From contig NZ_CP100455.1 of NCBI RefSeq assembly GCF_024228315.1, positions 310,001-374,000 on the forward strand: DNA of 64,000 bases, in the 5' to 3' direction. Position numbers and translations under genes: made by a program. The DNA comes from Halomarina pelagica. Lineage in GTDB: Archaea > Halobacteriota > Halobacteria > Halobacteriales > Haloarculaceae. The notes below the pieces were generated by a model, which was given only the letters and a program-made list of their open reading frames with translations, searched no databases and was not told where the DNA came from. Numbering within the stretch: position 1 is the first letter of the stretch; each line of letters opens with the position of its first letter. Below, one piece after another: positions 1 to 64,000 of this stretch.

Positions 1-179
1 AACTTCTCGTCGCGGAGCGTGGTGAGGTAGTTGTACACGACGCTCTTCGAGAGGTCGAGGTGCTCGGCCAGTTCGGTCACGCCAGCGCCGTCGAGTTCCT
101 CGAGCGCCCGAACGACGTCGAAGGCGCGAGCCACCGTCTTCAGGGTCCGGGGCGAGGCGGTCGTGGGTTGGTCTGTCAT
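1..179 (-). CDS. IclR-family transcriptional regulator (N-terminal part, cut by window edge)
   Basis: Only the first 59 or so residues lie in the window. They form an N-terminal winged helix-turn-helix with the IclR pattern: a short Ser/Thr-rich lead, TVARAFDVVRALEEL, then GVTELAEHLDLSKSVVYNYL as the recognition region. The start is the ATG at 177-179. IclR regulators usually bind a small-molecule effector through a C-terminal GAF-like domain, which is off the window. Reading away from the hydrolase and transporter genes to its right, it is the natural candidate regulator of that uptake locus; this is inferred from position only. Confidence 0.8.
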   Translation of the reverse strand, partial: MTDQPTTASPRTLKTVARAFDVVRALEELDGAGVTELAEHLDLSKSVVYNYLTTLRDEK

Positions 180-574
180 GCGCGAGTCGAACGCCTCCAC
201 CGTGATAGCTGTTCGTATTTGGTACACACCGTCCATTTCGATACTCTCGCTCGCAGTAGGGCGCTTTTCGCCCGTCGCGACCGCCCCGAGCGGCGACGGA
301 ATCGCTCTCAACGACGGGAGGCGGCGTCGAGAACGACTGGGGACGAGCCGAGCCGTACGTTCTCATTTCGAGAACTCTCGCTTCGCGATGCCGTTCCGCC
401 CGGCGACCCGTAGACGATGACCGCCTCGCGGTGGTCGTCCCACGTCCCCCCCCCCACTCCCGGAGCGCGTCGCTGGCACGTCTCCCGGTCGCTGCCGGCT
501 CGCCGGTCGACTCGGCGCGTCCGCTGTCCGCGGCGAAGCCTCGTATCGCGGAGCGAGTGAAAACGATCGCCCGG
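180..574. other. Non-coding gap between the IclR gene and the M20 hydrolase
   Basis: Nothing that looks like a protein is encoded here on either strand; the long frames crossing it have shadow composition. It holds the promoter of the IclR gene (weak AT-rich match around 204-222) and the 3' end region of the hydrolase gene. I see no RNA gene or repeat. Confidence 0.5.
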
Positions 575-1822
575 CTACTCGCTCGCCAGATCGGCGAGCG
601 CGCCGGCGAGGACGCGGGTCGCGGCGGCGCAGTCGCTCCAGTCGGTCCACTCCCGCGGGTTGTGCGAGATGCCGTCCCTGGAGGGGGCAAAGAGGAGGGC
701 GGCGTCGGTCACCTGCGCGACGTGCATCGTGTCGTGGGCCGCCCCCGAGTGGAGGTCGAGCGTCGGAACGTCCGCGGCCTCGCCCGCGGCGTGGAGCGCC
801 GCGCGAGGCCGATCGTCCATCGCGACGGGCCTGCGGTCCCAGGGGCGTTCGAGGGTCGTCTCGACCGGTCGCTCGCGCTCGATCCGCGCCAGGCTGTCCC
901 GAGCGCGCCCGACGACGTGATCGATCGACTCGTAGTCGACGTCGCGCACGTCGATGCTCAGCGAGGCCCGACCCGGGACGACGTTCGGCGCGTTCGGCGA
1001 GACGTCCAGCTTGCCGACGGTCCCGACCGCGGTCTCCGACACCGATCGGCGCTCGTTCGTCGCCCGCTCGACGTCGAGGACGAACTCGCTCGCGGCGGCG
1101 AGCGCGTCGGACCGATCGTCCATGGGGGTCGAGCCGGCGTGGTCGGCCTCGCCGACGACCTCCACGGCGCACCGCGTCAGGCCCACGATCGTCGTCACGA
1201 CGCCCGCCGGGACGTCCGCGCGTTCGAGCCGTTCCGCCTGCTCGACGTGGAGTTCGATCCACGCGTCCCAGTCGGCGGCGTCGACGCGCCCCTCGCCGCG
1301 GAAGCCGATGTCGGCGAGCGCGTCGCCGAGCGGGATACCGTCCCCGTCCTCGATCCCGAGCGCCTCCTCGACCGACAGCTCGCCGGCGGCGACCCCGGAG
1401 CCGACGAGCCCGCCGCCGAAGCGCTGGCCCTCCTCCTCGGTGAAGCAGACGACCTCGACGGGGCGCGACGGTTCCACCCCCGCGTCCTGCATCGTCCGGA
1501 CGCTCTCGAGCGCCGCGTACACGCCGAGCGGGCCGTCGAAGATGCCGCCCTCCGGGACGGAGTCGAGGTGGCTCCCCGCGGCGACCGGGGCCGCGTCCGG
1601 GTCGGCGCTCTCCGGCGTCCACCGGCCGACGACGTTCCCGACCTCGTCGATGCGGGTGTCGAGTCCGGCGTCCCGGAGGCGTTCACAGAGGAACTCTCGC
1701 GCCCGTCGATCCGCCTCGGTCCCCGTGAGCACCGTTCTCCCACGGCCTTCCCTGCACGGCACGGCTCCGAACTCCGCGTTCGACTCGATGTCGCTGCGGA
1801 GTCGATCCTCGTTGACTCGCAT
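575..1822 (-). CDS. M20-family Zn-dependent hydrolase (N-carbamoyl-L-amino-acid hydrolase / hydantoinase-carbamoylase type)
   Basis: The 415-residue protein is full length for the M20 amidohydrolase group that includes L-N-carbamoylase, beta-ureidopropionase and allantoate amidohydrolase. Visible motifs in order are GSHLDSV (metal-binding His and Asp near 85-87), FDGPLGV (bridging Asp near 96), EEEGQRF (catalytic and metal Glu near 130), ELHVEQ (His near 192), HAGSTPM in the dimerisation domain, and SGAAHDTM with PSRDGISHNP near the C terminus. Such enzymes cleave N-carbamoyl or ureido bonds to release amino acids or ureidoglycine. The gene is divergent from a Dpp-type importer, so the substrate is probably an imported N-containing compound. 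The exact substrate cannot be told from sequence. Confidence 0.88.
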   Translation of the reverse strand: MRVNEDRLRSDIESNAEFGAVPCREGRGRTVLTGTEADRRAREFLCERLRDAGLDTRIDEVGNVVGRWTPESADPDAAPVAAGSHLDSVPEGGIFDGPLGVYAALESVRTMQDAGVEPSRPVEVVCFTEEEGQRFGGGLVGSGVAAGELSVEEALGIEDGDGIPLGDALADIGFRGEGRVDAADWDAWIELHVEQAERLERADVPAGVVTTIVGLTRCAVEVVGEADHAGSTPMDDRSDALAAASEFVLDVERATNERRSVSETAVGTVGKLDVSPNAPNVVPGRASLSIDVRDVDYESIDHVVGRARDSLARIERERPVETTLERPWDRRPVAMDDRPRAALHAAGEAADVPTLDLHSGAAHDTMHVAQVTDAALLFAPSRDGISHNPREWTDWSDCAAATRVLAGALADLASE

Positions 1823-1859
1823 GGTCGTACCTGCCGCATTTCGGGGCCGTCACATTACT

Positions 1860-1869
1860 GTTTGCAAAC
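1860..1869. promoter_or_regulatory. 10-bp perfect palindrome between divergent hydrolase and importer genes
   Basis: GTTTGCAAAC is a perfect dyad in the 177-bp divergent promoter region. It lies about 40 nt upstream of the hydrolase start and could be an operator, possibly for the IclR-type regulator at the left edge. This is a short motif and may be chance. Confidence 0.3.
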
Positions 1870-1969
1870 GTGGCGGTAGAGAGACAGGTGTCCGCGTCGG
1901 ACGGGTCGTCTCTGATGGGTCGTCTCTGACGACCGTCTATCGGCGGAGACGATACGATAACCACAACAG

Positions 1970-1975
1970 TTATAC
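1970..1975 (+). promoter_or_regulatory. TATA box of the peptide-type ABC importer operon
   Basis: TTATAC is centred 27 nt upstream of the ATG at 2000, the haloarchaeal spacing for a leaderless transcript. This supports ATG 2000 rather than the in-frame ATG at 1988. Confidence 0.6.
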
Positions 1976-1999
1976 CGGGCGGGTTGAATGCTGTTGTCT

Positions 2000-3646
2000 A
2001 TGGAAGAGAGTGGCAAAGACAGTGGTGCTCACAGCCGTCGCCGCGCCTCTGAGCGCGACGGCGGTGGATTCGGCCGGCGAGCGTTCCTCGGTACGGCGGC
2101 GGCGACCGTCCCGGTCGCGCTCGCGGGTTGCACCGGCGGCGGTGGCGATGGTAGTGGCGGTGGCGGCGACGGGAACGGTTCGGGATCGTCCGGAACGCCC
2201 ACGTCGGGCGGCACCCTCCAGTGGGGCGGTGCCGTGCCCGTCCAGGGGCTCGACCCCCACCTCGACAGCGCGGCGGCGTCGAAGCGCGTCCTCGAGAACA
2301 TCTACGAGGAACTCGTCCAGTTGCAGAACGACTACTCGCTGAAGCCCCACCTCGCGAAGTCTCTCGAGAAGTCCGAGGACAACACGGTCCTGACGATGGC
2401 GCTCCAGGAGGGCGTGACGTTCCACAACGGGAAGGAGATGACCGCCGAGGACGTCCTCGCGAGCTACGAGCGGGTCGCGAACGGCGAGTACCTCGCCACC
2501 GGGTTCTTCGACTTCGTCGAGGGGATGCGGACGCCCGACGAGTACACCTTCGAGGTCCAGCTCACCGAGCCGTTCGCGCCGTTCATCGCGAAGATGGCGA
2601 CGGCGGAGCTGGCGATCATGCCCGCCGAGGACGCGAAGAAGGGGAAGATCAGCGACCCCGTCGGTACCGGTCCCTACCAGTTCGCGGGCCGGGAGATCGA
2701 GACGTCGTTCACGATGACGAAGTTCGACGACTACTGGGACGGCGGCGGCGACGACGGGCCGTTCATCGAGAAGATCGTCAAGAGCGAGATCAAGGACCCG
2801 AGCGTCCGCCTCCAGTCGTTCCAGGCCGGCGAGTACGACTTCATCAACGGCATCGCGCCGAAGGACGTCGAGACGGTCAAGAACGCGCCGGGCACCCGCT
2901 TCGAGAAGCAGTTCCCCAAGTCGCTGGTCTACCTCGGGATGAACTGCGCCGAGAAGCCGTTCGACGACAAGCACGCCCGCCTCGCGCTCGACTTCGCGCT
3001 CGACAAGGAGAAGATCGCCCAGGCGGCGCTCTATGGCACCGGCCGGACGACGGCGACGCCAGCCGCCCCCGACAGTCCCTGGGTCAACCCGGACGTGAAA
3101 CCGCGCCCCCGCGACCTCGAGAAGGCCAGGGCGCACCTCGAGAAGGCGGGGATGCCCGACGGCTACTCGGCGACGTTCAAGATCCCGCAGTCCTACCCGA
3201 CGCAGGTCCAGGGCGCGAAGGTGATCGCCGACATGGCCTCGGACGTGGGCATCGACCTCCAGATCCAGAAGATCACCTGGAGTTCCTGGCTCTCTGACGT
3301 TTACTCGAAGCGGAACTTCCAGGCGACGACGAGTTCGTACCTGGCGCTGTGGTACCCGGACGTCTCCTTCTACAAGTTCCTCCACCCGAAGGGAGCGTTC
3401 TTCTTCACCGGGTGGACGAACGAGGAGTACAACGGACTGGTCGAGAAGGCCCGCCACCTGTACGACGAGAAGGAGCGCGCGGCCCTCTACCACCGGGCGA
3501 CGGAGATCCTCCACCGGGAGCGGGCGGGCCACCTGTTCCTGTGGTGGCAGGCGAACCTCTACGGCGCGACGACGGCGTACAAGGGCGACATCGGCGCGCC
3601 CGACGGCTCGACGTTGCGCTTCCGGAACAACTGGCTGGACCGCTGA
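2000..3646 (+). CDS. ABC transporter substrate-binding lipoprotein, peptide/opine/nickel family (DppA type)
   Basis: The protein has 548 residues from the chosen ATG. It starts with a Tat signal (GRRAFLGTAAA) ending in the lipobox LAGC, followed by a Gly/Ser-rich linker typical of haloarchaeal lipoproteins. The mature part is an SBP family 5 protein (bacterial extracellular solute-binding protein), with GTGPYQF, LALDFALDK and the usual 500-plus residue length. It should be anchored outside the membrane and deliver a peptide or peptide-like solute to the permeases encoded next. An in-frame ATG lies 12 nt upstream, but the TATA spacing favours this start. It heads a tight five-component operon in four genes. 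Confidence 0.9.
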   Translation: MEESGKDSGAHSRRRASERDGGGFGRRAFLGTAAATVPVALAGCTGGGGDGSGGGGDGNGSGSSGTPTSGGTLQWGGAVPVQGLDPHLDSAAASKRVLENIYEELVQLQNDYSLKPHLAKSLEKSEDNTVLTMALQEGVTFHNGKEMTAEDVLASYERVANGEYLATGFFDFVEGMRTPDEYTFEVQLTEPFAPFIAKMATAELAIMPAEDAKKGKISDPVGTGPYQFAGREIETSFTMTKFDDYWDGGGDDGPFIEKIVKSEIKDPSVRLQSFQAGEYDFINGIAPKDVETVKNAPGTRFEKQFPKSLVYLGMNCAEKPFDDKHARLALDFALDKEKIAQAALYGTGRTTATPAAPDSPWVNPDVKPRPRDLEKARAHLEKAGMPDGYSATFKIPQSYPTQVQGAKVIADMASDVGIDLQIQKITWSSWLSDVYSKRNFQATTSSYLALWYPDVSFYKFLHPKGAFFFTGWTNEEYNGLVEKARHLYDEKERAALYHRATEILHRERAGHLFLWWQANLYGATTAYKGDIGAPDGSTLRFRNNWLDR

Positions 3647-3659
3647 CGCCACATCATAC

Positions 3660-4619
3660 ATGTCGATGTACAATTACGTGATCCGTCGGGTCGGGTTCAT
3701 GGCCGTGACGCTGTTCTTCGTGACGGTCATCGCGTTCGGCGTCACCAACGTCCTGCCCGGAAACGTGGCACTGCTCATCCTCGGACCGAACGCGACGCCG
3801 GAGTCCGTCGCGGCGCTGAAGGCGCAGATGGGGCTCGACCAGCCGCTCTACCTCCAGTACGTCGACTGGGTCGTCGGCCTCCTCCAGGGGAACATGGGGA
3901 CGTCGCTCCGGTTCGACGCGCCCGTGGCGCAACTCATCGCGGAGAAGCTCCCCCGATCGCTGCTGCTCGCGTTCGCCGCGACGCTCATCGCGGTGGTCCT
4001 GTCGATCCCGCTCGGGGTCTACTCCGCGGTCCGCCAGAACGAACCCCCGGACGTCGCCGCCTCGCTGTTCGCCTTCGTCGGCATCTCGATGCCCATCTTC
4101 CTCTGGGGGCTCGTCTTCATCCTGGTGTTCGCCGTCTGGCTCGACCTGTTCCCGACGGGGAGCTACGTCTCCCCGACGGCGGATCCGATCGGGGCGCTGA
4201 CGCACCTCGTGCTCCCGGCCTCCGCGATGGGGTTCGCGCTCACCGCGTACATCATGCGGATGACGCGGTCGTCGATGCTGGAGGTGCTGAGCGAGGAGTA
4301 CGTCAAGCTCGCCCGCGCGAAGGGGATGACCCAGCGGGTCATCGTCCTCCGCCACGCGCTGAAGAACGCCATCATCCCGGTCATCACCGTCGTCGCGTTC
4401 CAGTTCAGCTACGCGTTCGGCGGCGTGGTCGTCCTCGAGGAGGTGTTCTTCTGGCCCGGCATCGGCCGGCTGACGCTGACGGCCATCCAGAGCCGCGACA
4501 TCCCCCTGATCCAGGGGTGCATCATCGTCGTCGCGGTCATATACATGCTCTCGAACTTCACCGCCGACCTGCTGTACGCCTACTTCGACCCGCGGATCCG
4601 GTACGGAGGTGACGACTGA
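3660..4619 (+). CDS. ABC transporter permease, DppB type
   Basis: A 319-residue polytopic membrane protein of the peptide-type binding-protein-dependent transport permease family. It opens with the short cytoplasmic stretch and first helix typical of DppB (YVIRRVGFMAVTLFFVTV), then the soluble loop with LGLDQPLYLQY-like sequence, and carries the EAA coupling loop (EYVKLARAKGMTQRVIVLRHALKNAIIP) before the last helices. It starts 13 nt after the binding-protein gene and its stop overlaps the start of the next permease gene, so the two are translationally coupled. Confidence 0.92.
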   Translation: MSMYNYVIRRVGFMAVTLFFVTVIAFGVTNVLPGNVALLILGPNATPESVAALKAQMGLDQPLYLQYVDWVVGLLQGNMGTSLRFDAPVAQLIAEKLPRSLLLAFAATLIAVVLSIPLGVYSAVRQNEPPDVAASLFAFVGISMPIFLWGLVFILVFAVWLDLFPTGSYVSPTADPIGALTHLVLPASAMGFALTAYIMRMTRSSMLEVLSEEYVKLARAKGMTQRVIVLRHALKNAIIPVITVVAFQFSYAFGGVVVLEEVFFWPGIGRLTLTAIQSRDIPLIQGCIIVVAVIYMLSNFTADLLYAYFDPRIRYGGDD

Positions 4620-5521
4620 TGTCCGCCGAATCCGGCGAGACGGTGCGGGCGCGGCTGACGCCCACCGCGTCACAGCGCGAGCGGTGGGCGCGGTTCGCCC
4701 GCAAGTTCCGGAACAACACGAAGGCGATGGTCGGACTGACCATCGTGGCGTCGCTGCTCCTCGTCGCCGTCTTCGCGCCGGTCATCGCCCCCTACCCGAT
4801 CGAGGAGACCGACATCGAGGCGCGCAGCGAGGCCCCGTCGCTCGCTCACCCCTTCGGCACCGACGACCTCGGCCGCGACGTCTTCAGCCGCGTCGTCATG
4901 GGGAGCCGCATCTCCCTGTACGTGGGCTTCGGTGCCATCTCCGGTGCCCTCGTCGTCGGGGCCGTGATCGGCGTGGTCGCCGGGTACGCCGGCGGCCTCG
5001 TCGACGAACTCCTGATGCGGATCATGGACGCGGCGATGGCCTTCCCGCCGGTGTTGCTGGCGCTCACGTTGATGGTCGTGCTCGGTCCCGAACTCAACAA
5101 CGTGATCCTCGCGCTCGGGTTCGTCTACACGCCGTACATCGCCCGCGTCACCCGGAGCGCGGCGCTCGCCGAGCGCAACGAGGCGTACGTCGAGGCGGCG
5201 ATCTGCCGGGGCGAGACGGACTCGCGGATCGTCTTCGGCGAGGTGCTCCCGAACTGCTCGGCCCCGCTGCTCGTCCAGGGGTCGCTCAACGTCTCGTTCG
5301 CCATCCTCGCCGAGGCCAGCCTGTCGTTTCTCGGCCTCGGCGCGCAGCCGCCGACGCCCTCGTGGGGACTGATGATCGACACCGGGCGCGGCTTCATGGA
5401 GAGCGCCCCCTGGATGTTGCTCTTCCCGGCCGTCGCCATCGGCGTCACCGTCATCGGGTTCAACATGCTCGGGGACGGCCTCCGCGACGTCCTCGACCCG
5501 AAGGTGGAGGCGATCGAATGA
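4619..5521 (+). CDS. ABC transporter permease, DppC type
   Basis: A 300-residue second permease of the same importer. The N terminus is longer and charged (ERWARFARKFRNNTKAMVGL), as in DppC proteins, followed by HPFGTDDLGRDVFSRV, a DppC hallmark, and an EAA loop with EAYVEAAICRG. Its start overlaps the dppB-type stop by one base, and its own stop overlaps the start of the ATPase gene as ATGA, which supports one operon. Confidence 0.92.
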   Translation: MSAESGETVRARLTPTASQRERWARFARKFRNNTKAMVGLTIVASLLLVAVFAPVIAPYPIEETDIEARSEAPSLAHPFGTDDLGRDVFSRVVMGSRISLYVGFGAISGALVVGAVIGVVAGYAGGLVDELLMRIMDAAMAFPPVLLALTLMVVLGPELNNVILALGFVYTPYIARVTRSAALAERNEAYVEAAICRGETDSRIVFGEVLPNCSAPLLVQGSLNVSFAILAEASLSFLGLGAQPPTPSWGLMIDTGRGFMESAPWMLLFPAVAIGVTVIGFNMLGDGLRDVLDPKVEAIE

Positions 5522-7674
5522 GCGCCGAGACCCCCCACGCGACGGGCGCGGGGAGCGGCGCGTCGCCGCTGCTCGACGTCCGTGACCTCCGCACGGAGTT
5601 CCTCACGCCCCACGGCCGCATCGTCGCGTCGAACGACGTCTCGTTCGCGCTCGACCGCGGCGAGACGATGGGACTGGTCGGCGAGTCCGGTGCCGGAAAG
5701 AGCGTGACCGCGCGGTCGATCCTCCAGCTCGTCGACTCGCCGGGCGAGATCACCGGCGGGCGGGTGATCTTCGACGGCGAGGACCTCCTCGAACGCTCCG
5801 AGGCGGAGATGCGGACGATCCGGGGCAACCGGATCGCGCTCATCCCCCAGGACCCGATGACCTCGCTCAACCCGGTGCTGACGGTCGGCACGCAGATCAC
5901 CGAGACCATCGAACACCACCAGGGGCTGTCGGAGGAGGCGGCCTACGAGCGCGCCGTCGAGGCGATGCGCGAGGTGGGCATCCCCGACCCGGAGACGCGC
6001 ATCGAGGACTACCCCCACGAGTTCTCCGGCGGGATGCGCCAGCGCGTCCTGCTCGCCATCGGGCTCTCCTGCAAGCCGGATCTCATCATCGCGGACGAGC
6101 CGACGACCGCCCTCGACGTGACCACGCAGGCGAAGATCCTCGACCTGCTGAACGAACTCCAGGAGGAGAAGGGGATGGGGGTGCTGATGATCACGCACAA
6201 CCTGGGCGTCGTCGCCCAGACGTGCGACCACGTCGGCGTGATGTACGCGGGGAACCTCGTGGAGACGGCCCCCCTCGACGAGCTGTTCGAGGCCCCGAAA
6301 CACCCCTACACGCGGGCGCTCATCGACTCGATCCCCGAGGTCGACACCGCCTACGACGAACTGCCGACGCTGGCGGGGGCGATGCCCGACCTCGGCGACC
6401 TGCCGGACGGCTGTAACTTCGCGCCGCGGTGTCGGTACGCGACCGAGGCGTGTCGATCGGGCGGTGACCCGCATCTCGACGCGGTCCCCGGCTCGAACGC
6501 GCGGGTCGCGTGCGTCCACGCCGCCGACCTCGACCTCTCCGAGCGACAGTCACCGGAGCGGGGCGCGGGTCGGCGGACCGTCGACCGGAGCGGCGAGCCG
6601 CTGTTCGAGGTCCGCGGGCTGAAGAAGCACTTCAGCGCCGGCGACGGGGTCCTCGGGAACGTCCGGCTGACGCGGTCGGGCGGCGGGCTGCCGACGCTCG
6701 AACGGCGGTACGTGAAGGCGGTCGACGGCATCAGCTTCGACATCTACCCCGGCGAGACGGTCGGCCTCGTCGGCGAGTCGGGTTGCGGGAAGTCCACGGT
6801 CGCGCGGACGGCCCTGCGGCTGCTCGAACCGACCGACGGGGAGGTCTACTTCGACGGCCGGCCGCTCCACGAGCTGGGCGGCTCCGAGGTGCGGAGCCTC
6901 CGCCGGGAGATGCAGATGATCTTCCAGGACCCGCACAGCTCGCTCAATCCCCGGAAGACCGTCGGGCAGATCGTCGGGCGGGCGATGGAGAGACACGGCA
7001 TCGCGACCGGCGACGAGAAGCGAGCGCGGGTGGGCGACCTCCTCGAACGCGTCGGCCTGTCGGCCGGTGCGGCGAGCAAGTACCCCCACGAGTTCTCCGG
7101 CGGCCAGCAGCAGCGCGTCGCCATCGCGCACGCGCTCGCCGTCGAACCCCGGCTCATCGTCTGCGACGAACCGGTGAGCGCGCTCGACGTGTCCGTCCAG
7201 GCGCAGATCCTCAACCTCCTCGACGAGATCCAGGCCGAGGAGGGGATCTCCTACCTGTTCATCTCGCACAACATCGGGGTCGTCCGGCACATCTGCGACC
7301 GCGTCGCGGTGATGTACCTCGGGAAGATCGCGGAGATCGGGAGCATCGAGCAGGTGTTCTCGCCGCCGTTTCACCCCTACACCGAGAGCCTCCTCTCCGC
7401 GGTCCCCCACGCGGACCCGACGCGGGAGGTCGACCGCATCCTCCTCGAGGGGAGCGTGCCGAGTCCCATCGATCCGCCCTCCGGCTGTCCGTTCCAGACG
7501 CGCTGTCCGCGGAAGATCGGGGACGTCTGCGAGCGCGACGAGCCCGCGCTCGAGGGCGCGGACGACGACGCCCACCGGATCGCCTGTCACCTCTCCGCCG
7601 AGGAGATGAGCGAGCGCGAGTCGTTCATCGCGCCCGCCGGGCGGGGCGAACCGCGGACGGCGGACTCCGACTGA
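5518..7674 (+). CDS. Fused double ABC ATPase of a peptide-type importer (DppD-DppF in one chain)
   Basis: The 718-residue protein contains two complete ABC domains. The first has Walker A GESGAGKS, signature FSGGMRQRV and Walker [15 protein letters not shown]. The second has Walker A GESGCGKS, signature FSGGQQQRV and [11 protein letters not shown]. Each is followed by the oligopeptide-transporter C-terminal Cys motif ([14 protein letters not shown] and [15 protein letters not shown]). In most operons these are two genes, dppD and dppF. The start ATG at 5518 overlaps the upstream stop (ATGA); the reading frame stays open further upstream, but that stretch is the permease gene in another frame. 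The protein would energise the importer at the inner membrane face. Confidence 0.92.
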
Positions 7675-8100
7675 CCGGCGGCCCCCTCACCGCCCGTGTC
7701 GCCGCCGACCGTCGACGGATCAATTGATGTAGAACTATTTACTCGCATATCGTCGAATATCGCCACCACGACGGTCGAACGGTCGCCGCGAGCGACGTGA
7801 CGGAACCAGCGCCTCCGTGGCGGGCGTCTCGTGCGGGAGCGTCGGAGCGATTCGACCCGAAACGGGGGTTTCGGGGGTTCGAGAGAGTGCGGCGTCGGTG
7901 ACCTGGCAGAACGGGCGGCGCGCGCCGGCGGCCCCAACGGGTGAGCCGCGGCACGCGGGGTTCGGGGTCGGACTCCGGATCACCGCCGTCGATTCCGCGC
8001 CCCGGGAGGCCGGGGTTCCGGTCCCCGTTCGAACCGACGACCTGTGCGGAGAGAATTCGAGCAATTACTTCTGTAGAACAGTGCCGGCGGTAGCCCGCGG
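7675..8100. other. Non-coding gap with AT-rich ends between convergent importer operon and SMC-like gene
   Basis: This is a 426-base tail-to-tail interval. Its ends are unusually AT-rich (7720-7750 and 8050-8080) against GC-rich surroundings, and both ends carry GTAGAAC. The small frames inside have shadow composition and I accept none as genes. The AT-rich ends probably contain the transcription stop sites of the two converging units. Confidence 0.45.
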
Positions 8101-10038
8101 TCAGATCTCGTCGATCCGCCGATAGTCGTCGTCGAGCGCCTGGGCGTCCTCGGGGAGCAGCGCGACGACGAGGAACCCCGCCTGCGACCGGAAGTGATCG
8201 ACGAGTCGGGCGATCCGATCCGCGTCGATCGCCTCGAGGGAGTCGAGCAGCATGAACGGACAGGTCTCGTACACCTCGTGGACCAGGTAGCCCGCCAGCG
8301 CGAACACCAGTCCGGTCACCTCGCGCTCGGACTCGCTCAGGTGCTCGACCGTGTCCTCGTAGGCGGTTCCGGACTCGGTCGTTCGGACGACGTGTAGCTC
8401 GAACCCGGTCGACTCGACCGTCCGCCGTCCCTCGCGAACGGTCCGTTCGGTGCGTTCGAGCCAGATGCGGTCGAGGTTCGCGTACTCGAGCAGGTCGAGC
8501 ACCGTCGCCATGTGCTCGTTGAACTGCTCGACCGCGCGCGTCTCGAGGGTCTCGATCCGCGTGCGGAGGTCGGTCAGCTCCTCGCTGACCGAGTCGCGCT
8601 CGCGTTCGAGGCGGTCGCGGTCGTCGAGGCGGGATTCGAGCGTCTCGATGCGGTCGGTCGTCTCCGCCAGGTCGGACTCCAGTTGCCCGATCTCGAACTC
8701 CAGTTCGTTCGCCTCGCGGTGGAGGTCGAGGACGGTCGAGTAGTCCTCGTTCTCCCGTTTCTCGACGGCCGCTTCGAGGTCCTCGATGCGCGCCTCCTGT
8801 TCCTCGCGGCGTTCCGCCAGCGTCTCGAGGCGGTCGCGCCGCCGGTCGAGTTCGTCCTCGATGCGGTTCAGGCGCGTCTCGAGGCGGTCGCGGCGACCGC
8901 GGCGCGCCTCCAGCCCGTCGAGTTCCTCCTTGACCTCCCGCAGTTCGCTCCGGACCGCGTTGCGCTCGTTCAGCCGCTCCTTGCGGAGCGACTGCAGGCG
9001 GTCGACGGTCGTCTCGACCTGGTCGACGTCGACTTCCGTCCCGCAGGTCCAGCACACCGTCGTGTCGCCGTCGAGCAACCGGTCGGTCACGGCCCCCTCG
9101 TCGTCCGCGAGCGCCTCCGTGACGTCCGTCGCGGTCCCCTCGATCATCTCGCGGTTGAACTGGATGATGCTCTGGAGTTCGTTGATGGTCCCCTCGAGCG
9201 AGCGCTGGCGCGCCCTGAGCTGTTCCTGCCGGCTCTCGAGTTCGTCCGTCCCGTCGAGTTCGTCCGGGAGGTCCGCGAGTTCCGCCTCGAGTTCGTCGCG
9301 CTCCGCCTCGAGCGCGTCGATGCTCTCCCGCTCCGAGTCGCTGTCGAACCTGACGGTCTCGAGGGCGGACCGCGCCTCGCTGAGCTCTCCGAGGGTCTCC
9401 TCGAGCGCCGACTGCTCCTCGCGGGACTGCGTGATGTCGGCGTCCGCGGCCTCGATCTCCGCCTCCTTCTCCGCGAGCGCGTCGCGCTTCGCCTCGATGC
9501 GGCGTTTTAGCTCCTCGCGCTCCACCTCGCGGTCTCCGAGTTCGTCCTCGAGCGACTCGATGGCGTCGAGTTCCTCGTCGATGCGGCGTTTCTCCGCTTC
9601 GAGCCGGCCGATCTCCGCCTCGATCTCCTCGGTGTCGACCGGCCGCATGATGAGGTCGTGGAGGTCGTCCCCGCGGGCGACGGTGCGGCGCGCCTCGTTG
9701 GATTCGAGCAGGAACGCGAACAGCTCCGCGGTCGTCGGGTCGTCGAGGTACGCCTCCCCGTCGAACGCGACTGCGGACCCCTCGCGCCGGAGCGTCCGGC
9801 GGTACGTCTCGCCGCCGACCGTCAGCTCGACCATCCCCTCGTCCGCGTCGCCCTTGAGCGAGACGTCGTCGCTCCCCAGCCCCGCCATGAGCGCCTGCAG
9901 GAGCGACGTTCGGTTCGTCGCGTTCCGCCCGCGGAGTACCGTCACGCCCGGATAGAACGTCACGTCCGTCTCGGTGATCCCACCGACGTTACGGACGTCG
10001 ACCGTCACCTCCTCGGCGACGGCCTGTGGCGAGTTCAT
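8101..10038 (-). CDS. Archaea-specific SMC-related coiled-coil ATPase with zinc hook
   Basis: The 645-residue protein has an N-terminal ATPase half, about 400 residues of heptad-like Glu/Arg/Leu coiled coil broken by a CxxC hook (VCWTCGTEV, near residues 328-331), and a C-terminal half with LSESEREVTGL (signature-like) and FMLLDSLEAID (Walker B). This is Rad50/SMC architecture at reduced length. The P-loop reads GRNATNRTS near 37-45, so the usual Lys is Arg, which I recall as typical of the haloarchaeal SMC-related family. The ATG has a TATA box 27 nt upstream. Family members often neighbour rdfA genes; here a broken rdfA-like gene lies about 1.1 kb away. Confidence 0.85.
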   Translation of the reverse strand: MNSPQAVAEEVTVDVRNVGGITETDVTFYPGVTVLRGRNATNRTSLLQALMAGLGSDDVSLKGDADEGMVELTVGGETYRRTLRREGSAVAFDGEAYLDDPTTAELFAFLLESNEARRTVARGDDLHDLIMRPVDTEEIEAEIGRLEAEKRRIDEELDAIESLEDELGDREVEREELKRRIEAKRDALAEKEAEIEAADADITQSREEQSALEETLGELSEARSALETVRFDSDSERESIDALEAERDELEAELADLPDELDGTDELESRQEQLRARQRSLEGTINELQSIIQFNREMIEGTATDVTEALADDEGAVTDRLLDGDTTVCWTCGTEVDVDQVETTVDRLQSLRKERLNERNAVRSELREVKEELDGLEARRGRRDRLETRLNRIEDELDRRRDRLETLAERREEQEARIEDLEAAVEKRENEDYSTVLDLHREANELEFEIGQLESDLAETTDRIETLESRLDDRDRLERERDSVSEELTDLRTRIETLETRAVEQFNEHMATVLDLLEYANLDRIWLERTERTVREGRRTVESTGFELHVVRTTESGTAYEDTVEHLSESEREVTGLVFALAGYLVHEVYETCPFMLLDSLEAIDADRIARLVDHFRSQAGFLVVALLPEDAQALDDDYRRIDEI

Positions 10039-10060
10039 ACGCGTGGGAACGGGTGCCGCA

Positions 10061-10070
10061 GGTATATCCC
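10061..10070 (-). promoter_or_regulatory. TATA box of the SMC-related gene
   Basis: GGGATATACC on the minus strand is centred about 27 nt upstream of the start codon at 10036-10038, consistent with a leaderless mRNA. Confidence 0.55.
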
Positions 10071-10215
10071 TTTTCGAACGATTCGACGGCCTCCCCGGGG
10101 CGGACGGGGCGATCGCCGTCCGCCGTCGGGCCCCTCCCTCTCCCGAGACGGAGTGTCCCGCCCGCCGAACGGGGCGACACGTATTACCACGCGTCGCTTC
10201 CGCTCGGGTACCGAC

Positions 10216-11103
10216 ATGAGCGAGCAAGCGTCCGCGCCGGGGGAATCACGGGAACGACGGGAGCGCTCGTCCCGCCCCGCCGAGACGGGGCCGCAGCAGC
10301 AGGAACGGCGGCTCGCGGAGAAGGCGGCGCGCCGTCGGTCCCGGGAGGGGGGAGAGCGCGCCCGAGCGAGCGAGGAGGGGACGGTCCACCTCAAGGTGTT
10401 CCGGTACGACCCCGAGGTCGAAGGGAAGCGAGAGCCCCGCTTCGATCACTTTCACGTCCCCGAGAGGAAGGGACTCACGGTGCTCGACGCGCTCATCTAC
10501 GCGCGCGACCGGTTCGACCCCAGCCTGACCGTTCGCCACTCCTGTCGACAGGCGGTGTGCGGGAGCGACGCGGTCTTCGTAAACGGGCGTCAGCGTCTCG
10601 CCTGTCGGACGCAGATCGCCGACCTCGAGGAGCCGATCGTGGTCGAACCCCTCCCCCACCAGGAGGTCCTGAAGGACCTCGTCGTCGAGATGGGACACTT
10701 CTACGATCAGATGGACGCGGTCGAGCCGTTCTTCCAGCCCGACTCGCTCCCGAGCGACCCCCTGGAGGAACAGCGACAGTCGCGCGAGAACCGCGAGGCG
10801 ATCAGGGCGGCCACGCGCTGCATCTGGTGCGCCGCGTGTACCTCCTCGTGTAACATCTACGCCGGCGACGACCGGTTTCTCGGTCCCGCCCCGATCAACA
10901 TGGGGTACCGGTTCTACATGGACGAACGCGAGGGGAGCGACGCGCGGCGCAGGCGGCTTGCCATCCTGGACGAACCGCACGGAGTGTGGCGGTGTCAGAC
11001 GCAGTTCTCCTGCACGGAGGTCTGCCCGAAGGACATCCCGCTCACGAAGCACATCCAGGAGATGAAGCGCGAGGCGGTGAAGAACGATCTCAAGTTCTGG
11101 TAG
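10216..11103 (+). CDS. Stand-alone succinate dehydrogenase/fumarate reductase iron-sulfur subunit (SdhB-like)
   Basis: The 295-residue protein has an Arg/Glu-rich N-terminal extension of about 55 residues. A plant-type [2Fe-2S] domain follows (CRQAVCGSDAVFVNGRQRLAC), then a C-terminal ferredoxin-like domain with CIWCAACTSSC and CTEVCPKDI for the [4Fe-4S] and [3Fe-4S] clusters, ending in the usual I-x-x-MKREAVK pattern. SdhB passes electrons from the flavoprotein to the quinone. No sdhA, sdhC or sdhD is nearby, so it is either a paralogue that works with a distant complex or part of another flavoprotein system. The ATG at 10216 has GTATTACC about 31 nt upstream. Confidence 0.87.
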   Translation: MSEQASAPGESRERRERSSRPAETGPQQQERRLAEKAARRRSREGGERARASEEGTVHLKVFRYDPEVEGKREPRFDHFHVPERKGLTVLDALIYARDRFDPSLTVRHSCRQAVCGSDAVFVNGRQRLACRTQIADLEEPIVVEPLPHQEVLKDLVVEMGHFYDQMDAVEPFFQPDSLPSDPLEEQRQSRENREAIRAATRCIWCAACTSSCNIYAGDDRFLGPAPINMGYRFYMDEREGSDARRRRLAILDEPHGVWRCQTQFSCTEVCPKDIPLTKHIQEMKREAVKNDLKFW

Positions 11104-11141
11104 TCGAAGCGGTTCGGTCGGCTCTCCCCGTCGCCCGCTGC

Positions 11142-11612
11142 TCACGACCGACGGTCGCACCCGCCGGCCCGCAGCAGGTCGCTCGCCTCGTACCGCGTCC
11201 CGCAGTCCTCGCAGACGACCTGGACGGCGACGAACACGGAGAACGAGTCGATCCCGAGGCGGTCCGTTCGGCTGAGCCGGTCGACGGTCTCCTCGGTCGC
11301 CGCGACCGTCCGGTTGCGGAGCCGTTCGAGGCGGTCGCGGTCCTTCCGCAGTCGCTCGTCGTCGCTCGTCGTCGGGGCGGACGCCCCCCGGACCTTCCGC
11401 AGGTGGGAGTGGACCGCCCGGTGGGTCACGAAGTCGCGCCGGAGCGCCTCGACGTCGACGTCCGCGCGTTCGAGTCTCGACTCGGCCCGTCCGCGTTCGC
11501 CCCGGTCACGTCGTCGTCGGACAGCAGCCGATACGTCTCCGCGACCGTCCGGTCGGATCGGGGTACGCCGGCCGTCGAGAGCGCCGCCTCCAGGCGTGAA
11601 CTTCCGCCGTGC
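11142..11612 (-). pseudogene. Decayed rdfA-like gene (5' truncated and frameshifted)
   Basis: The 3' part reads as an RdfA family C terminus: RLERADVDVEALRRDFVTH, then a helical stretch, then VVCEDCGTRYEASDLLRAGGC. Upstream, a different frame carries the preceding family segment (RLEAALSTAG, TVAETYRLLSDDDV). The two frames join across a G-run near 11500, so one base has been gained or lost. The first 45 or so residues, with the conserved CKVG and the SLRELADYFN-like block seen in the intact paralogue at 46592-47239, are missing. The gap next to the divergent flavoprotein gene leaves no room for them. Confidence 0.75.
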
Positions 11613-11647
11613 CAATCCTTATCCTCCCTCCGGCCGAACCGTCGACC

Positions 11648-12208
11648 ATGGTCGACGTAGCAATCGTCGGCGGCGGTCCCGCCGGGCTGAGCGCGGCGCT
11701 GTTCACCGCGAAGAACGGACTGGACACCGTCGTCTTCGACACCGACGAGACCTGGATGCACAAGGCGCACCTGTTCAACTACCTCGGGATCCGTAGCATC
11801 GCGGGCGACGAGTTCATGGCGGTCGCGCGCGGACAGGTCGCGGACCGCGGCGCAGACCTCCGGGCGGGCGAGGAGGTGACCGGCGTCGAATCCACCGACG
11901 ACGGCTTCCGCGTGACGACCGACGACGGCGAACACGACGCGCGCTACCTCGTGCTCGCGACGGGCACCGACCGGGAGTTCGCGGAGCGCCTCGGCTGCGA
12001 CACGGACGGCGACACGGTCGCCGTGAACCTCAGCATGGAGACGAGCGTCGAGAACGTCTACGCGACGGGCGCGCTCATCCGCGACCAGGAGTGGCAGGCC
12101 GTCATCTCGGCCGGCGACGGCGGCGCGGCGGCCCTCGACATCCTGAGCAAGGAGAAGGGCGAGCACTTCCACGACTTCGACACGCCCGCCGACGTGCCGG
12201 AGCTGTAG
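11648..12208 (+). CDS. FAD-dependent pyridine nucleotide-disulfide oxidoreductase-like protein (thioredoxin-reductase type, short form)
   Basis: The 186-residue protein begins with the dinucleotide-binding motif VAIVGGGPAGLSAALF and later has LVLATGTDREF and a C-terminal ENVYATGALIRDQEWQ segment, the thioredoxin-reductase FAD-binding ATGD-like motif. It lacks the central NAD(P)H domain and any CxxC redox pair, so it cannot be a normal thioredoxin reductase. Similar short haloarchaeal flavoproteins are common and uncharacterised. The ATG at 11648 follows a rdfA-like remnant on the other strand. Confidence 0.82.
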   Translation: MVDVAIVGGGPAGLSAALFTAKNGLDTVVFDTDETWMHKAHLFNYLGIRSIAGDEFMAVARGQVADRGADLRAGEEVTGVESTDDGFRVTTDDGEHDARYLVLATGTDREFAERLGCDTDGDTVAVNLSMETSVENVYATGALIRDQEWQAVISAGDGGAAALDILSKEKGEHFHDFDTPADVPEL

Positions 12209-12496
12209 CGGTCGACCCCCGTCCGTTCACGACGGCGATCGACGCGGCGAGCCGTCCGAACGGCGCTCGGTTCGGCGTCGACTTTCGAATCCAGCGTCTC
12301 GACCGGACCCGACTTCACGATCCGGCGTCGACCGCGCCGTCCGACCGCGGACCGACGCTCGACGATGGCAGGGCCGCCGCGCTTCGTCCGACACCGGAAC
12401 GATCGCGGCGGTGATCGCCGGATCCGCGCGCCCCCGGCGGTTTAGTTCTCGTAACCGCAACGGGAGTAAATCGGGCGCGTGTACGTACCGGTACAC

Positions 12497-13822
12497 ATGG
12501 ACCGCTGGGCATACGGGCTCCTGTCGCTGCTCGCGCTCGCGACGGTCGGCGTCGGCGCGTTGACGACGCCGAAGCCCCTGGATGCGTTCCTCGTCGAGAG
12601 CACCGGACAGTTCGTGACGACGACGCTCGCGATGGCGTGGATCACGTGGTGGGCGCTGGTCCTCGGGTTCGCCATCGCCGGCGGCGTCGAGGCGTGGGTC
12701 TCGAAGGACCGGATCGCCGACTACCTCGAGGGCCACGGTCCCCGCGAGATCGGCGCGGCGACGTTCTTCGGGTTCGTCTCCTCGTCGTGCTCCTACAGCG
12801 CCATCGCGACGGCGAAGAACCTGTTCAAGAAGGGCGGTTCCGCGGCGGCCACCGTCGGCGCGTTCATGTTCGCCTCGACGAACCTCGTCATCGAGATCGG
12901 GGTGATCATCTGGATCCTGCTCGGCTGGCAGTTCCTGCTGGCGGACTTCGTCGGAGGGCTCGTGCTCATCGCGCTGATGGCGCTCGGGTTCGTCTACCTC
13001 GTTCCCGACGAACTCGTCGAGCGGGCGCGGCGCAACGCGATGGACGACGAGGAGCCGACCGCGCGGGACCCCGTCTGCGGGATGGAGGTGAACCCGGAGG
13101 AGACCGACTACGCCACCGAACACGACGGGCGGACCTACTACTTCTGTTCGCGAGCCTGTAAGGACGGTTTCGATCCCGAGGAGGCCAACACGACTGTTCG
13201 CGAGCAGGCAACGTCGCTCTCGGGGTGGAAGGCCCTCGCCGACAAGCAGTGGAAGGAGTGGGGGATGCTCTGGGACGAGATCGCCATCGGCTTCGTCTTC
13301 GCCGGCCTCATCGCCGGGTTCATCCCCGAGTCCGTGTGGACGAGCCTCTTCGCCGGCGGCGAGTCGGGCGCGCCGGTGTTCGTCCTCTGGACGGCCGCGC
13401 TCGGCGCGGTCATCGGTGTCGCGACGTTCGTCTGCTCGGTGGGCAACGTCCCGTTCGGGACCGTCCTCTGGACGCGCGGGCTGCCGTTCGGGTCGGTGCT
13501 GAGCTACATCTACGCCGACCTCATCGTCCCGCCCATCGTCGAGGCCTACCGGGAGTACTACGGGACGACGTTCGCCGCCGTCCTCTCTGCGATGATCTTC
13601 GTCGCGGCGGTCGTGACGGGGGTGCTCGTCCACTTCCTGTTTCTCGCGCTGGGGCTCGTCCCCGATCCGTCCACCGCAGAGATCGCGGAGGTGAAGATCG
13701 AACTCAACTACAAGCTCGTCCTGAACGTCCTCGCGACGGCGTTCTTCCTGTTTCTCTACTGGCTCCACCGACGCGAGTCGGTCGGGAGCGGGGAGGGATC
13801 GATGGCGACCTCCGCGGACTGA
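12497..13822 (+). CDS. Multi-pass permease (COG0701/ArsP type) with inserted YHS metal-binding domain
   Basis: The 441-residue membrane protein has two sets of about four helices related to the DUF318 permease family. The first contains GFVSSSCSYSAIATAKNLFKKG and the second FVCSVGNVPFGTVLW, the paired Cys/Ser-rich re-entrant signatures. Between the halves, near residues 190-230, is a YHS domain: DPVCGMEVNPE followed by YYFCSRACKDGF, with the Cys set that binds heavy metal, often copper. Families with this mix are thought to export metals or metalloids. The ATG at 12497 is chosen over a GTG six codons upstream because AT-rich sequence near 12464-12473 fits a TATA box. Confidence 0.85.
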   Translation: MDRWAYGLLSLLALATVGVGALTTPKPLDAFLVESTGQFVTTTLAMAWITWWALVLGFAIAGGVEAWVSKDRIADYLEGHGPREIGAATFFGFVSSSCSYSAIATAKNLFKKGGSAAATVGAFMFASTNLVIEIGVIIWILLGWQFLLADFVGGLVLIALMALGFVYLVPDELVERARRNAMDDEEPTARDPVCGMEVNPEETDYATEHDGRTYYFCSRACKDGFDPEEANTTVREQATSLSGWKALADKQWKEWGMLWDEIAIGFVFAGLIAGFIPESVWTSLFAGGESGAPVFVLWTAALGAVIGVATFVCSVGNVPFGTVLWTRGLPFGSVLSYIYADLIVPPIVEAYREYYGTTFAAVLSAMIFVAAVVTGVLVHFLFLALGLVPDPSTAEIAEVKIELNYKLVLNVLATAFFLFLYWLHRRESVGSGEGSMATSAD

Positions 13823-13937
13823 GATCGGTTCCGGGTCGTCCGCCCCTCCGACGGGCCGATCCTCCGACTCCGGCCCTTCGACGCTCGGACCCGCCGCCGA
13901 CCCGTCGGATCGAACGAGAATATTGTGCAGACGACCC

Positions 13938-13944
13938 ATTTATG
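13938..13944 (+). promoter_or_regulatory. TATA box of the DUF302 gene
   Basis: ATTTATG is centred 27 nt upstream of the ATG at 13968, consistent with leaderless transcription. Confidence 0.5.
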
Positions 13945-13967
13945 TGAATCGACGACCAACGTCGCGT

Positions 13968-14369
13968 ATGAGCTACCGAATGCAACGGCGGGTGGACGAC
14001 GAGTTCGATCGGGTCGTCTCGCGAACCGAGGCGGCGCTCTCGGAGGAGGGCTTCGGCGTCCTCTCGGACATCGACGTGCGGGCGGCGTTCGAGGAGAAAC
14101 TCGGTCTCGAGGGCTACCCGCGCTACCGGATCCTCGGGGCGTGCAACCCCGCGCTCGCGCGCGAGGGACTGGACGCCGAACCCGACCTCGGGGCGTTGCT
14201 ACCGTGCAACGTCGTCGTCCGCGAGGACGGATCGGGCGAGGTCGTGGTGAGCGCGGTCGATCCGGGCGCGATGCTCTCGGTCGTCGAGAACCCCGCGCTC
14301 GACTCCATCGCGGACGACGTCGACGAGCGCTTCCAGCGCGTGCTCGACGCCGTCGCCGCCGGCGACTGA
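13968..14369 (+). CDS. DUF302 family protein
   Basis: The 133-residue soluble protein matches the DUF302 fold: an N-terminal F-x-x-VVSRTEAALSEEGFGVLSDIDV stretch, the YRILGACNPALAREGL motif and LPCNVVVREDGSGEVVVSAVDP. The single-Cys motifs GACNP and LPCN are typical of the family. DUF302 proteins are uncharacterised but recur near metal transport, thiol and redox genes. Here it follows a YHS permease, which fits a metal-stress role by position only. Confidence 0.85.
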   Translation: MSYRMQRRVDDEFDRVVSRTEAALSEEGFGVLSDIDVRAAFEEKLGLEGYPRYRILGACNPALAREGLDAEPDLGALLPCNVVVREDGSGEVVVSAVDPGAMLSVVENPALDSIADDVDERFQRVLDAVAAGD

Positions 14370-14812
14370 GCGGATCGCGGTCGGTCCTCCCGTCCTCCTC
14401 GACGGCGAATCACCGTCCCCGCCGACGGCCCTTCACGCTCTCAGCTCTCTCTCGAACGCGTGTAGTACGGCTTCGTGGTAGTATCACGCCTCCGCATATC
14501 TATCTGGAATGTGACTGTTTCGGGGAACCATTTCAAAATATCGTCGTATTATGCCGTTTTCGGTACTGTTAACGACGAGATATTTAGCGGCAGGACCGTA
14601 ATTAACCGCTCTTCGACGGTGCGGGGACGATGATCGTCACTCCGATACGTGTTTCATAACGTTCCGACCGATTTCTGCAGATTTCAGTTACTGTAACTAA
14701 CTATAGATAACCACCTAGAATGGACCCTCGTGACCGCGTAATACTCAGGTGAATTTGATTTGACGAAGTACCGGACGCACACGAAGGAAACACAACGCTA
14801 TCGGACGAATTC
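14370..14812. other. Long AT-rich non-coding leader region before the multicopper oxidase
   Basis: These 443 bases contain no credible gene. They are clearly richer in A and T than the surroundings, especially 14490-14770. Several TATA-like strings occur (for example near 14703 and 14737), but none sits at 27 nt from the oxidase ATG, so its mRNA may have a leader. The dyad AGTTACTGTAACT lies at 14686-14698. Confidence 0.5.
14686..14698. promoter_or_regulatory. 13-bp inverted repeat upstream of the multicopper oxidase
   Basis: AGTTACTGTAACT is a perfect dyad around one central base, 114 nt upstream of the oxidase ATG. It has GTTAC/GTAAC arms like the three 22-bp dyads found elsewhere in the window, but with a one-base spacer. 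It may be an operator. Confidence 0.35.
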
Positions 14813-17800
14813 ATGAGCGATTCAACAGACACGGACGCATCGAACGACATCCCGGAGCCGGAGATGAGTACGGCGTCGCGGCGAACCTTCCTGAAGGGGA
14901 GCGGCGTGGTCGGCTCGGCCGCCCTCCTCGGGGGCGCGGGCATGGGGGGTGCGAACCTCCTCGACGGCGACAATCAGGGGACGGTCCCCGACGAACCGGA
15001 CGACGGCGGCGAGGTCCGCCACTTCACGGTCCACGCCGTGGAGGTCGACCTCGTCTACAACCGCTACGGACTGCACCAGCCGAACGCGGCGGTGTACGTC
15101 CTCGAGGAGAACCTCGCGGAGGCGTGCGCGGCCTCCGGCGAGGTCCCGTGCGGGAACAACGTCGTCCTGGAGGACTCGCCGTTCTGCGACGACCTCCCGG
15201 AGATCGAAGGCGGCCACCGCGGTCACCACGACTGGTGTCCGCACCACGGGAAGGGTCACCACGGAAAGGCCCACCACGACCACCAGCACGGCGAGGATCC
15301 CGACCACCGTCACGCACACGGTGAGGACCACCACGGTGACGGTCACCACGATGAGCGGGCCCACCACGACCACCAGCACGGGGATCACCGCCACCACGAC
15401 CACCCCCACGGCGACGATCACCACCGGGAACGCCGGGGGAAGCACCACCACCACGAGAAGGACGATCAGGGGAAGAAACACGGGCACGGGGGGAAGAAAC
15501 ACCGCGGAACGCATCACCACGGGGAGAAGAAGCGAAAGAAGCGAAAGAAGGATGACGTGGAGACGCGCGTCCTCCAGCCGCTCGTGCTCCGCGCGAACCA
15601 GGGCGACATCATCGAGATCGAGTTCGTGAACCACCTCGACCGCCACGCCTCGATGCACCAGACCGCCCTCCCCTACGACGTCGAACTCAACGACGGGATG
15701 GACGTCGGGTTCAACCCGAACACGACCGTCCCGCCGGGCGAGTCGATCACCTACCGCTGGCACGCGGCGCAGTTCGGCGGTCACTTCTTCCTCGACGGGG
15801 CGAACCAGGTGTACGACAGCGCCGAGGAGCCGCCGCAGGTGGCGAACCTGCTCTCGCGCGGCCTGTTCGGGACGGCGGTCGTCTACCCCCAGGGGACGAC
15901 CTACACGGACCCGTACACGGGCGAGGAGGACCCGGTCAGCGTCCAGGCGGACATCCACGTTCCGGAGGACCTGTCCCAGGAGGCGATCGACAACGGCTTC
16001 GTTCCGGGCGTCAGCTACCGCGAGGTCGTCCTGCACTACCACACGCCGGAGGGCATCGTGACCTCTGACGGCGGGCAACTCACCTGGCCCGACAGCGACG
16101 AACCGCAGATGGTCCACGCGATCAACTACCGGGCCGATCCGACCGGGAACCGGATCGATCCGGACAACTGCCCGGCCTGTGATTCATCCGAGTTCTACAG
16201 CTCGTGGATCCACGGCGACCCCGGCGGCGGCGATCAGGTCTACCCGATGTACGTCGGCGATCCGGTCAGGACCATCTCCGTCGGCGCGTCGGTCGAGGAG
16301 AACCACGTCCACCACCTCCACAACCACCGCTGGAAGGAGGTGCCGCCGGACGACGACTCCGACACGATCGACTCGCAGACGATCGGACTCGGTGCCGTGT
16401 ACGACCAGTCGCTGGTCCCCGCGTTCGGAACGCCCCGGGCGGCCATCGACGACTTCCAGACGGTCCGCCCGGACATGACGTACGCCGAGGCGTTCCAGGT
16501 CGGGGCCGGAGGTGCCCACGGCAACGCCGGAGACATCCTGTTCCACTGTCATCTCTTCCCCCACTACGGCGAGGGGATGTGGGGCATGCTGCGCGTGCTG
16601 GACAAGGAACAGAAGGGGCTGAAGACGCTCCCGACCAACGAGCCGCCCATCCCGAAGGACTCCGACATCCCCGGGTATCCGGACTTCATCCCCGGCGAGT
16701 TCGGCATCGGTCCGCCGTTTCCGCCGTACGGGGCCGCCGGTCTCGAGGAGTTCCGCGACCCCACCCCGGCGGAGCGAAAGGCGCTGACCCGGAAGGGAGA
16801 GATCATCCCGGGCGCGCCGTACACCGACCCGTGCGATCCCGAGATCGACGTTCCCGGCTACGACGGCCCGGACGTGGCGATCGAGGGGCAGAAGCGCGAG
16901 TACACCATCGTCGCGCTGCGAGCGGACGTCGTCTACAACGACGCCGGACACCACGACCCCGAGGGGCGGGTGTTCGTCCTCGAGGAGGACGTCGAGGCCG
17001 TGAAGTGCGGCGACATGAACCCCGAACCCCTGGTGATCCGCGCGAACGTCGGCGACTGCGTCGAGATCACCCTCAAAAACGAGATCGAGGAGGACGTGAT
17101 CCCCGTGCCGACCGTCGGCAAACCGGACAAGTCCGGCGGGAAGTCGAACCACATCCACTTCGTCTCCTACGACGTGCTCGGATCGGACTCGCTCGCCAGC
17201 GGGTTCAACTACAACCAGCAGTCGCTCCCGGAACAGGAACTGCCGCTCCGGTGGTTCCCGGACGAGGAGGGGACGATCTTCTTCCACGACCACATCACGG
17301 GCGTCGAGAACGTCATGAACGGAACGTTCGCCCAGCTCATCATCGAGCCGCCGGAGTCGGAGTGGCTCGACCCGCACACGGGCGAGCCCATCTGGAGCGG
17401 AACGCAGGCCATCATCCAGAACCCGAACGGCGAGGACTTCCGCGAGTTCGCGCTCCTGTACCAGGACTTCGCGCAGCTCGTCGACCGCGACGGGGAGTTC
17501 ATCAACAACGACCGGGAGCACAACGAGAACGCCGGGACGATGGCGATCAACTACCGGAACGAGCCGTACTTCATCCGCGACGAGGGCGATCCCGCCTACG
17601 TCCACAGCTCGTTCGTTCACGGCGATCCGGCGACGCCCACCCTCGAAGCCTACGAGAACGACCCCGTCAGGTTCCGGTTGTTACACGCCGCCTACGAGGA
17701 GCAGCACAACTTCACGATCTACGGTCGCAAGTTCGAGCCGGAGGGGCTCGACCCGCAGGACGCGGTGTCGCAGGTCATCGGGACGTCCGAGGCGTTCACC

Positions 17801-19978
17801 ATGGACCTGCAACCCGAACAGGAGGAACCCGGGCTGGAGACGCTGACCGAGAACCCGGCCGGGCTCCCCATCCGCGATTACCTCTACGGGTCGACGGTCG
17901 TCGACGACCTCTGGACGGGGATGTGGGGGATCCACCGCGTCTTCGGCGCGAAGGTCCCGCACCTCCACCCGCTACCGGACCGCGGGGCACCGAAGGGGAA
18001 GATCACCCGCAAGGAGCTGAAGGAACTGGGCCACCCGGCCGCGTTCGACGACCGCGCGACGATCGGCCACGAGGCGAAGCTCCGCTACGACGAGGACGAC
18101 GACCGGGCGTTCCCGCCGGACAAGGACGAGCGCCACAACCGGAGCATCCCCGAGAGCCCGCCGCCGATCGCGCCGCGTCCCGGCGATCCGTGTCCGGAGC
18201 AGGCCCCGGATCGGGTGTTCGACGTCACCGCCTTCCGGACCACGATCGAGTACAACGATCACGGCGACCAGGACCCGCTCGGGATCGTGTTCGCGATGGA
18301 CAGGCACGTCGAGGACATCGAGGCCGGTCGGCGCAGGCCGACGCCGCTTACGCTCTGGGCAAACGAGGGCGACTGCATCCAGGTCAACCTCACCAACCGC
18401 CTGCCGGCGGCGATCGACGAGGAGGACCTGGAGGAGGACCTGCTCGCGTTCCTCGAGGACCTGCTCGACGACGTGGACCTGCACCCCGAGGACCTGCGAG
18501 ACGCGCTCGCTACGTCCATCGAGCGCGGGGCGTCGCCCGAGGAGTGCGACGAGATCGTCGAGCGGTTCAGCGACGCGCTCTCCGACGACCTGATCGACCG
18601 GATCGAGGCGAAGGTCAGGGAGTTGCTGGAGCGGTTCGAGGGCGACGGGCTGAACAACGACCACGCCCACCCGAAGATGCGCATCGAGCGCCCCTGGAAC
18701 CGCTCCGAGCGGATCTCGCTGCACCCCACGCGCCTCACCTACAACGTGCTGGGGTCCGACGGCGCGACGATCGGGTTCAACTGGGACCAGACGATCCCGC
18801 CCGGCGAGACCATCACCTACCGGTGGCTCGCCGACGAGCCGATCGGCACGAGCGTCCTCTGGGACAACGCGGACATCCGGAGCAACCGCCACCACGGCGC
18901 GTACGGCCGGATCATCATCGAGCCCGAGGACGTGGCGTTCGCGGATTCGAGCACCGCCGAACCCCTCATCCAGGGGCTGAGTCAGTCCGCGATGGTGAAG
19001 GACCCGGACGGCGAGGACTTCCGCGAGTACGCGCTCGCGTTCGCCGACGCGCAGTACATCGTCAACGAGGACCCGGACGCGCCGTGCGTCGTCCCGCCCG
19101 GACCGGACGCCGAGGGGGAGACGGGCGAGGGCGAGGAGCCGGACCCGTGCAACCAGATCCCGGACGACACCGAGGATCAGGGGTACCTCGGTGTCAACTA
19201 CCGGTGTGAGCCGTTCATCCGGCGGTTCGACGAGGACCCCGACCCGTGGCAGGTGTACGACTCCGAGATCCACGGCGACCCTGCGACGCCGCTCCCGCGG
19301 GCGCTGCTCGGCGACCCGGTCGTCTTCCGCGTCCACAAGACCGCCGACAAGGCGCGCGGGCTCTCGTTCCACCTCGCGGCCCACCAGTGGAACCGCTTCA
19401 GGAACGTCGAAGCGTCCGAGGACATCGGCGTGGACGACCGGTTCACGGTCGGCAAGGCCGACCGGATCGAACCGTTCGGCGGGGCCGGCGGGCTGGCCGA
19501 GAGCACCGGCGACTTCGTCTACCAGGAGCTGAAGGAGCGCCGTCGGCTCGAAGCCGGCGCGTGGGGTATCTTCCGCGTCCGCGACAGCCTCGACGACTTC
19601 CAGCGGCTGATGCAACCACTGCCGGACAAGACTGCCGACGTGCCGCTGACCGAGCGCCCCGGCTGGGAAGTCGCGCACGGCGATCTGGCCGGCGACGGGA
19701 CGCGGGACACCCTGATCGGCGTACCGTCGAGCGACATCAACGGCGTTAACGCGGGTGCCGCCTACCTGTTCGTCGGCCCGCACGGGCCGATCACGGATCT
19801 CCTCGACGCCGACGTGCAGTTCCTCGGGGCGACCCACGGCGAGCAGGCCGGACAGGCCGTGGACATCGTCAGGAACGGCGACGGGGGTCGCTCCGTCGTC
19901 GTCATGAGCGAGAGCGGGAAGCACACCGTCCCCGTCACGGAACTCCGGCGCGGGACGATGGACCTGGGGAACCTGTAG
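14813..19978 (+). CDS. Giant secreted multicopper oxidase with His-rich insert and FG-GAP-like C terminus
   Basis: The 1721-residue protein begins with a Tat signal (SRRTFLKGS, then an Ala/Gly-rich core). Three similar units of about 500 residues follow, each resembling a pair of cupredoxin domains. Unit 1 has the type-1 and type-3 motifs HVHHLHNHRW (498-507) and HCHLFPHYGEGMW (578-590, Cys579, Met589). Unit 2 has two H-x-H motifs, NHIH (780-782) and FFHDH (825-827). Unit 3 has lost most ligands. A tract of about 115 residues (133-247) is dense in His, Asp and Lys. The last 100 residues (HGDLAGDGTRDTLIGVP) resemble an FG-GAP repeat. The layout suggests a ceruloplasmin or MnxG-like enzyme oxidising a metal or phenolic outside the cell; the substrate is unknown. 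Confidence 0.85.
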   Translation: MSDSTDTDASNDIPEPEMSTASRRTFLKGSGVVGSAALLGGAGMGGANLLDGDNQGTVPDEPDDGGEVRHFTVHAVEVDLVYNRYGLHQPNAAVYVLEENLAEACAASGEVPCGNNVVLEDSPFCDDLPEIEGGHRGHHDWCPHHGKGHHGKAHHDHQHGEDPDHRHAHGEDHHGDGHHDERAHHDHQHGDHRHHDHPHGDDHHRERRGKHHHHEKDDQGKKHGHGGKKHRGTHHHGEKKRKKRKKDDVETRVLQPLVLRANQGDIIEIEFVNHLDRHASMHQTALPYDVELNDGMDVGFNPNTTVPPGESITYRWHAAQFGGHFFLDGANQVYDSAEEPPQVANLLSRGLFGTAVVYPQGTTYTDPYTGEEDPVSVQADIHVPEDLSQEAIDNGFVPGVSYREVVLHYHTPEGIVTSDGGQLTWPDSDEPQMVHAINYRADPTGNRIDPDNCPACDSSEFYSSWIHGDPGGGDQVYPMYVGDPVRTISVGASVEENHVHHLHNHRWKEVPPDDDSDTIDSQTIGLGAVYDQSLVPAFGTPRAAIDDFQTVRPDMTYAEAFQVGAGGAHGNAGDILFHCHLFPHYGEGMWGMLRVLDKEQKGLKTLPTNEPPIPKDSDIPGYPDFIPGEFGIGPPFPPYGAAGLEEFRDPTPAERKALTRKGEIIPGAPYTDPCDPEIDVPGYDGPDVAIEGQKREYTIVALRADVVYNDAGHHDPEGRVFVLEEDVEAVKCGDMNPEPLVIRANVGDCVEITLKNEIEEDVIPVPTVGKPDKSGGKSNHIHFVSYDVLGSDSLASGFNYNQQSLPEQELPLRWFPDEEGTIFFHDHITGVENVMNGTFAQLIIEPPESEWLDPHTGEPIWSGTQAIIQNPNGEDFREFALLYQDFAQLVDRDGEFINNDREHNENAGTMAINYRNEPYFIRDEGDPAYVHSSFVHGDPATPTLEAYENDPVRFRLLHAAYEEQHNFTIYGRKFEPEGLDPQDAVSQVIGTSEAFTMDLQPEQEEPGLETLTENPAGLPIRDYLYGSTVVDDLWTGMWGIHRVFGAKVPHLHPLPDRGAPKGKITRKELKELGHPAAFDDRATIGHEAKLRYDEDDDRAFPPDKDERHNRSIPESPPPIAPRPGDPCPEQAPDRVFDVTAFRTTIEYNDHGDQDPLGIVFAMDRHVEDIEAGRRRPTPLTLWANEGDCIQVNLTNRLPAAIDEEDLEEDLLAFLEDLLDDVDLHPEDLRDALATSIERGASPEECDEIVERFSDALSDDLIDRIEAKVRELLERFEGDGLNNDHAHPKMRIERPWNRSERISLHPTRLTYNVLGSDGATIGFNWDQTIPPGETITYRWLADEPIGTSVLWDNADIRSNRHHGAYGRIIIEPEDVAFADSSTAEPLIQGLSQSAMVKDPDGEDFREYALAFADAQYIVNEDPDAPCVVPPGPDAEGETGEGEEPDPCNQIPDDTEDQGYLGVNYRCEPFIRRFDEDPDPWQVYDSEIHGDPATPLPRALLGDPVVFRVHKTADKARGLSFHLAAHQWNRFRNVEASEDIGVDDRFTVGKADRIEPFGGAGGLAESTGDFVYQELKERRRLEAGAWGIFRVRDSLDDFQRLMQPLPDKTADVPLTERPGWEVAHGDLAGDGTRDTLIGVPSSDINGVNAGAAYLFVGPHGPITDLLDADVQFLGATHGEQAGQAVDIVRNGDGGRSVVVMSESGKHTVPVTELRRGTMDLGNL
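15211..15555 (+). repeat. His/Asp/Lys-rich tract inside the multicopper oxidase, partly a 90-bp duplication
   Basis: The stretch encodes residues about 133-247, mostly HH, HD and HG pairs turning Lys-rich at the end. The nucleotides encoding AHHDHQHG occur at about 15269 and again at about 15359, exactly 90 bp apart, so part of the tract arose by in-frame duplication. It interrupts the first cupredoxin domain. It is probably a metal-binding loop. Confidence 0.7.
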
Positions 19979-20125
19979 CCGGGCGGTCGCGGCGCGCCGG
20001 CCCGCGCTCTCCCCGTCCTCGCGACGTGAGCGGCGGGTGAGTCCACCCCGACGCGTTAGAGCGCGTTCGCGCCGCTGTGCGTACTCCTCTCTCGAAAAGA
20101 ACGGGAGCGGCTTCCGATACCGCTG

Positions 20126-20821
20126 TCAGCAGTCCTCCTCTACCTCGAGTTCGACCGTCTTCTCGACGGTGAGTTTGGGGTCCGCCTCGACGCAGACCTC
20201 CTCCTCGAGTTCGACTTCCACCTCCTCGACGGCGCGGATCTGCCCTCGGACCTCCCCCGCCGGGTGCTCTTCCGTGTGAACGTTCACGTAGGCCCCGCCG
20301 TCGGCCATGGCCTCGATCAGCGCGCGGAGCGGCTTCCCGGCGAGCGGGCCGACCAGATCGTCCGCCCTGATCGAACCCTTTGCGAGGAGGCCGTTCTCCG
20401 TGACGCCCTGTTCGAGCGGCGCGACGAACTCGCCCTCCTCGTCCTCCTTCCCGAAGAGGAAGGCGACGACGGGGCCGTTCTCGCCGCGCTCGCCGAGGTG
20501 GATGTGCGCCTGCGTCACGTCCTTCACGTTCGCGACGAGGAGCGCGTAGTGGATGTGGAGACCGCCGTGTTTCGCGACCTGGAAGACCGCAGCGCCCTTC
20601 CCCTTCGTCTCGACCGGCGGGACCTCCTCGTCCCCCGTGAGCGTCCCCGCGCTGAACACCGGCCCTCGCTTGGCGTGTCCTTTCCTCCCGTGTTCCTTCT
20701 TCTCGTGTTCTTTCTCGTCGTCCGATCCCTCGGTCGCACCGATCGATTGCGTACCCAGCCCCGCGCCGGCGACCGTTCCGGCACCGACGAGTTTGAGTAC
20801 GGTTCGTCTAGACGTGTCCAT
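20126..20821 (-). CDS. Secreted CHRD-domain protein
   Basis: The 231-residue protein starts with a Tat signal (SRRTVLKLVGAGTVAGAG), then a Lys/Glu/His-rich linker. A CHRD domain follows, with GDEEVPPVETKGKGAAVF at its head, VTQAHIHLGERGENGPVVAFLF in the middle, and YVNVHTEEHPAGEVRGQI at its end. CHRD domains are named after chordin, where they occur next to BMP-binding repeats; in microbes they are secreted and of unknown role. The C terminus is very acidic with two Cys residues. The gene converges on the multicopper oxidase. It has a GGAGGAG ribosome binding site. Confidence 0.87.
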   Translation of the reverse strand: MDTSRRTVLKLVGAGTVAGAGLGTQSIGATEGSDDEKEHEKKEHGRKGHAKRGPVFSAGTLTGDEEVPPVETKGKGAAVFQVAKHGGLHIHYALLVANVKDVTQAHIHLGERGENGPVVAFLFGKEDEEGEFVAPLEQGVTENGLLAKGSIRADDLVGPLAGKPLRALIEAMADGGAYVNVHTEEHPAGEVRGQIRAVEEVEVELEEEVCVEADPKLTVEKTVELEVEEDC

Positions 20822-20828
20822 TGTATTT

Positions 20829-20835
20829 CTCCTCC
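20829..20835 (-). promoter_or_regulatory. Strong Shine-Dalgarno site of the CHRD gene
   Basis: GGAGGAG on the minus strand ends 7 nt before the ATG. This is unusual among the mostly leaderless genes here. A TATA-like TTATAC at 20870-20875 would give a leader of about 25 nt holding this site. Confidence 0.6.
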
Positions 20836-21421
20836 GACGAGTCGTACGCTCCGACGAGTGACTAAATTGTTATACGGTAATCGGCGTGACAGAATGACTG
20901 TGCGGGTACCGGTACATCCACCGTATCGATCCGTTAACCGCCTCGTCGTGGGCGAATTTCCCGACCTCGGGATCGACCGACCGCTCGACGCTACCGGGCG
21001 TAACGAGACGGTAACCGGAGTCCTCCCAGGCGACGTCACACGTTCCTGACGGTCCTGTCCGTCGAGTGATTCATCGGAACTGGCGTTGGGGCGGTACCGC
21101 CCGATCGCAGGCGAGGCACGGGGTCGGACGTGCGACGAGGTAGGTACCGAAGACAGTAGCAGGGGTCGGCCGGGACGAGACTATCGGGAACCCAGCGATA
21201 CGCTACGGACCGCGTGGGGGAGACCGGCCGACGTGCCCGTCGTCGGGTCGTCGGCGGCGTCACGTGCTATCGTTCGCCGCCGACGAACTGTGCCTTCGTC
21301 GGACGCGTAATGAACTTTCTGGTAATTGTGACTGTTTCTACGGCGTACCGATCTGGCGTTCGCGGCGGCGGTGCCGATCGAACGGCTCGAGAGACTGTCC
21401 GGCGGGAGACGGGGGAGACGA
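20836..21421. other. Non-coding gap between the CHRD gene and the esterase remnant
   Basis: About 585 bases with no gene I can support. The frame 20897-21049 on the plus strand looks weakly protein-like (acidic, few stops) but has no recognisable family or start signal. The remainder has shadow composition. The promoter of the CHRD gene lies at its left end. Confidence 0.4.
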
Positions 21422-21668
21422 TCAGAGCCCCGTCGGGTAGAGTTCGGGTACCGTCTCGCGCGTCGCGTGGAGGCGAAGCGGGTGGAGCGCGCGTCTCGTC
21501 GGCGTGGACGAACGCGTCGTACCGCTCCGGGAGCACGGTCGGCACGTAGTTCGCCGCCTCGCGGTTCGGGTGGTAGACGACGCCGATCGCCCGGTGGCCG
21601 CGCTCGTCGGCGAGCGGGGTACCCGCCGCGAGGTCGTCGGAGAGCAGGAGTCGGAAGCGATCGGGACG
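21422..21668 (-). pseudogene. Erythromycin-esterase-like C-terminal remnant with frameshift
   Basis: The minus strand encodes GHRAIGVVYHPNREAANYVP, then TVLPERYDAFVHADETRA, which is the C-terminal block of the erythromycin esterase family. The match then jumps frame to LHPLRLHATRETVPELYPTGL and a stop. The N-terminal 300 or more residues, including the catalytic His and Glu, are absent: the fragment begins directly at the stop of the upstream HTH gene. It is a leftover of a deletion plus one indel and cannot be functional. Confidence 0.75.
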
Positions 21669-21669
21669 C

Positions 21670-22386
21670 TCACCGGACGATTCGCGACAGAACCCGCGCT
21701 TCCGCCTTCTGGAGGTGCTCGCCGACCGTCGACTGGCTCAGTCCGGCCGCCTCGGCCACCTCGGCGAGCGTGGCGCGCCGCGGAACCTCGTAGTACCCCC
21801 GATCGACGGCGATCGAGAGCACCCGGTACTGGCGGTCGGTCAGCAGTGAGGCGAGTTCCCGTGCCCCGGGGCGGTACTCGCCCGTCTCGAGGAGGCGCAC
21901 GTCGACGACGTCGGCGACGGCGTCCAGTGCGCGCTCCAGCGACTCGGCGTCGCCGACGAGCGTCGCGTGGACCCGGCCGTCGGCCGCGAACTCGATCGGC
22001 ACGTCGAGGACGACCTCCGACGCCGACAGCGCCGAGAGGAGGCTCCCGACGGGCTCTCCCAGTTCGCAGTGGACGTACGCGTACCCCGTCTCCAGCCCGA
22101 CGACGTCCCAGGCGATCACGTTCGGCGCGTCCGCGAGCGCCCGCCTCGCCCGGTCGAGGTCACCCCGGAGGTGCGAGAGCATCACGATCGTCTCGTCGTC
22201 GACCACGTTGAAGCGGTCGATCCGGTCGCGTCGAACCCCCGCCGGAAGTTCGGTCCCCGTTTCCGGGGGGAGCCCCGTCCGCTCCAGGTCGAGCGCGACG
22301 GTCGCGTACCTCGTCGCGTCGCGCGGCTGGCTGTCCCCGCCGCGACCCTCGGCCCGTCCGCGCCCGTGGTTCGGTTCGTCTGTCAT
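21670..22386 (-). CDS. HTH-10 (bacterio-opsin-activator-like) transcriptional regulator
   Basis: The 238-residue protein has an N-terminal sensor-like alpha/beta region of about 165 residues with no recognised ligand-binding residues. The C-terminal HTH_10 domain reads LTDRQYRVLSIAVDRGYYEVPRRATLAEVAEAAGLSQSTVGEHLQKAE. These regulators are abundant in haloarchaea and act on local or metabolic promoters. The ATG at 22386 (MTDEPNHG) is chosen because the upstream in-frame extension looks non-coding. A TATA-like ATATAAAT at 22436-22443 would give a leader of about 26 nt and is shared with the divergent gene. Confidence 0.82.
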   Translation of the reverse strand: MTDEPNHGRGRAEGRGGDSQPRDATRYATVALDLERTGLPPETGTELPAGVRRDRIDRFNVVDDETIVMLSHLRGDLDRARRALADAPNVIAWDVVGLETGYAYVHCELGEPVGSLLSALSASEVVLDVPIEFAADGRVHATLVGDAESLERALDAVADVVDVRLLETGEYRPGARELASLLTDRQYRVLSIAVDRGYYEVPRRATLAEVAEAAGLSQSTVGEHLQKAEARVLSRIVR

Positions 22387-22435
22387 CGTCCCTCTCGAGG
22401 CCCGGTCAGCTGAGGCGAGGGGAGGACACCTGGCA

Positions 22436-22443
22436 ATATAAAT
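22436..22443. promoter_or_regulatory. Bidirectional TATA-like element between divergent genes
   Basis: ATATAAAT reads as a TATA box in both directions. It is 31 nt upstream of the plus-strand ATG at 22471 and 53 nt upstream of the HTH gene start. Confidence 0.45.
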
Positions 22444-22470
22444 GAGCCGGAGTCCTCCGGCAGTGATCTC

Positions 22471-22746
22471 ATGCGCCGTCCCGCCCATCCCCATCCCATG
22501 CGATTCGACGCTCGGGGGACGGCGCTCGTGCTGGCCCTCGTCTACGGCCTGTTCGTCGCCGCGTTCCTCGCGAGTCCGGCACCATGGTACGCCGTGCGGA
22601 TCACCCTCGTCGCGTTCCTCGCGTTCGGCGTCCCGGTGTGGTACGCGGGGTACCGGTACGGCGCGTTCCGCGCGGAACGCCGCCGCACGCCGGCGGAGGG
22701 GTCGAGTTCGGGGCGTCAGTCGTGGTCCCGGGAGGGGCGAGCGTGA
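22471..22746 (+). CDS. Small two-helix membrane protein, function unknown
   Basis: The 91-residue protein has two predicted membrane helices (ALVLALVYGLFVAAFLA and VRITLVAFLAFGVPVWYAGY) and a charged Arg-rich C terminus. No family recognised. An in-frame ATG at 22498 would give a shorter form starting MRFDARG. Its stop overlaps the GTG start of the methyltransferase gene, which suggests the two are co-translated. Confidence 0.6.
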   Translation: MRRPAHPHPMRFDARGTALVLALVYGLFVAAFLASPAPWYAVRITLVAFLAFGVPVWYAGYRYGAFRAERRRTPAEGSSSGRQSWSREGRA

Positions 22747-23315
22747 GCGTGATCGATCGGCTCCTGTGGCGGACCTTCGGTCGCCCGCGCGGCCTCCTGG
22801 GGCGGCTCGGCGGACGGATCCTGGCCCGGGGGAAGGGTGAAGTCACCGAGTGGGTCATCTCGGGGCTCGATCTTCGGCCGACCGATCGCGTCGTCGAGGT
22901 GGGATTCGGGCCGGGGCTCGGCGTCCGGCTCGCGGCGGCGGCCGTCCCCGAGGGGTTCGTCGCCGGCGTCGACTACTCCGAGGTGATGGTCGAGCAGGCG
23001 CGCGCGCGGAACGCGGCGGCCGTCGAGGACGGCCGCGTCGACCTCCGATACGGCTCCGCCGACGATCTGCCGTTCGCGGACGCCGCCTTCGACGGGGCGT
23101 TCTCCATCAACTCGATGCAGACGTGGCCCGACGCGGCGGCGGGCCTCCGGGAACTACACCGCGTCCTGAAGCCGGGCGGACGGCTCGCGCTCGCGTTCAC
23201 GCCGGTCGCGGGCCAGTCGACGGACGAACTCCGGCCGCTGCTCTCGGAGGCGGGCTTCGGTGAGATCCGGATAGAGGAGCGGGACGGCGACGTGCGCGCG
23301 CTGGCGACGAAGTGA
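22743..23315 (+). CDS. Class I SAM-dependent methyltransferase
   Basis: The 190-residue protein carries the SAM-binding motif I VVEVGFGPGLGVRLA near residues 50-64, an acidic motif II (GVDYSEVM), DGAFSINSMQTWPDAAAGL as motif IV, and LKPGGRLALAF as motif V. It is UbiE/Methyltransf_11-like; the acceptor is unknown. The GTG start overlaps the stop of the small membrane protein by 4 nt (GTGA). Confidence 0.83.
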   Translation: MSVIDRLLWRTFGRPRGLLGRLGGRILARGKGEVTEWVISGLDLRPTDRVVEVGFGPGLGVRLAAAAVPEGFVAGVDYSEVMVEQARARNAAAVEDGRVDLRYGSADDLPFADAAFDGAFSINSMQTWPDAAAGLRELHRVLKPGGRLALAFTPVAGQSTDELRPLLSEAGFGEIRIEERDGDVRALATK

Positions 23316-23339
23316 CGGGGGGTACCTTACCTCGGTCCG

Positions 23340-24296
23340 CTACGAGAACGACGGGAGGACCTCCTCCTCGTACAGGTCGAAGAGGGCCTCCTGGTCGTCG
23401 CCGACCTGGTGGACGTAGACGTGATCGTAGCCGGCGTCGATCGCCCCCTGGATGCTGTCGATGTGCGGCTGCACGTCGGGACCGGTGATGGTGCTCCCCT
23501 CCGCGATGTCCTCCTCGGTGACCATCGACGTCGCCTGCTCGAAGTGGGCCGTCGTGGGGAGGATCTGGCTCAGCTCCCCCGGCAACGCCGTGTTCGGCCA
23601 CCGCTCGTGCACCGTCTCGACGGCCGCCTCCTCGGTCTCGGCCACGCACGCGGAGAGCTGACAGAACCGCGGTCCCTCGCCGCCCTCCTCCTCCCACGTC
23701 TGGACGGTCTCCTGGGGTCCGACCGCCCAGAAGCCGTCGCCGAACTCGGCGGCCGTCCGCGCGGCCCGCTCGCCCACCGCCGACACGCAGATCTTCGGCG
23801 GCTCCTCGGGGAGCGTGAACAGCCGCGCGTTTTCGACGGTGTAGTGCGGCCCGCGGTGGCTGACCTGCTCGCCGGTCCAGAGCTTCCGGATGACCTCGAC
23901 CGCCTCCTCGAGCATCTCCATCCTGACCGCGTGCTCGGGCCAGTGGTCGCCGAGGACGTGCTCGTTCAGGTTCTCGCCGGTCCCGACGCCGAAGAAGAAC
24001 TCCCGATCCTCGAACATCGCGGCGGCCGTTGCCGCCGCCTGCGCGTAGATCGCCGGGTGCATGCGCATGATCGGGGCCGAGACGCCGACGCCGACGTCGA
24101 CCTCCTCGGTCGCGTGGGCGACGCCGCCGAGCGTCCCCCAGACGAACGGCGAGTGCCCCTGCGCGCTGACCCACGGGTGGTAGTGATCGGAGATAGAGAG
24201 GAAGTCGAACCCCGCCTCCTCCGCCCGCCCCGCGTGCTCCACGAGGTCGTTCGGGCCGTGCTCCTCGCTCGAAAGGGTGTAGCCGATCTCGGTCAT
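23340..24296 (-). CDS. F420-dependent LLM-class oxidoreductase (TIGR03557-like)
   Basis: The 318-residue luciferase-like monooxygenase fold has EIGYTLSSEEHGPNDL at the N terminus, FLSISDHYHPW, a G-x-GTGENLNEHVLGDHWP loop typical of F420-dependent glucose-6-phosphate dehydrogenase-like enzymes, and the C-terminal GYDHVYVHQVGDDQEALFDLYEEEVLP. It should reduce or oxidise a small molecule with coenzyme F420. Family length is normal. The gene converges on the methyltransferase gene with a 24-nt gap, and its substrate is not known. Confidence 0.88.
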   Translation of the reverse strand: MTEIGYTLSSEEHGPNDLVEHAGRAEEAGFDFLSISDHYHPWVSAQGHSPFVWGTLGGVAHATEEVDVGVGVSAPIMRMHPAIYAQAAATAAAMFEDREFFFGVGTGENLNEHVLGDHWPEHAVRMEMLEEAVEVIRKLWTGEQVSHRGPHYTVENARLFTLPEEPPKICVSAVGERAARTAAEFGDGFWAVGPQETVQTWEEEGGEGPRFCQLSACVAETEEAAVETVHERWPNTALPGELSQILPTTAHFEQATSMVTEEDIAEGSTITGPDVQPHIDSIQGAIDAGYDHVYVHQVGDDQEALFDLYEEEVLPSFS

Positions 24297-24472
24297 GGTT
24301 GGGTACCGTCGGCGGTCCGCGCCGACCGTTCCTCGGTGGTTCCCTCGATCGACGGGTAAGTCTACTGCTGGCGTGTGAATGGCCGTCGGGGCGCGACCCC
24401 CGCGGTTCGCCCGGCCCCCCGCGGAAGGTTCAAGCGCGCGACCGACCGACCTCGATACGACCCGACTGTCCC

Positions 24473-25543
24473 ATGACGCACCTTCAGTCGCCCCTGAGAC
24501 GCCGAGTACGGGAGTGCATCCTCGAGCCGGCGGTCAGGTTGGTCCTCCTTCCCGATCGCGCGCGCCGGGTGGCGGCAGTCGACGTGGAGCCGACGCCGTA
24601 CGACGTCGTCTACGAGGAGAACAAACTCGCCCTCCGTCGCTACCGGCCCGAGACGCGGCGGCACGACGTCCCGATCGTGATCGCCTATGCGTTCATCAAC
24701 ACACCGGCGATCCTCGATCTGGAACCCGAGCGGAGCGTTGTCCGGCGGTTCCTCGAACGCGGCTTCGAGGTCTACCTGATCGACTGGGGCTTTCCGTCGC
24801 GACTGGACGCCTCGCTGACCCTCGACGACTACGTCGGCCGCTACCTCGCGAACTGCGTCGACGCCGCCCGCGATCGCTCGGGGAGCGACGCGGTCCACCT
24901 CCTCGGGTACTCGACGGGCGCGCCGCTGGTCGCCGCGTACGCCGCGCTGCACCCGGAGGACGTTCGGACGCTGTCGTTGCTGGGTCCGCCGCTCGACTTC
25001 GACGCCGAGGGGGGGATGTTCGACTTCGGTGAGATCGCGGGGCGGCACGATCCCGAACGCCTCGTCGACGTATTCGGAAACGTACCCGCGCCCCTGCTCG
25101 ACGCCGCCTTCTCGCTACGCAAGCCGGTCGAGTACGCCGTTACGAACCCGCTCCACCTCTGGGAGCACGTCGAGGACGAGCGGTACGTCGAGCACTACGC
25201 GCGGCGGGCGAAGTGGGCGTTCGACGGTCCCGACCTGGCCGGCGCGACCTACCGGGGGTTCGTCGAAGAACTGCTCGAACGGAACGCGCTGATCGAGGGC
25301 GAACTGACGGTGTTCGGCGAACCCGTCCGACCGGACGAGATCGACGCGCCCGTCCTGCTGATCGTCGGGCGGGACGACGCGTTCGTCCCGCTGGACGCGA
25401 GCCTCCCGTTTCTCGACGTCGTCCCGAGCGACGACACCGACGTCGTCGAGTTCCCGACGGGGCACGTGGGGCTGTCGGTCGCTCCCGAGGCGCACGTCTC
25501 GGGGTGGCCGCGGGTCTGTGACTGGCTCGAGGCGCGCTCCTGA
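24473..25543 (+). CDS. Class III PHA-synthase-like alpha/beta hydrolase with Ser nucleophile
   Basis: The 356-residue protein matches PhaC class III throughout: ENKLALRRYRP, FINTPAILDLEPERSVVRRFLERGFEVYLIDWGFP, LTLDDYVGRYL, and the triad VGRDDAFVP (Asp) and GHVGLSV (His). The nucleophile box reads GYSTGA, where PHA synthases have a Cys (GxCxGG). A Ser suggests a hydrolase or thioesterase-like role rather than polymerisation. No phaE, which class III synthases need, is nearby. The ATG at 24473 is chosen; upstream sequence in frame is non-coding in character. Confidence 0.8.
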   Translation: MTHLQSPLRRRVRECILEPAVRLVLLPDRARRVAAVDVEPTPYDVVYEENKLALRRYRPETRRHDVPIVIAYAFINTPAILDLEPERSVVRRFLERGFEVYLIDWGFPSRLDASLTLDDYVGRYLANCVDAARDRSGSDAVHLLGYSTGAPLVAAYAALHPEDVRTLSLLGPPLDFDAEGGMFDFGEIAGRHDPERLVDVFGNVPAPLLDAAFSLRKPVEYAVTNPLHLWEHVEDERYVEHYARRAKWAFDGPDLAGATYRGFVEELLERNALIEGELTVFGEPVRPDEIDAPVLLIVGRDDAFVPLDASLPFLDVVPSDDTDVVEFPTGHVGLSVAPEAHVSGWPRVCDWLEARS

Positions 25544-25616
25544 TGGCGGGCCGAGCAAGGACTCGCCGGGGTGTCCCTTATGTAGGTCTACCGTTTACCC
25601 GGAGACGGGATCCCGA

Positions 25617-26018
25617 ATGAACTTCGACGAGTTCACCGGACAGGTTCAGAATCGGCTCGAGCTACCGGGGACCGGGGAGTCCGTCCGCGCGATCCGGGCG
25701 ACGCTCACGACGCTCGGCGAGCGCCTCCAGGCGGGCGAGGCCGAGGACCTCGCCGGGCCGCTCCCGATGGAGATCGACCGATACCTCCTGGAGGCGGAGT
25801 CGGGTCAGCGGTTCGACTACGACGAGTTCGTCGACCGCGTCTGGGAGCGCGAGAACATGACCGACCCGAACGACAGGGCGGACGCCGCATACCACGCCCA
25901 GGCGATACTGGACGTGGTGAGCGAGGCCGTCCCGCCGGGGGAACTCGAGCAGGTCCGCGACCAGCTTCCGGAGGACTTCGACGACCTGTTCGAACTGGTC
26001 GACGCCGACGCGAGGTAG
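25617..26018 (+). CDS. DUF2267 family protein
   Basis: The 133-residue acidic protein matches DUF2267: FDEFTGQVQNRLELPGTGESVRAIRATLTTLGERL, then GPLPMEIDRYLLEAESGQRFDYDEFVDRV, and a second similar half with AILDVVSEAVPPGELEQVRDQLPEDFDDLF. The two halves look like a duplicated helical unit. The family is of unknown function and is widespread in haloarchaea. It stands alone between the PHA-synthase-like gene and a membrane protein. Confidence 0.85.
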   Translation: MNFDEFTGQVQNRLELPGTGESVRAIRATLTTLGERLQAGEAEDLAGPLPMEIDRYLLEAESGQRFDYDEFVDRVWERENMTDPNDRADAAYHAQAILDVVSEAVPPGELEQVRDQLPEDFDDLFELVDADAR

Positions 26019-26145
26019 CGACGGTCCGATCGGCGGCGAGGTCCGTCGGTCGATCGACCGGGGAGGCGGCCGTTTTCCCCACTCGCGGCGGGACGTCCCG
26101 CGGGCGTCGAATCGCGCAGCGATCGAATCGAGAGGACCGAGACCT

Positions 26146-27258
26146 ATGGACGCAGAGTCCGAACCCGAGATCAGCGACGCGGTGTACAAGTCGCCCGACT
26201 ACGGGCCGGTCCAGGGGTGGGTAGTGCGGGCGAAGCAGTGGGTCCTGCTCACCGCGAACCGGTGGGTCGTCTCGGGCGTCCTGACGGCCGCGGTCTTCGC
26301 GCTCACCGTGCTCGTCGGTGCGCTGGGTCCCGCGTCGGTTCGCGACTTCCTGGTCGACGGCGTCTCGCCGTCGTCGGTGCTCGTCGAGTTGCTCAAGGCG
26401 ATCGTCTCGCTCGTGACGATCGTTCTCTCGATCAACCAGCTCGTCCTCTCGCCGGAACTCGGTCCCGTGAGTTCCCAGCGCGATCAGATCGAGGACACCA
26501 TGTCGCTCCGGAGGCACGCGGAGCACGTCATCGACTCGGCCGTCGCGTCGTCGTCGCCCGGGCGATTCCTCCACGGGCTCCTGGCGGCGGTCGCCGAGCA
26601 GGCGGCGGCGCTTCCGGAGCGCGTCCGTCGCGACGGCGAGGTCCGCCGCGACCTCCGGCAGTACGCGGACGACGTCGAGAGCGACGCCGAGGACGTGACG
26701 GGCGACCTTGAGGGCGCGCGGTTCGGGAAGTTCGAGGTCGTCCCCGCGGTCATGCGCTTCGACGTGTCGGAGAAGATCCGGCGAGCGCGACGGATCGGGA
26801 AGGAACACGGCGACGACCTCTCGGCCGCCGAACGGGAGGCGATCGAGGAGATGGTCGATCGGCTCGAACTGTTCGCCACCGCGCGCGCCTACCTGAAGAC
26901 GATCTACCTCCGTTCTGAGTTCATCAACTTCTCGCGGGCGCTCCTGTACGTCGGGCCGCCGTCGCTGCTGCTCACCCTCTATGCGACCCTGCTCTACGCC
27001 CCCGACGTGTTCCCGGGCGAGATGCTCGGCGTCGAGAACCGTCTGTGGTTCGTCAGCGCGGCGATCACGGTCGCGCTCGCGCCGTTCGCCGTCCTGATCG
27101 CCTACGCCGCCCGCCTCGCGACGCTCTCTCAGTCCACGCTGTTCGTCGGCCCGTTCGTCGCCGGCCGCGACGACGGGTCCGACGGGGGCGACGACGGCGG
27201 GAACGACGGCGGCGGGAACGACGGCGGCGGGAACGACGCCGGCGGGAGCGGACGGTGA
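26146..27258 (+). CDS. Uncharacterised haloarchaeal membrane protein with two helix pairs
   Basis: The 370-residue protein has two N-terminal helices (WVVSGVLTAAVFALTVLVG and LLKAIVSLVTIVLSINQLVL), a charged middle of about 150 residues (an alpha-helical cytoplasmic domain), and two C-terminal helices (ALLYVGPPSLLLTLYATLLY and WFVSAAITVALAPFAVLIAY). The C-terminal 25 residues are Gly/Asn/Asp repeats (GGGND units), as the 27180-27255 sequence shows. No known domain. It might be a channel or sensor, but nothing in the sequence shows which. Confidence 0.72.
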   Translation: MDAESEPEISDAVYKSPDYGPVQGWVVRAKQWVLLTANRWVVSGVLTAAVFALTVLVGALGPASVRDFLVDGVSPSSVLVELLKAIVSLVTIVLSINQLVLSPELGPVSSQRDQIEDTMSLRRHAEHVIDSAVASSSPGRFLHGLLAAVAEQAAALPERVRRDGEVRRDLRQYADDVESDAEDVTGDLEGARFGKFEVVPAVMRFDVSEKIRRARRIGKEHGDDLSAAEREAIEEMVDRLELFATARAYLKTIYLRSEFINFSRALLYVGPPSLLLTLYATLLYAPDVFPGEMLGVENRLWFVSAAITVALAPFAVLIAYAARLATLSQSTLFVGPFVAGRDDGSDGGDDGGNDGGGNDGGGNDAGGSGR

Positions 27259-27356
27259 CCGCTCGCCTCGCCGTCGCCGCCGTCGAGGCGCGCCGATCGT
27301 CGAGGGGGAACGCGTGAGCGTTATACGCGCTGAGCCAGTGGGTCCACCCACTACCC

Positions 27357-28028
27357 ATGGCGACAATCGTCAGCGCGTCGATACCGGCGGAGGAGTTCGC
27401 CCTCTACAGCACGCTCTCGGCGCTTCCCGAGGTCGAGTTCGAGACCGAACAGATCGTCGAGACCGGCGAGGACATCGTGATGCCGCTCATGTGGGCCCGG
27501 GGGGCGGACCACGAGACGATGCGGGAAGCCATCGAGGAGGACCCGAGCGTCGACAACCTGGCGCTGCTGGCCGACTTCGACAGCGAGAGCCTCTATCAGA
27601 TGGACTGGGTCGACCAGGTGCAACTCGTGATCCACATGGTCACGAACTCGCGGGCGACGGTCATGGACGCGCGGAGCGCCGGTCAGTGCTGGGAGTTCAG
27701 GATCATGTATCCGACCCGCGAGTCGCTCTCGAAGACGAACGATTTCTGTCAGGAGAACGATCTCTCGTTCGAGGTGCGGTCGATCCAGGACATGGGCGGG
27801 GAACCCGCGACGCTCTACGGTCTCACCGACGAGCAGTACCGGGCGCTCACCCTGGCCTGCGAGCGCGGTTACTACGACGTCCCGAAGCGGGTCGAGCTGA
27901 ACGACCTCGCCGAGGAGATCGGTCTCTCCCACCAGGCGCTCTCAGAGCGGTTGCGCCGCGGCAATCGGGCGCTCATCCGACACTCGCTCCGCATCGGCGA
28001 CCAGCCCGAAGCCGAGGGCAGTCGCTGA
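27357..28028 (+). CDS. HTH-10 (bacterio-opsin-activator-like) regulator
   Basis: The 223-residue protein starts with the conserved haloarchaeal lead ATIVSASIPAEEFALYSTL. Its sensor domain contains EDPSVDNLALLADFDSESLYQMDWVD. The C-terminal HTH_10 reads LTDEQYRALTLACERGYYDVPKRVELNDLAEEIGLSHQALSERLRRGNRAL. TTATAC at 27321-27326 is about 33 nt upstream of the ATG. It is clearly paralogous to the convergent regulator at 28184-28897. Confidence 0.88.
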   Translation: MATIVSASIPAEEFALYSTLSALPEVEFETEQIVETGEDIVMPLMWARGADHETMREAIEEDPSVDNLALLADFDSESLYQMDWVDQVQLVIHMVTNSRATVMDARSAGQCWEFRIMYPTRESLSKTNDFCQENDLSFEVRSIQDMGGEPATLYGLTDEQYRALTLACERGYYDVPKRVELNDLAEEIGLSHQALSERLRRGNRALIRHSLRIGDQPEAEGSR

Positions 28029-28183
28029 CCCGGCCGATGTCTCTCCCGTCTCTCCTCTCCTTCTCCCTCCGGTTTCGTTCCTCGCGCCCACTCGCCGTCC
28101 GCCCCGGCTCTCGCCCGCACGCGTCCGACCGACGGACGGGTGCGACCGCGTCGCCGGAGCGGACGGTGGAGATCTGACGGCCG

Positions 28184-28897
28184 CTACGACGCCCCTTCGC
28201 CGTCCCGTTCGGCGGCGTTGGCGTCCGACCTCCCGGGCTCGACGTCCGTCGCGTGCCCGATGACGAGCGCGTTCTCGACGAGGTTCCTGTACCCGCGGTG
28301 CAGTCGCTGTGAGACCGCCTGCGAACTGATCCCCAGGGCGTCCGCCAGGTCCTCCAGCGTGCTGTTCTGCGGGATGTCGTAGTACCCGTGGGTGTAGGCG
28401 GTCAGGAGCGCCCGGTGCTGGCGCTCGGTGAGTCCGAACTGGCTCCCCCGCCCCTCGTTCAGGTCGGATACCGCCTCGACATCGAAGGTGAGCCCCTCCG
28501 CCGTGCAGTAGTCGTACGTCGCGGACAGGGCCTCGCGCTGGGGGAACAGGATCCGCAGGTGCCAGCCGTCGGCTCGTCCCGACGCGCTCAACACGGTCCC
28601 GTCCTGCTCCACCAGCGCGTGGATGACCGCCCTGATGTTCGCCACCCAGTCCATCCGGTAGAGTCGCTCCTCCGCGAGGTCGGCGAGCAACTGGACGTTG
28701 TCGACGGAGGGATCGACGCTCAGCGCCTCCTCCAGGTCGTCGAAGTCGGTCGTCTGCGCCCAGAGGAGGGGGAGCACCCGGTCGGCGTCGTGGGCGACCA
28801 GCCGGACGGTCTCGAACTCCACGTCCGGGACCGACCGCAGCGTCCGGGCGAGCGCGAACTCCTCCGACGGCAGCCGAACTTCGGCGATCGTACTCAT
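28184..28897 (-). CDS. HTH-10 (bacterio-opsin-activator-like) regulator
   Basis: The 237-residue paralogue of the neighbouring regulator starts MSTIAEVRLPSEEFALARTL, keeps VDPSVDNVQLLADLAEERLYRMDWV in the sensor part, and ends in LTERQHRALLTAYTHGYYDIPQNSTLEDLADALGISSQAVSQRLHRGYRNLV. A longer upstream frame exists, but the TATA box GATATACC at 28922-28929 lies 28 nt upstream of the ATG at 28897, fixing the start. The two regulator genes are convergent with a gap of 155 nt, so they share no promoter. Confidence 0.88.
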   Translation of the reverse strand: MSTIAEVRLPSEEFALARTLRSVPDVEFETVRLVAHDADRVLPLLWAQTTDFDDLEEALSVDPSVDNVQLLADLAEERLYRMDWVANIRAVIHALVEQDGTVLSASGRADGWHLRILFPQREALSATYDYCTAEGLTFDVEAVSDLNEGRGSQFGLTERQHRALLTAYTHGYYDIPQNSTLEDLADALGISSQAVSQRLHRGYRNLVENALVIGHATDVEPGRSDANAAERDGEGAS

Positions 28898-28921
28898 GCC
28901 CGTACTCACCCCGCCGAATCG

Positions 28922-28929
28922 GATATACC
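28922..28929 (-). promoter_or_regulatory. TATA box of the HTH-10 gene at 28184-28897
   Basis: GGTATATC on the minus strand is centred 28 nt upstream of the ATG, typical of a leaderless haloarchaeal gene. Confidence 0.6.
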
Positions 28930-29149
28930 CTCTGCCCCGCGGCGCTGGCGGCCGTCGTCGTTCGCCGCGTCGAACCGCTCGGTGGCCTCCAGACGCCCGA
29001 CGGAACCCGGACGCGCGACCGTCGCTGTTCCGTTCTACCTTCGGGACAGAACGCCATCGTAATAACGAGTACAGTCGGTAAAAACGACTTGAATATCCCT
29101 GCCACAGCCCCCTCACGATCCCTCGCGTACACGGACGCAATGGTGAGAC

Positions 29150-30466
29150 ATGGGTGAGTTGAAGCTGAAGGAGGCGATCGCGATGGCCCTCGGCGGGATG
29201 ATCGGGGGCGGCATCTACTCCGCCTTCGGTATCGTGGTCGCCATCGCCGGGAAGGCCGCCTGGGTGGCGTTTCTCGTCGCCGGATCGGTCGCGATGTGCG
29301 CCGGCTACAGCTACGTCAAGTTGAACGAGCTGACCGAGCACCGGGGCGGCGCGCCGACGTACCTGGAGGACATCGTGGACCAGTCGACGATCGCGGGCAT
29401 GACCGGCTGGACGCTGCTGTTCGGCTACATCGGGTCGATGGCGCTGTACGCCTACGCGTTCGCCTCGTTCTTCTCGGAGCTGATCGGCCGCCTGCACTTC
29501 ATGGGGATCCCCGTCCCGAACACCGTCTCGGTGCTCCTCATCGCGGCGTTCGTCGGCCTCAACCTCGTCGGCGTCTCCGAGACCGGCAAGGCCGAGGACG
29601 TCCTCACGTTCTTCAAGGTCGCGGTCATCGGGATCTTCGGCGTGTGGGGGGTCTGGTACGCGTTCTCGGGCGAGATGTTGACGTTCGGGTTCTCCGAGGT
29701 CACCGGCGTGAGCCCCCTGATGGCGGCCGCCATGTCGTTCGTCGCCTTTCAGGGGTGGCAGCTGCTGATGTACGACCAGTCCCAGTTCGAGGACCCGGTC
29801 GAGACCATCCGGAAGGCCATCTACGTCTCGATCCCGGCGGCCACGGTGCTGTACATCCTGGTCGCGTTCACGACCGTCAGCGTCCTCGAACTGTCGGTCA
29901 TCGCCGTCTCGCCGGAGGTGTCGCTGCTGTACGCGGCGCTCCCGTTTATGGGTCGGATCGGCGCGTTCATCATCGGGCTGTCGGCGCTGTTCTCGACCGC
30001 GAGCGCCGTGAACGCGACGCTGTTCAGCGGCGCGCAGTTCTCCCGCGACCTCATCAACCGCGGCCTCCTCCCCGACCGGTTCAACACGGGCACCGACGGG
30101 GGGATCCCGTCGACGCTCGTGGTCGTCCTCGGGGCGCTCTCCGCCGCCTTCGCGGTCTACGGGAGCCTGTCGAGCATCACGTCGTTCTCGTCGCTGGCGT
30201 TCATCGCCGTCTTCGGCGGGATGAGCTACCTCGCGTTCAGGGAGCGCTCGGAGATCGACGACCTCGTCGTGCCGATCCCCGTGATCGGCGTGCTGGGGTC
30301 CGCGCTGTTCTTCCCGCTCCTGCTGTACGATCTCTACATCCGCAATCCGGGGACGCTTTACCTGGTGATCCTCATCAGCGTCTTCGTCGTCGGTATGGAA
30401 CTGGTGTACTTCAAGGGCGAGCCGATCAAGGACGCGATCCCCGACCTGCGGGGTGACGATTCGTGA
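29150..30466 (+). CDS. APC-superfamily amino-acid/polyamine permease
   Basis: The 438-residue protein has 12 or so hydrophobic segments. The N-terminal signature AMALGGMIGGGIYSAFG is the unwound helix-1 substrate motif of the APC superfamily, and SFVAFQGWQLLMYDQSQFEDPVETIRKAI is the conserved loop. APC permeases transport amino acids or amines by themselves with proton or exchange coupling. The gene's last bases overlap the next gene (GTGA), which is a solute-binding lipoprotein of an ABC type. An APC carrier with its own binding protein is not an expected arrangement. Confidence 0.88.
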   Translation: MGELKLKEAIAMALGGMIGGGIYSAFGIVVAIAGKAAWVAFLVAGSVAMCAGYSYVKLNELTEHRGGAPTYLEDIVDQSTIAGMTGWTLLFGYIGSMALYAYAFASFFSELIGRLHFMGIPVPNTVSVLLIAAFVGLNLVGVSETGKAEDVLTFFKVAVIGIFGVWGVWYAFSGEMLTFGFSEVTGVSPLMAAAMSFVAFQGWQLLMYDQSQFEDPVETIRKAIYVSIPAATVLYILVAFTTVSVLELSVIAVSPEVSLLYAALPFMGRIGAFIIGLSALFSTASAVNATLFSGAQFSRDLINRGLLPDRFNTGTDGGIPSTLVVVLGALSAAFAVYGSLSSITSFSSLAFIAVFGGMSYLAFRERSEIDDLVVPIPVIGVLGSALFFPLLLYDLYIRNPGTLYLVILISVFVVGMELVYFKGEPIKDAIPDLRGDDS

Positions 30467-32082
30467 CGAACGAACGACTACCTCCCACGGAGATCAGTCG
30501 ACGCGACGCCCTGCGAACGCTCGGCGGCGTCGCCGGAACCGCGACCCTCGCGGGCTGTACGAGCGTCCTCGGGGGCACCGACTCGGGGACGACCATGCGG
30601 TACGCGCAGGTCCTCGCGCCGCTCGAACTGGACCCGATCGTCGTCGACGACCCCTGGTCGGCCGGGGCGGCGTCGATGGTGTTCGAGGGGCTGTACACGT
30701 ACGACTACGACCTAAACCTCGTGCCCGTCCTCGCGGCGTCGAAGCCCGCGGTCGGCGACGACGGGAAGACGTACACGGTCGAACTGGTCGAGGGGGCGAC
30801 GTTCCAGGACGGCAGCCGCGTGACCGCCGAGGACGTCAGGTACTCCTTCGAACCGGCGACCTACGAGGCGGTCCGCTCGCCGAACGTCTGGCAGGTGTCG
30901 ATGATCGAGGGGATCGCGACGCCCGACGAGCGGACCGTCGAGTTCACCCTGAAGTACCCGTACCCGGCGTTCGAGCGCGTGCTGACGCGGGGCGTCGTTC
31001 CGAAGTCGGTGCGCCGGGGGAGCCCCGAGACCTTCGGCACGGAGGACCCCGTCGGGTCCGGACCGTACCGGCCGGAGATCTTCAAGCCGGGGAAGTACGT
31101 CGTGTTCTCGGCGTGGGAGGACTACTGGGGGCCGGTGCAACCCGCGATCGAGACGGTGAAGGTGGTCCCGAACCACGCCGGTCTCGCGCGGTCGATGAGC
31201 CTGCGGACGAACCAGAACGATATCGTCGAGCGCGTCCACCCGAAGCTCTGGCGGGTGACGGAGGGGATGCCGAACACGCGGGTCGTCTCGACGGACAGCT
31301 ACCACTCCCACTTCGTCGCGTTCAACTGCAGCGACGAACCGACGTCGCGGCCGAAGGTCCGGGAGGCCGTGGACTACCTGTTCTCGATGGACGAGTTCGC
31401 GAAGCACGTCGTCGGGCGGGCCGGTCGTCGGCAGTACAGCCCGCTCCCCCGGCAACTCGCCCGGGCGTGGGACATGCCGCTCGAGGAGTGGCGGGCGATC
31501 CCCCACCGGAAGAACCACGAGAAGGCGCGCGTCCTGCTCGAGGAGGCGGGCGTCGGCTCCTGGAGTCCCAACGTCGCCGTGCCGGCGACGAAGAGTTCGG
31601 GCGACAAGATGCGCGAGAAACTCGCCGAGACGATCGTCCACGGGCTCCGCGAACTCGGGTTCCGGAAGGCGCGCGTGAAGACCTACCCCTGGAGGACATT
31701 CCGCGAGAAGGTGCTGTCCGGCAACGCCGACGACTACGCGATGTACGTCGGCTCGTGGCCGGGCTATCCCGACCCGGATACGTTCCTCTACCCGCTCTTT
31801 CACCGCGACATGGAGGGGCTCACGAACGGGACGTACTACAGCAACGAGCGGGTGATGCGGCGGATCGACGCCGCGCGAAAGACCGACGACCGACGCGAGC
31901 GCGCGCGGTCGTACGAGGACGCGATCACGACCCTGCTCGAGGACCGCGTCCACCTCCCGGCGTACACCCTGGCGAACAGTTTCGGCGTCAAGGACCGCGT
32001 GAAGGGGTTCGAGCCGCATCCACTCTCCCAGTTCAACCCCCGGTTCGTCGGCCCGAACGGGTCGGTCTCGCTGCGCGAGTGA
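30463..32082 (+). CDS. Orphan peptide-type ABC substrate-binding lipoprotein overlapping an APC permease gene
   Basis: The 539-residue protein has a Tat signal (SRRDALRTLGG) with lipobox TLAGC near residue 29. The body matches SBP family 5: LDPIVVDDPWSAGAASMVFEGLY, GSGPYRPEIFKPGKYV, LFSMDEFAKHV-like and a C-terminal RVHLPAYTLANSFGVKDRVKGF. It starts at a GTG overlapping the APC permease stop by 4 nt, so it is in that operon. No ABC permease or ATPase is adjacent; the only full set in the window is at 2-7.7 kb. It could serve that ABC importer, or present substrate to the APC carrier. Confidence 0.86.
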   Translation: MTNERLPPTEISRRDALRTLGGVAGTATLAGCTSVLGGTDSGTTMRYAQVLAPLELDPIVVDDPWSAGAASMVFEGLYTYDYDLNLVPVLAASKPAVGDDGKTYTVELVEGATFQDGSRVTAEDVRYSFEPATYEAVRSPNVWQVSMIEGIATPDERTVEFTLKYPYPAFERVLTRGVVPKSVRRGSPETFGTEDPVGSGPYRPEIFKPGKYVVFSAWEDYWGPVQPAIETVKVVPNHAGLARSMSLRTNQNDIVERVHPKLWRVTEGMPNTRVVSTDSYHSHFVAFNCSDEPTSRPKVREAVDYLFSMDEFAKHVVGRAGRRQYSPLPRQLARAWDMPLEEWRAIPHRKNHEKARVLLEEAGVGSWSPNVAVPATKSSGDKMREKLAETIVHGLRELGFRKARVKTYPWRTFREKVLSGNADDYAMYVGSWPGYPDPDTFLYPLFHRDMEGLTNGTYYSNERVMRRIDAARKTDDRRERARSYEDAITTLLEDRVHLPAYTLANSFGVKDRVKGFEPHPLSQFNPRFVGPNGSVSLRE

Positions 32083-32221
32083 CTTCGGACCGACGGACCG
32101 TCGCGTCCGACTCGCCGGAACGCACCGGACGCTCGATCGCCGGCGACGCCTCGCGGGACGCGCTCGCCAACGCCCCGACGCGCGCTCGGAACGCCCTGGC
32201 GTCGTCGGGTGGTTAACGAGA

Positions 32222-32295
32222 TAGTATAACTATTCAGTAACACTATTTAGTATTAATATTCAGTGCCACCAGATAGTGTCGATGTTCAGTGCTAC
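32222..32295 (+). repeat. Three 22-bp direct repeats (iterons) at exact 26-bp spacing
   Basis: Copies at 32222-32243, 32248-32269 and 32274-32295. All three share TAGT at positions 1-4, T at 6 and 10, TTCAGT at 12-17 and AC at 21-22. Pairwise identity is 18/22 and 16/22 for adjacent copies. Spacers are 4 bp, giving a 26-bp period of about 2.5 helical turns. They stop 63 nt before the ParA-type ATG. Such arrays upstream of parA act as a centromere or operator for the partner protein in other systems. Confidence 0.7.
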
Positions 32296-32307
32296 GACTT
32301 ATTTAGA

Positions 32308-32319
32308 CAGACTCGTCTG
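32308..32319. repeat. 12-bp inverted repeat next to the iterons
   Basis: CAGAC-TC-GTCTG, lying between the iterons and the TATA box, so it could be an operator overlapping the promoter of the ParA-type gene. Confidence 0.45.
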
Positions 32320-32326
32320 ACTAGTC

Positions 32327-32334
32327 TTTATTAT
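32327..32334 (+). promoter_or_regulatory. TATA box of the ParA-type gene
   Basis: TTTATTAT is centred 28 nt upstream of the ATG at 32359, so the mRNA is probably leaderless and the iterons lie just upstream of the promoter. Confidence 0.6.
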
Positions 32335-32358
32335 CGTACGGTCGATGACGTCGGGTAG

Positions 32359-33243
32359 ATGCTCACGTACACGACCTACTCCGAGGCGGGCGGCGTCGGG
32401 AAGACGACCATCTCGGCGAACTGCGCGGTCGCCCACGCGCGGGCGGGGTACGACGTGCTCGTCGTGGACATGGACCCGCAGGACGGGAGCCTCAGCTACC
32501 TCCTCGACGTCGACGACGAGCGGGCGACCGGCGGTGCCGACAACCTCGTCCGACACATGATCGGGCGGCCGCAGGGTCCGTTCGCGGACCTCGTCCGCGA
32601 AACCGAACACGGCGTGGACGTGGTGCCCTCGCACAACATGCTCGAGCGGCTCACGGAACTGCTCATGAAGACGGCCGACCTCGAGGAGGACACCCACCCC
32701 GACCCCGACTACGTCTACCCGATGCACGAGCAGCTCCTCCGCGTGATCCGGGAGGCGGACGTGCCGTCGCGGTACGACGTGCTCGTCGTCGACCCGCCCG
32801 CGACGGCCGGCCCGCACCTCTACAACGCGCTCTTCGCGACGCGAAACCTGGTCATCCCGCTCGAACTCTCCGGGAAGGGCGAACAGTCGGTCGCCGGGTT
32901 GCAGGACCTCGTCGACGGTCTCGAGGCGGAACTCGGGATCAACATCGGCGTGCTCGCGGCGATCCCGAACGGGGTGAAGGGGACCTCCGATCAGGAGTCC
33001 TACCTCGCGGAACTCGAGGAGCTCGGCTTCGACGTGCCGGTCGTCGTCCGCGACCGCACGTCGCTCATGGAGGGCTGCTGGCGACGGCAGTGCTCGGCGT
33101 TCACCTACGTCGAGCGACACCGTAAGCGCAAGCGCGACTACGAACTCGAGACGCTCTCGCAGTTCGAGACGCTCGCCGAGCACCTGGTCGCGCAGGTCGG
33201 GCTGAACGCCCCCGAGCAGCCGCGCGCCGAGGTCGACGCATGA
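32359..33243 (+). CDS. ParA-family ATPase (plasmid/chromosome partition type)
   Basis: The 294-residue protein starts TYSEAGGVGKTTISANCAVAHARAG, a ParA/MinD P-loop; note that the signature Lys before GG is Ala here, a variant I recall in haloarchaeal ParA proteins. VLVVDMDPQDGSLSYLL is the A-prime motif, and YDVLVVDPPATAGPHL the Walker B-like motif. It should drive segregation of DNA bound by a partner protein. Its last codon overlaps the start of the next gene (ATGA). The start at 32359 fits the TATA box. Confidence 0.88.
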   Translation: MLTYTTYSEAGGVGKTTISANCAVAHARAGYDVLVVDMDPQDGSLSYLLDVDDERATGGADNLVRHMIGRPQGPFADLVRETEHGVDVVPSHNMLERLTELLMKTADLEEDTHPDPDYVYPMHEQLLRVIREADVPSRYDVLVVDPPATAGPHLYNALFATRNLVIPLELSGKGEQSVAGLQDLVDGLEAELGINIGVLAAIPNGVKGTSDQESYLAELEELGFDVPVVVRDRTSLMEGCWRRQCSAFTYVERHRKRKRDYELETLSQFETLAEHLVAQVGLNAPEQPRAEVDA

Positions 33244-33716
33244 AGCCCGGCGCGGGTGACGACCCGTTCGCGGACGACGCGGACGCCGAACGGCCGAACG
33301 CCGAAGGGGCGGACGGGAGGGAGGGGGCGGAACCGGACGAGTCGAGCGAACCGTCGACCGCGTCGCCCGTCGATAAACCGTCCACGACGATACCGTCTTC
33401 GGACGACCGGCCCGAATCGGAGACGGCACCGGCGGCATCGCCGGGGACCGACGGATCGCCCACCGTGGCGGAACTCGACATCCCGTGGGTCCTCCGCCGG
33501 AGTTCCGTGAAGAGCGACCGCGACAACGTCCACCAGTTCTTCCTCCGGGACGACACGGCGCGCGGCGAGCGGGAACTCCGGTCCGAGGTCGAGCGCCTCC
33601 TCGGGAAGGAGGTCTCGAAGCTCGACCTCCGGGAGGCCGCCTACCTCGTCGCGATGGACCACCCCGAGGAGGTCGCCGCGACCCTCCGGTCGTGGGGGTA
33701 CGACTACCTGGAGTGA
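33240..33716 (+). CDS. Small ParA-partner candidate with disordered N terminus
   Basis: The 158-residue protein has an acidic, low-complexity N-terminal half (residues 1-80, rich in Asp, Glu, Ser and Pro). A folded C-terminal half reads VKSDRDNVHQFFLRDDTARGERELRSEVERLLGKEVSKLDLREAAYLV. It has no ParB nuclease-like motif. Translation is coupled to the ParA-type gene by a 4-nt overlap, and such small genes are the usual DNA-binding partner in type Ib or III partition loci. The DNA-binding role is inferred. Confidence 0.75.
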   Translation: MKPGAGDDPFADDADAERPNAEGADGREGAEPDESSEPSTASPVDKPSTTIPSSDDRPESETAPAASPGTDGSPTVAELDIPWVLRRSSVKSDRDNVHQFFLRDDTARGERELRSEVERLLGKEVSKLDLREAAYLVAMDHPEEVAATLRSWGYDYLE

Positions 33717-33725
33717 TCGCGTGGC

Positions 33726-33869
33726 CTACGGGAAGACCCGCGACGGTCCCGGAACGAGGCCGAAGTACCCCGCGAGGATGTAGACGCCGAAGACGAACGC
33801 CAGGAGGACGATGAGCGCGAGGTAGTACGTGTACATTCCGCTGACGGTGGTCAGGCTCGGTATCTCCAT
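33726..33869 (-). CDS. 47-residue single-helix membrane peptide
   Basis: The short gene encodes MEIPSLTTVSGMYTYYLALIV followed by a hydrophobic helix (LLAFVFGVYILAGYFGLVP) and a short tail. A larger in-frame extension exists, but GTTTAAG at 33894-33900 on the minus strand is centred 28 nt upstream of this ATG, so the 47-residue form is favoured. Function unknown. Confidence 0.6.
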   Translation of the reverse strand: MEIPSLTTVSGMYTYYLALIVLLAFVFGVYILAGYFGLVPGPSRVFP

Positions 33870-33893
33870 GTCTGCATCGTGGCACCTCTCGGG

Positions 33894-33900
33894 CTTAAAC
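33894..33900 (-). promoter_or_regulatory. TATA box of the 47-residue membrane peptide gene
   Basis: GTTTAAG on the minus strand, centred 28 nt upstream of the ATG. Confidence 0.5.
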
Positions 33901-33978
33901 CGAAGGAGTGTACCCGACGCCCGTGACGGTCGCCCCGCCGTGAGGGTATCCGCCGCGTTCCCGTCGGTCACCCGGATC

Positions 33979-34000
33979 GTTACGTCGATATCGATGTAAC
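33979..34000. repeat. 22-bp intergenic dyad, copy 1
   Basis: Arms GTTAC and GTAAC around TCGATATCGA; 10 of 11 pairs match. It is the first of three similar dyads (see 50974-50995 and 57695-57716). It lies about 110 nt upstream of the 47-residue peptide gene and 199 nt upstream of a glycosyltransferase gene. Confidence 0.6.
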
Positions 34001-34198
34001 GGCACGGCGTCGGGGGACCGAGGTCGTCGCCTCGCCGACGTGCGCTCGTCGCCCCCGCCGCCGTCTCGCCACCGTCCCGCCGCTCCGCCGCCGTCTCGCC
34101 GCTCCGTCGCCGCGCGTCCGCCGGCCGTGCGCTTTTGTCCGTTCCCTCGGAAGGTGCGTCGCGCAGGCGAACCCAGCGCGGTTGCGATCACGCACACC

Positions 34199-35431
34199 AT
34201 GCACGTCCTCATCACGGCTCACGACCTGTATCCGGACCCCGGCTCCGGCGGGACGGGACGGTACGTCTACGAGACGGCCCGGCGACTCGTCGACCGCGGA
34301 CACCGCGTCTCGGTCCTCACGCGCCGCCGGGGCGACGTCCCCCGCCGGGATCGCATCGAGGGGATCGACGTGTACCGGTACGACGTGACGATCGCGGGCG
34401 AGACGGCCCCCTCGATCGCCGCTCGGCTTCCCGACGCGCTCGCGTCCGTCGCGGACGCCGTCGACGCCCTCGGCGCGTCGAGGGGGCCGGGGAGCGCCGA
34501 GGTCGACCTCCTGAGCTTCCAGGGGCCGGTGACGTCGCTCCTCGCCCACCTCGTCACCGACGGGGGCGTCCCCCGGACGTGTACGTTCCACAGCCCCTGG
34601 CCGACCGAGTACCGCATCCGGGCGGATCACGAGTCGGCGCTCGCGCCGTGTCGACGGCGACTCAACGCCCGCATCCGGCGGGCGGTCGAGGCGCGCGTGC
34701 TCGCCGCCTGCGACGGCGTCGTCACGCTCAGCGACTTCATGGCCGACGAACTCCGGCGGGTGTACGGCGCGGACGCGTCGCCGACCGTCGTCCCGGGGGG
34801 CGTCGACACCGACCGCTACTCGCCGGACGCCGGGTCGTTCGAGGCGATGGACGGCGACGGCGACGGCGTCTCCTTTCTCACCGTCCGGCGGCTCTCGCCG
34901 CGGATGGGCCACGACCTGCTGCTCGAGGCCTTCGCGCGGGTCCGCGACCGGCACCCGGACGCCTCGCTGTACGTCGCTGGCGACGGTCCCCTCCGCGAGG
35001 AACTCGAGCGGTCGGCGGCGCGCCTCGGCGTCGGGGACGCCACGACGTTCCTCGGCTACGTCCCCGACGCGGACCTCCCCGCGGTCTACGCGAGCGCCGA
35101 CGTGTTCGTCCTCCCGACGCGCCGGCTCGAGGGGTTCGGCCTCGCCACTCTGGAGGCGCTCGCGAGCGGGACCCCCGCGGTCGGGACCGCGGTCGGCGGG
35201 ACCGTCGAGATCCTGGCCGACTACTCGAACGAGTCGGCCGTCCCCGCCGACCTCCTCGTCCCCGCGCCGACCGTCGACGGCCTCGCGACGGCGATGGTCG
35301 AGTGGGCCGCGCTCCCGCCCGACGTGCGCGCCGACGCCGGGCGCGCCTGCCGCCGGCGCACCGAAGAGCGGTTCACGTGGGAGCGAACCGTGGCCGCGCT
35401 CGAAGCGGAGTACGAGTCGCTCGTCGGGTAG
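34199..35431 (+). CDS. Glycosyltransferase family 4 (GT-B fold)
   Basis: The 410-residue GT-B enzyme has the N-terminal glycosyl-transferase 4 start MHVLITAHDLYPDPGSGGTGRY, then the C-terminal donor domain with VRRLSPRMGHDLLLEAF, LYVAGDGPLREEL and the E-x7-E motif EGFGLATLEALASGTP. It adds a sugar from an NDP- or GDP-sugar to a surface glycan or lipid. It stands alone between the ParA locus and a small membrane gene. Confidence 0.88.
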   Translation: MHVLITAHDLYPDPGSGGTGRYVYETARRLVDRGHRVSVLTRRRGDVPRRDRIEGIDVYRYDVTIAGETAPSIAARLPDALASVADAVDALGASRGPGSAEVDLLSFQGPVTSLLAHLVTDGGVPRTCTFHSPWPTEYRIRADHESALAPCRRRLNARIRRAVEARVLAACDGVVTLSDFMADELRRVYGADASPTVVPGGVDTDRYSPDAGSFEAMDGDGDGVSFLTVRRLSPRMGHDLLLEAFARVRDRHPDASLYVAGDGPLREELERSAARLGVGDATTFLGYVPDADLPAVYASADVFVLPTRRLEGFGLATLEALASGTPAVGTAVGGTVEILADYSNESAVPADLLVPAPTVDGLATAMVEWAALPPDVRADAGRACRRRTEERFTWERTVAALEAEYESLVG

Positions 35432-35686
35432 GCCGCCGGCCGATCGGTGACCGCGTCCGATCCGGCGCTCGGCGGTGCGACGGCGTCGCGGTCGGTCGCC
35501 GACCCGAGTCACCAGAGGGCGACGCATCGCAAGTACGCCACCTTTTACGGGCGACGTCCGCCGTGCGTGCGCGCCCTCAGGCCGACGCCGCGGGCCGATA
35601 CGCGGGACCGTCGCTCGAGGGGGGCAGACCGGGACCTGACACTGCCGGCAGAAGCCCTATCGGTCGCGTGTCGCCACTGTCGAACG

Positions 35687-36073
35687 ATGAGCCGACTCGT
35701 CCCCATCGACGCGGACCTCGACAAGGAGCAACTGCTCGACGTCTCGGTCAACCTGATCCCCATCGCCATCCTGCTGTTCTTCGTCGTCCTGTTCGCCGTG
35801 TACACGCCGTGGCCGCCTAACCTCTTCATGTACCTCATGAGCCACTTCCTCACTATCTTCCCGCTCCTGCTTCTGGCGCTGCTGACCTACGTCTCGGCGA
35901 AGGCGATCGCCCGCGACGAGGAGGGGATGGAGGAGTCCTCCGCGGGGGCGGCCACGCCGGAGGAGCGACCGGAGGCGGAGACGGAGTTCGGAACCGGGTC
36001 GGAGGAGGGACCGGGCGAGGAGCAGACGGGCGAGGAGCAGACGGGCGAGGAGCAGACGAGCGAGAGTCGGTGA
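35687..36073 (+). CDS. DUF6684-like small membrane protein
   Basis: The 128-residue protein has two helices (LIPIAILLFFVVLFAVY and LTIFPLLLLALLTYVSAKAIA). Its acidic C terminus ends in a GEEQT triplicate. The LDVSVNLIPIAILLFFVV start and the ALLTYVSAKAIA end match the DUF6684 pattern that I recall. The C-terminal repeat, three 15-bp units near 36018-36060, is a local expansion. Function unknown. Confidence 0.7.
   Translation: MSRLVPIDADLDKEQLLDVSVNLIPIAILLFFVVLFAVYTPWPPNLFMYLMSHFLTIFPLLLLALLTYVSAKAIARDEEGMEESSAGAATPEERPEAETEFGTGSEEGPGEEQTGEEQTGEEQTSESR
36018..36062 (+). repeat. Three tandem 15-bp repeats encoding GEEQT
   Basis: The same 15-bp unit occurs about three times at the end of the DUF6684-like gene, giving GEEQTGEEQTGEEQT. 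The last unit is followed by SESR and the stop. It is a microsatellite-like expansion. Confidence 0.6.
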
Positions 36074-36242
36074 CGGAGGTCGCCTCCGTCGCCGTCCGAT
36101 CGGTCGGGGCCGCCGTCCGTCATCGGAGCGTCGTCCGGCGGTAGGGGCGACGGTGATGCACGACGGCGACGGGGTCGGCGGGACGGTACCTGGCAAACAC
36201 AAGCAGGACCGTTAGCGGTACCGCCTCCCAACGGCCGACAGC

Positions 36243-37445
36243 ATGAGACACATCGGCGTGGTCCACATGGACCTGATGGCGAAGGGCGGCGGCGAGGCGG
36301 TCGCGATGAGCGTCCTCGAGGCGCTACAGGACGACTACGACGTGACGCTGCTGACGCTGACCGATCCCGACTTCGACGAACTGAACGACTACTTCAACAC
36401 GGCCGTCGACGACGTGACGGTCCGTCAGGCGGGGTGGCTCGCTCCGATGATCAACGAGTGGTTCGGGCTGAAGTACTACGTCCTCCAGAACGCGCTCCTG
36501 GGACGGTACGCCCGCCGCCACGCGGACGAGTTCGACCTGCTCGTCAGCACCATCAACGAACTCGGACTGGAGGCGGACTCGATCCAGTACGTTCACTTCC
36601 CCTTCGACTGGACGGTGAGCCTCGACGACCGCGAGCACATCTTCCACCCGACAGTCGAGGACGACTCGCCCTACGAGCGCCTCTGTACGTGGATCGCCGG
36701 CGTCACCCGGCAGGACATCCACTCGAACACGCTGTTCGCCAACTCGCCGTGGACGGCCGACGTCGTGGAGGACGCCTACGGGACGCGCCCGGACGTGCTC
36801 TACCCGCCGATCGACACGTCCGACTTCGACCCGCGCCCGTGGGAGGCGCGCGAACGCGGCTTCGTGACGATCGGCCGCATCGAGCGGAGCAAGCGGGTCG
36901 TCGAGATGATCGAGATCGTCGACGGCCTGCGCGATCGCGGCCACGACGTCGACCTGCACGTCATCGGCCCGACGGTCGACGAGGAGTACCGCGAGGAGGT
37001 GGCGGCGCTGGCCGACGACCGCGAGTACGTGGAACTCGAGGGCGAGATCCCCCGCGAGGAGCTGGTCGAGCGCGTCTGCACGCACCGGTTCGGCATCCAC
37101 GGCAAGCGCTACGAGCACTTCGGGATGGCCGTCGCCGAACTCGCCGCAGGGGGGACGCTCCCCTTCGTCCCCTCCGACGGCGGACAGCACGTCGTCGTCC
37201 GCGACGACGAGCGGCTGCTGTACGACTCCGTCGACGATGCGATCGAGACGATCGACCGCGTCCTCTCGGATCCGGACCTGCAGCGCGACCTCCGGGTCGG
37301 TCCCGAGGAGATCGAGCGGCGGTTCGGCCGCGAGCGGTTCAAGGAAGCCGTCCGAAGGGCGGTCGACGACGCGGTCGTCTCCGGCGACGAACGCGCGTCC
37401 ACCCCCGCCCCTCGCCCGGTTCGGGATCCCTCGACGGGCGACTGA
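36243..37445 (+). CDS. Glycosyltransferase family 4 (GT-B), paralogue of the one at 62079
   Basis: The 400-residue protein starts HIGVVHMDLMAKGGGEAVAM, a nucleotide-binding start. In the donor domain it has RGFVTIGRIERSKRVVEMIE and HGKRYEHFGMAVAELAAGGTLPFVPSDGGQ, the E-x7-E region in a characteristic GT4 subgroup. The protein at 62079-63215 is a close relative with the same motifs, so the two arose by duplication. It is followed 4 nt later by another GT-like gene, and the pair is likely an operon. Confidence 0.88.
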   Translation: MRHIGVVHMDLMAKGGGEAVAMSVLEALQDDYDVTLLTLTDPDFDELNDYFNTAVDDVTVRQAGWLAPMINEWFGLKYYVLQNALLGRYARRHADEFDLLVSTINELGLEADSIQYVHFPFDWTVSLDDREHIFHPTVEDDSPYERLCTWIAGVTRQDIHSNTLFANSPWTADVVEDAYGTRPDVLYPPIDTSDFDPRPWEARERGFVTIGRIERSKRVVEMIEIVDGLRDRGHDVDLHVIGPTVDEEYREEVAALADDREYVELEGEIPREELVERVCTHRFGIHGKRYEHFGMAVAELAAGGTLPFVPSDGGQHVVVRDDERLLYDSVDDAIETIDRVLSDPDLQRDLRVGPEEIERRFGRERFKEAVRRAVDDAVVSGDERASTPAPRPVRDPSTGD

Positions 37446-37448
37446 CCG

Positions 37449-38876
37449 ATGCGCGTGCTCGTCGTCCCGGAGGTGTATCGCCCGCGCGACGCCACCGCCT
37501 GCGGGACGCTCCGGGACGCCGTCGCGTGGGTCGGCCGGTGGCTCGATCGCGACCCGTCGCTCCACGTCTACTGGCTGCTCCCGCCGCGGGCCGACGCCGC
37601 CTACGAGCGGGCGGACGTGCTCGCCGACCGGGAGCGCGTGACGCTCCTCGAGGCCGAGCCGCTGGGGCGGGGCCCGGACCGCGACCTGCTCACGGACACC
37701 GGCTACACCACGGCGCAGCTGGAGGCCGTGCGGGAAGGGATCTTCGAGGTCGACGCCTACCTCGACGCGGTCGTCGACCAGCTCAGGAGCGGTCGCTTCC
37801 TCCTCTACAAGTGGCTGCTCGAACGCGTCGACCACTGGGCCGCGTCGGTCCGCCCCTTCGACGTGATCGCCAACGTCCACGACCTGCAGGTCCCCTTCAA
37901 GTACCGGTACTGCTCGTACCGCAACGACTTCCAGATGCACATGGAGTGCTGCGCGGTGGCCTTCGCCGACGGTCGGTGGTTCACCGCCGACGTCGACCGG
38001 CGGCAGTTCCGGGAGCACGCCCGCGAGTTCCTCCGCCCCGAGGTCGTCGACCGCGCGGACGCGGACGCCCTGTCGATCGGTAGCCCCATCGACGTCGACG
38101 CGTTCGAGGAGACGTACGCGAGCGAGCCGCGCACTCTCCACCTCGCGGGGTCGATGTGGTCGAAGAAGAACGTCGATCGGCTGCTCGCGGTCGGCGGCCG
38201 CCTCCACGAGCGGTACGGCGTCGAGACGGTGCTGACGAGCATGGAGGCGATCCCCCCGGCCGCCAGCGCCCCCGAGTGGGTCACGGCGTACCCGAACGCC
38301 GACCGCGCGACCTACGAGCGGGCGCTGCGCGAGGGTGACCTCGCCGTCTGCGCCAGCGAGTACGAGACGATGGCGCGCACGCCCTTCGAGCAGGCGGCGA
38401 GCGGACAGGTGCTCCTGCTGCGCGACGAGCCGTGGATCGACGAGTGCGTCCCGGACGACCATCCGCTCGTCGCCCCCCTCGACGGCCTCGCCGACCTCGC
38501 GGTCACGGCGGTCGAGGGGTGGGAGGAGGCGGTCGCGGCCAACCGACGGCTGGTGGAGTACGTCGCCCGCGAGCGGAGTCCCGCGGCGGTCGGCGACCGG
38601 ACCTACGACGACCTCCGCCGCCGCGTCGAGCGCAAGCGCCGCGCCCACGAGGCCGCGTCGCCGCCCGCGCTGGAGGTCGTCGCCCGCCTCCTCTCCGACG
38701 TGGAGGGTGCCGTCCCGCTGGACGCCCTCGTCGAGTGGACCGCCGATTACACCGAGGACGGACGGCCGCTCACCGCCGCTCCGGATCACGCGTTCGTCGA
38801 CCTCGTCTACGCGCTCCGCTCGCTCGGATACGCCGACGCGGGCAACCCCGGGACGCCGGTCTTCCGGCCGACGTAG
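37449..38876 (+). CDS. GT-B glycosyltransferase-like protein
   Basis: The 475-residue protein starts MRVLVVPEVYRPRDATACGTL and has HLAGSMWSKKNVDRLLAVGGRL, ETVLTSMEAIPPAASAPEWV and FEQAASGQVLLLRDEPWIDE, which together resemble a GT-B donor half. It has an extra alpha-helical C-terminal region of about 100 residues (DLRRRVERKRRAHEAA and beyond) of unknown role. No close family is recognised, so I call it a probable glycosyltransferase. It is 4 nt from the preceding glycosyltransferase gene. Confidence 0.65.
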   Translation: MRVLVVPEVYRPRDATACGTLRDAVAWVGRWLDRDPSLHVYWLLPPRADAAYERADVLADRERVTLLEAEPLGRGPDRDLLTDTGYTTAQLEAVREGIFEVDAYLDAVVDQLRSGRFLLYKWLLERVDHWAASVRPFDVIANVHDLQVPFKYRYCSYRNDFQMHMECCAVAFADGRWFTADVDRRQFREHAREFLRPEVVDRADADALSIGSPIDVDAFEETYASEPRTLHLAGSMWSKKNVDRLLAVGGRLHERYGVETVLTSMEAIPPAASAPEWVTAYPNADRATYERALREGDLAVCASEYETMARTPFEQAASGQVLLLRDEPWIDECVPDDHPLVAPLDGLADLAVTAVEGWEEAVAANRRLVEYVARERSPAAVGDRTYDDLRRRVERKRRAHEAASPPALEVVARLLSDVEGAVPLDALVEWTADYTEDGRPLTAAPDHAFVDLVYALRSLGYADAGNPGTPVFRPT

Positions 38877-38943
38877 CGGTTCCCGCCGACCTTCGGTTCG
38901 CGCGCCGAACTCTTTTGCGACGGGCCGCGGTACCTCCGTCGAC

Positions 38944-40035
38944 ATGACCCTCCGAACCGGAGTCGTCGGCGCGGGCATCGTCGCCGAGAACAACCACTTC
39001 CCCGCGCTCTCGCGCAACCCGCGAACGACGCTCGTCGCGATCTGCGACACCGACGTCGAGCGGGCGAGGGAGGCGGCGTCGGAGTACGGCGCGCGCGCCT
39101 ACGACGACGCCGGTTCGATGCTCGAGGAGGAATCGCTGGACTGGGTCCACGTCGCCACGCCGGTGCAGACGCACTTCGACCTCGCGCGGCTGGCGGTCGA
39201 GCGCGGCGTCCCGGCGACGGTGCAGAAGCCCGCGACGACCTCCCGCGCGGAACTCGAGGAACTCGCCGACCTCGCGGAGGCGTGCGGCGTCCCCGTCTCG
39301 GTCGTCCACAACTGGCTCTACTACCCCGTGATGCGCGAGGTCCGCCGCCGCGTGGCCGACGGCGAGATCGGCCCCGTCCGCGCGGTCCAGACCACCGTCA
39401 CGGGCGAGGGACGACCGGACGAGACCTATCGCGGTTCCTGGGTGCTCGACCTCCCCGGCGGCTCGCTCGAGGAGGGGATGCCCCACCCGCTCTACCTCAC
39501 CCTCGCGCTCGGCGGCCCGCCGCGCGACGAGTCGGCGGTCGACGTGCTGACCCGCTCGACCGACGAGTACGACCACGGGATCGCGTACGACGGCGTCCAG
39601 TTGCAGTACGTCGGGCGGAACGACGAACTCTGCTCGGTCACGTTCCTCGCCGGTTCCTCGCGCGGCACCTCGGTCCGCGTCCTCGGCGCGGACGGCTCGA
39701 TCGCGGTCGACTTCCCCTCGATGACGATCGACGCCCGCGACGCCGAGGCCGGTCCCTACCACTTCTGGAACGAACGGTTCCGACGGAACGTCGAGTGCGC
39801 GCGCGACGCCGTCGAGGCCGGCGCGCGGAACGTCCGCAAGTACACCCGCGAGCGCGTCGAGGAGGACCTCGACGTTCACCTCTCGGAGAGCCCCGACGGT
39901 CACTACTACCTGTTCGACCGGACGGCTCGCGCCCTCGAAGCCGGGGAGGCTCCGCCCCGCGGCATCGAGGAGAGCCGGTGGACGCTCGCGCTCGTCGAAC
40001 GGGTGCGCGAGGCGGCGACCGAGCGCGAACGGTAG
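38944..40035 (+). CDS. Gfo/Idh/MocA-family oxidoreductase
   Basis: The 363-residue protein has a Rossmann start TGVVGAGIVAENNHFPAL near residues 5-20, VQKPATTSRAELEELADLAEACGV (the EKP-type motif with Gln for Glu), and a C-terminal alpha/beta domain. Members oxidise or reduce sugars, inositols and NDP-sugars with NAD(P). Neighbours are glycosyltransferases and inositol-phosphate synthase, so a sugar-nucleotide or inositol derivative is a fair guess. The ATG at 38944 is chosen because the upstream frame has no family match. Confidence 0.87.
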   Translation: MTLRTGVVGAGIVAENNHFPALSRNPRTTLVAICDTDVERAREAASEYGARAYDDAGSMLEEESLDWVHVATPVQTHFDLARLAVERGVPATVQKPATTSRAELEELADLAEACGVPVSVVHNWLYYPVMREVRRRVADGEIGPVRAVQTTVTGEGRPDETYRGSWVLDLPGGSLEEGMPHPLYLTLALGGPPRDESAVDVLTRSTDEYDHGIAYDGVQLQYVGRNDELCSVTFLAGSSRGTSVRVLGADGSIAVDFPSMTIDARDAEAGPYHFWNERFRRNVECARDAVEAGARNVRKYTRERVEEDLDVHLSESPDGHYYLFDRTARALEAGEAPPRGIEESRWTLALVERVREAATERER

Positions 40036-40087
40036 CGCGCCGCGGCCGGCGCTCGACGAGTTCTCCCCACGGTACCGGGATACCGGG

Positions 40088-41299
40088 CTACCGGAGCCCC
40101 AGGTTCTCCTCCAGTCGGTCGGCGACGGCGTCGGTCGAGTAGCGCTTGCGGATCGTCCCGCGGGCGTTGCGGGCGATCCGTTCGCGGAGGCGGCCGTCCT
40201 CGAGCAGGCGGACCGTCGCGTCCGCGAACCCTTCCGCCGAATCGGGGACGAGCAGGTCCTCGCCGGGCGTCGCCTCGACCCCCTCGAAGCCGCTCGGGGT
40301 GGTGACGACGGGGACCCCCCAGGCCATCGACTCGAGCACCTTGATGCGGACGCCGCCGCCGACGCGGAGCGGCGCGACCACGGCGCTCGCGCTCCGCACC
40401 AGCGGCGCGAGGTCCTCCACTTCGCCGACGAACCGGACGTTCGGGCGGTCGCCGAGGTTCCGGATCGACTCCGGAGCGCCGCGTCCGGCGACGAGCAGTT
40501 CGACGTCCGGCCGCGCCCGCCTGACGGTCGGGAGGATCTCCTCGACGAACCACGCGATCCCGTCCCGGTTCGGGAACCAGTTGTAGGACCCGAAGAAGAG
40601 CAGGCGGTCGGGGACCGCAGCGGCGGGGTCGGCCGGTCGGTAGGCGTCCGCGTCGAGCGCGACGCGCTGGACGCGCACGTCGAGTGCGTCGAGTGCGTCG
40701 AGTCGCTCGCGGTCCCGCTCCCCGAGCACGAGCGTCCGATCGGACGCCTCGTAGACGGCCAGCTCGCTCCGCCGGAGGAGCGGTATCTCGAGCGCGAGTT
40801 CCGCGCGCGTCGACGGGTCGTCGGTGCACTCGCGGAAGCGCCGGTGGGCGGCGTACTCGACGACGTGCGCGTTCGTGACGACCCGCGCGCCGGTCTCGTC
40901 GATCGCGCGCGCCACCCGCTCGTCGCGGACGACCTGGCCGATGTAGGGGTGCTGGGCGAGGACGACGTCCGGGTCGACCTCGCGGACGCGCTGCGCCGCG
41001 ACGACGCGGAACGCCCGCGAGTCGAACATCGCCATCACGTCGGAGCGCCCCCGCGCGTAGTTCGCGAGTTTCCGGGCGGTCGGCGGCAGCGGCGAGTCCG
41101 CCGACGGGATGCGCCGCACCGACGCGCAGGGCTCGCGCAGCGCGGCCGCGTCGGACTCGTCGCCGTCGCGGCGGTAGGCGAGCACGTGCACGTCGTGTCC
41201 GCGCGCCGCGAGCGCGCGGACGAACCCGTGGGTGACGATGCGGTCGCCGGCGTTCGGCGGGTGGGGCAGTTCGCGGGCGAGGAGGAGGACGCGACTCAT
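40088..41299 (-). CDS. Glycosyltransferase family 4 (GT-B), next to inositol-phosphate synthase
   Basis: The 403-residue protein starts MSRVLLLARELPHPPNAGDRIV. Mid-way come NAHVVEYAAHRRFREC and GSYNWFPNRDGIAWFVEEILP. The donor half has LLVAGRGAPESIRNLGDRPNV and PLRVGGGVRIKVLESMAWGVPVVTT. It lies 9 nt after the inositol-phosphate synthase gene in the same direction, so they are almost surely one operon. By analogy with the Ino1/MshA pair, it may use an inositol-phosphate as acceptor; this is inference only. Confidence 0.87.
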   Translation of the reverse strand: MSRVLLLARELPHPPNAGDRIVTHGFVRALAARGHDVHVLAYRRDGDESDAAALREPCASVRRIPSADSPLPPTARKLANYARGRSDVMAMFDSRAFRVVAAQRVREVDPDVVLAQHPYIGQVVRDERVARAIDETGARVVTNAHVVEYAAHRRFRECTDDPSTRAELALEIPLLRRSELAVYEASDRTLVLGERDRERLDALDALDVRVQRVALDADAYRPADPAAAVPDRLLFFGSYNWFPNRDGIAWFVEEILPTVRRARPDVELLVAGRGAPESIRNLGDRPNVRFVGEVEDLAPLVRSASAVVAPLRVGGGVRIKVLESMAWGVPVVTTPSGFEGVEATPGEDLLVPDSAEGFADATVRLLEDGRLRERIARNARGTIRKRYSTDAVADRLEENLGLR

Positions 41300-41308
41300 G
41301 GGCGTCGG

Positions 41309-42553
41309 TCAGTCGTCGATCGACACGCCGGAGGGACGCTCGGGGAGGACGGTCGCGGCGTGGCGGTCGACGTAGTCGTACAGGAGGTCGAACTGCCGCG
41401 TGAGCGCGTGCTCGTCCACGGTAAGCGGTGCTTTGAAGAACGACGCGAGGTGCGGCTGTACCCCGCCCTCCCCGTGGACGTCGGCGTGCGTGAGGAGGCG
41501 GACGAGGTCGAGGACCAGCGGGGCGGCGAGCGCCGAGTCGGACCCCTCCCACGTGAACTGCATCTTCATCCGCGTGTCGAGAAAGCCCTCGAAGCGGACG
41601 TCGTCCCACGCGGTCTTCCAGTCGTCGAGCGCCGGCGTGTAGTCGATTCGAACCCGGTTGTGGTCGATGTCTGGGAGGATCCCGTCGAGGATGCCGCCCT
41701 TGCTCGCGAGCTTTCCCGCCTCGTTCTCCTCGTCCTCGAGGACGAGGCCGTCGGTGTTGCCGAGGATGTTGTGGCCCTCCCACGAGCGGACGCGGAGGTT
41801 GCGCCCGGCGAACATGGGCGCGAGCGCCGACTTCACGAGCGACTCGCCCGTCTTGCCGTCGTTGCCCATGTGGGGGACGCCCTCCTCCTCGGCGAGTTCG
41901 CGCAGGCCGCCGACGGCGCTCCCGATCCCCGGGGTGAAGTTGGCGTAGGGACAGCCCTCCACGAGCGCCGCGTACGCGTAGAGGGTGCTGGCGGGGAGGT
42001 CGCGGTCGTCCGCCGCCACGGCCCGTTCGAACGCCGAGAGCGTGTCGTACCGCTCCGGGTCGGACGGCATCGGCTCCGACGAGGCGACGTTGACGACGAC
42101 GACCCGTTCGAGGCCGTGATGGTGCCGGAAGCCGCGCAGATCCTCGCGAAGCCGCTCGACTACCTCCTCCACCGTCCGGTCCGCCTCGAGCGGCCGCTGG
42201 TCGGCGAGGTCCGAGACGGCACCGCAGTTGAGCGTCGTCCCGCGTCGGACGTCGTCGTCCACGGCGGCGAGGTCGTCCTCGACGGCCTCGATCACGTCCC
42301 GATCGGCGATGCCGCTCCGCTCGGCGAGCCGCCTGGCGGCGTCCGGGACGCTCCCGGACCGAACGTCGTGCCCGCCGAACGCGAGCGAGTCGACGTCGAC
42401 GAGGGTGAGCCGCGAACACGGCTCGCGTTCGGTCACCAGCCCGGTCGTCGAGGTCAGTCCGCGGGCGACGGCGCGCGCGCCCAGCATCGCGGTCGTCGCG
42501 ATGTTTCCCCGCGCCCCGACGAACCAGACGCCCGTCTCGGCTCCCGCGCTCAT
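41309..42553 (-). CDS. ino1: Inositol-3-phosphate synthase (myo-inositol-1-phosphate synthase)
   Basis: The 414-residue protein has the NAD-binding start GVWFVGARGNIATTAMLGARA, LNCGAVSDLADQRP, then VNVASSEP, NDGKTGESLVKSALAPMFAGRNLRVRSWEGHNILGN (the NGKTG and GNTDG hallmark) and NHNRVRIDYTPAL-like sequence. It isomerises glucose-6-phosphate to inositol phosphate. In archaea the product feeds archaetidylinositol, di-inositol phosphate or glycoconjugates. It is upstream of a glycosyltransferase gene, with a 28-codon ORF overlapping its start. Confidence 0.92.
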   Translation of the reverse strand: MSAGAETGVWFVGARGNIATTAMLGARAVARGLTSTTGLVTEREPCSRLTLVDVDSLAFGGHDVRSGSVPDAARRLAERSGIADRDVIEAVEDDLAAVDDDVRRGTTLNCGAVSDLADQRPLEADRTVEEVVERLREDLRGFRHHHGLERVVVVNVASSEPMPSDPERYDTLSAFERAVAADDRDLPASTLYAYAALVEGCPYANFTPGIGSAVGGLRELAEEEGVPHMGNDGKTGESLVKSALAPMFAGRNLRVRSWEGHNILGNTDGLVLEDEENEAGKLASKGGILDGILPDIDHNRVRIDYTPALDDWKTAWDDVRFEGFLDTRMKMQFTWEGSDSALAAPLVLDLVRLLTHADVHGEGGVQPHLASFFKAPLTVDEHALTRQFDLLYDYVDRHAATVLPERPSGVSIDD

Positions 42554-42636
42554 CGCTCCCCCTCGGCGCGCGCGCGACGCTGCTGGGGCTGTCGAAGGTC
42601 GTTACCGGCGTCGAAGTACGTCGTGATACCGATCAT
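42550..42636 (-). CDS. Possible 28-residue leader ORF overlapping the inositol-phosphate synthase start
   Basis: The ATG at 42636 opens a frame reading MIGITTYFDAGNDLRQPQQ before an Arg-rich tail and a stop that overlaps the synthase ATG (ATGA). Codon use (mostly GC-ending) resembles real genes at the start but not at the end. It could be a leader peptide for translational coupling, or just chance. Confidence 0.35.
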   Translation of the reverse strand: MIGITTYFDAGNDLRQPQQRRARAEGER

Positions 42637-42866
42637 AGTGGTGGGTCGGTGCGGTCGCCGTATCCGTCGGTACGGCACCCGGCTACCGACGTGTCAGCGT
42701 GGCGTTGGGTATCACTGCCGAGCAAGTGTGCACTCTGCTTGCGTACTCCGCCGCTCGACTCGGGCGTCGCCTCCATCGAGCGGTCGGTTCGACAGAATCC
42801 CCTCGTTGAAATCCGAGGTATTCCCGCAAATGCAGGGTGTGCGGATAAACGGATGACTGCCCACTT

Positions 42867-43961
42867 ATGCAACGAGGACCCATGCCAGACGATCGTTCTA
42901 CACCCGACGAGGAGCAGAGATCGGCCGAAGAGGAACTCGATGAGGCCGAAGACATCGAACGAACGGAGACGATCTCGGCGCGAGCGACGGTCCACTCCGA
43001 GATCGTCGACACCGAGATCGTGGAGCGGACGCCGATCGACACGGAGATCGTCAGCCAGGAGATAGTCGGCATCACGATCGTCGACGACGAGACGGGAAGC
43101 GTCGACCCCTCGGAGGTCCGGACGGCCGAGGAAGGATCGCTCGGGCTGGAGTCGATGACCGGCGCGGGCGTCGAACAGGGAACGTACATCGCCTTCGAGA
43201 TCGACGAGGCGCTCGTCGTGACCGAGGAGATCGTCGAACGGATGCTCGTCGAGAGCGAGATCGTCACCGAGGACATCGAGGAGGAGACGGTCGTCGAGAG
43301 CGGCGAGGTCGACATAGAGGACCTCGACGAGGAGGTCGGTGACTTCATCCGCGCCGAGTCGGTGCTGGAGATGCTCGACGACGAACTCATCGCCGCCGAG
43401 TTCCTGAAGGACGACGTCATCGAGACGGAGTTCACCGAGCGCAAGACGATCGAGCGTGACGTCGCTCGACGGCGGATCGCGACCGCCGAGATCGCGGAGA
43501 TCCAGGAGATCGACGAGGAGGAGATCGACGTGGAGGTCATCGAGAGCGAGATCGTCGAAGGCGAGGATCTCGGGGGGCGCTCCGGCGCGGTAGCCGACTC
43601 GGTGTCCGGGACGACCGCCGTGACAGACGCGGAGTCGACCGAGACCGAGACCGAGACGACGACCGCCAGAGACGAGTCGACGATGGGCGAATCCGACGCC
43701 GCGATGGGCGAGGCGACCCTCGGCGAGGGTGACGTGGGCAAGGAGGTCGTCGATACGTCCGGCGAGAAGATCGGCATGATCGTCGACGTGGAGAACGGCA
43801 CCGGCTACGTCGACCCGCACCCGAGCATGACCGACAAGATCAAGGCGACGCTCGGTATGAGCAGCGATCACGAGGGGGACGACGACACCTTCGCCCTCGA
43901 CAACAGTCGAATCGAGGAAGTCACCGGCGACAAGGTCAAAGTCTTCCACTCCGAGCGGTAA
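42867..43961 (+). CDS. Repetitive acidic EIV-repeat protein with PRC-barrel-like C terminus
   Basis: The 364-residue protein is very acidic and built of imperfect units of 10-20 residues around EIV and IVE, for example HSEIVDTEIVERTPIDTEIV. These run from residues 40 to 240, interrupted once by a non-repetitive stretch. The last 75 residues, GKEVVDTSGEKIGMIVDVENGTGYVDP onward, resemble a PRC-barrel-like beta fold. No membrane segment or signal is seen. It is unrecognised beyond that; a structural or scaffolding role is a guess. An in-frame ATG at 42882 would give a 5-residue shorter protein. Confidence 0.7.
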   Translation: MQRGPMPDDRSTPDEEQRSAEEELDEAEDIERTETISARATVHSEIVDTEIVERTPIDTEIVSQEIVGITIVDDETGSVDPSEVRTAEEGSLGLESMTGAGVEQGTYIAFEIDEALVVTEEIVERMLVESEIVTEDIEEETVVESGEVDIEDLDEEVGDFIRAESVLEMLDDELIAAEFLKDDVIETEFTERKTIERDVARRRIATAEIAEIQEIDEEEIDVEVIESEIVEGEDLGGRSGAVADSVSGTTAVTDAESTETETETTTARDESTMGESDAAMGEATLGEGDVGKEVVDTSGEKIGMIVDVENGTGYVDPHPSMTDKIKATLGMSSDHEGDDDTFALDNSRIEEVTGDKVKVFHSER

Positions 43962-44329
43962 GCCGCGATCTCCGGCCGAACACGCACCTCTTTTGTGACT
44001 CCGTCGACCCCGGACGAGTCGTAACGCCGACTGGTTCAGTCGGATAGCTCCTAACTCGACCTCCCGCTCACCTCGGTCCGTCGGAGGGGGCTCGTCGCGC
44101 TGGAAGTTATCGTCCTGCGTACGATTCCGGATGACCGAGCCCGCGACTGCCCCTACCTGACGGTGCGTTCGTCGCCGCCGTGACCGAGCCGTCTTGACCA
44201 CGGCGCAGTCGCTGGTCCGTGTCACGTCGACGGTGCGTCGACGGTCCAAAAGAAGTCACAGCGCCGTCGTTCGAGGGACGGCCCCCCGACGACGGTGGCC
44301 GCAGGTCGGATTCGTCCCCGCGGTTCGAT
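43962..44329. other. Non-coding gap
   Basis: About 370 bases between convergent genes with no gene I accept. A short T-run lies at 43990-43996 just after the EIV gene and could mark its transcription end. Nothing else is visible. Confidence 0.4.
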
Positions 44330-45094
44330 TCAGTCGTCGTCGCTGCCCGAGATGCTCGACTGGCTACTGGAGCCGGCCATCTGCGACGACTTCTGTCTGG
44401 CGCTCCCCGCCCATCGGCCGATGTTCTCGCTGACGTAGCCTCGACCGCCGAGACCGATGGCGAGGCCCAGTCCGATGGCGAGCGCCGCGCCCAGGCCGTA
44501 GGCGACCGCGCGGGCCAGGACGTAGAGCAACTGCGTCGCGATGCCCATCGTGTCAAGCCCGATCGTGATCACCGTGAAGTACAGGAACAGCCGCACGCCG
44601 GTGGCGAACACCGACGCGTAGCGCGACTGTCGCCCAGCCTCGCTCCGGGTGATCGCGTTGCCGACGAAGTCAGCGACGACGAACCCGACGATGATCACCA
44701 GCAGCCCGGCGATGAACGCCGGCAGGTACGCCGCCGCCCGCTGGATCCACTGGGACAGGAGCGGGATCGCCAGCGCGTCGGCCGCGGCCAGGATCGCCAG
44801 GAAGTAGATGTAGTACGCCGCTATCTTCCCGAACGACCGCGAGACCGCCTGTTCGTTTCCGCCCATCACCCGCCCCAGCGGCGTGGCGAGCACGCGTCGA
44901 TCGAGTTCCGCGTGATCGACGATCGTCCGAACGACGGCCGCGAGGACGCGACCGATGATCCACCCGATCAGCAGGATGATGATCGCGCCGACTAGCCGCG
45001 GGATGAACGCGACGAGCTGCGAGATCGTCTGCTGGAGGAAATCGGGGATGCCTAGTTGTAACACGGTACTTCCAACGGTGAGCGTTCCAGTCAT
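44330..45094 (-). CDS. Small mechanosensitive-channel-like membrane protein (TM_helix/CmpX type)
   Basis: The 254-residue protein has four to five helices. The repeated element FIPRLVGAIIILLIGWIIGRVLAAVVR and FIAGLLVIIVGFVVADFVG is the TM_helix repeat shared with MscS-like CmpX proteins. The C-terminal cytoplasmic beta domain of true MscS channels is missing and is replaced by a Ser-rich tail. It may still form a small-conductance channel. The gene has its own promoter region (45095-45287). Confidence 0.8.
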   Translation of the reverse strand: MTGTLTVGSTVLQLGIPDFLQQTISQLVAFIPRLVGAIIILLIGWIIGRVLAAVVRTIVDHAELDRRVLATPLGRVMGGNEQAVSRSFGKIAAYYIYFLAILAAADALAIPLLSQWIQRAAAYLPAFIAGLLVIIVGFVVADFVGNAITRSEAGRQSRYASVFATGVRLFLYFTVITIGLDTMGIATQLLYVLARAVAYGLGAALAIGLGLAIGLGGRGYVSENIGRWAGSARQKSSQMAGSSSQSSISGSDDD

Positions 45095-45287
45095 GGTTGT
45101 CTCCTCTGGTCTGGGGAGTACGAACGGGTCGTTCCCGACCTCCCCAGGACATCCGTGGGGCGATATGAGTTAACGTCCGTTGCCTGCAGGTGTAAGCATC
45201 GAGGAGCGATCGCCGCGATCGAGCCCTGAAACGGTCGATCCCGGTGTCGTGTGGGGAGATCGACGCGGGTCGAGAACCGGGGTCGAG

Positions 45288-46388
45288 CTACGCCCTCCAC
45301 CGACCGAGCGACCGCTCGATCCCGTAGACGCGATCCATCCCCCCGGTGAACGGCGTCGCGGTTCCGGCGACCGACGCCGCCAGCGCGAGGGCGAGCGCGA
45401 TCGCCACCTTCGCCCGCGTCGGATCCAGACGAAGCGATCGGATCAGGTGCGGTATCCCCTCGTCGATCCGACCGGCCTCGCAGTGGGTCATCCCCACGTC
45501 GGCGAGGAACCGGGCCCGCGCGGTGCGCGGGAGATCGTAGCGGCGATCCAGCCGATCGAACGCCCTCGCGAGGCGGTCCGGCTCGGCGGAGATGTTCCCT
45601 TGACCGGTCCCCTTCACGACGAGGGGTTCGTCCACGAACGCGAACGCCCGTTCGCGGGCGAGGCGCAGACACAGCTCCCAGTCCTCGAAGCACCCCAGCG
45701 ACTCGTCGAACCCGCCCACCTCGCCGAGCGCCGAGCGCCGCGCCACCAGCGTCGACGTGTACGTGGGGAGGTCGAGGCGGCGGATCGCCTCGTAGACGTC
45801 CCCCGAGACGCCCGTCCGCGTTCGCGGCTCGCCGTCGGCCTTCGTCACCCGGGTGAGCGACGCGCTCGCGTCCTCCCTGGCGAGCGCGTCCACCTGTCGT
45901 CGGAGCTTCTCCGGCCGCCAGCGGTCGTCGTCGTCGACGAACGCCACGAGGTCGCCGGCGGCGGCTCGGATACCGGCGTTGCGCGACGCGCTCGGCCCGT
46001 CGGGGGCCTCGCGCCGGAGGACGCGGAGGCGGTCGTCGTCGATCGCGTCGAGTACGTCGACGGTGCCGTCGGTCGAACCGCCGTCGACGACGATCAGTTC
46101 GAGCGGAGCGTGCGTCTGCTCGAACACGCTCTCTACGGCCCCGCCGAGCACCGACGCCCGGTCGTACGTCGGGAGGACGACGCTCACGGTCGGTTCGTCG
46201 GGGCGGATCGGTGCCTCTCGGTCGGTCGAGCGACGGAGGCCGGCGTCGGTCCCGCAGAGCGCCTCCCTCCCGTCGCTCGGATCCTGGTTTCGGTTCACGG
46301 TCGCACCTCGCGTCGGGCGGGAGCGACTCGCCGTCGGCGCGACGTTCCGCTCCCGCCTCGTGGGGCCCCCATCGATCCGTCGGCGCAT
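45288..46388 (-). CDS. Glycosyltransferase family 2 with C-terminal membrane segment
   Basis: The GT-A fold begins at PTVSVVLPTYDRASVLGGAVESVF and continues with LIVVDGGSTDGTVDVLDAI, ASRNAGIRAAAGDLVAFVDDDDRW (the DxD region) and GGFDESLGCFEDWELCLRL. The C-terminal region contains one hydrophobic helix (ALALALAASVAG). The start is uncertain: ATG 46388 adds about 30 Arg-rich residues that look non-coding, while GTG 46298 gives a tighter protein; a true start at GTG 46298 would make it 336 residues. It probably adds a sugar to a surface polymer. Confidence 0.8.
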   Translation of the reverse strand: MRRRIDGGPTRRERNVAPTASRSRPTRGATVNRNQDPSDGREALCGTDAGLRRSTDREAPIRPDEPTVSVVLPTYDRASVLGGAVESVFEQTHAPLELIVVDGGSTDGTVDVLDAIDDDRLRVLRREAPDGPSASRNAGIRAAAGDLVAFVDDDDRWRPEKLRRQVDALAREDASASLTRVTKADGEPRTRTGVSGDVYEAIRRLDLPTYTSTLVARRSALGEVGGFDESLGCFEDWELCLRLARERAFAFVDEPLVVKGTGQGNISAEPDRLARAFDRLDRRYDLPRTARARFLADVGMTHCEAGRIDEGIPHLIRSLRLDPTRAKVAIALALALAASVAGTATPFTGGMDRVYGIERSLGRWRA

Positions 46389-46591
46389 AACGGTGGTGGT
46401 CGGGGGGATCGAGGCGCGTCGGATCGCGGGGCACGGTCCGACGTCGGATCCTCGACGCGCCGGCGTTTCGGGGATCTCGGTGAATCCGCGATTTTCCCGA
46501 CTACTCCGGGGTACCTCGACGGTATTCTCCGTCATCGAGGGGGAACGCGAGGCACAAGCTTAACAAACGACGACCGGGTAGTCGCATACGC

Positions 46592-47239
46592 ATGGACCAT
46601 TGTCGGATGGCCACGGCTGACGGAGGGCACACCGTCGATTGCGACTGTAAGGTGGGCGGCGTCGCAGAGCGGTACGACCTGGGACGCATCACGTACGAAC
46701 TCGAGGACCTGTGGACGGCCGACGGAGACGGATACAGCCTCCGCGAGCTGGCCGACTACTTCAACCGGGCGGTACTCGAATCGACCATGCGGGAGACCGG
46801 TCTCGATCCGCTCGATGGAGACGTGGAAAACCTGTATCGATTGCTCACCGACGAGGGGGCGAGCCCCGGTAGTCGCGTGGAAGCGGAGCGTCGCCTGGAG
46901 CGCGAGGGGGCGTCGGCCGAACGCGTTCGGGACGACTTCGTCACCCACCAGACGATCTATCGCCACCTGAAGAACTGTCTCGAGGCGGAGTACGAGCGCG
47001 GGGAGGCGGCTCCCGGCGATCGGATCCGACGGGACGTGAAGCGGATCGAGGGGTTGCAGAACCGAACGACGATCGTCGTCGAGGAGATCGTCCGGCGACT
47101 CCGGGACGGCGAACTCGTCTCCGTCGGCGACTTCGACGTCTACAACGACATCCGGATCGTCTGCGAGGAGTGTACCGCCCAGTACTCCCCCCGCGAACTG
47201 CTCCAGCGGGGCGGGTGCGGCTGTGACGGTGGACCGTAA
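46592..47239 (+). CDS. RdfA-like (rod-determining-factor family) protein, intact
   Basis: The 215-residue protein has the family start CDCKVGGVAERYDLGRITYELE, then SLRELADYFNRAVLESTMRET, LYRLLTDEGASPGSRVEAERRLEREG, DFVTHQTIYRHLK and a C-terminal CEECTAQYSPRELLQRGGCGC zinc-ribbon-like motif. In Haloferax volcanii RdfA is needed for rod shape, as I recall from recent cell-shape studies. A broken relative lies at 11142-11612. No SMC-related gene adjoins this copy. A TATA-like CTTAACAAAC at 46558-46567 is about 30 nt upstream of the ATG. Confidence 0.82.
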   Translation: MDHCRMATADGGHTVDCDCKVGGVAERYDLGRITYELEDLWTADGDGYSLRELADYFNRAVLESTMRETGLDPLDGDVENLYRLLTDEGASPGSRVEAERRLEREGASAERVRDDFVTHQTIYRHLKNCLEAEYERGEAAPGDRIRRDVKRIEGLQNRTTIVVEEIVRRLRDGELVSVGDFDVYNDIRIVCEECTAQYSPRELLQRGGCGCDGGP

Positions 47240-47326
47240 CGGACCGCGTCTCGCACGCCACCAGTCGCGTCACGTCACGTCACGAGTCGGCGTCGGAGTC
47301 GGACGCGGGGTGCCCCCGATCGCCAG

Positions 47327-47908
47327 TCACGGCTCCGTCAGTTCGTCTACGTCCGCGACGCGGGCGACGTAGTACGCCGCCCCGTCCGGGACGCGGGTGA
47401 CCACGGTGACCGTCTTCTGCTCGTCGGAGTCGATCGACACGTCCCCGCCCGAGACGCGACCCGTTTCGTCGTCGTCCTCGTCGTAGAACACCAGTTCGAC
47501 GGCGACGCTCCGCGGTCCCCCGGAGTTGACCAGCGTCAGCCAGAACTCCCTCTCCCCGTCGGCCGCGTCCTCCCCGTCGAACGACGCGCCCGCGTCGGCG
47601 GGCCTGGTTTTCGTCTCGAGCACGGAGACGCCGTCGGCGGCTCGCGAGAGCGAGTCGCGAAAGAGCCCGATACGATTCCGGGCGGCGCTGATGCGCTCCG
47701 CCGCGGTCCCGCTCGTCAACGCTTCGAGTCGGAGCAGTTCGTTGTCGATGTCGTCGAGAAGTCCCTCGCGATCCGGGTGGGCACCGTCGGCGTAGGATTC
47801 GAGGCGTTCCTCGACGGCGTCGAGTTCAGCCCCCAGGTCCTCGTCGCTCGCCTCGCGGGCGCGTTCGAGGTCGTCCCTGACGTCGATGACGTGTGGTAGC
47901 GCGGCCAT
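47327..47908 (-). CDS. DUF7553-like coiled-coil protein
   Basis: The 193-residue acidic protein begins MAALPHVIDVRDDLERAREA, continues with a helical region (ELDAVEERLESYADG) and ends in a beta-rich part with FWLTLVNSGGPRSVAVELVFYD. The first 80 residues match the shorter DUF7553-like protein at 51539-51856; the C-terminal part is additional. The ATG at 47908 is preferred over one 21 nt upstream because of a TATA-like TTATGG at 47939-47944. Function unknown. Confidence 0.65.
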   Translation of the reverse strand: MAALPHVIDVRDDLERAREASDEDLGAELDAVEERLESYADGAHPDREGLLDDIDNELLRLEALTSGTAAERISAARNRIGLFRDSLSRAADGVSVLETKTRPADAGASFDGEDAADGEREFWLTLVNSGGPRSVAVELVFYDEDDDETGRVSGGDVSIDSDEQKTVTVVTRVPDGAAYYVARVADVDELTEP

Positions 47909-48026
47909 GATCTCCGGCGAGTCGTTCAACCGGCCGTGTTATGGACGTTTCGGAGACCCCCCCCGGCCGACGGCGTCGGACGCAGGGGCAGGGTTCAACA
48001 CGCCCCGACGAGTACCACCCGGCGTG

Positions 48027-48848
48027 GTGACGACCGACCTCACGGACGACGACCTCGCGATCCTCGGGCGACTCGCGGCGGGCGCTCGCACCGTGGCGCG
48101 TCTCGCCGCCGACAGCGGTCTCCCCGCGGACGCGATCGACGACCGACTCTCCCGCCTCGCGGACGACGGACTCGCGTACGAGGTCGGCGAGGCGTACGCC
48201 ATCGCGCCGAGCGGCCGGCGCGCGCTCCGGGCGCGCGGCGACGACCCGACCGGCGAGACGGGGGACGTCCCGGGCCGCGTCGCGCGCGAGATCGCGGCGT
48301 TCGACCTCCCGCCCGACGCCGAGGACGCGGTCGAGCGGGCCGTCACGTTCCTCCGGGAGTGGCGCGAGGCGACGTCGAGCGAGGTAATCGACGCCGTGTA
48401 CGCCGAGGCCCCGGCGGGGTGGGACGATCACGGCGACTGGTGGCGCGAACTCGTCCGCGATCGGCTGGCCGCGCTGCCCGGCGTGGTGCCGCCGGACGAC
48501 GGGGACCGGTGGCGCTACGAGGGGGCCGAGCCGGCCGACGGCACCGCTGACGGCCGACGGGTGCTCGGGACCGACGACGGCGAGCGGTACGGGAGCGCGA
48601 AGCACGCCATCGCGAACCTGGCGCGGAGCGACGCGCAGGCCGACGCGCTCTCGCATGCCTTCGCGCTCCTCTTCGAGCGGGGGCGCGCGACGGCGGACGA
48701 CCTCGAATCGGCGCTCGGCTCCCAGGCTCTCGCGTCGATCGAGGACCGCCTCGCCGAGATCCCGGGCGTCGATCGGGTCGGGGAGGACGCGTGGCGGTAC
48801 TCGCTGGACGGGGAACCTGGCGTCGATGGGTCCGACGGGGGCCCGTGA
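48027..48848 (+). CDS. Winged-helix DNA-binding protein, uncharacterised
   Basis: The 273-residue protein opens with a helix-turn-helix: LTDDDLAILGRLAAGARTVARLAADSGLPADAIDDRLSRLADDG. Two helical repeats follow, each about 60 residues: EDAVERAVTFLREWREATSSEVIDAVY, then DALSHAFALLFERGRATADDLESALG. This looks like duplicated winged-helix units. No effector domain is recognised. GTG 48027 is the best start because the upstream frame lacks coding character. Confidence 0.68.
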   Translation: MTTDLTDDDLAILGRLAAGARTVARLAADSGLPADAIDDRLSRLADDGLAYEVGEAYAIAPSGRRALRARGDDPTGETGDVPGRVAREIAAFDLPPDAEDAVERAVTFLREWREATSSEVIDAVYAEAPAGWDDHGDWWRELVRDRLAALPGVVPPDDGDRWRYEGAEPADGTADGRRVLGTDDGERYGSAKHAIANLARSDAQADALSHAFALLFERGRATADDLESALGSQALASIEDRLAEIPGVDRVGEDAWRYSLDGEPGVDGSDGGP

Positions 48849-48937
48849 CTGTCGGCCGCGTCCGCCGCGGCGGGTGCGCTCCGACGTCGCCCCGGGCGCA
48901 TCACTTTTCGGAGCCCGGTGCCAAGCCCCGGGTAACG

Positions 48938-49495
48938 ATGACGACCGATCAGAGCTTCGAATCGGCGTTCGAGGACGCCCTCTCGACCGTGCCCGACGAG
49001 TTCCTGGACCGCGAGCGGTTCGTCCCCGCGACGGGGCCGCTCGACGCCGAGGTGATGCTCCTCGGGGAGGCCCCCGGCGCGCGCGAGGTCGAGCGGGGCG
49101 AACCGTTCGTCGGGAACGCGGGCGAGCGCCTCGACGCCGCCCTCGAGACGGTCGGCCTCGACCGGGGGTCGCTCTACATCACCAACCTGGTGAAGGTCCG
49201 CCCGCCGAACAACCGCGACCCGCGGCGCGCCGAGATCGACGCGTGGTGGCCGGTGCTGGAGGCCGAGATCGAGCGCGTCGATCCCGCCGTCGTCGCCCCG
49301 CTGGGGAACTTCGCCACCCGCGAACTCCTGTCGGTCGGGGAGGGTATCTCCGACCTCCACGGGCGGCCCGTCGAGCGCGACGGACGGGTCGTCGTCCCCG
49401 TCTATCACCCCGCGGCGACGCTCTACGACCGGAGCAAGTACCCGGTGCTCGTCGAGGACCTCCGGACGGTCGCGTCCGAGGTGGGCCTCGACTGA
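48938..49495 (+). CDS. Uracil-DNA glycosylase family 4/5-like protein without cysteines
   Basis: The 185-residue protein has the UDG motif 1 LLGEAPGAREVERGEPFVGNAG, the LYITNLVKVRPPNNRDP region and the motif VYHPAATLY near the C terminus, all of family 4/5 uracil-DNA glycosylases. These enzymes normally have four Cys residues for a [4Fe-4S] cluster: two N-terminal and two mid-protein. This protein has no Cys at all. It is either a cluster-free glycosylase or a related protein that lost the cluster. The ATG at 48938 fits; the upstream extension looks non-coding. Confidence 0.8.
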   Translation: MTTDQSFESAFEDALSTVPDEFLDRERFVPATGPLDAEVMLLGEAPGAREVERGEPFVGNAGERLDAALETVGLDRGSLYITNLVKVRPPNNRDPRRAEIDAWWPVLEAEIERVDPAVVAPLGNFATRELLSVGEGISDLHGRPVERDGRVVVPVYHPAATLYDRSKYPVLVEDLRTVASEVGLD

Positions 49496-49614
49496 CGTCC
49501 CGTCGCGCTCGTCGGGGCACGCTCGACGCCGTCGCCGGCGCGCGCGAGACGGGGACCGGGGGAATTCAAGCAGAACACCTTCATACCGAGCCGCCGAACC
49601 TGTTCGGTGAACCC

Positions 49615-49995
49615 ATGCACTCGCCCTTCGAACAGTACGATCTCCCCCCCGACTGGACCCCCGGTCGCGTGGAGAACGGCCTCTTCGAGTTCGTCCACTC
49701 GGAGCGCTCGCTGGCCGTACAGATCCGGAAGGTGGAACTCGGCTCCCAGGTCGCAGAGGACCCCGGACAGCACGTCTGGGTGATGAGTTGCGACTTCGGC
49801 GGTACCGCGACGCCGAGCAGCAAGTTCGTCTGTAGCCTCACCACCTGGCAGGCGGCCGCGGCCGCGCTGGTCGCCTGCATGGAGCAACTCGACGCCGCGC
49901 TCGAACGCGCCGAGGACGGGCCGTCTGACATCGACGCCGTGCTCCGGGACCTGACCGTGCGGGACTCGCTCGGGCGTAAGTTCGACCGCGCGTGA
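49615..49995 (+). CDS. Small conserved-looking haloarchaeal protein, unknown
   Basis: The 126-residue protein starts MHSPFEQYDLPPDWTPGRVE and continues with a beta-rich region (LFEFVHSERSLAVQIRKVEL, VWVMSCDFGGTATPSS) and a helical end. TCATACC at 49581-49587, about 31 nt upstream, is its TATA box. Two Cys residues. No known domain recognised. Confidence 0.65.
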   Translation: MHSPFEQYDLPPDWTPGRVENGLFEFVHSERSLAVQIRKVELGSQVAEDPGQHVWVMSCDFGGTATPSSKFVCSLTTWQAAAAALVACMEQLDAALERAEDGPSDIDAVLRDLTVRDSLGRKFDRA

Positions 49996-50070
49996 GCGGC
50001 CGGCGCGCGCCGAGCCCTGACAAATGCAAGGGGCACGTTCACTGCCGTCGCGAACCGAGCATGCGTCGTC

Positions 50071-50499
50071 ATGCCCATCAGCAAGCTCGCGACCCAGGAC
50101 GTCGTCACGGCGGGGACGGACGCCACGGTGATGGACCTCGCGAAGACGATGGAGTCGGAGGGAACCGGCGACGTGGTGATCACGGAGGACGACAGACCGG
50201 TCGGCGTCGTGACGGATCGCGACGTCGCGCTCGCGATCGGACGCGGCGAGGAACCCGACTCCTGTACCGCAGGCGACCTCATCGGCGACGAGGTGTTCAC
50301 CATCGACGCGGACGCCGAGGGGTACGACGCGATAAAGCAGTTCGGCGAGTCGCGCGTCCGTCGCGCCCCCCTCGTCGACGACGAGGGCAAACTGACGGGC
50401 ATCGTCACCCTGGACGACGTCGTGGCGACGATCGGCGAGGAACTCACGTTCGTCGCGAACGTCATCGAGGCCCAGTCGCCCGGCTACTCGCCCGACTGA
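50071..50499 (+). CDS. Double CBS-domain protein
   Basis: The 142-residue protein contains two CBS repeats: ATVMDLAKTMESEGTGDVVITEDDRPVGVVTDRDV, then VFTIDADAEGYDAIKQFGESRVRRAPLVDDEGKLTGIVTLDDV. It should bind adenosyl ligands. An AT-rich element CAAATGCA at 50021-50028 lies about 45 nt upstream of its start. It is free-standing with no partner gene. Confidence 0.88.
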   Translation: MPISKLATQDVVTAGTDATVMDLAKTMESEGTGDVVITEDDRPVGVVTDRDVALAIGRGEEPDSCTAGDLIGDEVFTIDADAEGYDAIKQFGESRVRRAPLVDDEGKLTGIVTLDDVVATIGEELTFVANVIEAQSPGYSPD

Positions 50500-50608
50500 C
50501 GGATCTCGACGGCGACGAGGCCGACGAGCGTTTCCGTTCGTCCGCCCCGGTCGTCGCGGAGCGCCGTCGGCAGAACGCCTTTACCGCTCACCGTGTCAAC
50601 CACGTACG

Positions 50609-50830
50609 ATGGGTGACACGATCGGAGACGAACTCCGGGACCGGGGACGGGGCATCGCCGGCGCGCTCCTCGTGTCGGGCTGTCGTTCCTCTACACGATG
50701 GAGACGTGGTGGCTCGCGTGGGAACTCCCCGTCGTCTACCTGCTGGCGTACGCGCTCGTCGGGCTGGTCTCGGTCACCGTCGAGGCGAATTGCACGCCGC
50801 CGCCGACGGAGCTGACCTTCCAGCACGTCT
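50609..50830 (+). pseudogene. Frameshifted N-terminal remnant of a DUF2391/TIGR02587 membrane protein
   Basis: The first frame encodes MGDTIGDELRDRGRGIAGALLV. After a shift near 50670-50680 the match continues in another frame: LSFLYTMETWWLAWELPVVY and LLAYALVGLVSVTVEA. These join as AGALLVGLSFLYTMETWW, the family N-terminal signature; an inserted GT (GTGTCGGG for GTCGGG) explains the break. The family is about 250-300 residues, but the match ends by 50830 without any of the later helices. This is a double-damaged gene. Confidence 0.65.
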
Positions 50831-50973
50831 CCACGGACAGCCGGCGGGTCGGGAGGAGCGTCTGTCCGCCGGGGACGACCGACCCCGGGGTGTCGGTTTC
50901 GAGCTGGGCCAGGCGGTGACGCGGGCGGGTCGAGGCAGGACGGATCGGTGCGGACTGTCGTCCCATCCGTTCT

Positions 50974-50995
50974 GTTACAGGGATATCTCTGTAAC
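50974..50995. repeat. 22-bp intergenic dyad, copy 2
   Basis: GTTACAG then GGATATCT then CTGTAAC; 10 of 11 pairs match. It is the best copy of the three. It lies between the DUF2391 remnant and the KTSC gene, about 130-150 nt upstream of the latter. Confidence 0.6.
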
Positions 50996-51126
50996 GACGT
51001 TGTTTCCGTACCGGTCGTGAACTCCGATCAAAGGGAGTGTCACGCGCTGACGACCGTCCGCGATCTCGGGGGATCGGACGACGCTTCGACCGAGCATTGA
51101 GGGTGACGCACGCCGTACGGGCGAGC

Positions 51127-51474
51127 ATGAAGGCGATCACCGTCGGCGGGGAGTCGATCGAGTGCGCCGCGATCGAGGAGACCGAGCACGGCGTCCGCCT
51201 GTACGACGGGGCGGACGAACTGGTCGGGTACGTCCCCTACGGCAGTCTCCGGTGCGTGCGGCGGTGGCGGCACCCGGTCTCCTCGAGCAGCATCGAGAGC
51301 GTCGGGTACGACGACGACGCGCTGGCGCTCGAGGTCGAGTTCGAGGGGGGCCGGATCTACCGCTATCTCGACGTGCCGAGGGCGGTCTACGAGGGGCTGT
51401 CGAGCGCCAGCTCGAAGGGTCGGTACTTCCACGACAACGTCCGCGGGACGTACCACTACCTGCGGATCGCGTAG
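51127..51474 (+). CDS. KTSC-domain protein
   Basis: The 115-residue protein ends with a KTSC domain: SSSSIESVGYDDDALALEVEFEGGRIYRYLDVP, then YEGLSSASSKGRYFHDNVRGTYHYLRI. The first 55 residues are a small beta region. KTSC is a short domain named after its Lys-Thr-Ser-Cys motif in lysyl-tRNA synthetase-like proteins, and is of unknown function. It is the next gene after the 22-bp dyad. Confidence 0.78.
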   Translation: MKAITVGGESIECAAIEETEHGVRLYDGADELVGYVPYGSLRCVRRWRHPVSSSSIESVGYDDDALALEVEFEGGRIYRYLDVPRAVYEGLSSASSKGRYFHDNVRGTYHYLRIA

Positions 51475-51538
51475 GCCGCGATCGGAGCCCGATCGGCGGG
51501 TTGAGACGATCGGGCCGACAGGACGTGAACGGCGATCG

Positions 51539-51856
51539 TCACGACCCGCTCGAACCCCCCGACTCCCCCGACTCTCGCTCCGCCCGCTCCTCCCGGTACT
51601 CGTCGAGCAGTGTCGCCGCGGTTCGGACGTGTCGGCTCGTCTCCCCGTCGGCGCGTTCGCTGAGGCCGGCGAGCTTCTCCTCGAGTTCGGCGAGGCGGTC
51701 CGGGTGCGGCGGTTCGTCCGTCGTCTTGTCGCCGTCGACGAGTTCCATCAGCCCCTCGTCGATCGAGCGCAACTGCTCTCTGATCTCCCTGTCCTCGTCC
51801 GCGGCGTCGCTGGCGCGCTGTAGCTCCTCGCGGATGCGGGTCGGTCGATCGGACAT
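51539..51856 (-). CDS. DUF7553-like small protein
   Basis: The 105-residue charged helical protein reads LQRASDAADEDREIREQLRSIDEGLMELVDG, then HPDRLAELEEKLAGLSERADGETSRHVRTAATLL. It resembles the N-terminal 80 residues of the protein at 47327-47908 and ends in a Ser/Gly tail. It is presumably a small helical-bundle or coiled-coil protein; function unknown. Confidence 0.7.
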   Translation of the reverse strand: MSDRPTRIREELQRASDAADEDREIREQLRSIDEGLMELVDGDKTTDEPPHPDRLAELEEKLAGLSERADGETSRHVRTAATLLDEYREERAERESGESGGSSGS

Positions 51857-52002
51857 GTCGGGCGGTACGGGCGACGCGCGGAATACGCTGTCGGCCGTCT
51901 CTCTCGGAGAGAGTCATCGCGCGCGACGGTGACTGCTTCCGCGGCGTCCGGCTGACGGTACCGGTCCGACGCACCGGGGGTCGAGCGATCCGGGCCGCTC
52001 GA

Positions 52003-52662
52003 TCACTCGAAGCCGGGCGGTCGCCCCTCGAGCGCCGTCTCGATCAGGGTCTGGTGGCCGCGGCGGAACCGCTCGGAGAGCGCCTGGTGGGTGATGCCGA
52101 GTTCGTCGGCGAGTTCCTCCATCGTCGTGCGCCGGGGGATCTCGAAGTAGCCCTTCTCGACCGCCGTCATCAGCGTCACGTACTGCTCCTCGGTAAGTTC
52201 CCCCGGGCTCGCGGACTCCGCGTCCAGTTCCGTGATGCGCGTCACGTCGATCGAGAAGTCGTGCTCCCAGGCGTTGTCGACGATCCGCGAGAGGGTGCTC
52301 CGATCGAGCACCAGCAACTGGACGACCCACTTGCGGTTCCGCCCCTTGATCGACAGGATCATCGCGTCGCCCTCGAAGAGGATCTCCCTGAGGACGCACA
52401 GGCGGACGCTCCCCCACTCGACCTCGTAGAGCCAGCTCTCGCCTCGCTGCGAGACGGCGGTGAACGTCTCCACGCTCGGATCGAGGTCGAACGCCGCCTC
52501 GACCTCCTCCCGACTCGGTCCCCACACCCGAACGAACGACATCGCCGCCCCGGGTTCGGCCGCCACGACTTGCGCCATCTCGAACCGGAAGTCCGAGATC
52601 GCTTCGAACGTTCGCTCGAGTGCCAGGTCTCCTGCCGGTATGCGGAATGTGGCGATGCTCAT
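52003..52662 (-). CDS. HTH-10 (bacterio-opsin-activator-like) regulator
   Basis: The 219-residue protein starts MSIATFRIPAGDLALERTFEA, has FDLDPSVETFTAVSQRGESWLYEVEW in the sensor part, and ends in LTEEQYVTLMTAVEKGYFEIPRRTTMEELADELGITHQALSERFRRGHQTL. It is a fourth member of this regulator type in the window. The TATA box ATATATAAG at 52695-52703 gives a leader of about 9 nt, and a GAGG lies just before the ATG. An ATG ten codons upstream is less likely. Confidence 0.87.
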   Translation of the reverse strand: MSIATFRIPAGDLALERTFEAISDFRFEMAQVVAAEPGAAMSFVRVWGPSREEVEAAFDLDPSVETFTAVSQRGESWLYEVEWGSVRLCVLREILFEGDAMILSIKGRNRKWVVQLLVLDRSTLSRIVDNAWEHDFSIDVTRITELDAESASPGELTEEQYVTLMTAVEKGYFEIPRRTTMEELADELGITHQALSERFRRGHQTLIETALEGRPPGFE

Positions 52663-52694
52663 TGGAACCTCTTCGGGGAGGACGACCGCCATCG

Positions 52695-52703
52695 ATATAT
52701 AAG
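52695..52703 (-). promoter_or_regulatory. TATA box of the HTH-10 gene at 52003-52662
   Basis: CTTATATAT on the minus strand is centred about 36 nt upstream of the ATG, fitting a very short leader. Confidence 0.55.
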
Positions 52704-52746
52704 TTTTTCCCTTTCGATGTGAATTTATTCCGTCGTTCTCGCGGAA

Positions 52747-53274
52747 CTACCGTTCACCGGCGTTCGCGCCGAACCACGTACCGAGCGTGAGCCCGTAGAC
52801 GACGTGGCCCACGTGAAAGACGAACCGTTCGTCGGGTTCGAGGTTCAGGTCGAGCACGCGCTCCATGAGGACCGAGACGCCGAACGCCGACAGCAACAGT
52901 CCGTAGAGCAGACCGAGCAGCGTGGCTCGCCTCTCGCTCACGCTCTCCGGTTCGCCCTCCCGGGCGGCGACGAGCGCCCCGAACAGGGCCCCGCCGCCGA
53001 TTCCGTACGCCAGGTGGAGGACGCCCGCGGGAACGAGGTGATCGCCGGGCTCGCCGCCGGCGACGTACTTCGCCCAGAACCAGGCGGGCGGCGGCGGCGA
53101 GCGCGAGATCGGCACCCTGAAACACGACATGACCGCCGTCGCGATCCCGCCCGCGACCATCCCGATCACGAGTCCCCGAACACGTCGCCCCTCGAGGAGT
53201 GCGGTGACCGACCGCCTGAACCGCTCCCGAGGTCCCGCGTCCGATTCGCCGGTCAGCGTCCTGCGTAAAATCAT
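52747..53274 (-). CDS. DUF6789-like membrane protein
   Basis: The 175-residue protein has four helices: LVIGMVAGGIATAVMSCFRVPI, VLHLAYGIGGGALFGALVA, LLYGLLLSAFGVSVLM and FHVGHVVYGLTLGTWFGA. SRSPPPPAWFWAKYVAGGEPGDHLVPAG is the loop pattern I recall in DUF6789. It is probably a small integral membrane protein; function unknown. The frame is open further upstream, but ATG 53274 is the likely start. Confidence 0.7.
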   Translation of the reverse strand: MILRRTLTGESDAGPRERFRRSVTALLEGRRVRGLVIGMVAGGIATAVMSCFRVPISRSPPPPAWFWAKYVAGGEPGDHLVPAGVLHLAYGIGGGALFGALVAAREGEPESVSERRATLLGLLYGLLLSAFGVSVLMERVLDLNLEPDERFVFHVGHVVYGLTLGTWFGANAGER

Positions 53275-53436
53275 GGCTTCGGTACACCCGAAAACGGGCT
53301 TCGACGCAGACGTCGATAAGTCTTTGCCGGGACGACGCGATGTCGTTCGGTTACGTCCGGACCGTCGCACGCACTTTTGTACGACAGTCCCGGACGTGGG
53401 GGCGGACGCCGCTCGGAGAGCAGACCGGTGAAAGAC

Positions 53437-53985
53437 ATGAACACGCCGCAGTTCGAACAGGTCCGGAATCACCCCTCGCGGCGGCCACAGCCGGTCCCGC
53501 CGATCTACCAGCCGGAGGTGGCCGCCCGGGCGGTCACGTGGGCGGTCGACCACGACCGCGACGAACTGTGGGTCGGGCGGTCGACCGTCGAGTCGATCGT
53601 CGCCAACCGCCTGTTCCCCCGTCGACTGGATCGGATGCTCGCCCACGACGCCTGGGACGCGCAGATGACCGACGAGCCGTCGGACGCGGACCGCCCCGAC
53701 AACCTGTTCGAGCCGGTCGAGGCCGACTTCGGAGCGCACGGCCGGTTCGACGACCGGGCGCGGGGGACGAGTCGCACGCTGTGGGCGACGACCCACCGCG
53801 CGCTCGTCGCCGCCGTCGGCACCGCGGCGGCGTCGGTGCTCGCGCTGTTCGCGTGGCTGCTCCTCGACTGGGGACGGCGGATCCCGGTAGAGCGAGCGCG
53901 CCGGCGAACGGCCCGTTCGGGCACCGGTCATACGCGCCCCGCGATCGCCGGCAGCAACACTAAGCCGCGGTTGGCGCTAGCGGCG
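53437..53985 (+). pseudogene. Truncated short-chain dehydrogenase, C-terminal half only
   Basis: From ATG 53437 the frame reads MNTPQFEQVRNHPSRRPQPVPPIYQPEVAARA, then ELWVGRSTVESIVANRLFPRRL, then PDNLFEPVEADFGAHGRFDDRA. This is the C-terminal half of a classical SDR enzyme (MNTPQFD and PVPPIYEPEV are the segment after the catalytic centre). The NAD-binding Rossmann start and the catalytic YxxxK are absent, so it is a remnant. Its frame has no stop and continues into the next gene's sequence. It ends with a hydrophobic helix (VLALFAWLLLDWG). Confidence 0.7.
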
Positions 53986-53988
53986 ACG

Positions 53989-54288
53989 ATGTCCGACGAT
54001 CGATCCGGCGAGAGCACGCAGACGACGGACCACGACACGATCAGGGAGTGGGCCGAGGAGCGAGACGCCCGGCCCGCGAGCGTCGAGGGGACCGGCGGCG
54101 ACGGCGACCCCGGCGTCCTCCGGTTCGACTTCGAGGAGGGAGCGGACGGGCAGGACGAGTCGCTCGAACCGATCTCCTGGGACGAGTTCTTCGAGACGTT
54201 CGAGGAGAACGACCTGGCGATGGTTTACCAGGAGACGACGAACGAGGGCGAGACGAGCCGCTTCTTCAAGTTCGTCGACCGCGGGTAG
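53989..54288 (+). CDS. Small acidic protein, paralogue of the one at 57092
   Basis: The 99-residue acidic protein reads FDFEEGADGQDESLEPISWDEFFETFEENDLAMVYQE in its core. The protein at 57092-57412 has the corresponding core LSWNEFFEEFDGKGLALVYPE. Both are presumably the same small haloarchaeal family of unknown role. The frame is open upstream into the SDR remnant, but ATG 53989 (MSDDRSGE) is the start by analogy with the paralogue (MSDDEHAE). It converges on the glycosyltransferase gene with a 23-nt overlap. Confidence 0.72.
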   Translation: MSDDRSGESTQTTDHDTIREWAEERDARPASVEGTGGDGDPGVLRFDFEEGADGQDESLEPISWDEFFETFEENDLAMVYQETTNEGETSRFFKFVDRG

Positions 54289-55546
54289 GACGGCCCGTCG
54301 GCCCGTCGACGAGTTCCCGGAACACGTCGAGGTAGGCGTCGACCTGCCCCTCGACCGTGAACGACCGTTCCACCTTCCGTCGGCCGGCCGCGCCGTAGGC
54401 CGCCGCGAGGTCGGGGTCGTCGAGCAGGCGGGAGAGCGCGGCCGCGAGGCGGTCCACGTCGCGCGGATCGACCACGAGTCCGTCGCGCTCGTGCTCGACG
54501 AGTTCCCGCGCCCCGCCGAACCGCGTCGTGACGACCGGCGTGGCACCCGCGAACGCCTCCAGGTTGACCGTCGGGAACGGATCGAGGTGGACCGACGGGG
54601 TGGCGACGACGGTCGCCGCGTCGAAGGCGGTTCGAAGCCCCTCGCGCGCGAGCCAGCCCGTCGAGACGATGCGGTCGCCCGCCGCCTCCGCGACCTCCCG
54701 CATCCGGTCGACGTACGCGGAGTCGCCGGTCACGAGGAGCGCGGGCGGGTCGTCGAGGTCGAGGCGGGCGAACGCCGCCGCGAGGTGGCGACCGCCCTTG
54801 TTGTACCCCGTCCGGCCGCCGAACAGCACCACCGGCGACGAGCCGAGGTCGTGCCTCCCGCGGAACGCTTCGGCGTCCCCCGTCTCCCGGTCGAACGGCT
54901 CGACGTCGACGCCGTTGTGGATCACCTCGTCGCAGGGGACGCCGTTGGCGCGGAGCGCCCGGCGGAGTTCGCGGCTGACGGCGACGCCGACGTCGACGCA
55001 CCGGTCCATACAGCGGCGGTTTCGGCGGTTGCGAAGCGGGAAGTACCCGAGCCGCTGGCGCTTCAACTGGTACCAGGGGTCGACCCGGTAGGCCGCGGCC
55101 GAGATCCGCCCCTCGCCGACCGGGACGTCCTCGACGAAGTGCGTCAGTTCGCCGTAGGAGACGGTGCCAGCGTCGTGGAACGTCTTGACGACCGGGATCG
55201 ACCGCCGCGCGGCCGCTCGAAGGCACCCATTCGACAGCCAGTGGACGTTGTGGGCGTGCACGACGTCCGGCGCGAGGCGGTCGAGGAGGCGGCGACACGG
55301 TCCGACCGCGAACGGGTTGTGGACGGTCAGGTAGGGGAGAAGCCGATCGGGGTGGGGGCTGTACGTCCGGTACACCGTCACGCCCTCCCTCGCGCTTCGA
55401 CCGACGTCGTCGCGGTCCGCCACCGTCGCGAGCGCGGACACGTCGTGTCCCCGTCGCGCGTACCCCCTCGCGAGTTGCGCGGCGATGGTCTGCGCGCCGC
55501 CGCGGTCCCACGGCGGGTAGCCGTCCGAGAGGACGAGGACGCGCAT
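54266..55546 (-). CDS. Glycosyltransferase family 4 (GT-B)
   Basis: The 426-residue protein starts MRVLVLSDGYPPWDRGGAQTIA and has VVHAHNVHWLSNGCLRA. The donor half has VLFGGRTGYNKGGRHLAAAF, then VVATPSVHLDPFPTVNLEAFAGATPVVTTRFGG, with the E-x7-E motif. It begins one base into the stop of the sulfatase-like gene upstream (TGATG overlap), so the two are translated together. The pair is likely to build or modify a sugar on a lipid or protein. Confidence 0.88.
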   Translation of the reverse strand: MRVLVLSDGYPPWDRGGAQTIAAQLARGYARRGHDVSALATVADRDDVGRSAREGVTVYRTYSPHPDRLLPYLTVHNPFAVGPCRRLLDRLAPDVVHAHNVHWLSNGCLRAAARRSIPVVKTFHDAGTVSYGELTHFVEDVPVGEGRISAAAYRVDPWYQLKRQRLGYFPLRNRRNRRCMDRCVDVGVAVSRELRRALRANGVPCDEVIHNGVDVEPFDRETGDAEAFRGRHDLGSSPVVLFGGRTGYNKGGRHLAAAFARLDLDDPPALLVTGDSAYVDRMREVAEAAGDRIVSTGWLAREGLRTAFDAATVVATPSVHLDPFPTVNLEAFAGATPVVTTRFGGARELVEHERDGLVVDPRDVDRLAAALSRLLDDPDLAAAYGAAGRRKVERSFTVEGQVDAYLDVFRELVDGPTGRPTRGRRT

Positions 55547-57078
55547 CAGCGGTACCCGAGGTCCTCCAGCCGCCGCTCGACGTCGCTCGGGATCGACCCG
55601 TCGGCCGACTCCCGCCGCGGCGGGACGGCGTCGTCGAGCGTCGCCGCCAGCGTCTCGCGGATCGCCTGGGGGAGGTTCCCCTCGTCGACGGCGACCTCGC
55701 GGTTCGCCGCCCAGTCGATCCTCGCCGCGCGCCGCTCGCCGCCCACCCTATCGAGCTTCCACTCGCCGGCGATGGCCGTCGCGCGCGGGCGCAACAGGCG
55801 GTCCGTCGGGAGGTGATCGGGGGGGTGGGAGGCGACGACGCCGGCGTACTCCGCGAGCGCGGCGTCGCGCGTATACGCCGCGTCGCGATCGAGCAGCGAC
55901 CGCGACGGGCGGTACTCGAGTTCGGCGAGCGCGCGGACGGTGTCGGCGACGTAGTTCGTCTGGACGAGGTCGTCCCGGTCGTCGCCGTCGAACTCGCCGG
56001 GATAGCGGAGCACGAGCGGCACGCGGAGCAGCGGGAGCCGAACCGACGTCTGGTGGTCGAGGAGCGTCCGCCCGGCGACCGCCTCGCCGAGGTGCTCGCC
56101 GTGGTCGCCCGTGAGGACGACCAGCGTCTCCTCGGCGTGGCCGTGTCGGTCGAGGCTCTCCAGGACGCGCCCGACGACCGAGTCGGCGTAGGCGACCTCG
56201 TCGGCGTATCGCGCCCGGAGGAATCGGATCTCCGCCTCCGTGAGCGTGCGCTCCCCCAGCCGTATCTCCCAGAGGTCGTCCATCAGCACCCGGACGTACT
56301 CGCGTTCCTCCTCGTCGGTCGCGCACCCCGGCGGCCGGACGTCGGAGGCGAACTCGGGCGGAACGTAGAACGGCAGGTGGGGGTCCATCAGGTGGACGTA
56401 GGCGAAGAACGGGCGGTCGTCGTCCGCGAACGAGGCGAAGCAGTCGTCGGCGACGGTGGCGGCTCGTTCGCTCGCGCGCACGTCGTCGGCCCAGACGTCG
56501 CCCGTCGCCTCCGAGACCTTGAACGCGGCGGCGTTCGCCAGGCTCCGGAGCGGCGACGAGGACGACAGCGACCGCCGGATCGCGGTCGCGTACCACTCGA
56601 TCCCCCGCGAGACGCCCTCGGTGAGGTCGCGGACGTCGCGCCCGCCGTCGAAGCGGCGGTGCTGGGGCCCGGTGAACTCCTCGACCCGGTCGAACCCTCG
56701 CCCCTGCGGGAGCCAGTCGCCGATCCAGGTCGTCGGGGAGAGGTGGACGCAGCGGTAGCCCGCCGCCGCGAGCTGGTGGACGACGGTTCGCTCCCCCCGC
56801 ATCGCGAAGCCCCGCGAGGTCGCGCCGTGCTCGTGCGGGTAGTCGCCCGTCAGGACGCTCGTCACGCTCGGGAGCGTCCACGGGGCGGCGCTCACGGCGC
56901 GCTCGAAGACCGTCCCCTCCCGACCCAGCGCCTCGAACGCCGGCGTCCAGTCCACGCCGGGCGCGTAGGGCGACGTGTAGTCGGCCCGGCACGCGTCGAC
57001 CACGAGGAGGAGGACGTTGGGTCGCGACCCGTCTGCCGGCGCGTCCGCGCCCCCCGTCGAACCGGTGGGCCCGGTCAT
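55546..57078 (-). CDS. Sulfatase-fold (alkaline phosphatase superfamily) enzyme with Thr nucleophile
   Basis: The 510-residue protein has the metal-binding start NVLLLVVDACRADYTS (Asp28), then SAAPWTLPSVTSVLTGDYPHEHG, and later VVLTGDHGEHLGE. In true sulfatases the C/S-x-P-x-R formylglycine motif would sit at TLPSV; here Thr68 is in the nucleophile place and there is no Arg. This fits phospho- or sulfo-group transfer on glycans by an unmodified Thr, as in phosphoethanolamine-type transferases. It has no signal peptide visible. A paralogue-like small gene lies 13 nt upstream. Confidence 0.82.
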   Translation of the reverse strand: MTGPTGSTGGADAPADGSRPNVLLLVVDACRADYTSPYAPGVDWTPAFEALGREGTVFERAVSAAPWTLPSVTSVLTGDYPHEHGATSRGFAMRGERTVVHQLAAAGYRCVHLSPTTWIGDWLPQGRGFDRVEEFTGPQHRRFDGGRDVRDLTEGVSRGIEWYATAIRRSLSSSSPLRSLANAAAFKVSEATGDVWADDVRASERAATVADDCFASFADDDRPFFAYVHLMDPHLPFYVPPEFASDVRPPGCATDEEEREYVRVLMDDLWEIRLGERTLTEAEIRFLRARYADEVAYADSVVGRVLESLDRHGHAEETLVVLTGDHGEHLGEAVAGRTLLDHQTSVRLPLLRVPLVLRYPGEFDGDDRDDLVQTNYVADTVRALAELEYRPSRSLLDRDAAYTRDAALAEYAGVVASHPPDHLPTDRLLRPRATAIAGEWKLDRVGGERRAARIDWAANREVAVDEGNLPQAIRETLAATLDDAVPPRRESADGSIPSDVERRLEDLGYR

Positions 57079-57091
57079 CCGAACACCGCCG

Positions 57092-57412
57092 TCACAGGTT
57101 CTCCCGGGACACCAGGTGGAGGTCGTCCCGCTCGTCCTCGGCCAGCGACTCGGGGTAGACGAGCGCGAGCCCCTTCCCGTCGAACTCCTCGAAGAACTCG
57201 TTCCACGACAGTTCCTTCACGTCGTCGTCGCCGATCGTGGACCCCCCGTCCCGAAAGCCGATGCACAGCAGTCCCCGGTCGCCCTGTCCCTCCGACCCGC
57301 GACGGTGGGCGGGGTACCCGTCGTACTCCTCGATCACGTCCCGCACCAGCGCGCGCTCGGTCGTCGCGGTGCGCTCGGTCGATCCGCCTTCCGCGTGCTC
57401 GTCGTCACTCAT
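57092..57412 (-). CDS. Small acidic protein, paralogue of the one at 53989
   Basis: The 106-residue protein has LLCIGFRDGG, then VKELSWNEFFEEFDGKGLALVYPESLAEDERDD. It shares the SW-x-EFFE-x-F core with the protein at 53989-54288. It is 13 nt upstream of the sulfatase-fold gene on the same strand, so it leads that operon. It might be a regulator or partner of the operon, but nothing shows this directly. Confidence 0.72.
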   Translation of the reverse strand: MSDDEHAEGGSTERTATTERALVRDVIEEYDGYPAHRRGSEGQGDRGLLCIGFRDGGSTIGDDDVKELSWNEFFEEFDGKGLALVYPESLAEDERDDLHLVSRENL

Positions 57413-57586
57413 CGTTCGCGTTCGTTGTTCTGGCGAGTCGGCCTTAGTCGCTACGTAAGGGTACCTGACTGTACCGTTTCGAAGGACGACCTCCCGACGG
57501 TGAGCGCCCGCCGTCCACCGCCCGTCCACCGCCGTCCACCGCCCGTCGCCCGACCGTCGTCGCCGGTCGTGCTCGTCCTCACCGCC

Positions 57587-57655
57587 GCCATCGCCGCCAT
57601 CGCCGCCGTCGCTGCCATCGCCGCCATCGCCGCCATTGCCGGCGTCGCTGCCGCG
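57587..57655. repeat. GCCGCCATC/GCCGTC simple-sequence run
   Basis: About 69 bases of degenerate 9-bp units (GCCGCCATC). It is a low-complexity run likely formed by replication slippage. Confidence 0.6.
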
Positions 57656-57694
57656 CTTTCTTCGCCGTCACACTCCCCGGTCGTCACCCGTCCC

Positions 57695-57716
57695 GTTACA
57701 GTGATACGCCTGTAAC
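57695..57716. repeat. 22-bp intergenic dyad, copy 3
   Basis: GTTACAG then TGATACGC then CTGTAAC. The seven-base arms pair perfectly; the inner core is only partly paired. It lies about 211 nt upstream of nuoCD and 283 nt upstream of the paralogue gene on the other strand. Confidence 0.6.
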
Positions 57717-57927
57717 AGTCCGCGGTCGGTGGAAGTCGGCCCGGGCGACGGATCGGGAGAGGGGAGGCCTCCTCTCCCGACGATCGTCGCCCGACCATTC
57801 ATTAGCCCCCGTCTCGTCACGGACCGTACGGCCGGATCCGTCACGGACCGCGCACCGGGGACGACGTCAGTCGGCCCCCCGCGTCGTCCCCCCAACGCGC
57901 CGACGGCGGCTCCGGAGCACGTCCATC

Positions 57928-59592
57928 ATGAGTTACGAACGAACCACCGAGGACGACGGCGAGCGGGCCAGCGGCGTCGATCACGACGACCTCGAGGAAC
58001 TCCTCGGCGACCGCGTCGTCGGCCGCGAATCGCACGTCAACGCGGAGGCGTTCGTCGTCAGACCGGACGAGGTACAGGCGGTGCTGTTCGCGCTCCGCGA
58101 CGAGGCCGGCTTCGACCACCTGTCGTGTCTCACCGCCCAGGAGTACGAGGATCGCTTCGAGAGCATCTACCACCTGAAGAAGTTCGCCGACCCGACCCAG
58201 GAGGTGAGCGTGGTGGTGCCGGTGCCGACGGACGACCCCGCGAGCGAGACGGCGGTACCCGTCTACGAGACGGCCAACTGGCACGAGCGGGAGGCCTACG
58301 ACCTCCTCGGTATCGAGTACGAGGGCCACCCCGATCTCCGGCGGATCCTGCTCCCGGAGACCTGGCAGGGTCATCCCCTTCGACTCGACTACGACATCGA
58401 GCAGCCCCAGATCGTCGCCCTCCGCGAGCACGCCAACCTGCTCCAGTCGGAGACGCGAACGGGGGACCCCGACACGCTCTTTCTCAACGTCGGCCCGCAC
58501 CACCCGGCGACCCACGGGGTGTTGCACCTGAAGACGACGCTCGACGGCGAACAGGTCGCCGACGTCGATCCCGACATCGGCTACCTCCACCGCTGTGAGG
58601 AACAGATGTGCCAGCAGGGCACCTACCGCCACCAGATCATCCCGTACTCGGACCGCTGGGACTACACGGCGAACCTCCCGAACGAGTGGGCCGTCGCCCG
58701 CGCCATCGAGGACCTCGCGGAGATCGAGGTGCCGGAGTACGCGCAGGTCCTCCGGACGATGTCGACCGAACTCGCCCGCATGCTGGGGCACTTCCTCGCG
58801 GTGGGGACGTTCGCGCTCGACGTCTACGGCGACTTCACCGCCATCTTCCAGTACGCGTTCCGCGACCGCGAACTCGTCCAGAGCATCCTCGAGGACCTCA
58901 CCGGCCAGCGGATGATGTTCTACTACTTCCGCCTCGGCGGGGTCTGCTGGGACCTGCCGGAACCCCGTGAGGAATTCGTCGACAAGACCCGCGACTTCCT
59001 CGACCGGATCCCCCCGAATATGGAGGAGTACTTCGACCTCCTGACGAACAACGAGATCTTCCAGATACGAACCGTCGACACCGGCGTCCTCGAACCGGAC
59101 GTGGCGAAGGACTACGGCTGTACGGGGCCGGTCGCGCGCGGATCCGGCGTCGACTACGACCTGCGGCGGGACGACCCCTACGGGTACTACCCCGACCTCG
59201 ACTGGAACGTCGTCGTCGAAGACGGCTGTGACAACTTCGCGCGCGTCCTCGTCCGCCTCCGCGAGGTCGAAGAGTCCGCGAAGATCGTCGAACAGTGTCT
59301 CGACCTGCTCGAGGACTGGCCGGAAGACGATCGCGAGATCCAGAGCAACGTCCCCCGCACCCTCAAACCCGACACCGACCGGGAGATCTACCGCGCCGTC
59401 GAGATCGCGAAGGGCGAACTCGGCGTCTACATCCGGTCGGACGGGACCAACAGCCCCGCCCGCTTCAAGATCCGAAGCCCCTGTTTCCACAACCTCTCCG
59501 CCCTCCCGGAGATGGCCGTGGGGGAGTACATCCCCGACCTGATCGCCTCGCTCGGCAGCCTCGACATCGTCCTCGGGAGCGTCGATCGGTAG
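57928..59592 (+). CDS. nuoCD: Isolated NADH-quinone oxidoreductase subunit C/D fusion
   Basis: The 554-residue protein has a NuoC N-terminal part (residues about 50-180: [42 protein letters not shown]). A complete NuoD part follows, with [35 protein letters not shown] and the C-terminal AMRIRSP-like [10 protein letters not shown] and DIVLGSVDR. This fusion is normal in haloarchaeal complex I-like enzymes. No other nuo genes are in the window, so it is a stray or duplicated copy. It has the usual length, and the quinone-site His-Pro-x-Thr-His motif is intact. Confidence 0.9.
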
Positions 59593-59784
59593 GCGGGTGC
59601 TCCCACCGTCCGCCCCGGGCTCGGACGAACGTCGCACCGCCGTCCGGTACCGGACGCGAAGATTCCCGCCGGGCCATCTGTCCCCCTCGTCGGTCTCAAT
59701 CCGGTCGACGATATACTCCGCCCGATCTCTCTCGACGCGGCTGACCAAATACTTTAGGAAGTGACACGAGTAGTCGGAGGTGCG

Positions 59785-60048
59785 ATGGACCTATTCCAGC
59801 AACAATCTGGCCGATCGAGCCAGATGGCCGAAGAGGAGATGAGGATGGCGGAGGAGGCCAGCACGGACCCCGCGCTGCTCGCGGCGGCCGCGTCGGTCCT
59901 GTTCGCGTGGTACCAGTTCTACCTGCGCGGGAACAAGGCAGGCGGCCTGTTCGTCGGTCTGTGGCCGCCGACCATCCTGGCCTTCGCGAGCTACTACAAA
60001 CAGTCGAACATGTCGGACCGGATGGATCGGATGCGGCGGATGATGTGA
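59785..60048 (+). CDS. Small membrane protein, unknown
   Basis: The 87-residue protein starts MDLFQQQSGRSSQMAEEEMRM, then a hydrophobic part (LLAAAASVLFAWYQFYLRG, then LFVGLWPPTILAFASYY) and a Met/Arg-rich end. Two helices in a hairpin. No family is recognised. A TATA-like AATACTTTAG lies at about 59748-59757. Confidence 0.68.
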   Translation: MDLFQQQSGRSSQMAEEEMRMAEEASTDPALLAAAASVLFAWYQFYLRGNKAGGLFVGLWPPTILAFASYYKQSNMSDRMDRMRRMM

Positions 60049-60170
60049 GGACGCCACACCGCTTCTTTTCGAGTCCCGGCTCCGATCGGGTCGCCGTCCG
60101 CGTCGAACACGGATAAGGCGGCCGCATTTGCAGGGTGAGGGTACAGCCGCGAGGCGCGCCACCGAACGGT

Positions 60171-60311
60171 ATGAAACGGGAGTTTACCTACCGGTGTCTC
60201 GCGTGCGATCACCACGTGACGGCGACCCGGCGTCCGGGCGACTGCCCGCACTGTGGCGGCGACCTCGTCAACGAGACGCTGGACCGCTGGCGGCTGCAGT
60301 ACACCGACTGA
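60171..60311 (+). CDS. 46-residue rubredoxin/rubrerythrin-like zinc-ribbon protein
   Basis: The short gene encodes MKREFTYRCLACDHHVTATR, then PGDCPHCGGDL and a short tail. The two CxxC pairs form a zinc ribbon, as in small haloarchaeal rubrerythrin-like proteins. It is 11 nt upstream of a glycosyltransferase gene on the same strand. An element CGCATTTGCAGGGTG is at 60123-60137. Confidence 0.72.
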   Translation: MKREFTYRCLACDHHVTATRRPGDCPHCGGDLVNETLDRWRLQYTD

Positions 60312-60322
60312 CGGTGACGGAA

Positions 60323-61648
60323 ATGCGAATACTGCAGGCGGTCCAGGCCCTCCCGCCGGACACCTACGGCGGCTCCGAACTCTACACCGAACGCCTCGCC
60401 GAGGCGTTCGCCGCGCGGGGCCACGAGGTCGGCGTCGCCACCCCCCGAGGGGCCGGGGCCGACCTCGACGGGGTCGACGTGTACGACCTCCCGGAACGCG
60501 ACGCCCCCGGCGTTCAGGACGACCGCGGCGTGCCGCTCGGTCCGGTCGCCCCGGACGTGGACGCCCGCTTCGACGACCTCCTCGCGGCGGTCGACCCCGA
60601 CGTGGTCCACCTGCAGCACCTCAAGGGGCTCTCGGCGACGATCCCGTCGCTGTGCGCCGCGCGCGGCGTCACGTGCCTCCTGACGCTGCACGACTTCTGG
60701 ACGCTCTGTCACCGCGAACAGCTCTACCGACCCGACGGGTCGCGATGCGTGGGTCCCGAATCGACGGCGAAGTGCACGGACTGTTACCTCGCGGATCGGC
60801 CGTTCTCGCGGATCGACTCGGCGGACGAGTCGGCGGATCCGGGCGAGAGACGGGCGGACGGCGGCGCGCTCCCCGTCGGCGAGTCGTCCCCGTCCTCCCG
60901 GCGCGACGGTTCCGGGGACGCCCCCCGCGAGTTCTACGCCGACGCCGTGGCCGCGCGCCAGCGCGCCCTGGGCCGGTCGATCGAGGCGGTCGATCGACTG
61001 ATCTCGCCGTCGGCGTTCCTGCGCGAGCGCTTCGTCGCCTTCGGCGTCCCGCCGGCGCACGTCGTACGGCGGCGCAACGGTATTCCCGTCGACCGCTTCG
61101 CGGACACCGGCTTCGACGGACCCCCGGTGCGGATCGGGTACGCCGGACGTATCGCGCCCGAGAAGGGGGTCCACCTCCTGCTGGCGGCGTTCTCCCGGCT
61201 GACGGGGGACGCGACGCTCGAGGTGTTCGGCCGGTTCGACCCGGAGGGCGACGACTACCACGCGCGGCTGGCCGCCGCCGCCGGCGACGACGTGTCCTTC
61301 CACGGCTGGTACGACGATCCGGCCGCGCCCTACCGGGCGGTGGACGTCTTCGTCCTCCCGTCGGTCTGGTACGAGAACAGCCCGCTCGTGATCCAGGAGG
61401 CCCACGCGTCGGGCGTGCCGGTCGTCACCGCCGACGTGGGCGGGATGGCGGAACTCGTCACCGACGGCGTCGACGGGGTGACGTTCGCCGTCGGCGACGC
61501 GGACGCGCTCGCCGACGCGCTGGCCCCGCTCGTCGCCGATCCCGGCCGCGTCGAACGCCTCCGTGCCGGCGTACGCGAACCGAAGCGACTCGCCGATCAC
61601 GCCGACGACCTCCTGACGGTCTACGCGGACTGTCTGGCGGACGGCTGA
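60323..61648 (+). CDS. Glycosyltransferase family 4 (GT-B) with Cys motif
   Basis: The 441-residue protein starts MRILQAVQALPPDTYGGSELYT. In the acceptor half, HDFWTLCHREQLYRPDGSRC and CTDCYLADRPF form a four-Cys loop known in a GT4 subgroup. The donor half has IGYAGRIAPEKGVHLLLAAF, LEVFGRFDPEGDDYH, and SVWYENSPLVIQEAHASGVPVVTADVGG. GTG 60314 is another possible start. The gene follows the zinc-ribbon gene closely. Confidence 0.87.
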   Translation: MRILQAVQALPPDTYGGSELYTERLAEAFAARGHEVGVATPRGAGADLDGVDVYDLPERDAPGVQDDRGVPLGPVAPDVDARFDDLLAAVDPDVVHLQHLKGLSATIPSLCAARGVTCLLTLHDFWTLCHREQLYRPDGSRCVGPESTAKCTDCYLADRPFSRIDSADESADPGERRADGGALPVGESSPSSRRDGSGDAPREFYADAVAARQRALGRSIEAVDRLISPSAFLRERFVAFGVPPAHVVRRRNGIPVDRFADTGFDGPPVRIGYAGRIAPEKGVHLLLAAFSRLTGDATLEVFGRFDPEGDDYHARLAAAAGDDVSFHGWYDDPAAPYRAVDVFVLPSVWYENSPLVIQEAHASGVPVVTADVGGMAELVTDGVDGVTFAVGDADALADALAPLVADPGRVERLRAGVREPKRLADHADDLLTVYADCLADG

Positions 61649-61709
61649 GGCGCGTCGGGCGACGCCGACGCGCTCGCCGACGGCCGCGCCCGGGATCCGA
61701 CCGTCCCGC

Positions 61710-61991
61710 TCAGGACTCGATCTTCTCGGCGATCTCCTGCGCCCGGTCCTTCGCCTCGTCCTCGCCGTCGACCTCGTCGACCGGAACGAGGACGCTCTGG
61801 ATCTCCCAGTCGTCGTCGCCGCCCTCCTTCTCGTGACCGGTGCGGACCTCGCTCCCCTCGACGACGGAGCCGGCGGCGTTCTCCGCCCAGTCCGGCGTTC
61901 GGATCGTGTCGAACTCGTCGGGGTCGCGGAACCGAACGTGGTAGTAGTCGTCTCCCTTCTCGACCTCCTCGACGGATGGCGTGTCGGCCAT
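61710..61991 (-). CDS. Small acidic protein, unknown
   Basis: The 93-residue protein reads DDYYHVRFRDPDEFDTIRTPDWAENAAGSVV, then DWEIQSVLVPVDEVDGEDEAKDRAQEIAEKIE. It is probably a small alpha/beta protein. Similar sequences occur in haloarchaea as conserved hypotheticals, as I recall. It lies between two convergent-like glycosyltransferase genes. Confidence 0.65.
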   Translation of the reverse strand: MADTPSVEEVEKGDDYYHVRFRDPDEFDTIRTPDWAENAAGSVVEGSEVRTGHEKEGGDDDWEIQSVLVPVDEVDGEDEAKDRAQEIAEKIES

Positions 61992-62078
61992 GTCTCCCCG
62001 TGGGTGCGCCAGGACGGAAAAGGGTCCGCAGGCGATCGCAAGGGCGATCGGCGCTCCGCGTTCCGCTCGCGTCGAACG

Positions 62079-63215
62079 CTACGAGAGCGCGTCGTCGAGC
62101 ACCTCGCGCACCTCGCGCCGGAACCGCTCGCGGCCGAAGCGTCGCTCCACGGACGCCGGGTCCGGACGGAGGTCCGCCCGGAGGTCCGGCGAGGAGAGGA
62201 CGCGGTCGATCGTCTCGATCGCGTCCTCGACGGTGTGGTAGGTGAGGTGCGCCCGCCGGTCGACGATGTCGCGCTGTCCGCCGTTGTCGGGGACGAACGG
62301 GAGCGCGCCGCCGGCGACGAGTTCGGCGACGGCCATCCCGAAGTGCTCGTGGCGCTTCGCGTGGAGCCCGTAGCGGTGCGTGCACACGAGTTCGACGAGC
62401 CGTTCGCGCGGGAGTTCCCCCTCGATCGAGACGTGCGGCCGGTCGGCGGCGAGGGAGGCGAGGCGCTCGCGGTACCCCTCGTCGTACGCCGGGCCGACGA
62501 GGTGGAGGTGCACGTCGTGGCCCCGCTCGCGCACCCCGTCGACGACGGCGATGACGTCCTCCAGGTTCTTGTAGGGGGCGAGCCGACCGATCGTCACGAA
62601 CCCCTCCTCGCGCTCCTCCCACGGGCGCGGGTCGAACCCGTGCGTGTCGACCGGCGGGTGGACCACCTCGGGGCGCGCGCCGTAGGCGTCCTGCACGACG
62701 TCCGCCATCCACGAGGAGTTGGTGAGGAGGCGACTCCCCCTGATGGTCTCGGCGTCGTACCCGCCCACTCGGTAGGAGAGGCGGTCGTAGGCGTGGTCGA
62801 CGAAGCTGTCCTCGCCGACGCGCTTCGAGACGACGAGCCGCGCGAACCGGGGCGTGTGGACGTACTGGACGAGCGGGCCGGGGACGCTCAGCTCGTTGTC
62901 CGTGCCGACGGTGGCGTCGAACCGCCCCGCGTGACGGGCGACGAACCGGTTGAGGAGGGCGTTCCGGAGGTTGTACAGCGTGACGCCGGTCGCGTCCTCG
63001 AGCGCGTCGAGTACTCGCTTCGAGCGGCGCGGTCGGCGGACGGCGACGTCCGCCACGTCGGTCCGGTAGTACTCGTTCAACTCGTCGAAGTCGGGGCGGG
63101 TCACGGTGAACAGCGTCACGTCGTGGTTCGAGAGGGCCTCGAGGACGTTCATGCACACCGCCTCGCCGCCCCCCTTCGCCGTCAGGTCGACGTGCGCGAC
63201 TGCTATCCGTGCCAT
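62079..63215 (-). CDS. Glycosyltransferase family 4 (GT-B), paralogue of the one at 36243
   Basis: The 378-residue protein starts MARIAVAHVDLTAKGGGEAVCM and is closely related to the protein at 36243-37445. Both have PDFDELN after the start, RGFVTIGR/EGFVTIGRLAPYKNLEDVI, and RYGLHAKRHEHFGMAVAELVAGGALPFVPDNGGQ. The start ATG at 63215 is set by this similarity; the upstream in-frame part is non-coding in character. It is divergent from the glycosyltransferase gene at the right edge. Confidence 0.88.
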   Translation of the reverse strand: MARIAVAHVDLTAKGGGEAVCMNVLEALSNHDVTLFTVTRPDFDELNEYYRTDVADVAVRRPRRSKRVLDALEDATGVTLYNLRNALLNRFVARHAGRFDATVGTDNELSVPGPLVQYVHTPRFARLVVSKRVGEDSFVDHAYDRLSYRVGGYDAETIRGSRLLTNSSWMADVVQDAYGARPEVVHPPVDTHGFDPRPWEEREEGFVTIGRLAPYKNLEDVIAVVDGVRERGHDVHLHLVGPAYDEGYRERLASLAADRPHVSIEGELPRERLVELVCTHRYGLHAKRHEHFGMAVAELVAGGALPFVPDNGGQRDIVDRRAHLTYHTVEDAIETIDRVLSSPDLRADLRPDPASVERRFGRERFRREVREVLDDALS

Positions 63216-63351
63216 GGTCTGATCGACGGATCGCCGCGTGGCGATCCTCGCCGACGGTGCGTCGGCGGACGGGTTAAGCGACGGGTCTGCCCTCGCAGGG
63301 CGCGCAAATGCAGACGTGACGGAGATGCGGCCGGCCCCCCAACGGAACGCG

Positions 63352-64000
63352 ATGGCGAACCGACCCACCGTCTCGGTCGTCGTTCCGACGTACTACCGCA
63401 ACGACCGGCTCCGTGAGGCGATCGACGGCGCGCTCGCCCAGCGAGCGCCGGTCGAGGTGATCGTCGTCGACGGGTCGGGCGAGGCCCACGCGCGCCCGGT
63501 CGTCGAGGCGTTCGACGGGACCGGGGAAGGTGACGGAGGGGAGATCGAGTACGTCGCCCAGGCGCGCGACGAGGGTCCGCACGCCGCCCGGAGCCTCGGC
63601 GCGGAACGCGCGACCGGCGAGTACGTCCAGTTTCTCGACGACGACGACCGCCTCCTCCCGGGCAAGTTCGAGGCGCAGCTCCCCCTGCTCGAGGCCGACG
63701 AGGCGGTCGGCGTCGTCTACTCCGGCCTGCGCGACGAGGAGTGGGGCGTCGTCGATCCGATCCCGGACGTCCGCGGCGACGTGCTCGAACACGCGCTCCG
63801 GCTCCGGACGTTCCCCTGCGTCCCGTCGACGATGCTCGTCGATCGGGCGGTGGTCGACGACCTCCTCCCGTTCGAGCACCGCCACGGGGCCGACGACTCG
63901 GGGATGAAGATCGAACTCGCGCGGCGGACGCGGTTCGACTACGTCGACCGACCGCTGGTCGAACGCGGTAAGCCCGACGGGACGCTCTCCTCCTCGTGGG
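63352..64000 (+). CDS. Glycosyltransferase family 2 (cut by window edge)
   Basis: The first 216 residues start NRPTVSVVVPTYYRNDRLREAI, then VIVVDGSGEAHARPVVEAF, AARSLGAERATGEYVQFLDDDDRLLPGKF (the DxD motif) and GADDSGMKIELARRTRF. This is a GT-A glycosyltransferase family 2 start. The C terminus is off the window. ATG 63352 is likely; an in-frame ATG at 63325 would add nine residues. Confidence 0.87.
   Translation, partial: MANRPTVSVVVPTYYRNDRLREAIDGALAQRAPVEVIVVDGSGEAHARPVVEAFDGTGEGDGGEIEYVAQARDEGPHAARSLGAERATGEYVQFLDDDDRLLPGKFEAQLPLLEADEAVGVVYSGLRDEEWGVVDPIPDVRGDVLEHALRLRTFPCVPSTMLVDRAVVDDLLPFEHRHGADDSGMKIELARRTRFDYVDRPLVERGKPDGTLSSSW

Follow-up and report, generated by a model that had tools for sequence, protein, structure and literature searches.

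The window analysed here is a 64,000-nucleotide stretch of the Halomarina pelagica genome, corresponding to bases 310001-374000 of the 617-kb replicon C2. Within it, a gene for a ParA-type ATPase is followed by a small partner gene and preceded by an array of short direct repeats, an inverted repeat and a TATA-like element (Table 1). An initial annotation had described an AT-rich island in GC-rich DNA, in which repeats, an inverted repeat and a TATA box precede parA and a coupled partner gene, and all of these were recovered: the island has a GC content of 0.36 versus 0.69 in both flanks and contains the window's most AT-rich 80-bp stretch, the inverted repeat and the TATA-like element follow the repeats, and the two genes overlap by 4 bp. 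The parA transcript is probably leaderless.

Table 1. Features of the parA-partner locus, in window positions
Feature	Position	Strand	Remark
Six 13-bp direct repeats (iterons), consensus YAGTNNNACTATT, AGT-NNN-ACT dyad	32222..32299	+	proposed centromere and operator
Inverted repeat CAGACTCGTCTG	32308..32319	.	overlaps conserved GTCTGAC element
GTCTGAC element	32315..32321	+	exact in 50/66 parA loci
TATA-like TTTAT	32327..32331	+	about 28 bp ahead of ParA start codon
ParA-type ATPase, 294 aa, P-loop EAGGVGKTT	32359..33243	+	
Ala10 codon, replaces signature lysine	32386..32388	+	Ala or Ser in 66/66 pairs
Lys173 codon	32875..32877	+	kept in 66/66 pairs; aligns with McdA lysine 151 (numbered without tag)
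Partner, 158 aa, outside known families	33240..33716	+	start overlaps parA stop
Conserved N-terminal peptide MKPGAGDDPFA of partner	33240..33272	+	first Lys invariant (66/66); proposed ParA-contacting peptide
C-terminal domain of partner	33480..33713	+	confident helices in second half; proposed DNA-binding domain

The repeats had been described as three 22-bp iterons at a 26-bp spacing. Repeats do begin at 32222, 32248 and 32274, but the array repeats every 13 bp and is made of six units (TAGTATAACTATT at 32222, CAGTAACACTATT at 32235, TAGTATTAATATT at 32248, CAGTGCCACCAGA at 32261, TAGTGTCGATGTT at 32274 and CAGTGCTACGACT at 32287). The 22-bp repeats correspond to units 1, 3 and 5 plus part of the unit following each, and unit lengths of 22 and 26 bp were rejected. 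Self-similarity of the locus at lag 13 gave z = 4.7 relative to first-order Markov resampling of the same sequence. When 1.94 Mb of the genome was scanned for 13-bp periodicity independently of sequence, only seven 78-bp segments exceeded z = 5 at lag 13; two were GC-rich repeats, four were the regions upstream of all four ParA pairs of the genome (C1:137244, C2:388, C2:342359, which is the window locus, and C3:454), and one lay beside orc1.

The ATPase resembles ParA/Soj Walker-type ATPases in fold and family (best E 8e-15, to Soj/ParA), and its predicted model (mean pLDDT 85) matches structures of Soj/ParA and of McdA. The deviant Walker A motif with its signature lysine (KGGxxKT/S) is absent; Ala replaces this lysine in the window protein, as the initial annotation had stated, and Ala or Ser does so in every one of the 66 pairs compared. 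All 66 also contain Lys-Gly after the PxE motif (K173 and G174 in the window protein), and in a profile alignment K173 coincides with a lysine of Cyanothece McdA that is residue 171 of the 6non chain and, with Met1 at residue 21 there, corresponds to Lys151. In McdA, Lys151 has been proposed to stand in for the signature lysine, and the haloarchaeal proteins show the same combination of a missing signature lysine and a candidate substitute in the PxExxxKG region. McdA is without the signature lysine yet is an active ATPase (reviewed in PMC9178275). Judged from the sequences, loss of the signature lysine is a family-wide feature and not decay, and K173 is a candidate for the relocated lysine. 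Outside cyanobacteria, there is thus a family of ParA proteins that invariably lack the signature lysine and invariably carry one at the McdA position. In divergent members (L024, L025, L026, L033, L034 and L065) the P-loops read ESGGIHKT, EAGGAHKT, ESGGTYKT or ESGGTFKT, the Gly that precedes the catalytic lysine being replaced by His, Tyr or Phe.

In the partner, an MKxGxGxDPFA-like N-terminal peptide is joined by an acidic linker, in which Asp+Glu make up about 31%, to a C-terminal domain of ~78 residues. This domain is predicted to form an extended stretch and then three helices, which are confident at residues 104-121, 127-139 and 142-151. Nothing convincing was found for it in Pfam, NCBIfam or the PDB. 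It had been noted to have no ParB motif, and this held true, with no Pfam or NCBIfam match and no assignment to the ParB sequence family; its profile found no PDB match that would indicate similarity to SegB. An RHH identity was unsupported by Pfam, the PDB, Foldseek, or HHalign against local RHH_1 proteins, the order of strand and then helices being only suggestive. By all family searches the partner also differs from McdB, and the locus is found on plasmids, which counts against an association with McdB or carboxysomes. Since there was no convincing family match, we did not file the protein as ParB, SegB or RHH.

ParA and partner occur together in 66 of 67 loci. The partner profile matches 261 of the 391 genomes sampled from the order (68 of 87 genera), and window-type ParA is matched by 181 plasmid records (1e-30). 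In a 393-genome sample of the phylum (E 1e-30), no match fell outside the order, to which all 48 matched genomes belong. Family pairs with 13-bp arrays are present on pNRC200 of Halobacterium salinarum NRC-1 and pHME132 of Haloferax mediterranei, the partner homologue on pNRC200 being VNG_RS11710. Near relatives of the window locus are in Halomarina halobia PSR21 (92% ParA identity), where it is located on a 1.16-Mb plasmid and the array is kept, and in Halomarina sp. BCD28 (76-77% ParA identity), where a 94.5-kb plasmid has the order parA, partner, orc1. A virus origin was considered and rejected, as only three related IMG/VR contigs were found (L127, L128 and L129, 47-54 kb) and the phage collection held no close relative. 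These contigs encode the ParA pair, and may be plasmids that were classed as viruses.

Conservation of the iterons was evaluated upstream of parA in 67 loci, because a lack of repeats in orthologous loci would count against the proposed function. Mean z was 4.1, 3.75 and 2.5 at lags of 13, 26 and 39, respectively, while no other lag between 4 and 44 reached 1; in 60 of the 67 loci one of these three lags scored best. The array signal was weak or absent in a few loci (L004, L006, L007, L014, L055 and L229). Unsupervised 13-bp scans also picked out the regions upstream of parA in the window's genome, pNRC200 and pHME132. The architecture is therefore conserved, while the repeat sequence differs by subfamily, examples of the types being YAGTNNNACTATT (window), GTTCATT, TTAGATAAG-like, TATAGCTA, TTACAGAT and ATTAGGTGGATG. 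General palindromy of the units was not borne out, being clear only in some classes (mean z 0.8).

The differences among repeat types allowed their covariation with each protein to be measured. Distances between repeats correlated with those between partner C-terminal domains (Mantel r = 0.56), and the correlation was retained given ParA (0.34, p = 0.0002, though among related sequences the significance of partial Mantel tests can be exaggerated); for repeats and ParA given the partner it was 0.01 (p = 0.42). Sets of 43, 30 and 17 non-redundant representatives gave the same outcome. Once GTTCATT, the largest clade, was removed, partner and ParA explained the repeats equally, with a partial r of 0.21 each. 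Since parA sits between the repeats and the partner gene, linkage alone would favour ParA. These correlations support, but do not prove, the idea that the partner is the reader of the repeats.

Arrays of the window's class also occur away from parA on C2. A weight matrix built from the units of the window locus and its H. halobia orthologue identified five sites on C2, at 226.9, 342.2, 400.7, 460.0 and 490.4 kb; all doublets scoring at least 21.0 were on C2, and the best score elsewhere, in 1.32 Mb of other replicons, was 20.8. Whole genomes were also searched with the exact doublet pattern, allowing at most one mismatch, with the reversed pattern as control. In the window genome 13 of 13 doublets were on C2, in H. 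halobia 18 of 19 were on its C2, and in BCD28 10 of 10 were on C5, the 94.5-kb plasmid, although the pattern is nearly palindromic, so that matches on both strands count one place twice. Reversed patterns gave 0, 0 and 1+1 matches, respectively. Among other Halomarina genomes, the same pattern gave no match in G002 and G005, and one dyad place on C1 in G006. The arrays are thus replicon-specific for the class tested; for the GTTCATT class, further places were found on the parA replicon in G005, G006 and G047. A second class-1 array was seen in BCD28 at C5:68350-68520, within the long gap before a gene for a TFIIB-type zinc ribbon protein, and TFIIB-family genes are present on pHME132 too.

At 226.9 kb, the array is flanked on both sides by gene 3' ends, as orc1 and another gene converge on it, and so is not a promoter. 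Neighbouring genes of the 537.2-kb array of H. halobia and the 400.7-kb array of the window genome have the same lengths and the same order. These positions bear on the possibility that the 13-bp array is an autoregulatory operator of the parA-partner operon only, and not a centromere. Such a role would suit the placement of the array, which in nearly all loci immediately precedes the TATA-like element, and the result that no distal arrays were found on pNRC200 or pHME132, the 13-bp scan flagging only their parA upstream regions. However, same-class arrays are located far from parA on the replicon, including the one between convergent gene ends, arrays are replicon-specific in three species, and one array-flanking gene set is common to two species, making an operator-only role unlikely. 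In the hybrid array at C2:226905-226990, two window-class units are followed, without a break in the 13-bp register, by units of the C2:388 class, which suggests a single site that may be read by two partition systems of one replicon.

Several arrays have initiator genes as neighbours. A class-1 array of H. halobia is 1.8 kb from a 94% identical Orc1, an Orc1-like gene is found about 6-7 kb from both the 537.2-kb and the 400.7-kb arrays, and in BCD28 orc1 adjoins the pair itself, raising the question of whether Orc1/Cdc6 or a RepH-type initiator binds the repeats as replication iterons. We consider this still less probable than an operator-only role, because the parA loci of the window, pNRC200 and pHME132 have no adjoining initiator yet carry the array upstream of parA, and because the repeat class tracks the ParA-partner pair.

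The preferred explanation, which we regard as likely from the features above, is that a haloarchaeal secondary replicon is partitioned here by a ParABS-like system, whose partner belongs to no known family and whose 13-bp iterons form a centromere specific to the replicon. ParA with a small downstream partner and upstream repeats is the layout of type I ParABS, and the earlier reading of a self-contained partition locus is the best supported one, with the 13-bp unit and the family-wide P-loop change as corrections. It had also been proposed, from the lack of a replication initiator gene in the window, that this might be an integrated or chromosomal site. Orc1/Cdc6 matches of the genome do all fall outside the window; C2 has one match to the Orc1/Cdc6 C-domain, at 227 kb, and another Orc1-like gene around 394 kb. 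Since the locus is inside a 617-kb secondary replicon with two ParA pairs, as well as further repeat arrays, "integrated" fits if it means that one replicon holds two systems, but "chromosomal" does not. The second pair at C2:388 and the missing adjoining initiator might also point to a decaying remnant of an integrated plasmid, in which the P-loop change reflects lost function, but this is most improbable given that the change is universal in the family, K173 is invariant, both genes are open, and the 92% identical orthologue of H. halobia has kept its array. That the pair positions non-DNA cargo, as McdAB does carboxysomes, deserves virtually no weight, for although McdA ranks with the closest relatives of solved structure and has the same lysine change, the iterons covary with the operon, the location is on plasmids and the arrays are replicon-specific.

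Type Ib plasmid loci, such as TP228 ParFGH and pSM19035 delta-omega, have a ParA, a small centromere-binding protein and upstream iterons. The haloarchaeal locus is like them in gene order, overlapping coupled genes, a short ParA without an N-terminal HTH, upstream direct repeats and a small partner with a disordered N-terminus. In contrast, its partner matched none of their proteins in the PDB search, and it has a 13-bp unit, the P-loop AGGVGKT with K173, and further arrays on the replicon. Cyanobacterial McdA/McdB share a Walker A motif without the signature lysine and a lysine aligned with K173; however, McdA positions carboxysomes, the haloarchaeal partner is unrelated to McdB by any search made, and no DNA iterons are known for McdA/McdB. 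In Sulfolobus SegAB, too, the gene of a ParA-type ATPase overlaps that of an archaeal partner, and sites lie upstream of the two genes (PMC5120986), but SegB was not recovered from the PDB by the haloarchaeal partner profile. SegAB sites are one conserved 13-bp palindrome (PMC12284271), whereas the haloarchaeal sites are direct tandem repeats in divergent classes, and their main setting is plasmids, not the chromosome. The plasmid ParA paralogues of Halobacterium salinarum, sojA, sojB and sojE (pNRC100/pNRC200), are also comparable, as pNRC200 has window-family pairs and 13-bp arrays. Published data on these soj genes concern expression only, which is misregulated without CdrS (PMC7439475), and the papers found by our literature search contained no description of the partner and arrays. 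The same search, with most subscription journals outside its coverage, returned no earlier description of the ParA-partner-iteron system. The kind of system is itself known; new here would be the partner family, the 13-bp arrays, which are class-specific and have distal sites confined to one replicon, and the lack of the signature lysine throughout the family.

We infer binding, ATPase stimulation, segregation and incompatibility from sequence comparison, as follows. The C-terminal domain of the partner would bind the 13-bp iterons ahead of parA, which would serve as the centromere and probably as an autoregulatory operator too, and would also bind same-class arrays elsewhere on the replicon. 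The Lys-containing N-terminal peptide, carried on the acidic disordered linker, may contact the ATP-bound ParA dimer and stimulate its ATPase, with ParA using the invariant K173 after the core sheet in place of the Walker A lysine, as proposed for McdA. Replicon copies would then be pulled apart on nucleoid-bound ParA by a diffusion ratchet, and distinct repeat sequences per subfamily would allow several replicons to be told apart within one cell. Each large plasmid may thus carry its own address for passage to daughter cells. How halophilic archaea segregate chromosome and megaplasmids simultaneously was listed as an open question in a review of archaeal segregation (PMC5120986). The proposed system offers a concrete, testable answer, with named proteins, DNA sites and replicon-specific sequences, and its presence on pNRC200 and pHME132 places it on plasmids of hosts open to manipulation.

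Of the 50 loci with an exact match, 49 have the GTCTGAC element at -41 to -45 relative to the start codon, just 5' of TTTAT, and its presence is independent of repeat class. The pattern GTCTGAC-N5-TTTAT, a rare putative promoter element, had 59 matches in 14 genomes, compared with 1 for the reversed pattern, and is a candidate mark of a segregation/replication regulon. A broader and more tentative proposal, to which we give roughly a one-in-three chance, is a dedicated multi-replicon segregation code, in which about a dozen or more ParA-partner subfamilies would each have their own 13-bp iteron class at parA and at further sites, including near replication initiators, and the shared GTCTGAC element would co-regulate parA, smc and orc1 as a regulon. 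Besides the parA copy at window positions 32315-32331, GTCTGAC-N5-TTTAT in the window genome precedes the smc operon and another gene of the ParA family, located on C4, and a further copy lies 220 bp 5' of an orc1; these additional copies are at C1:2277296, C2:393591 and C4:125884.
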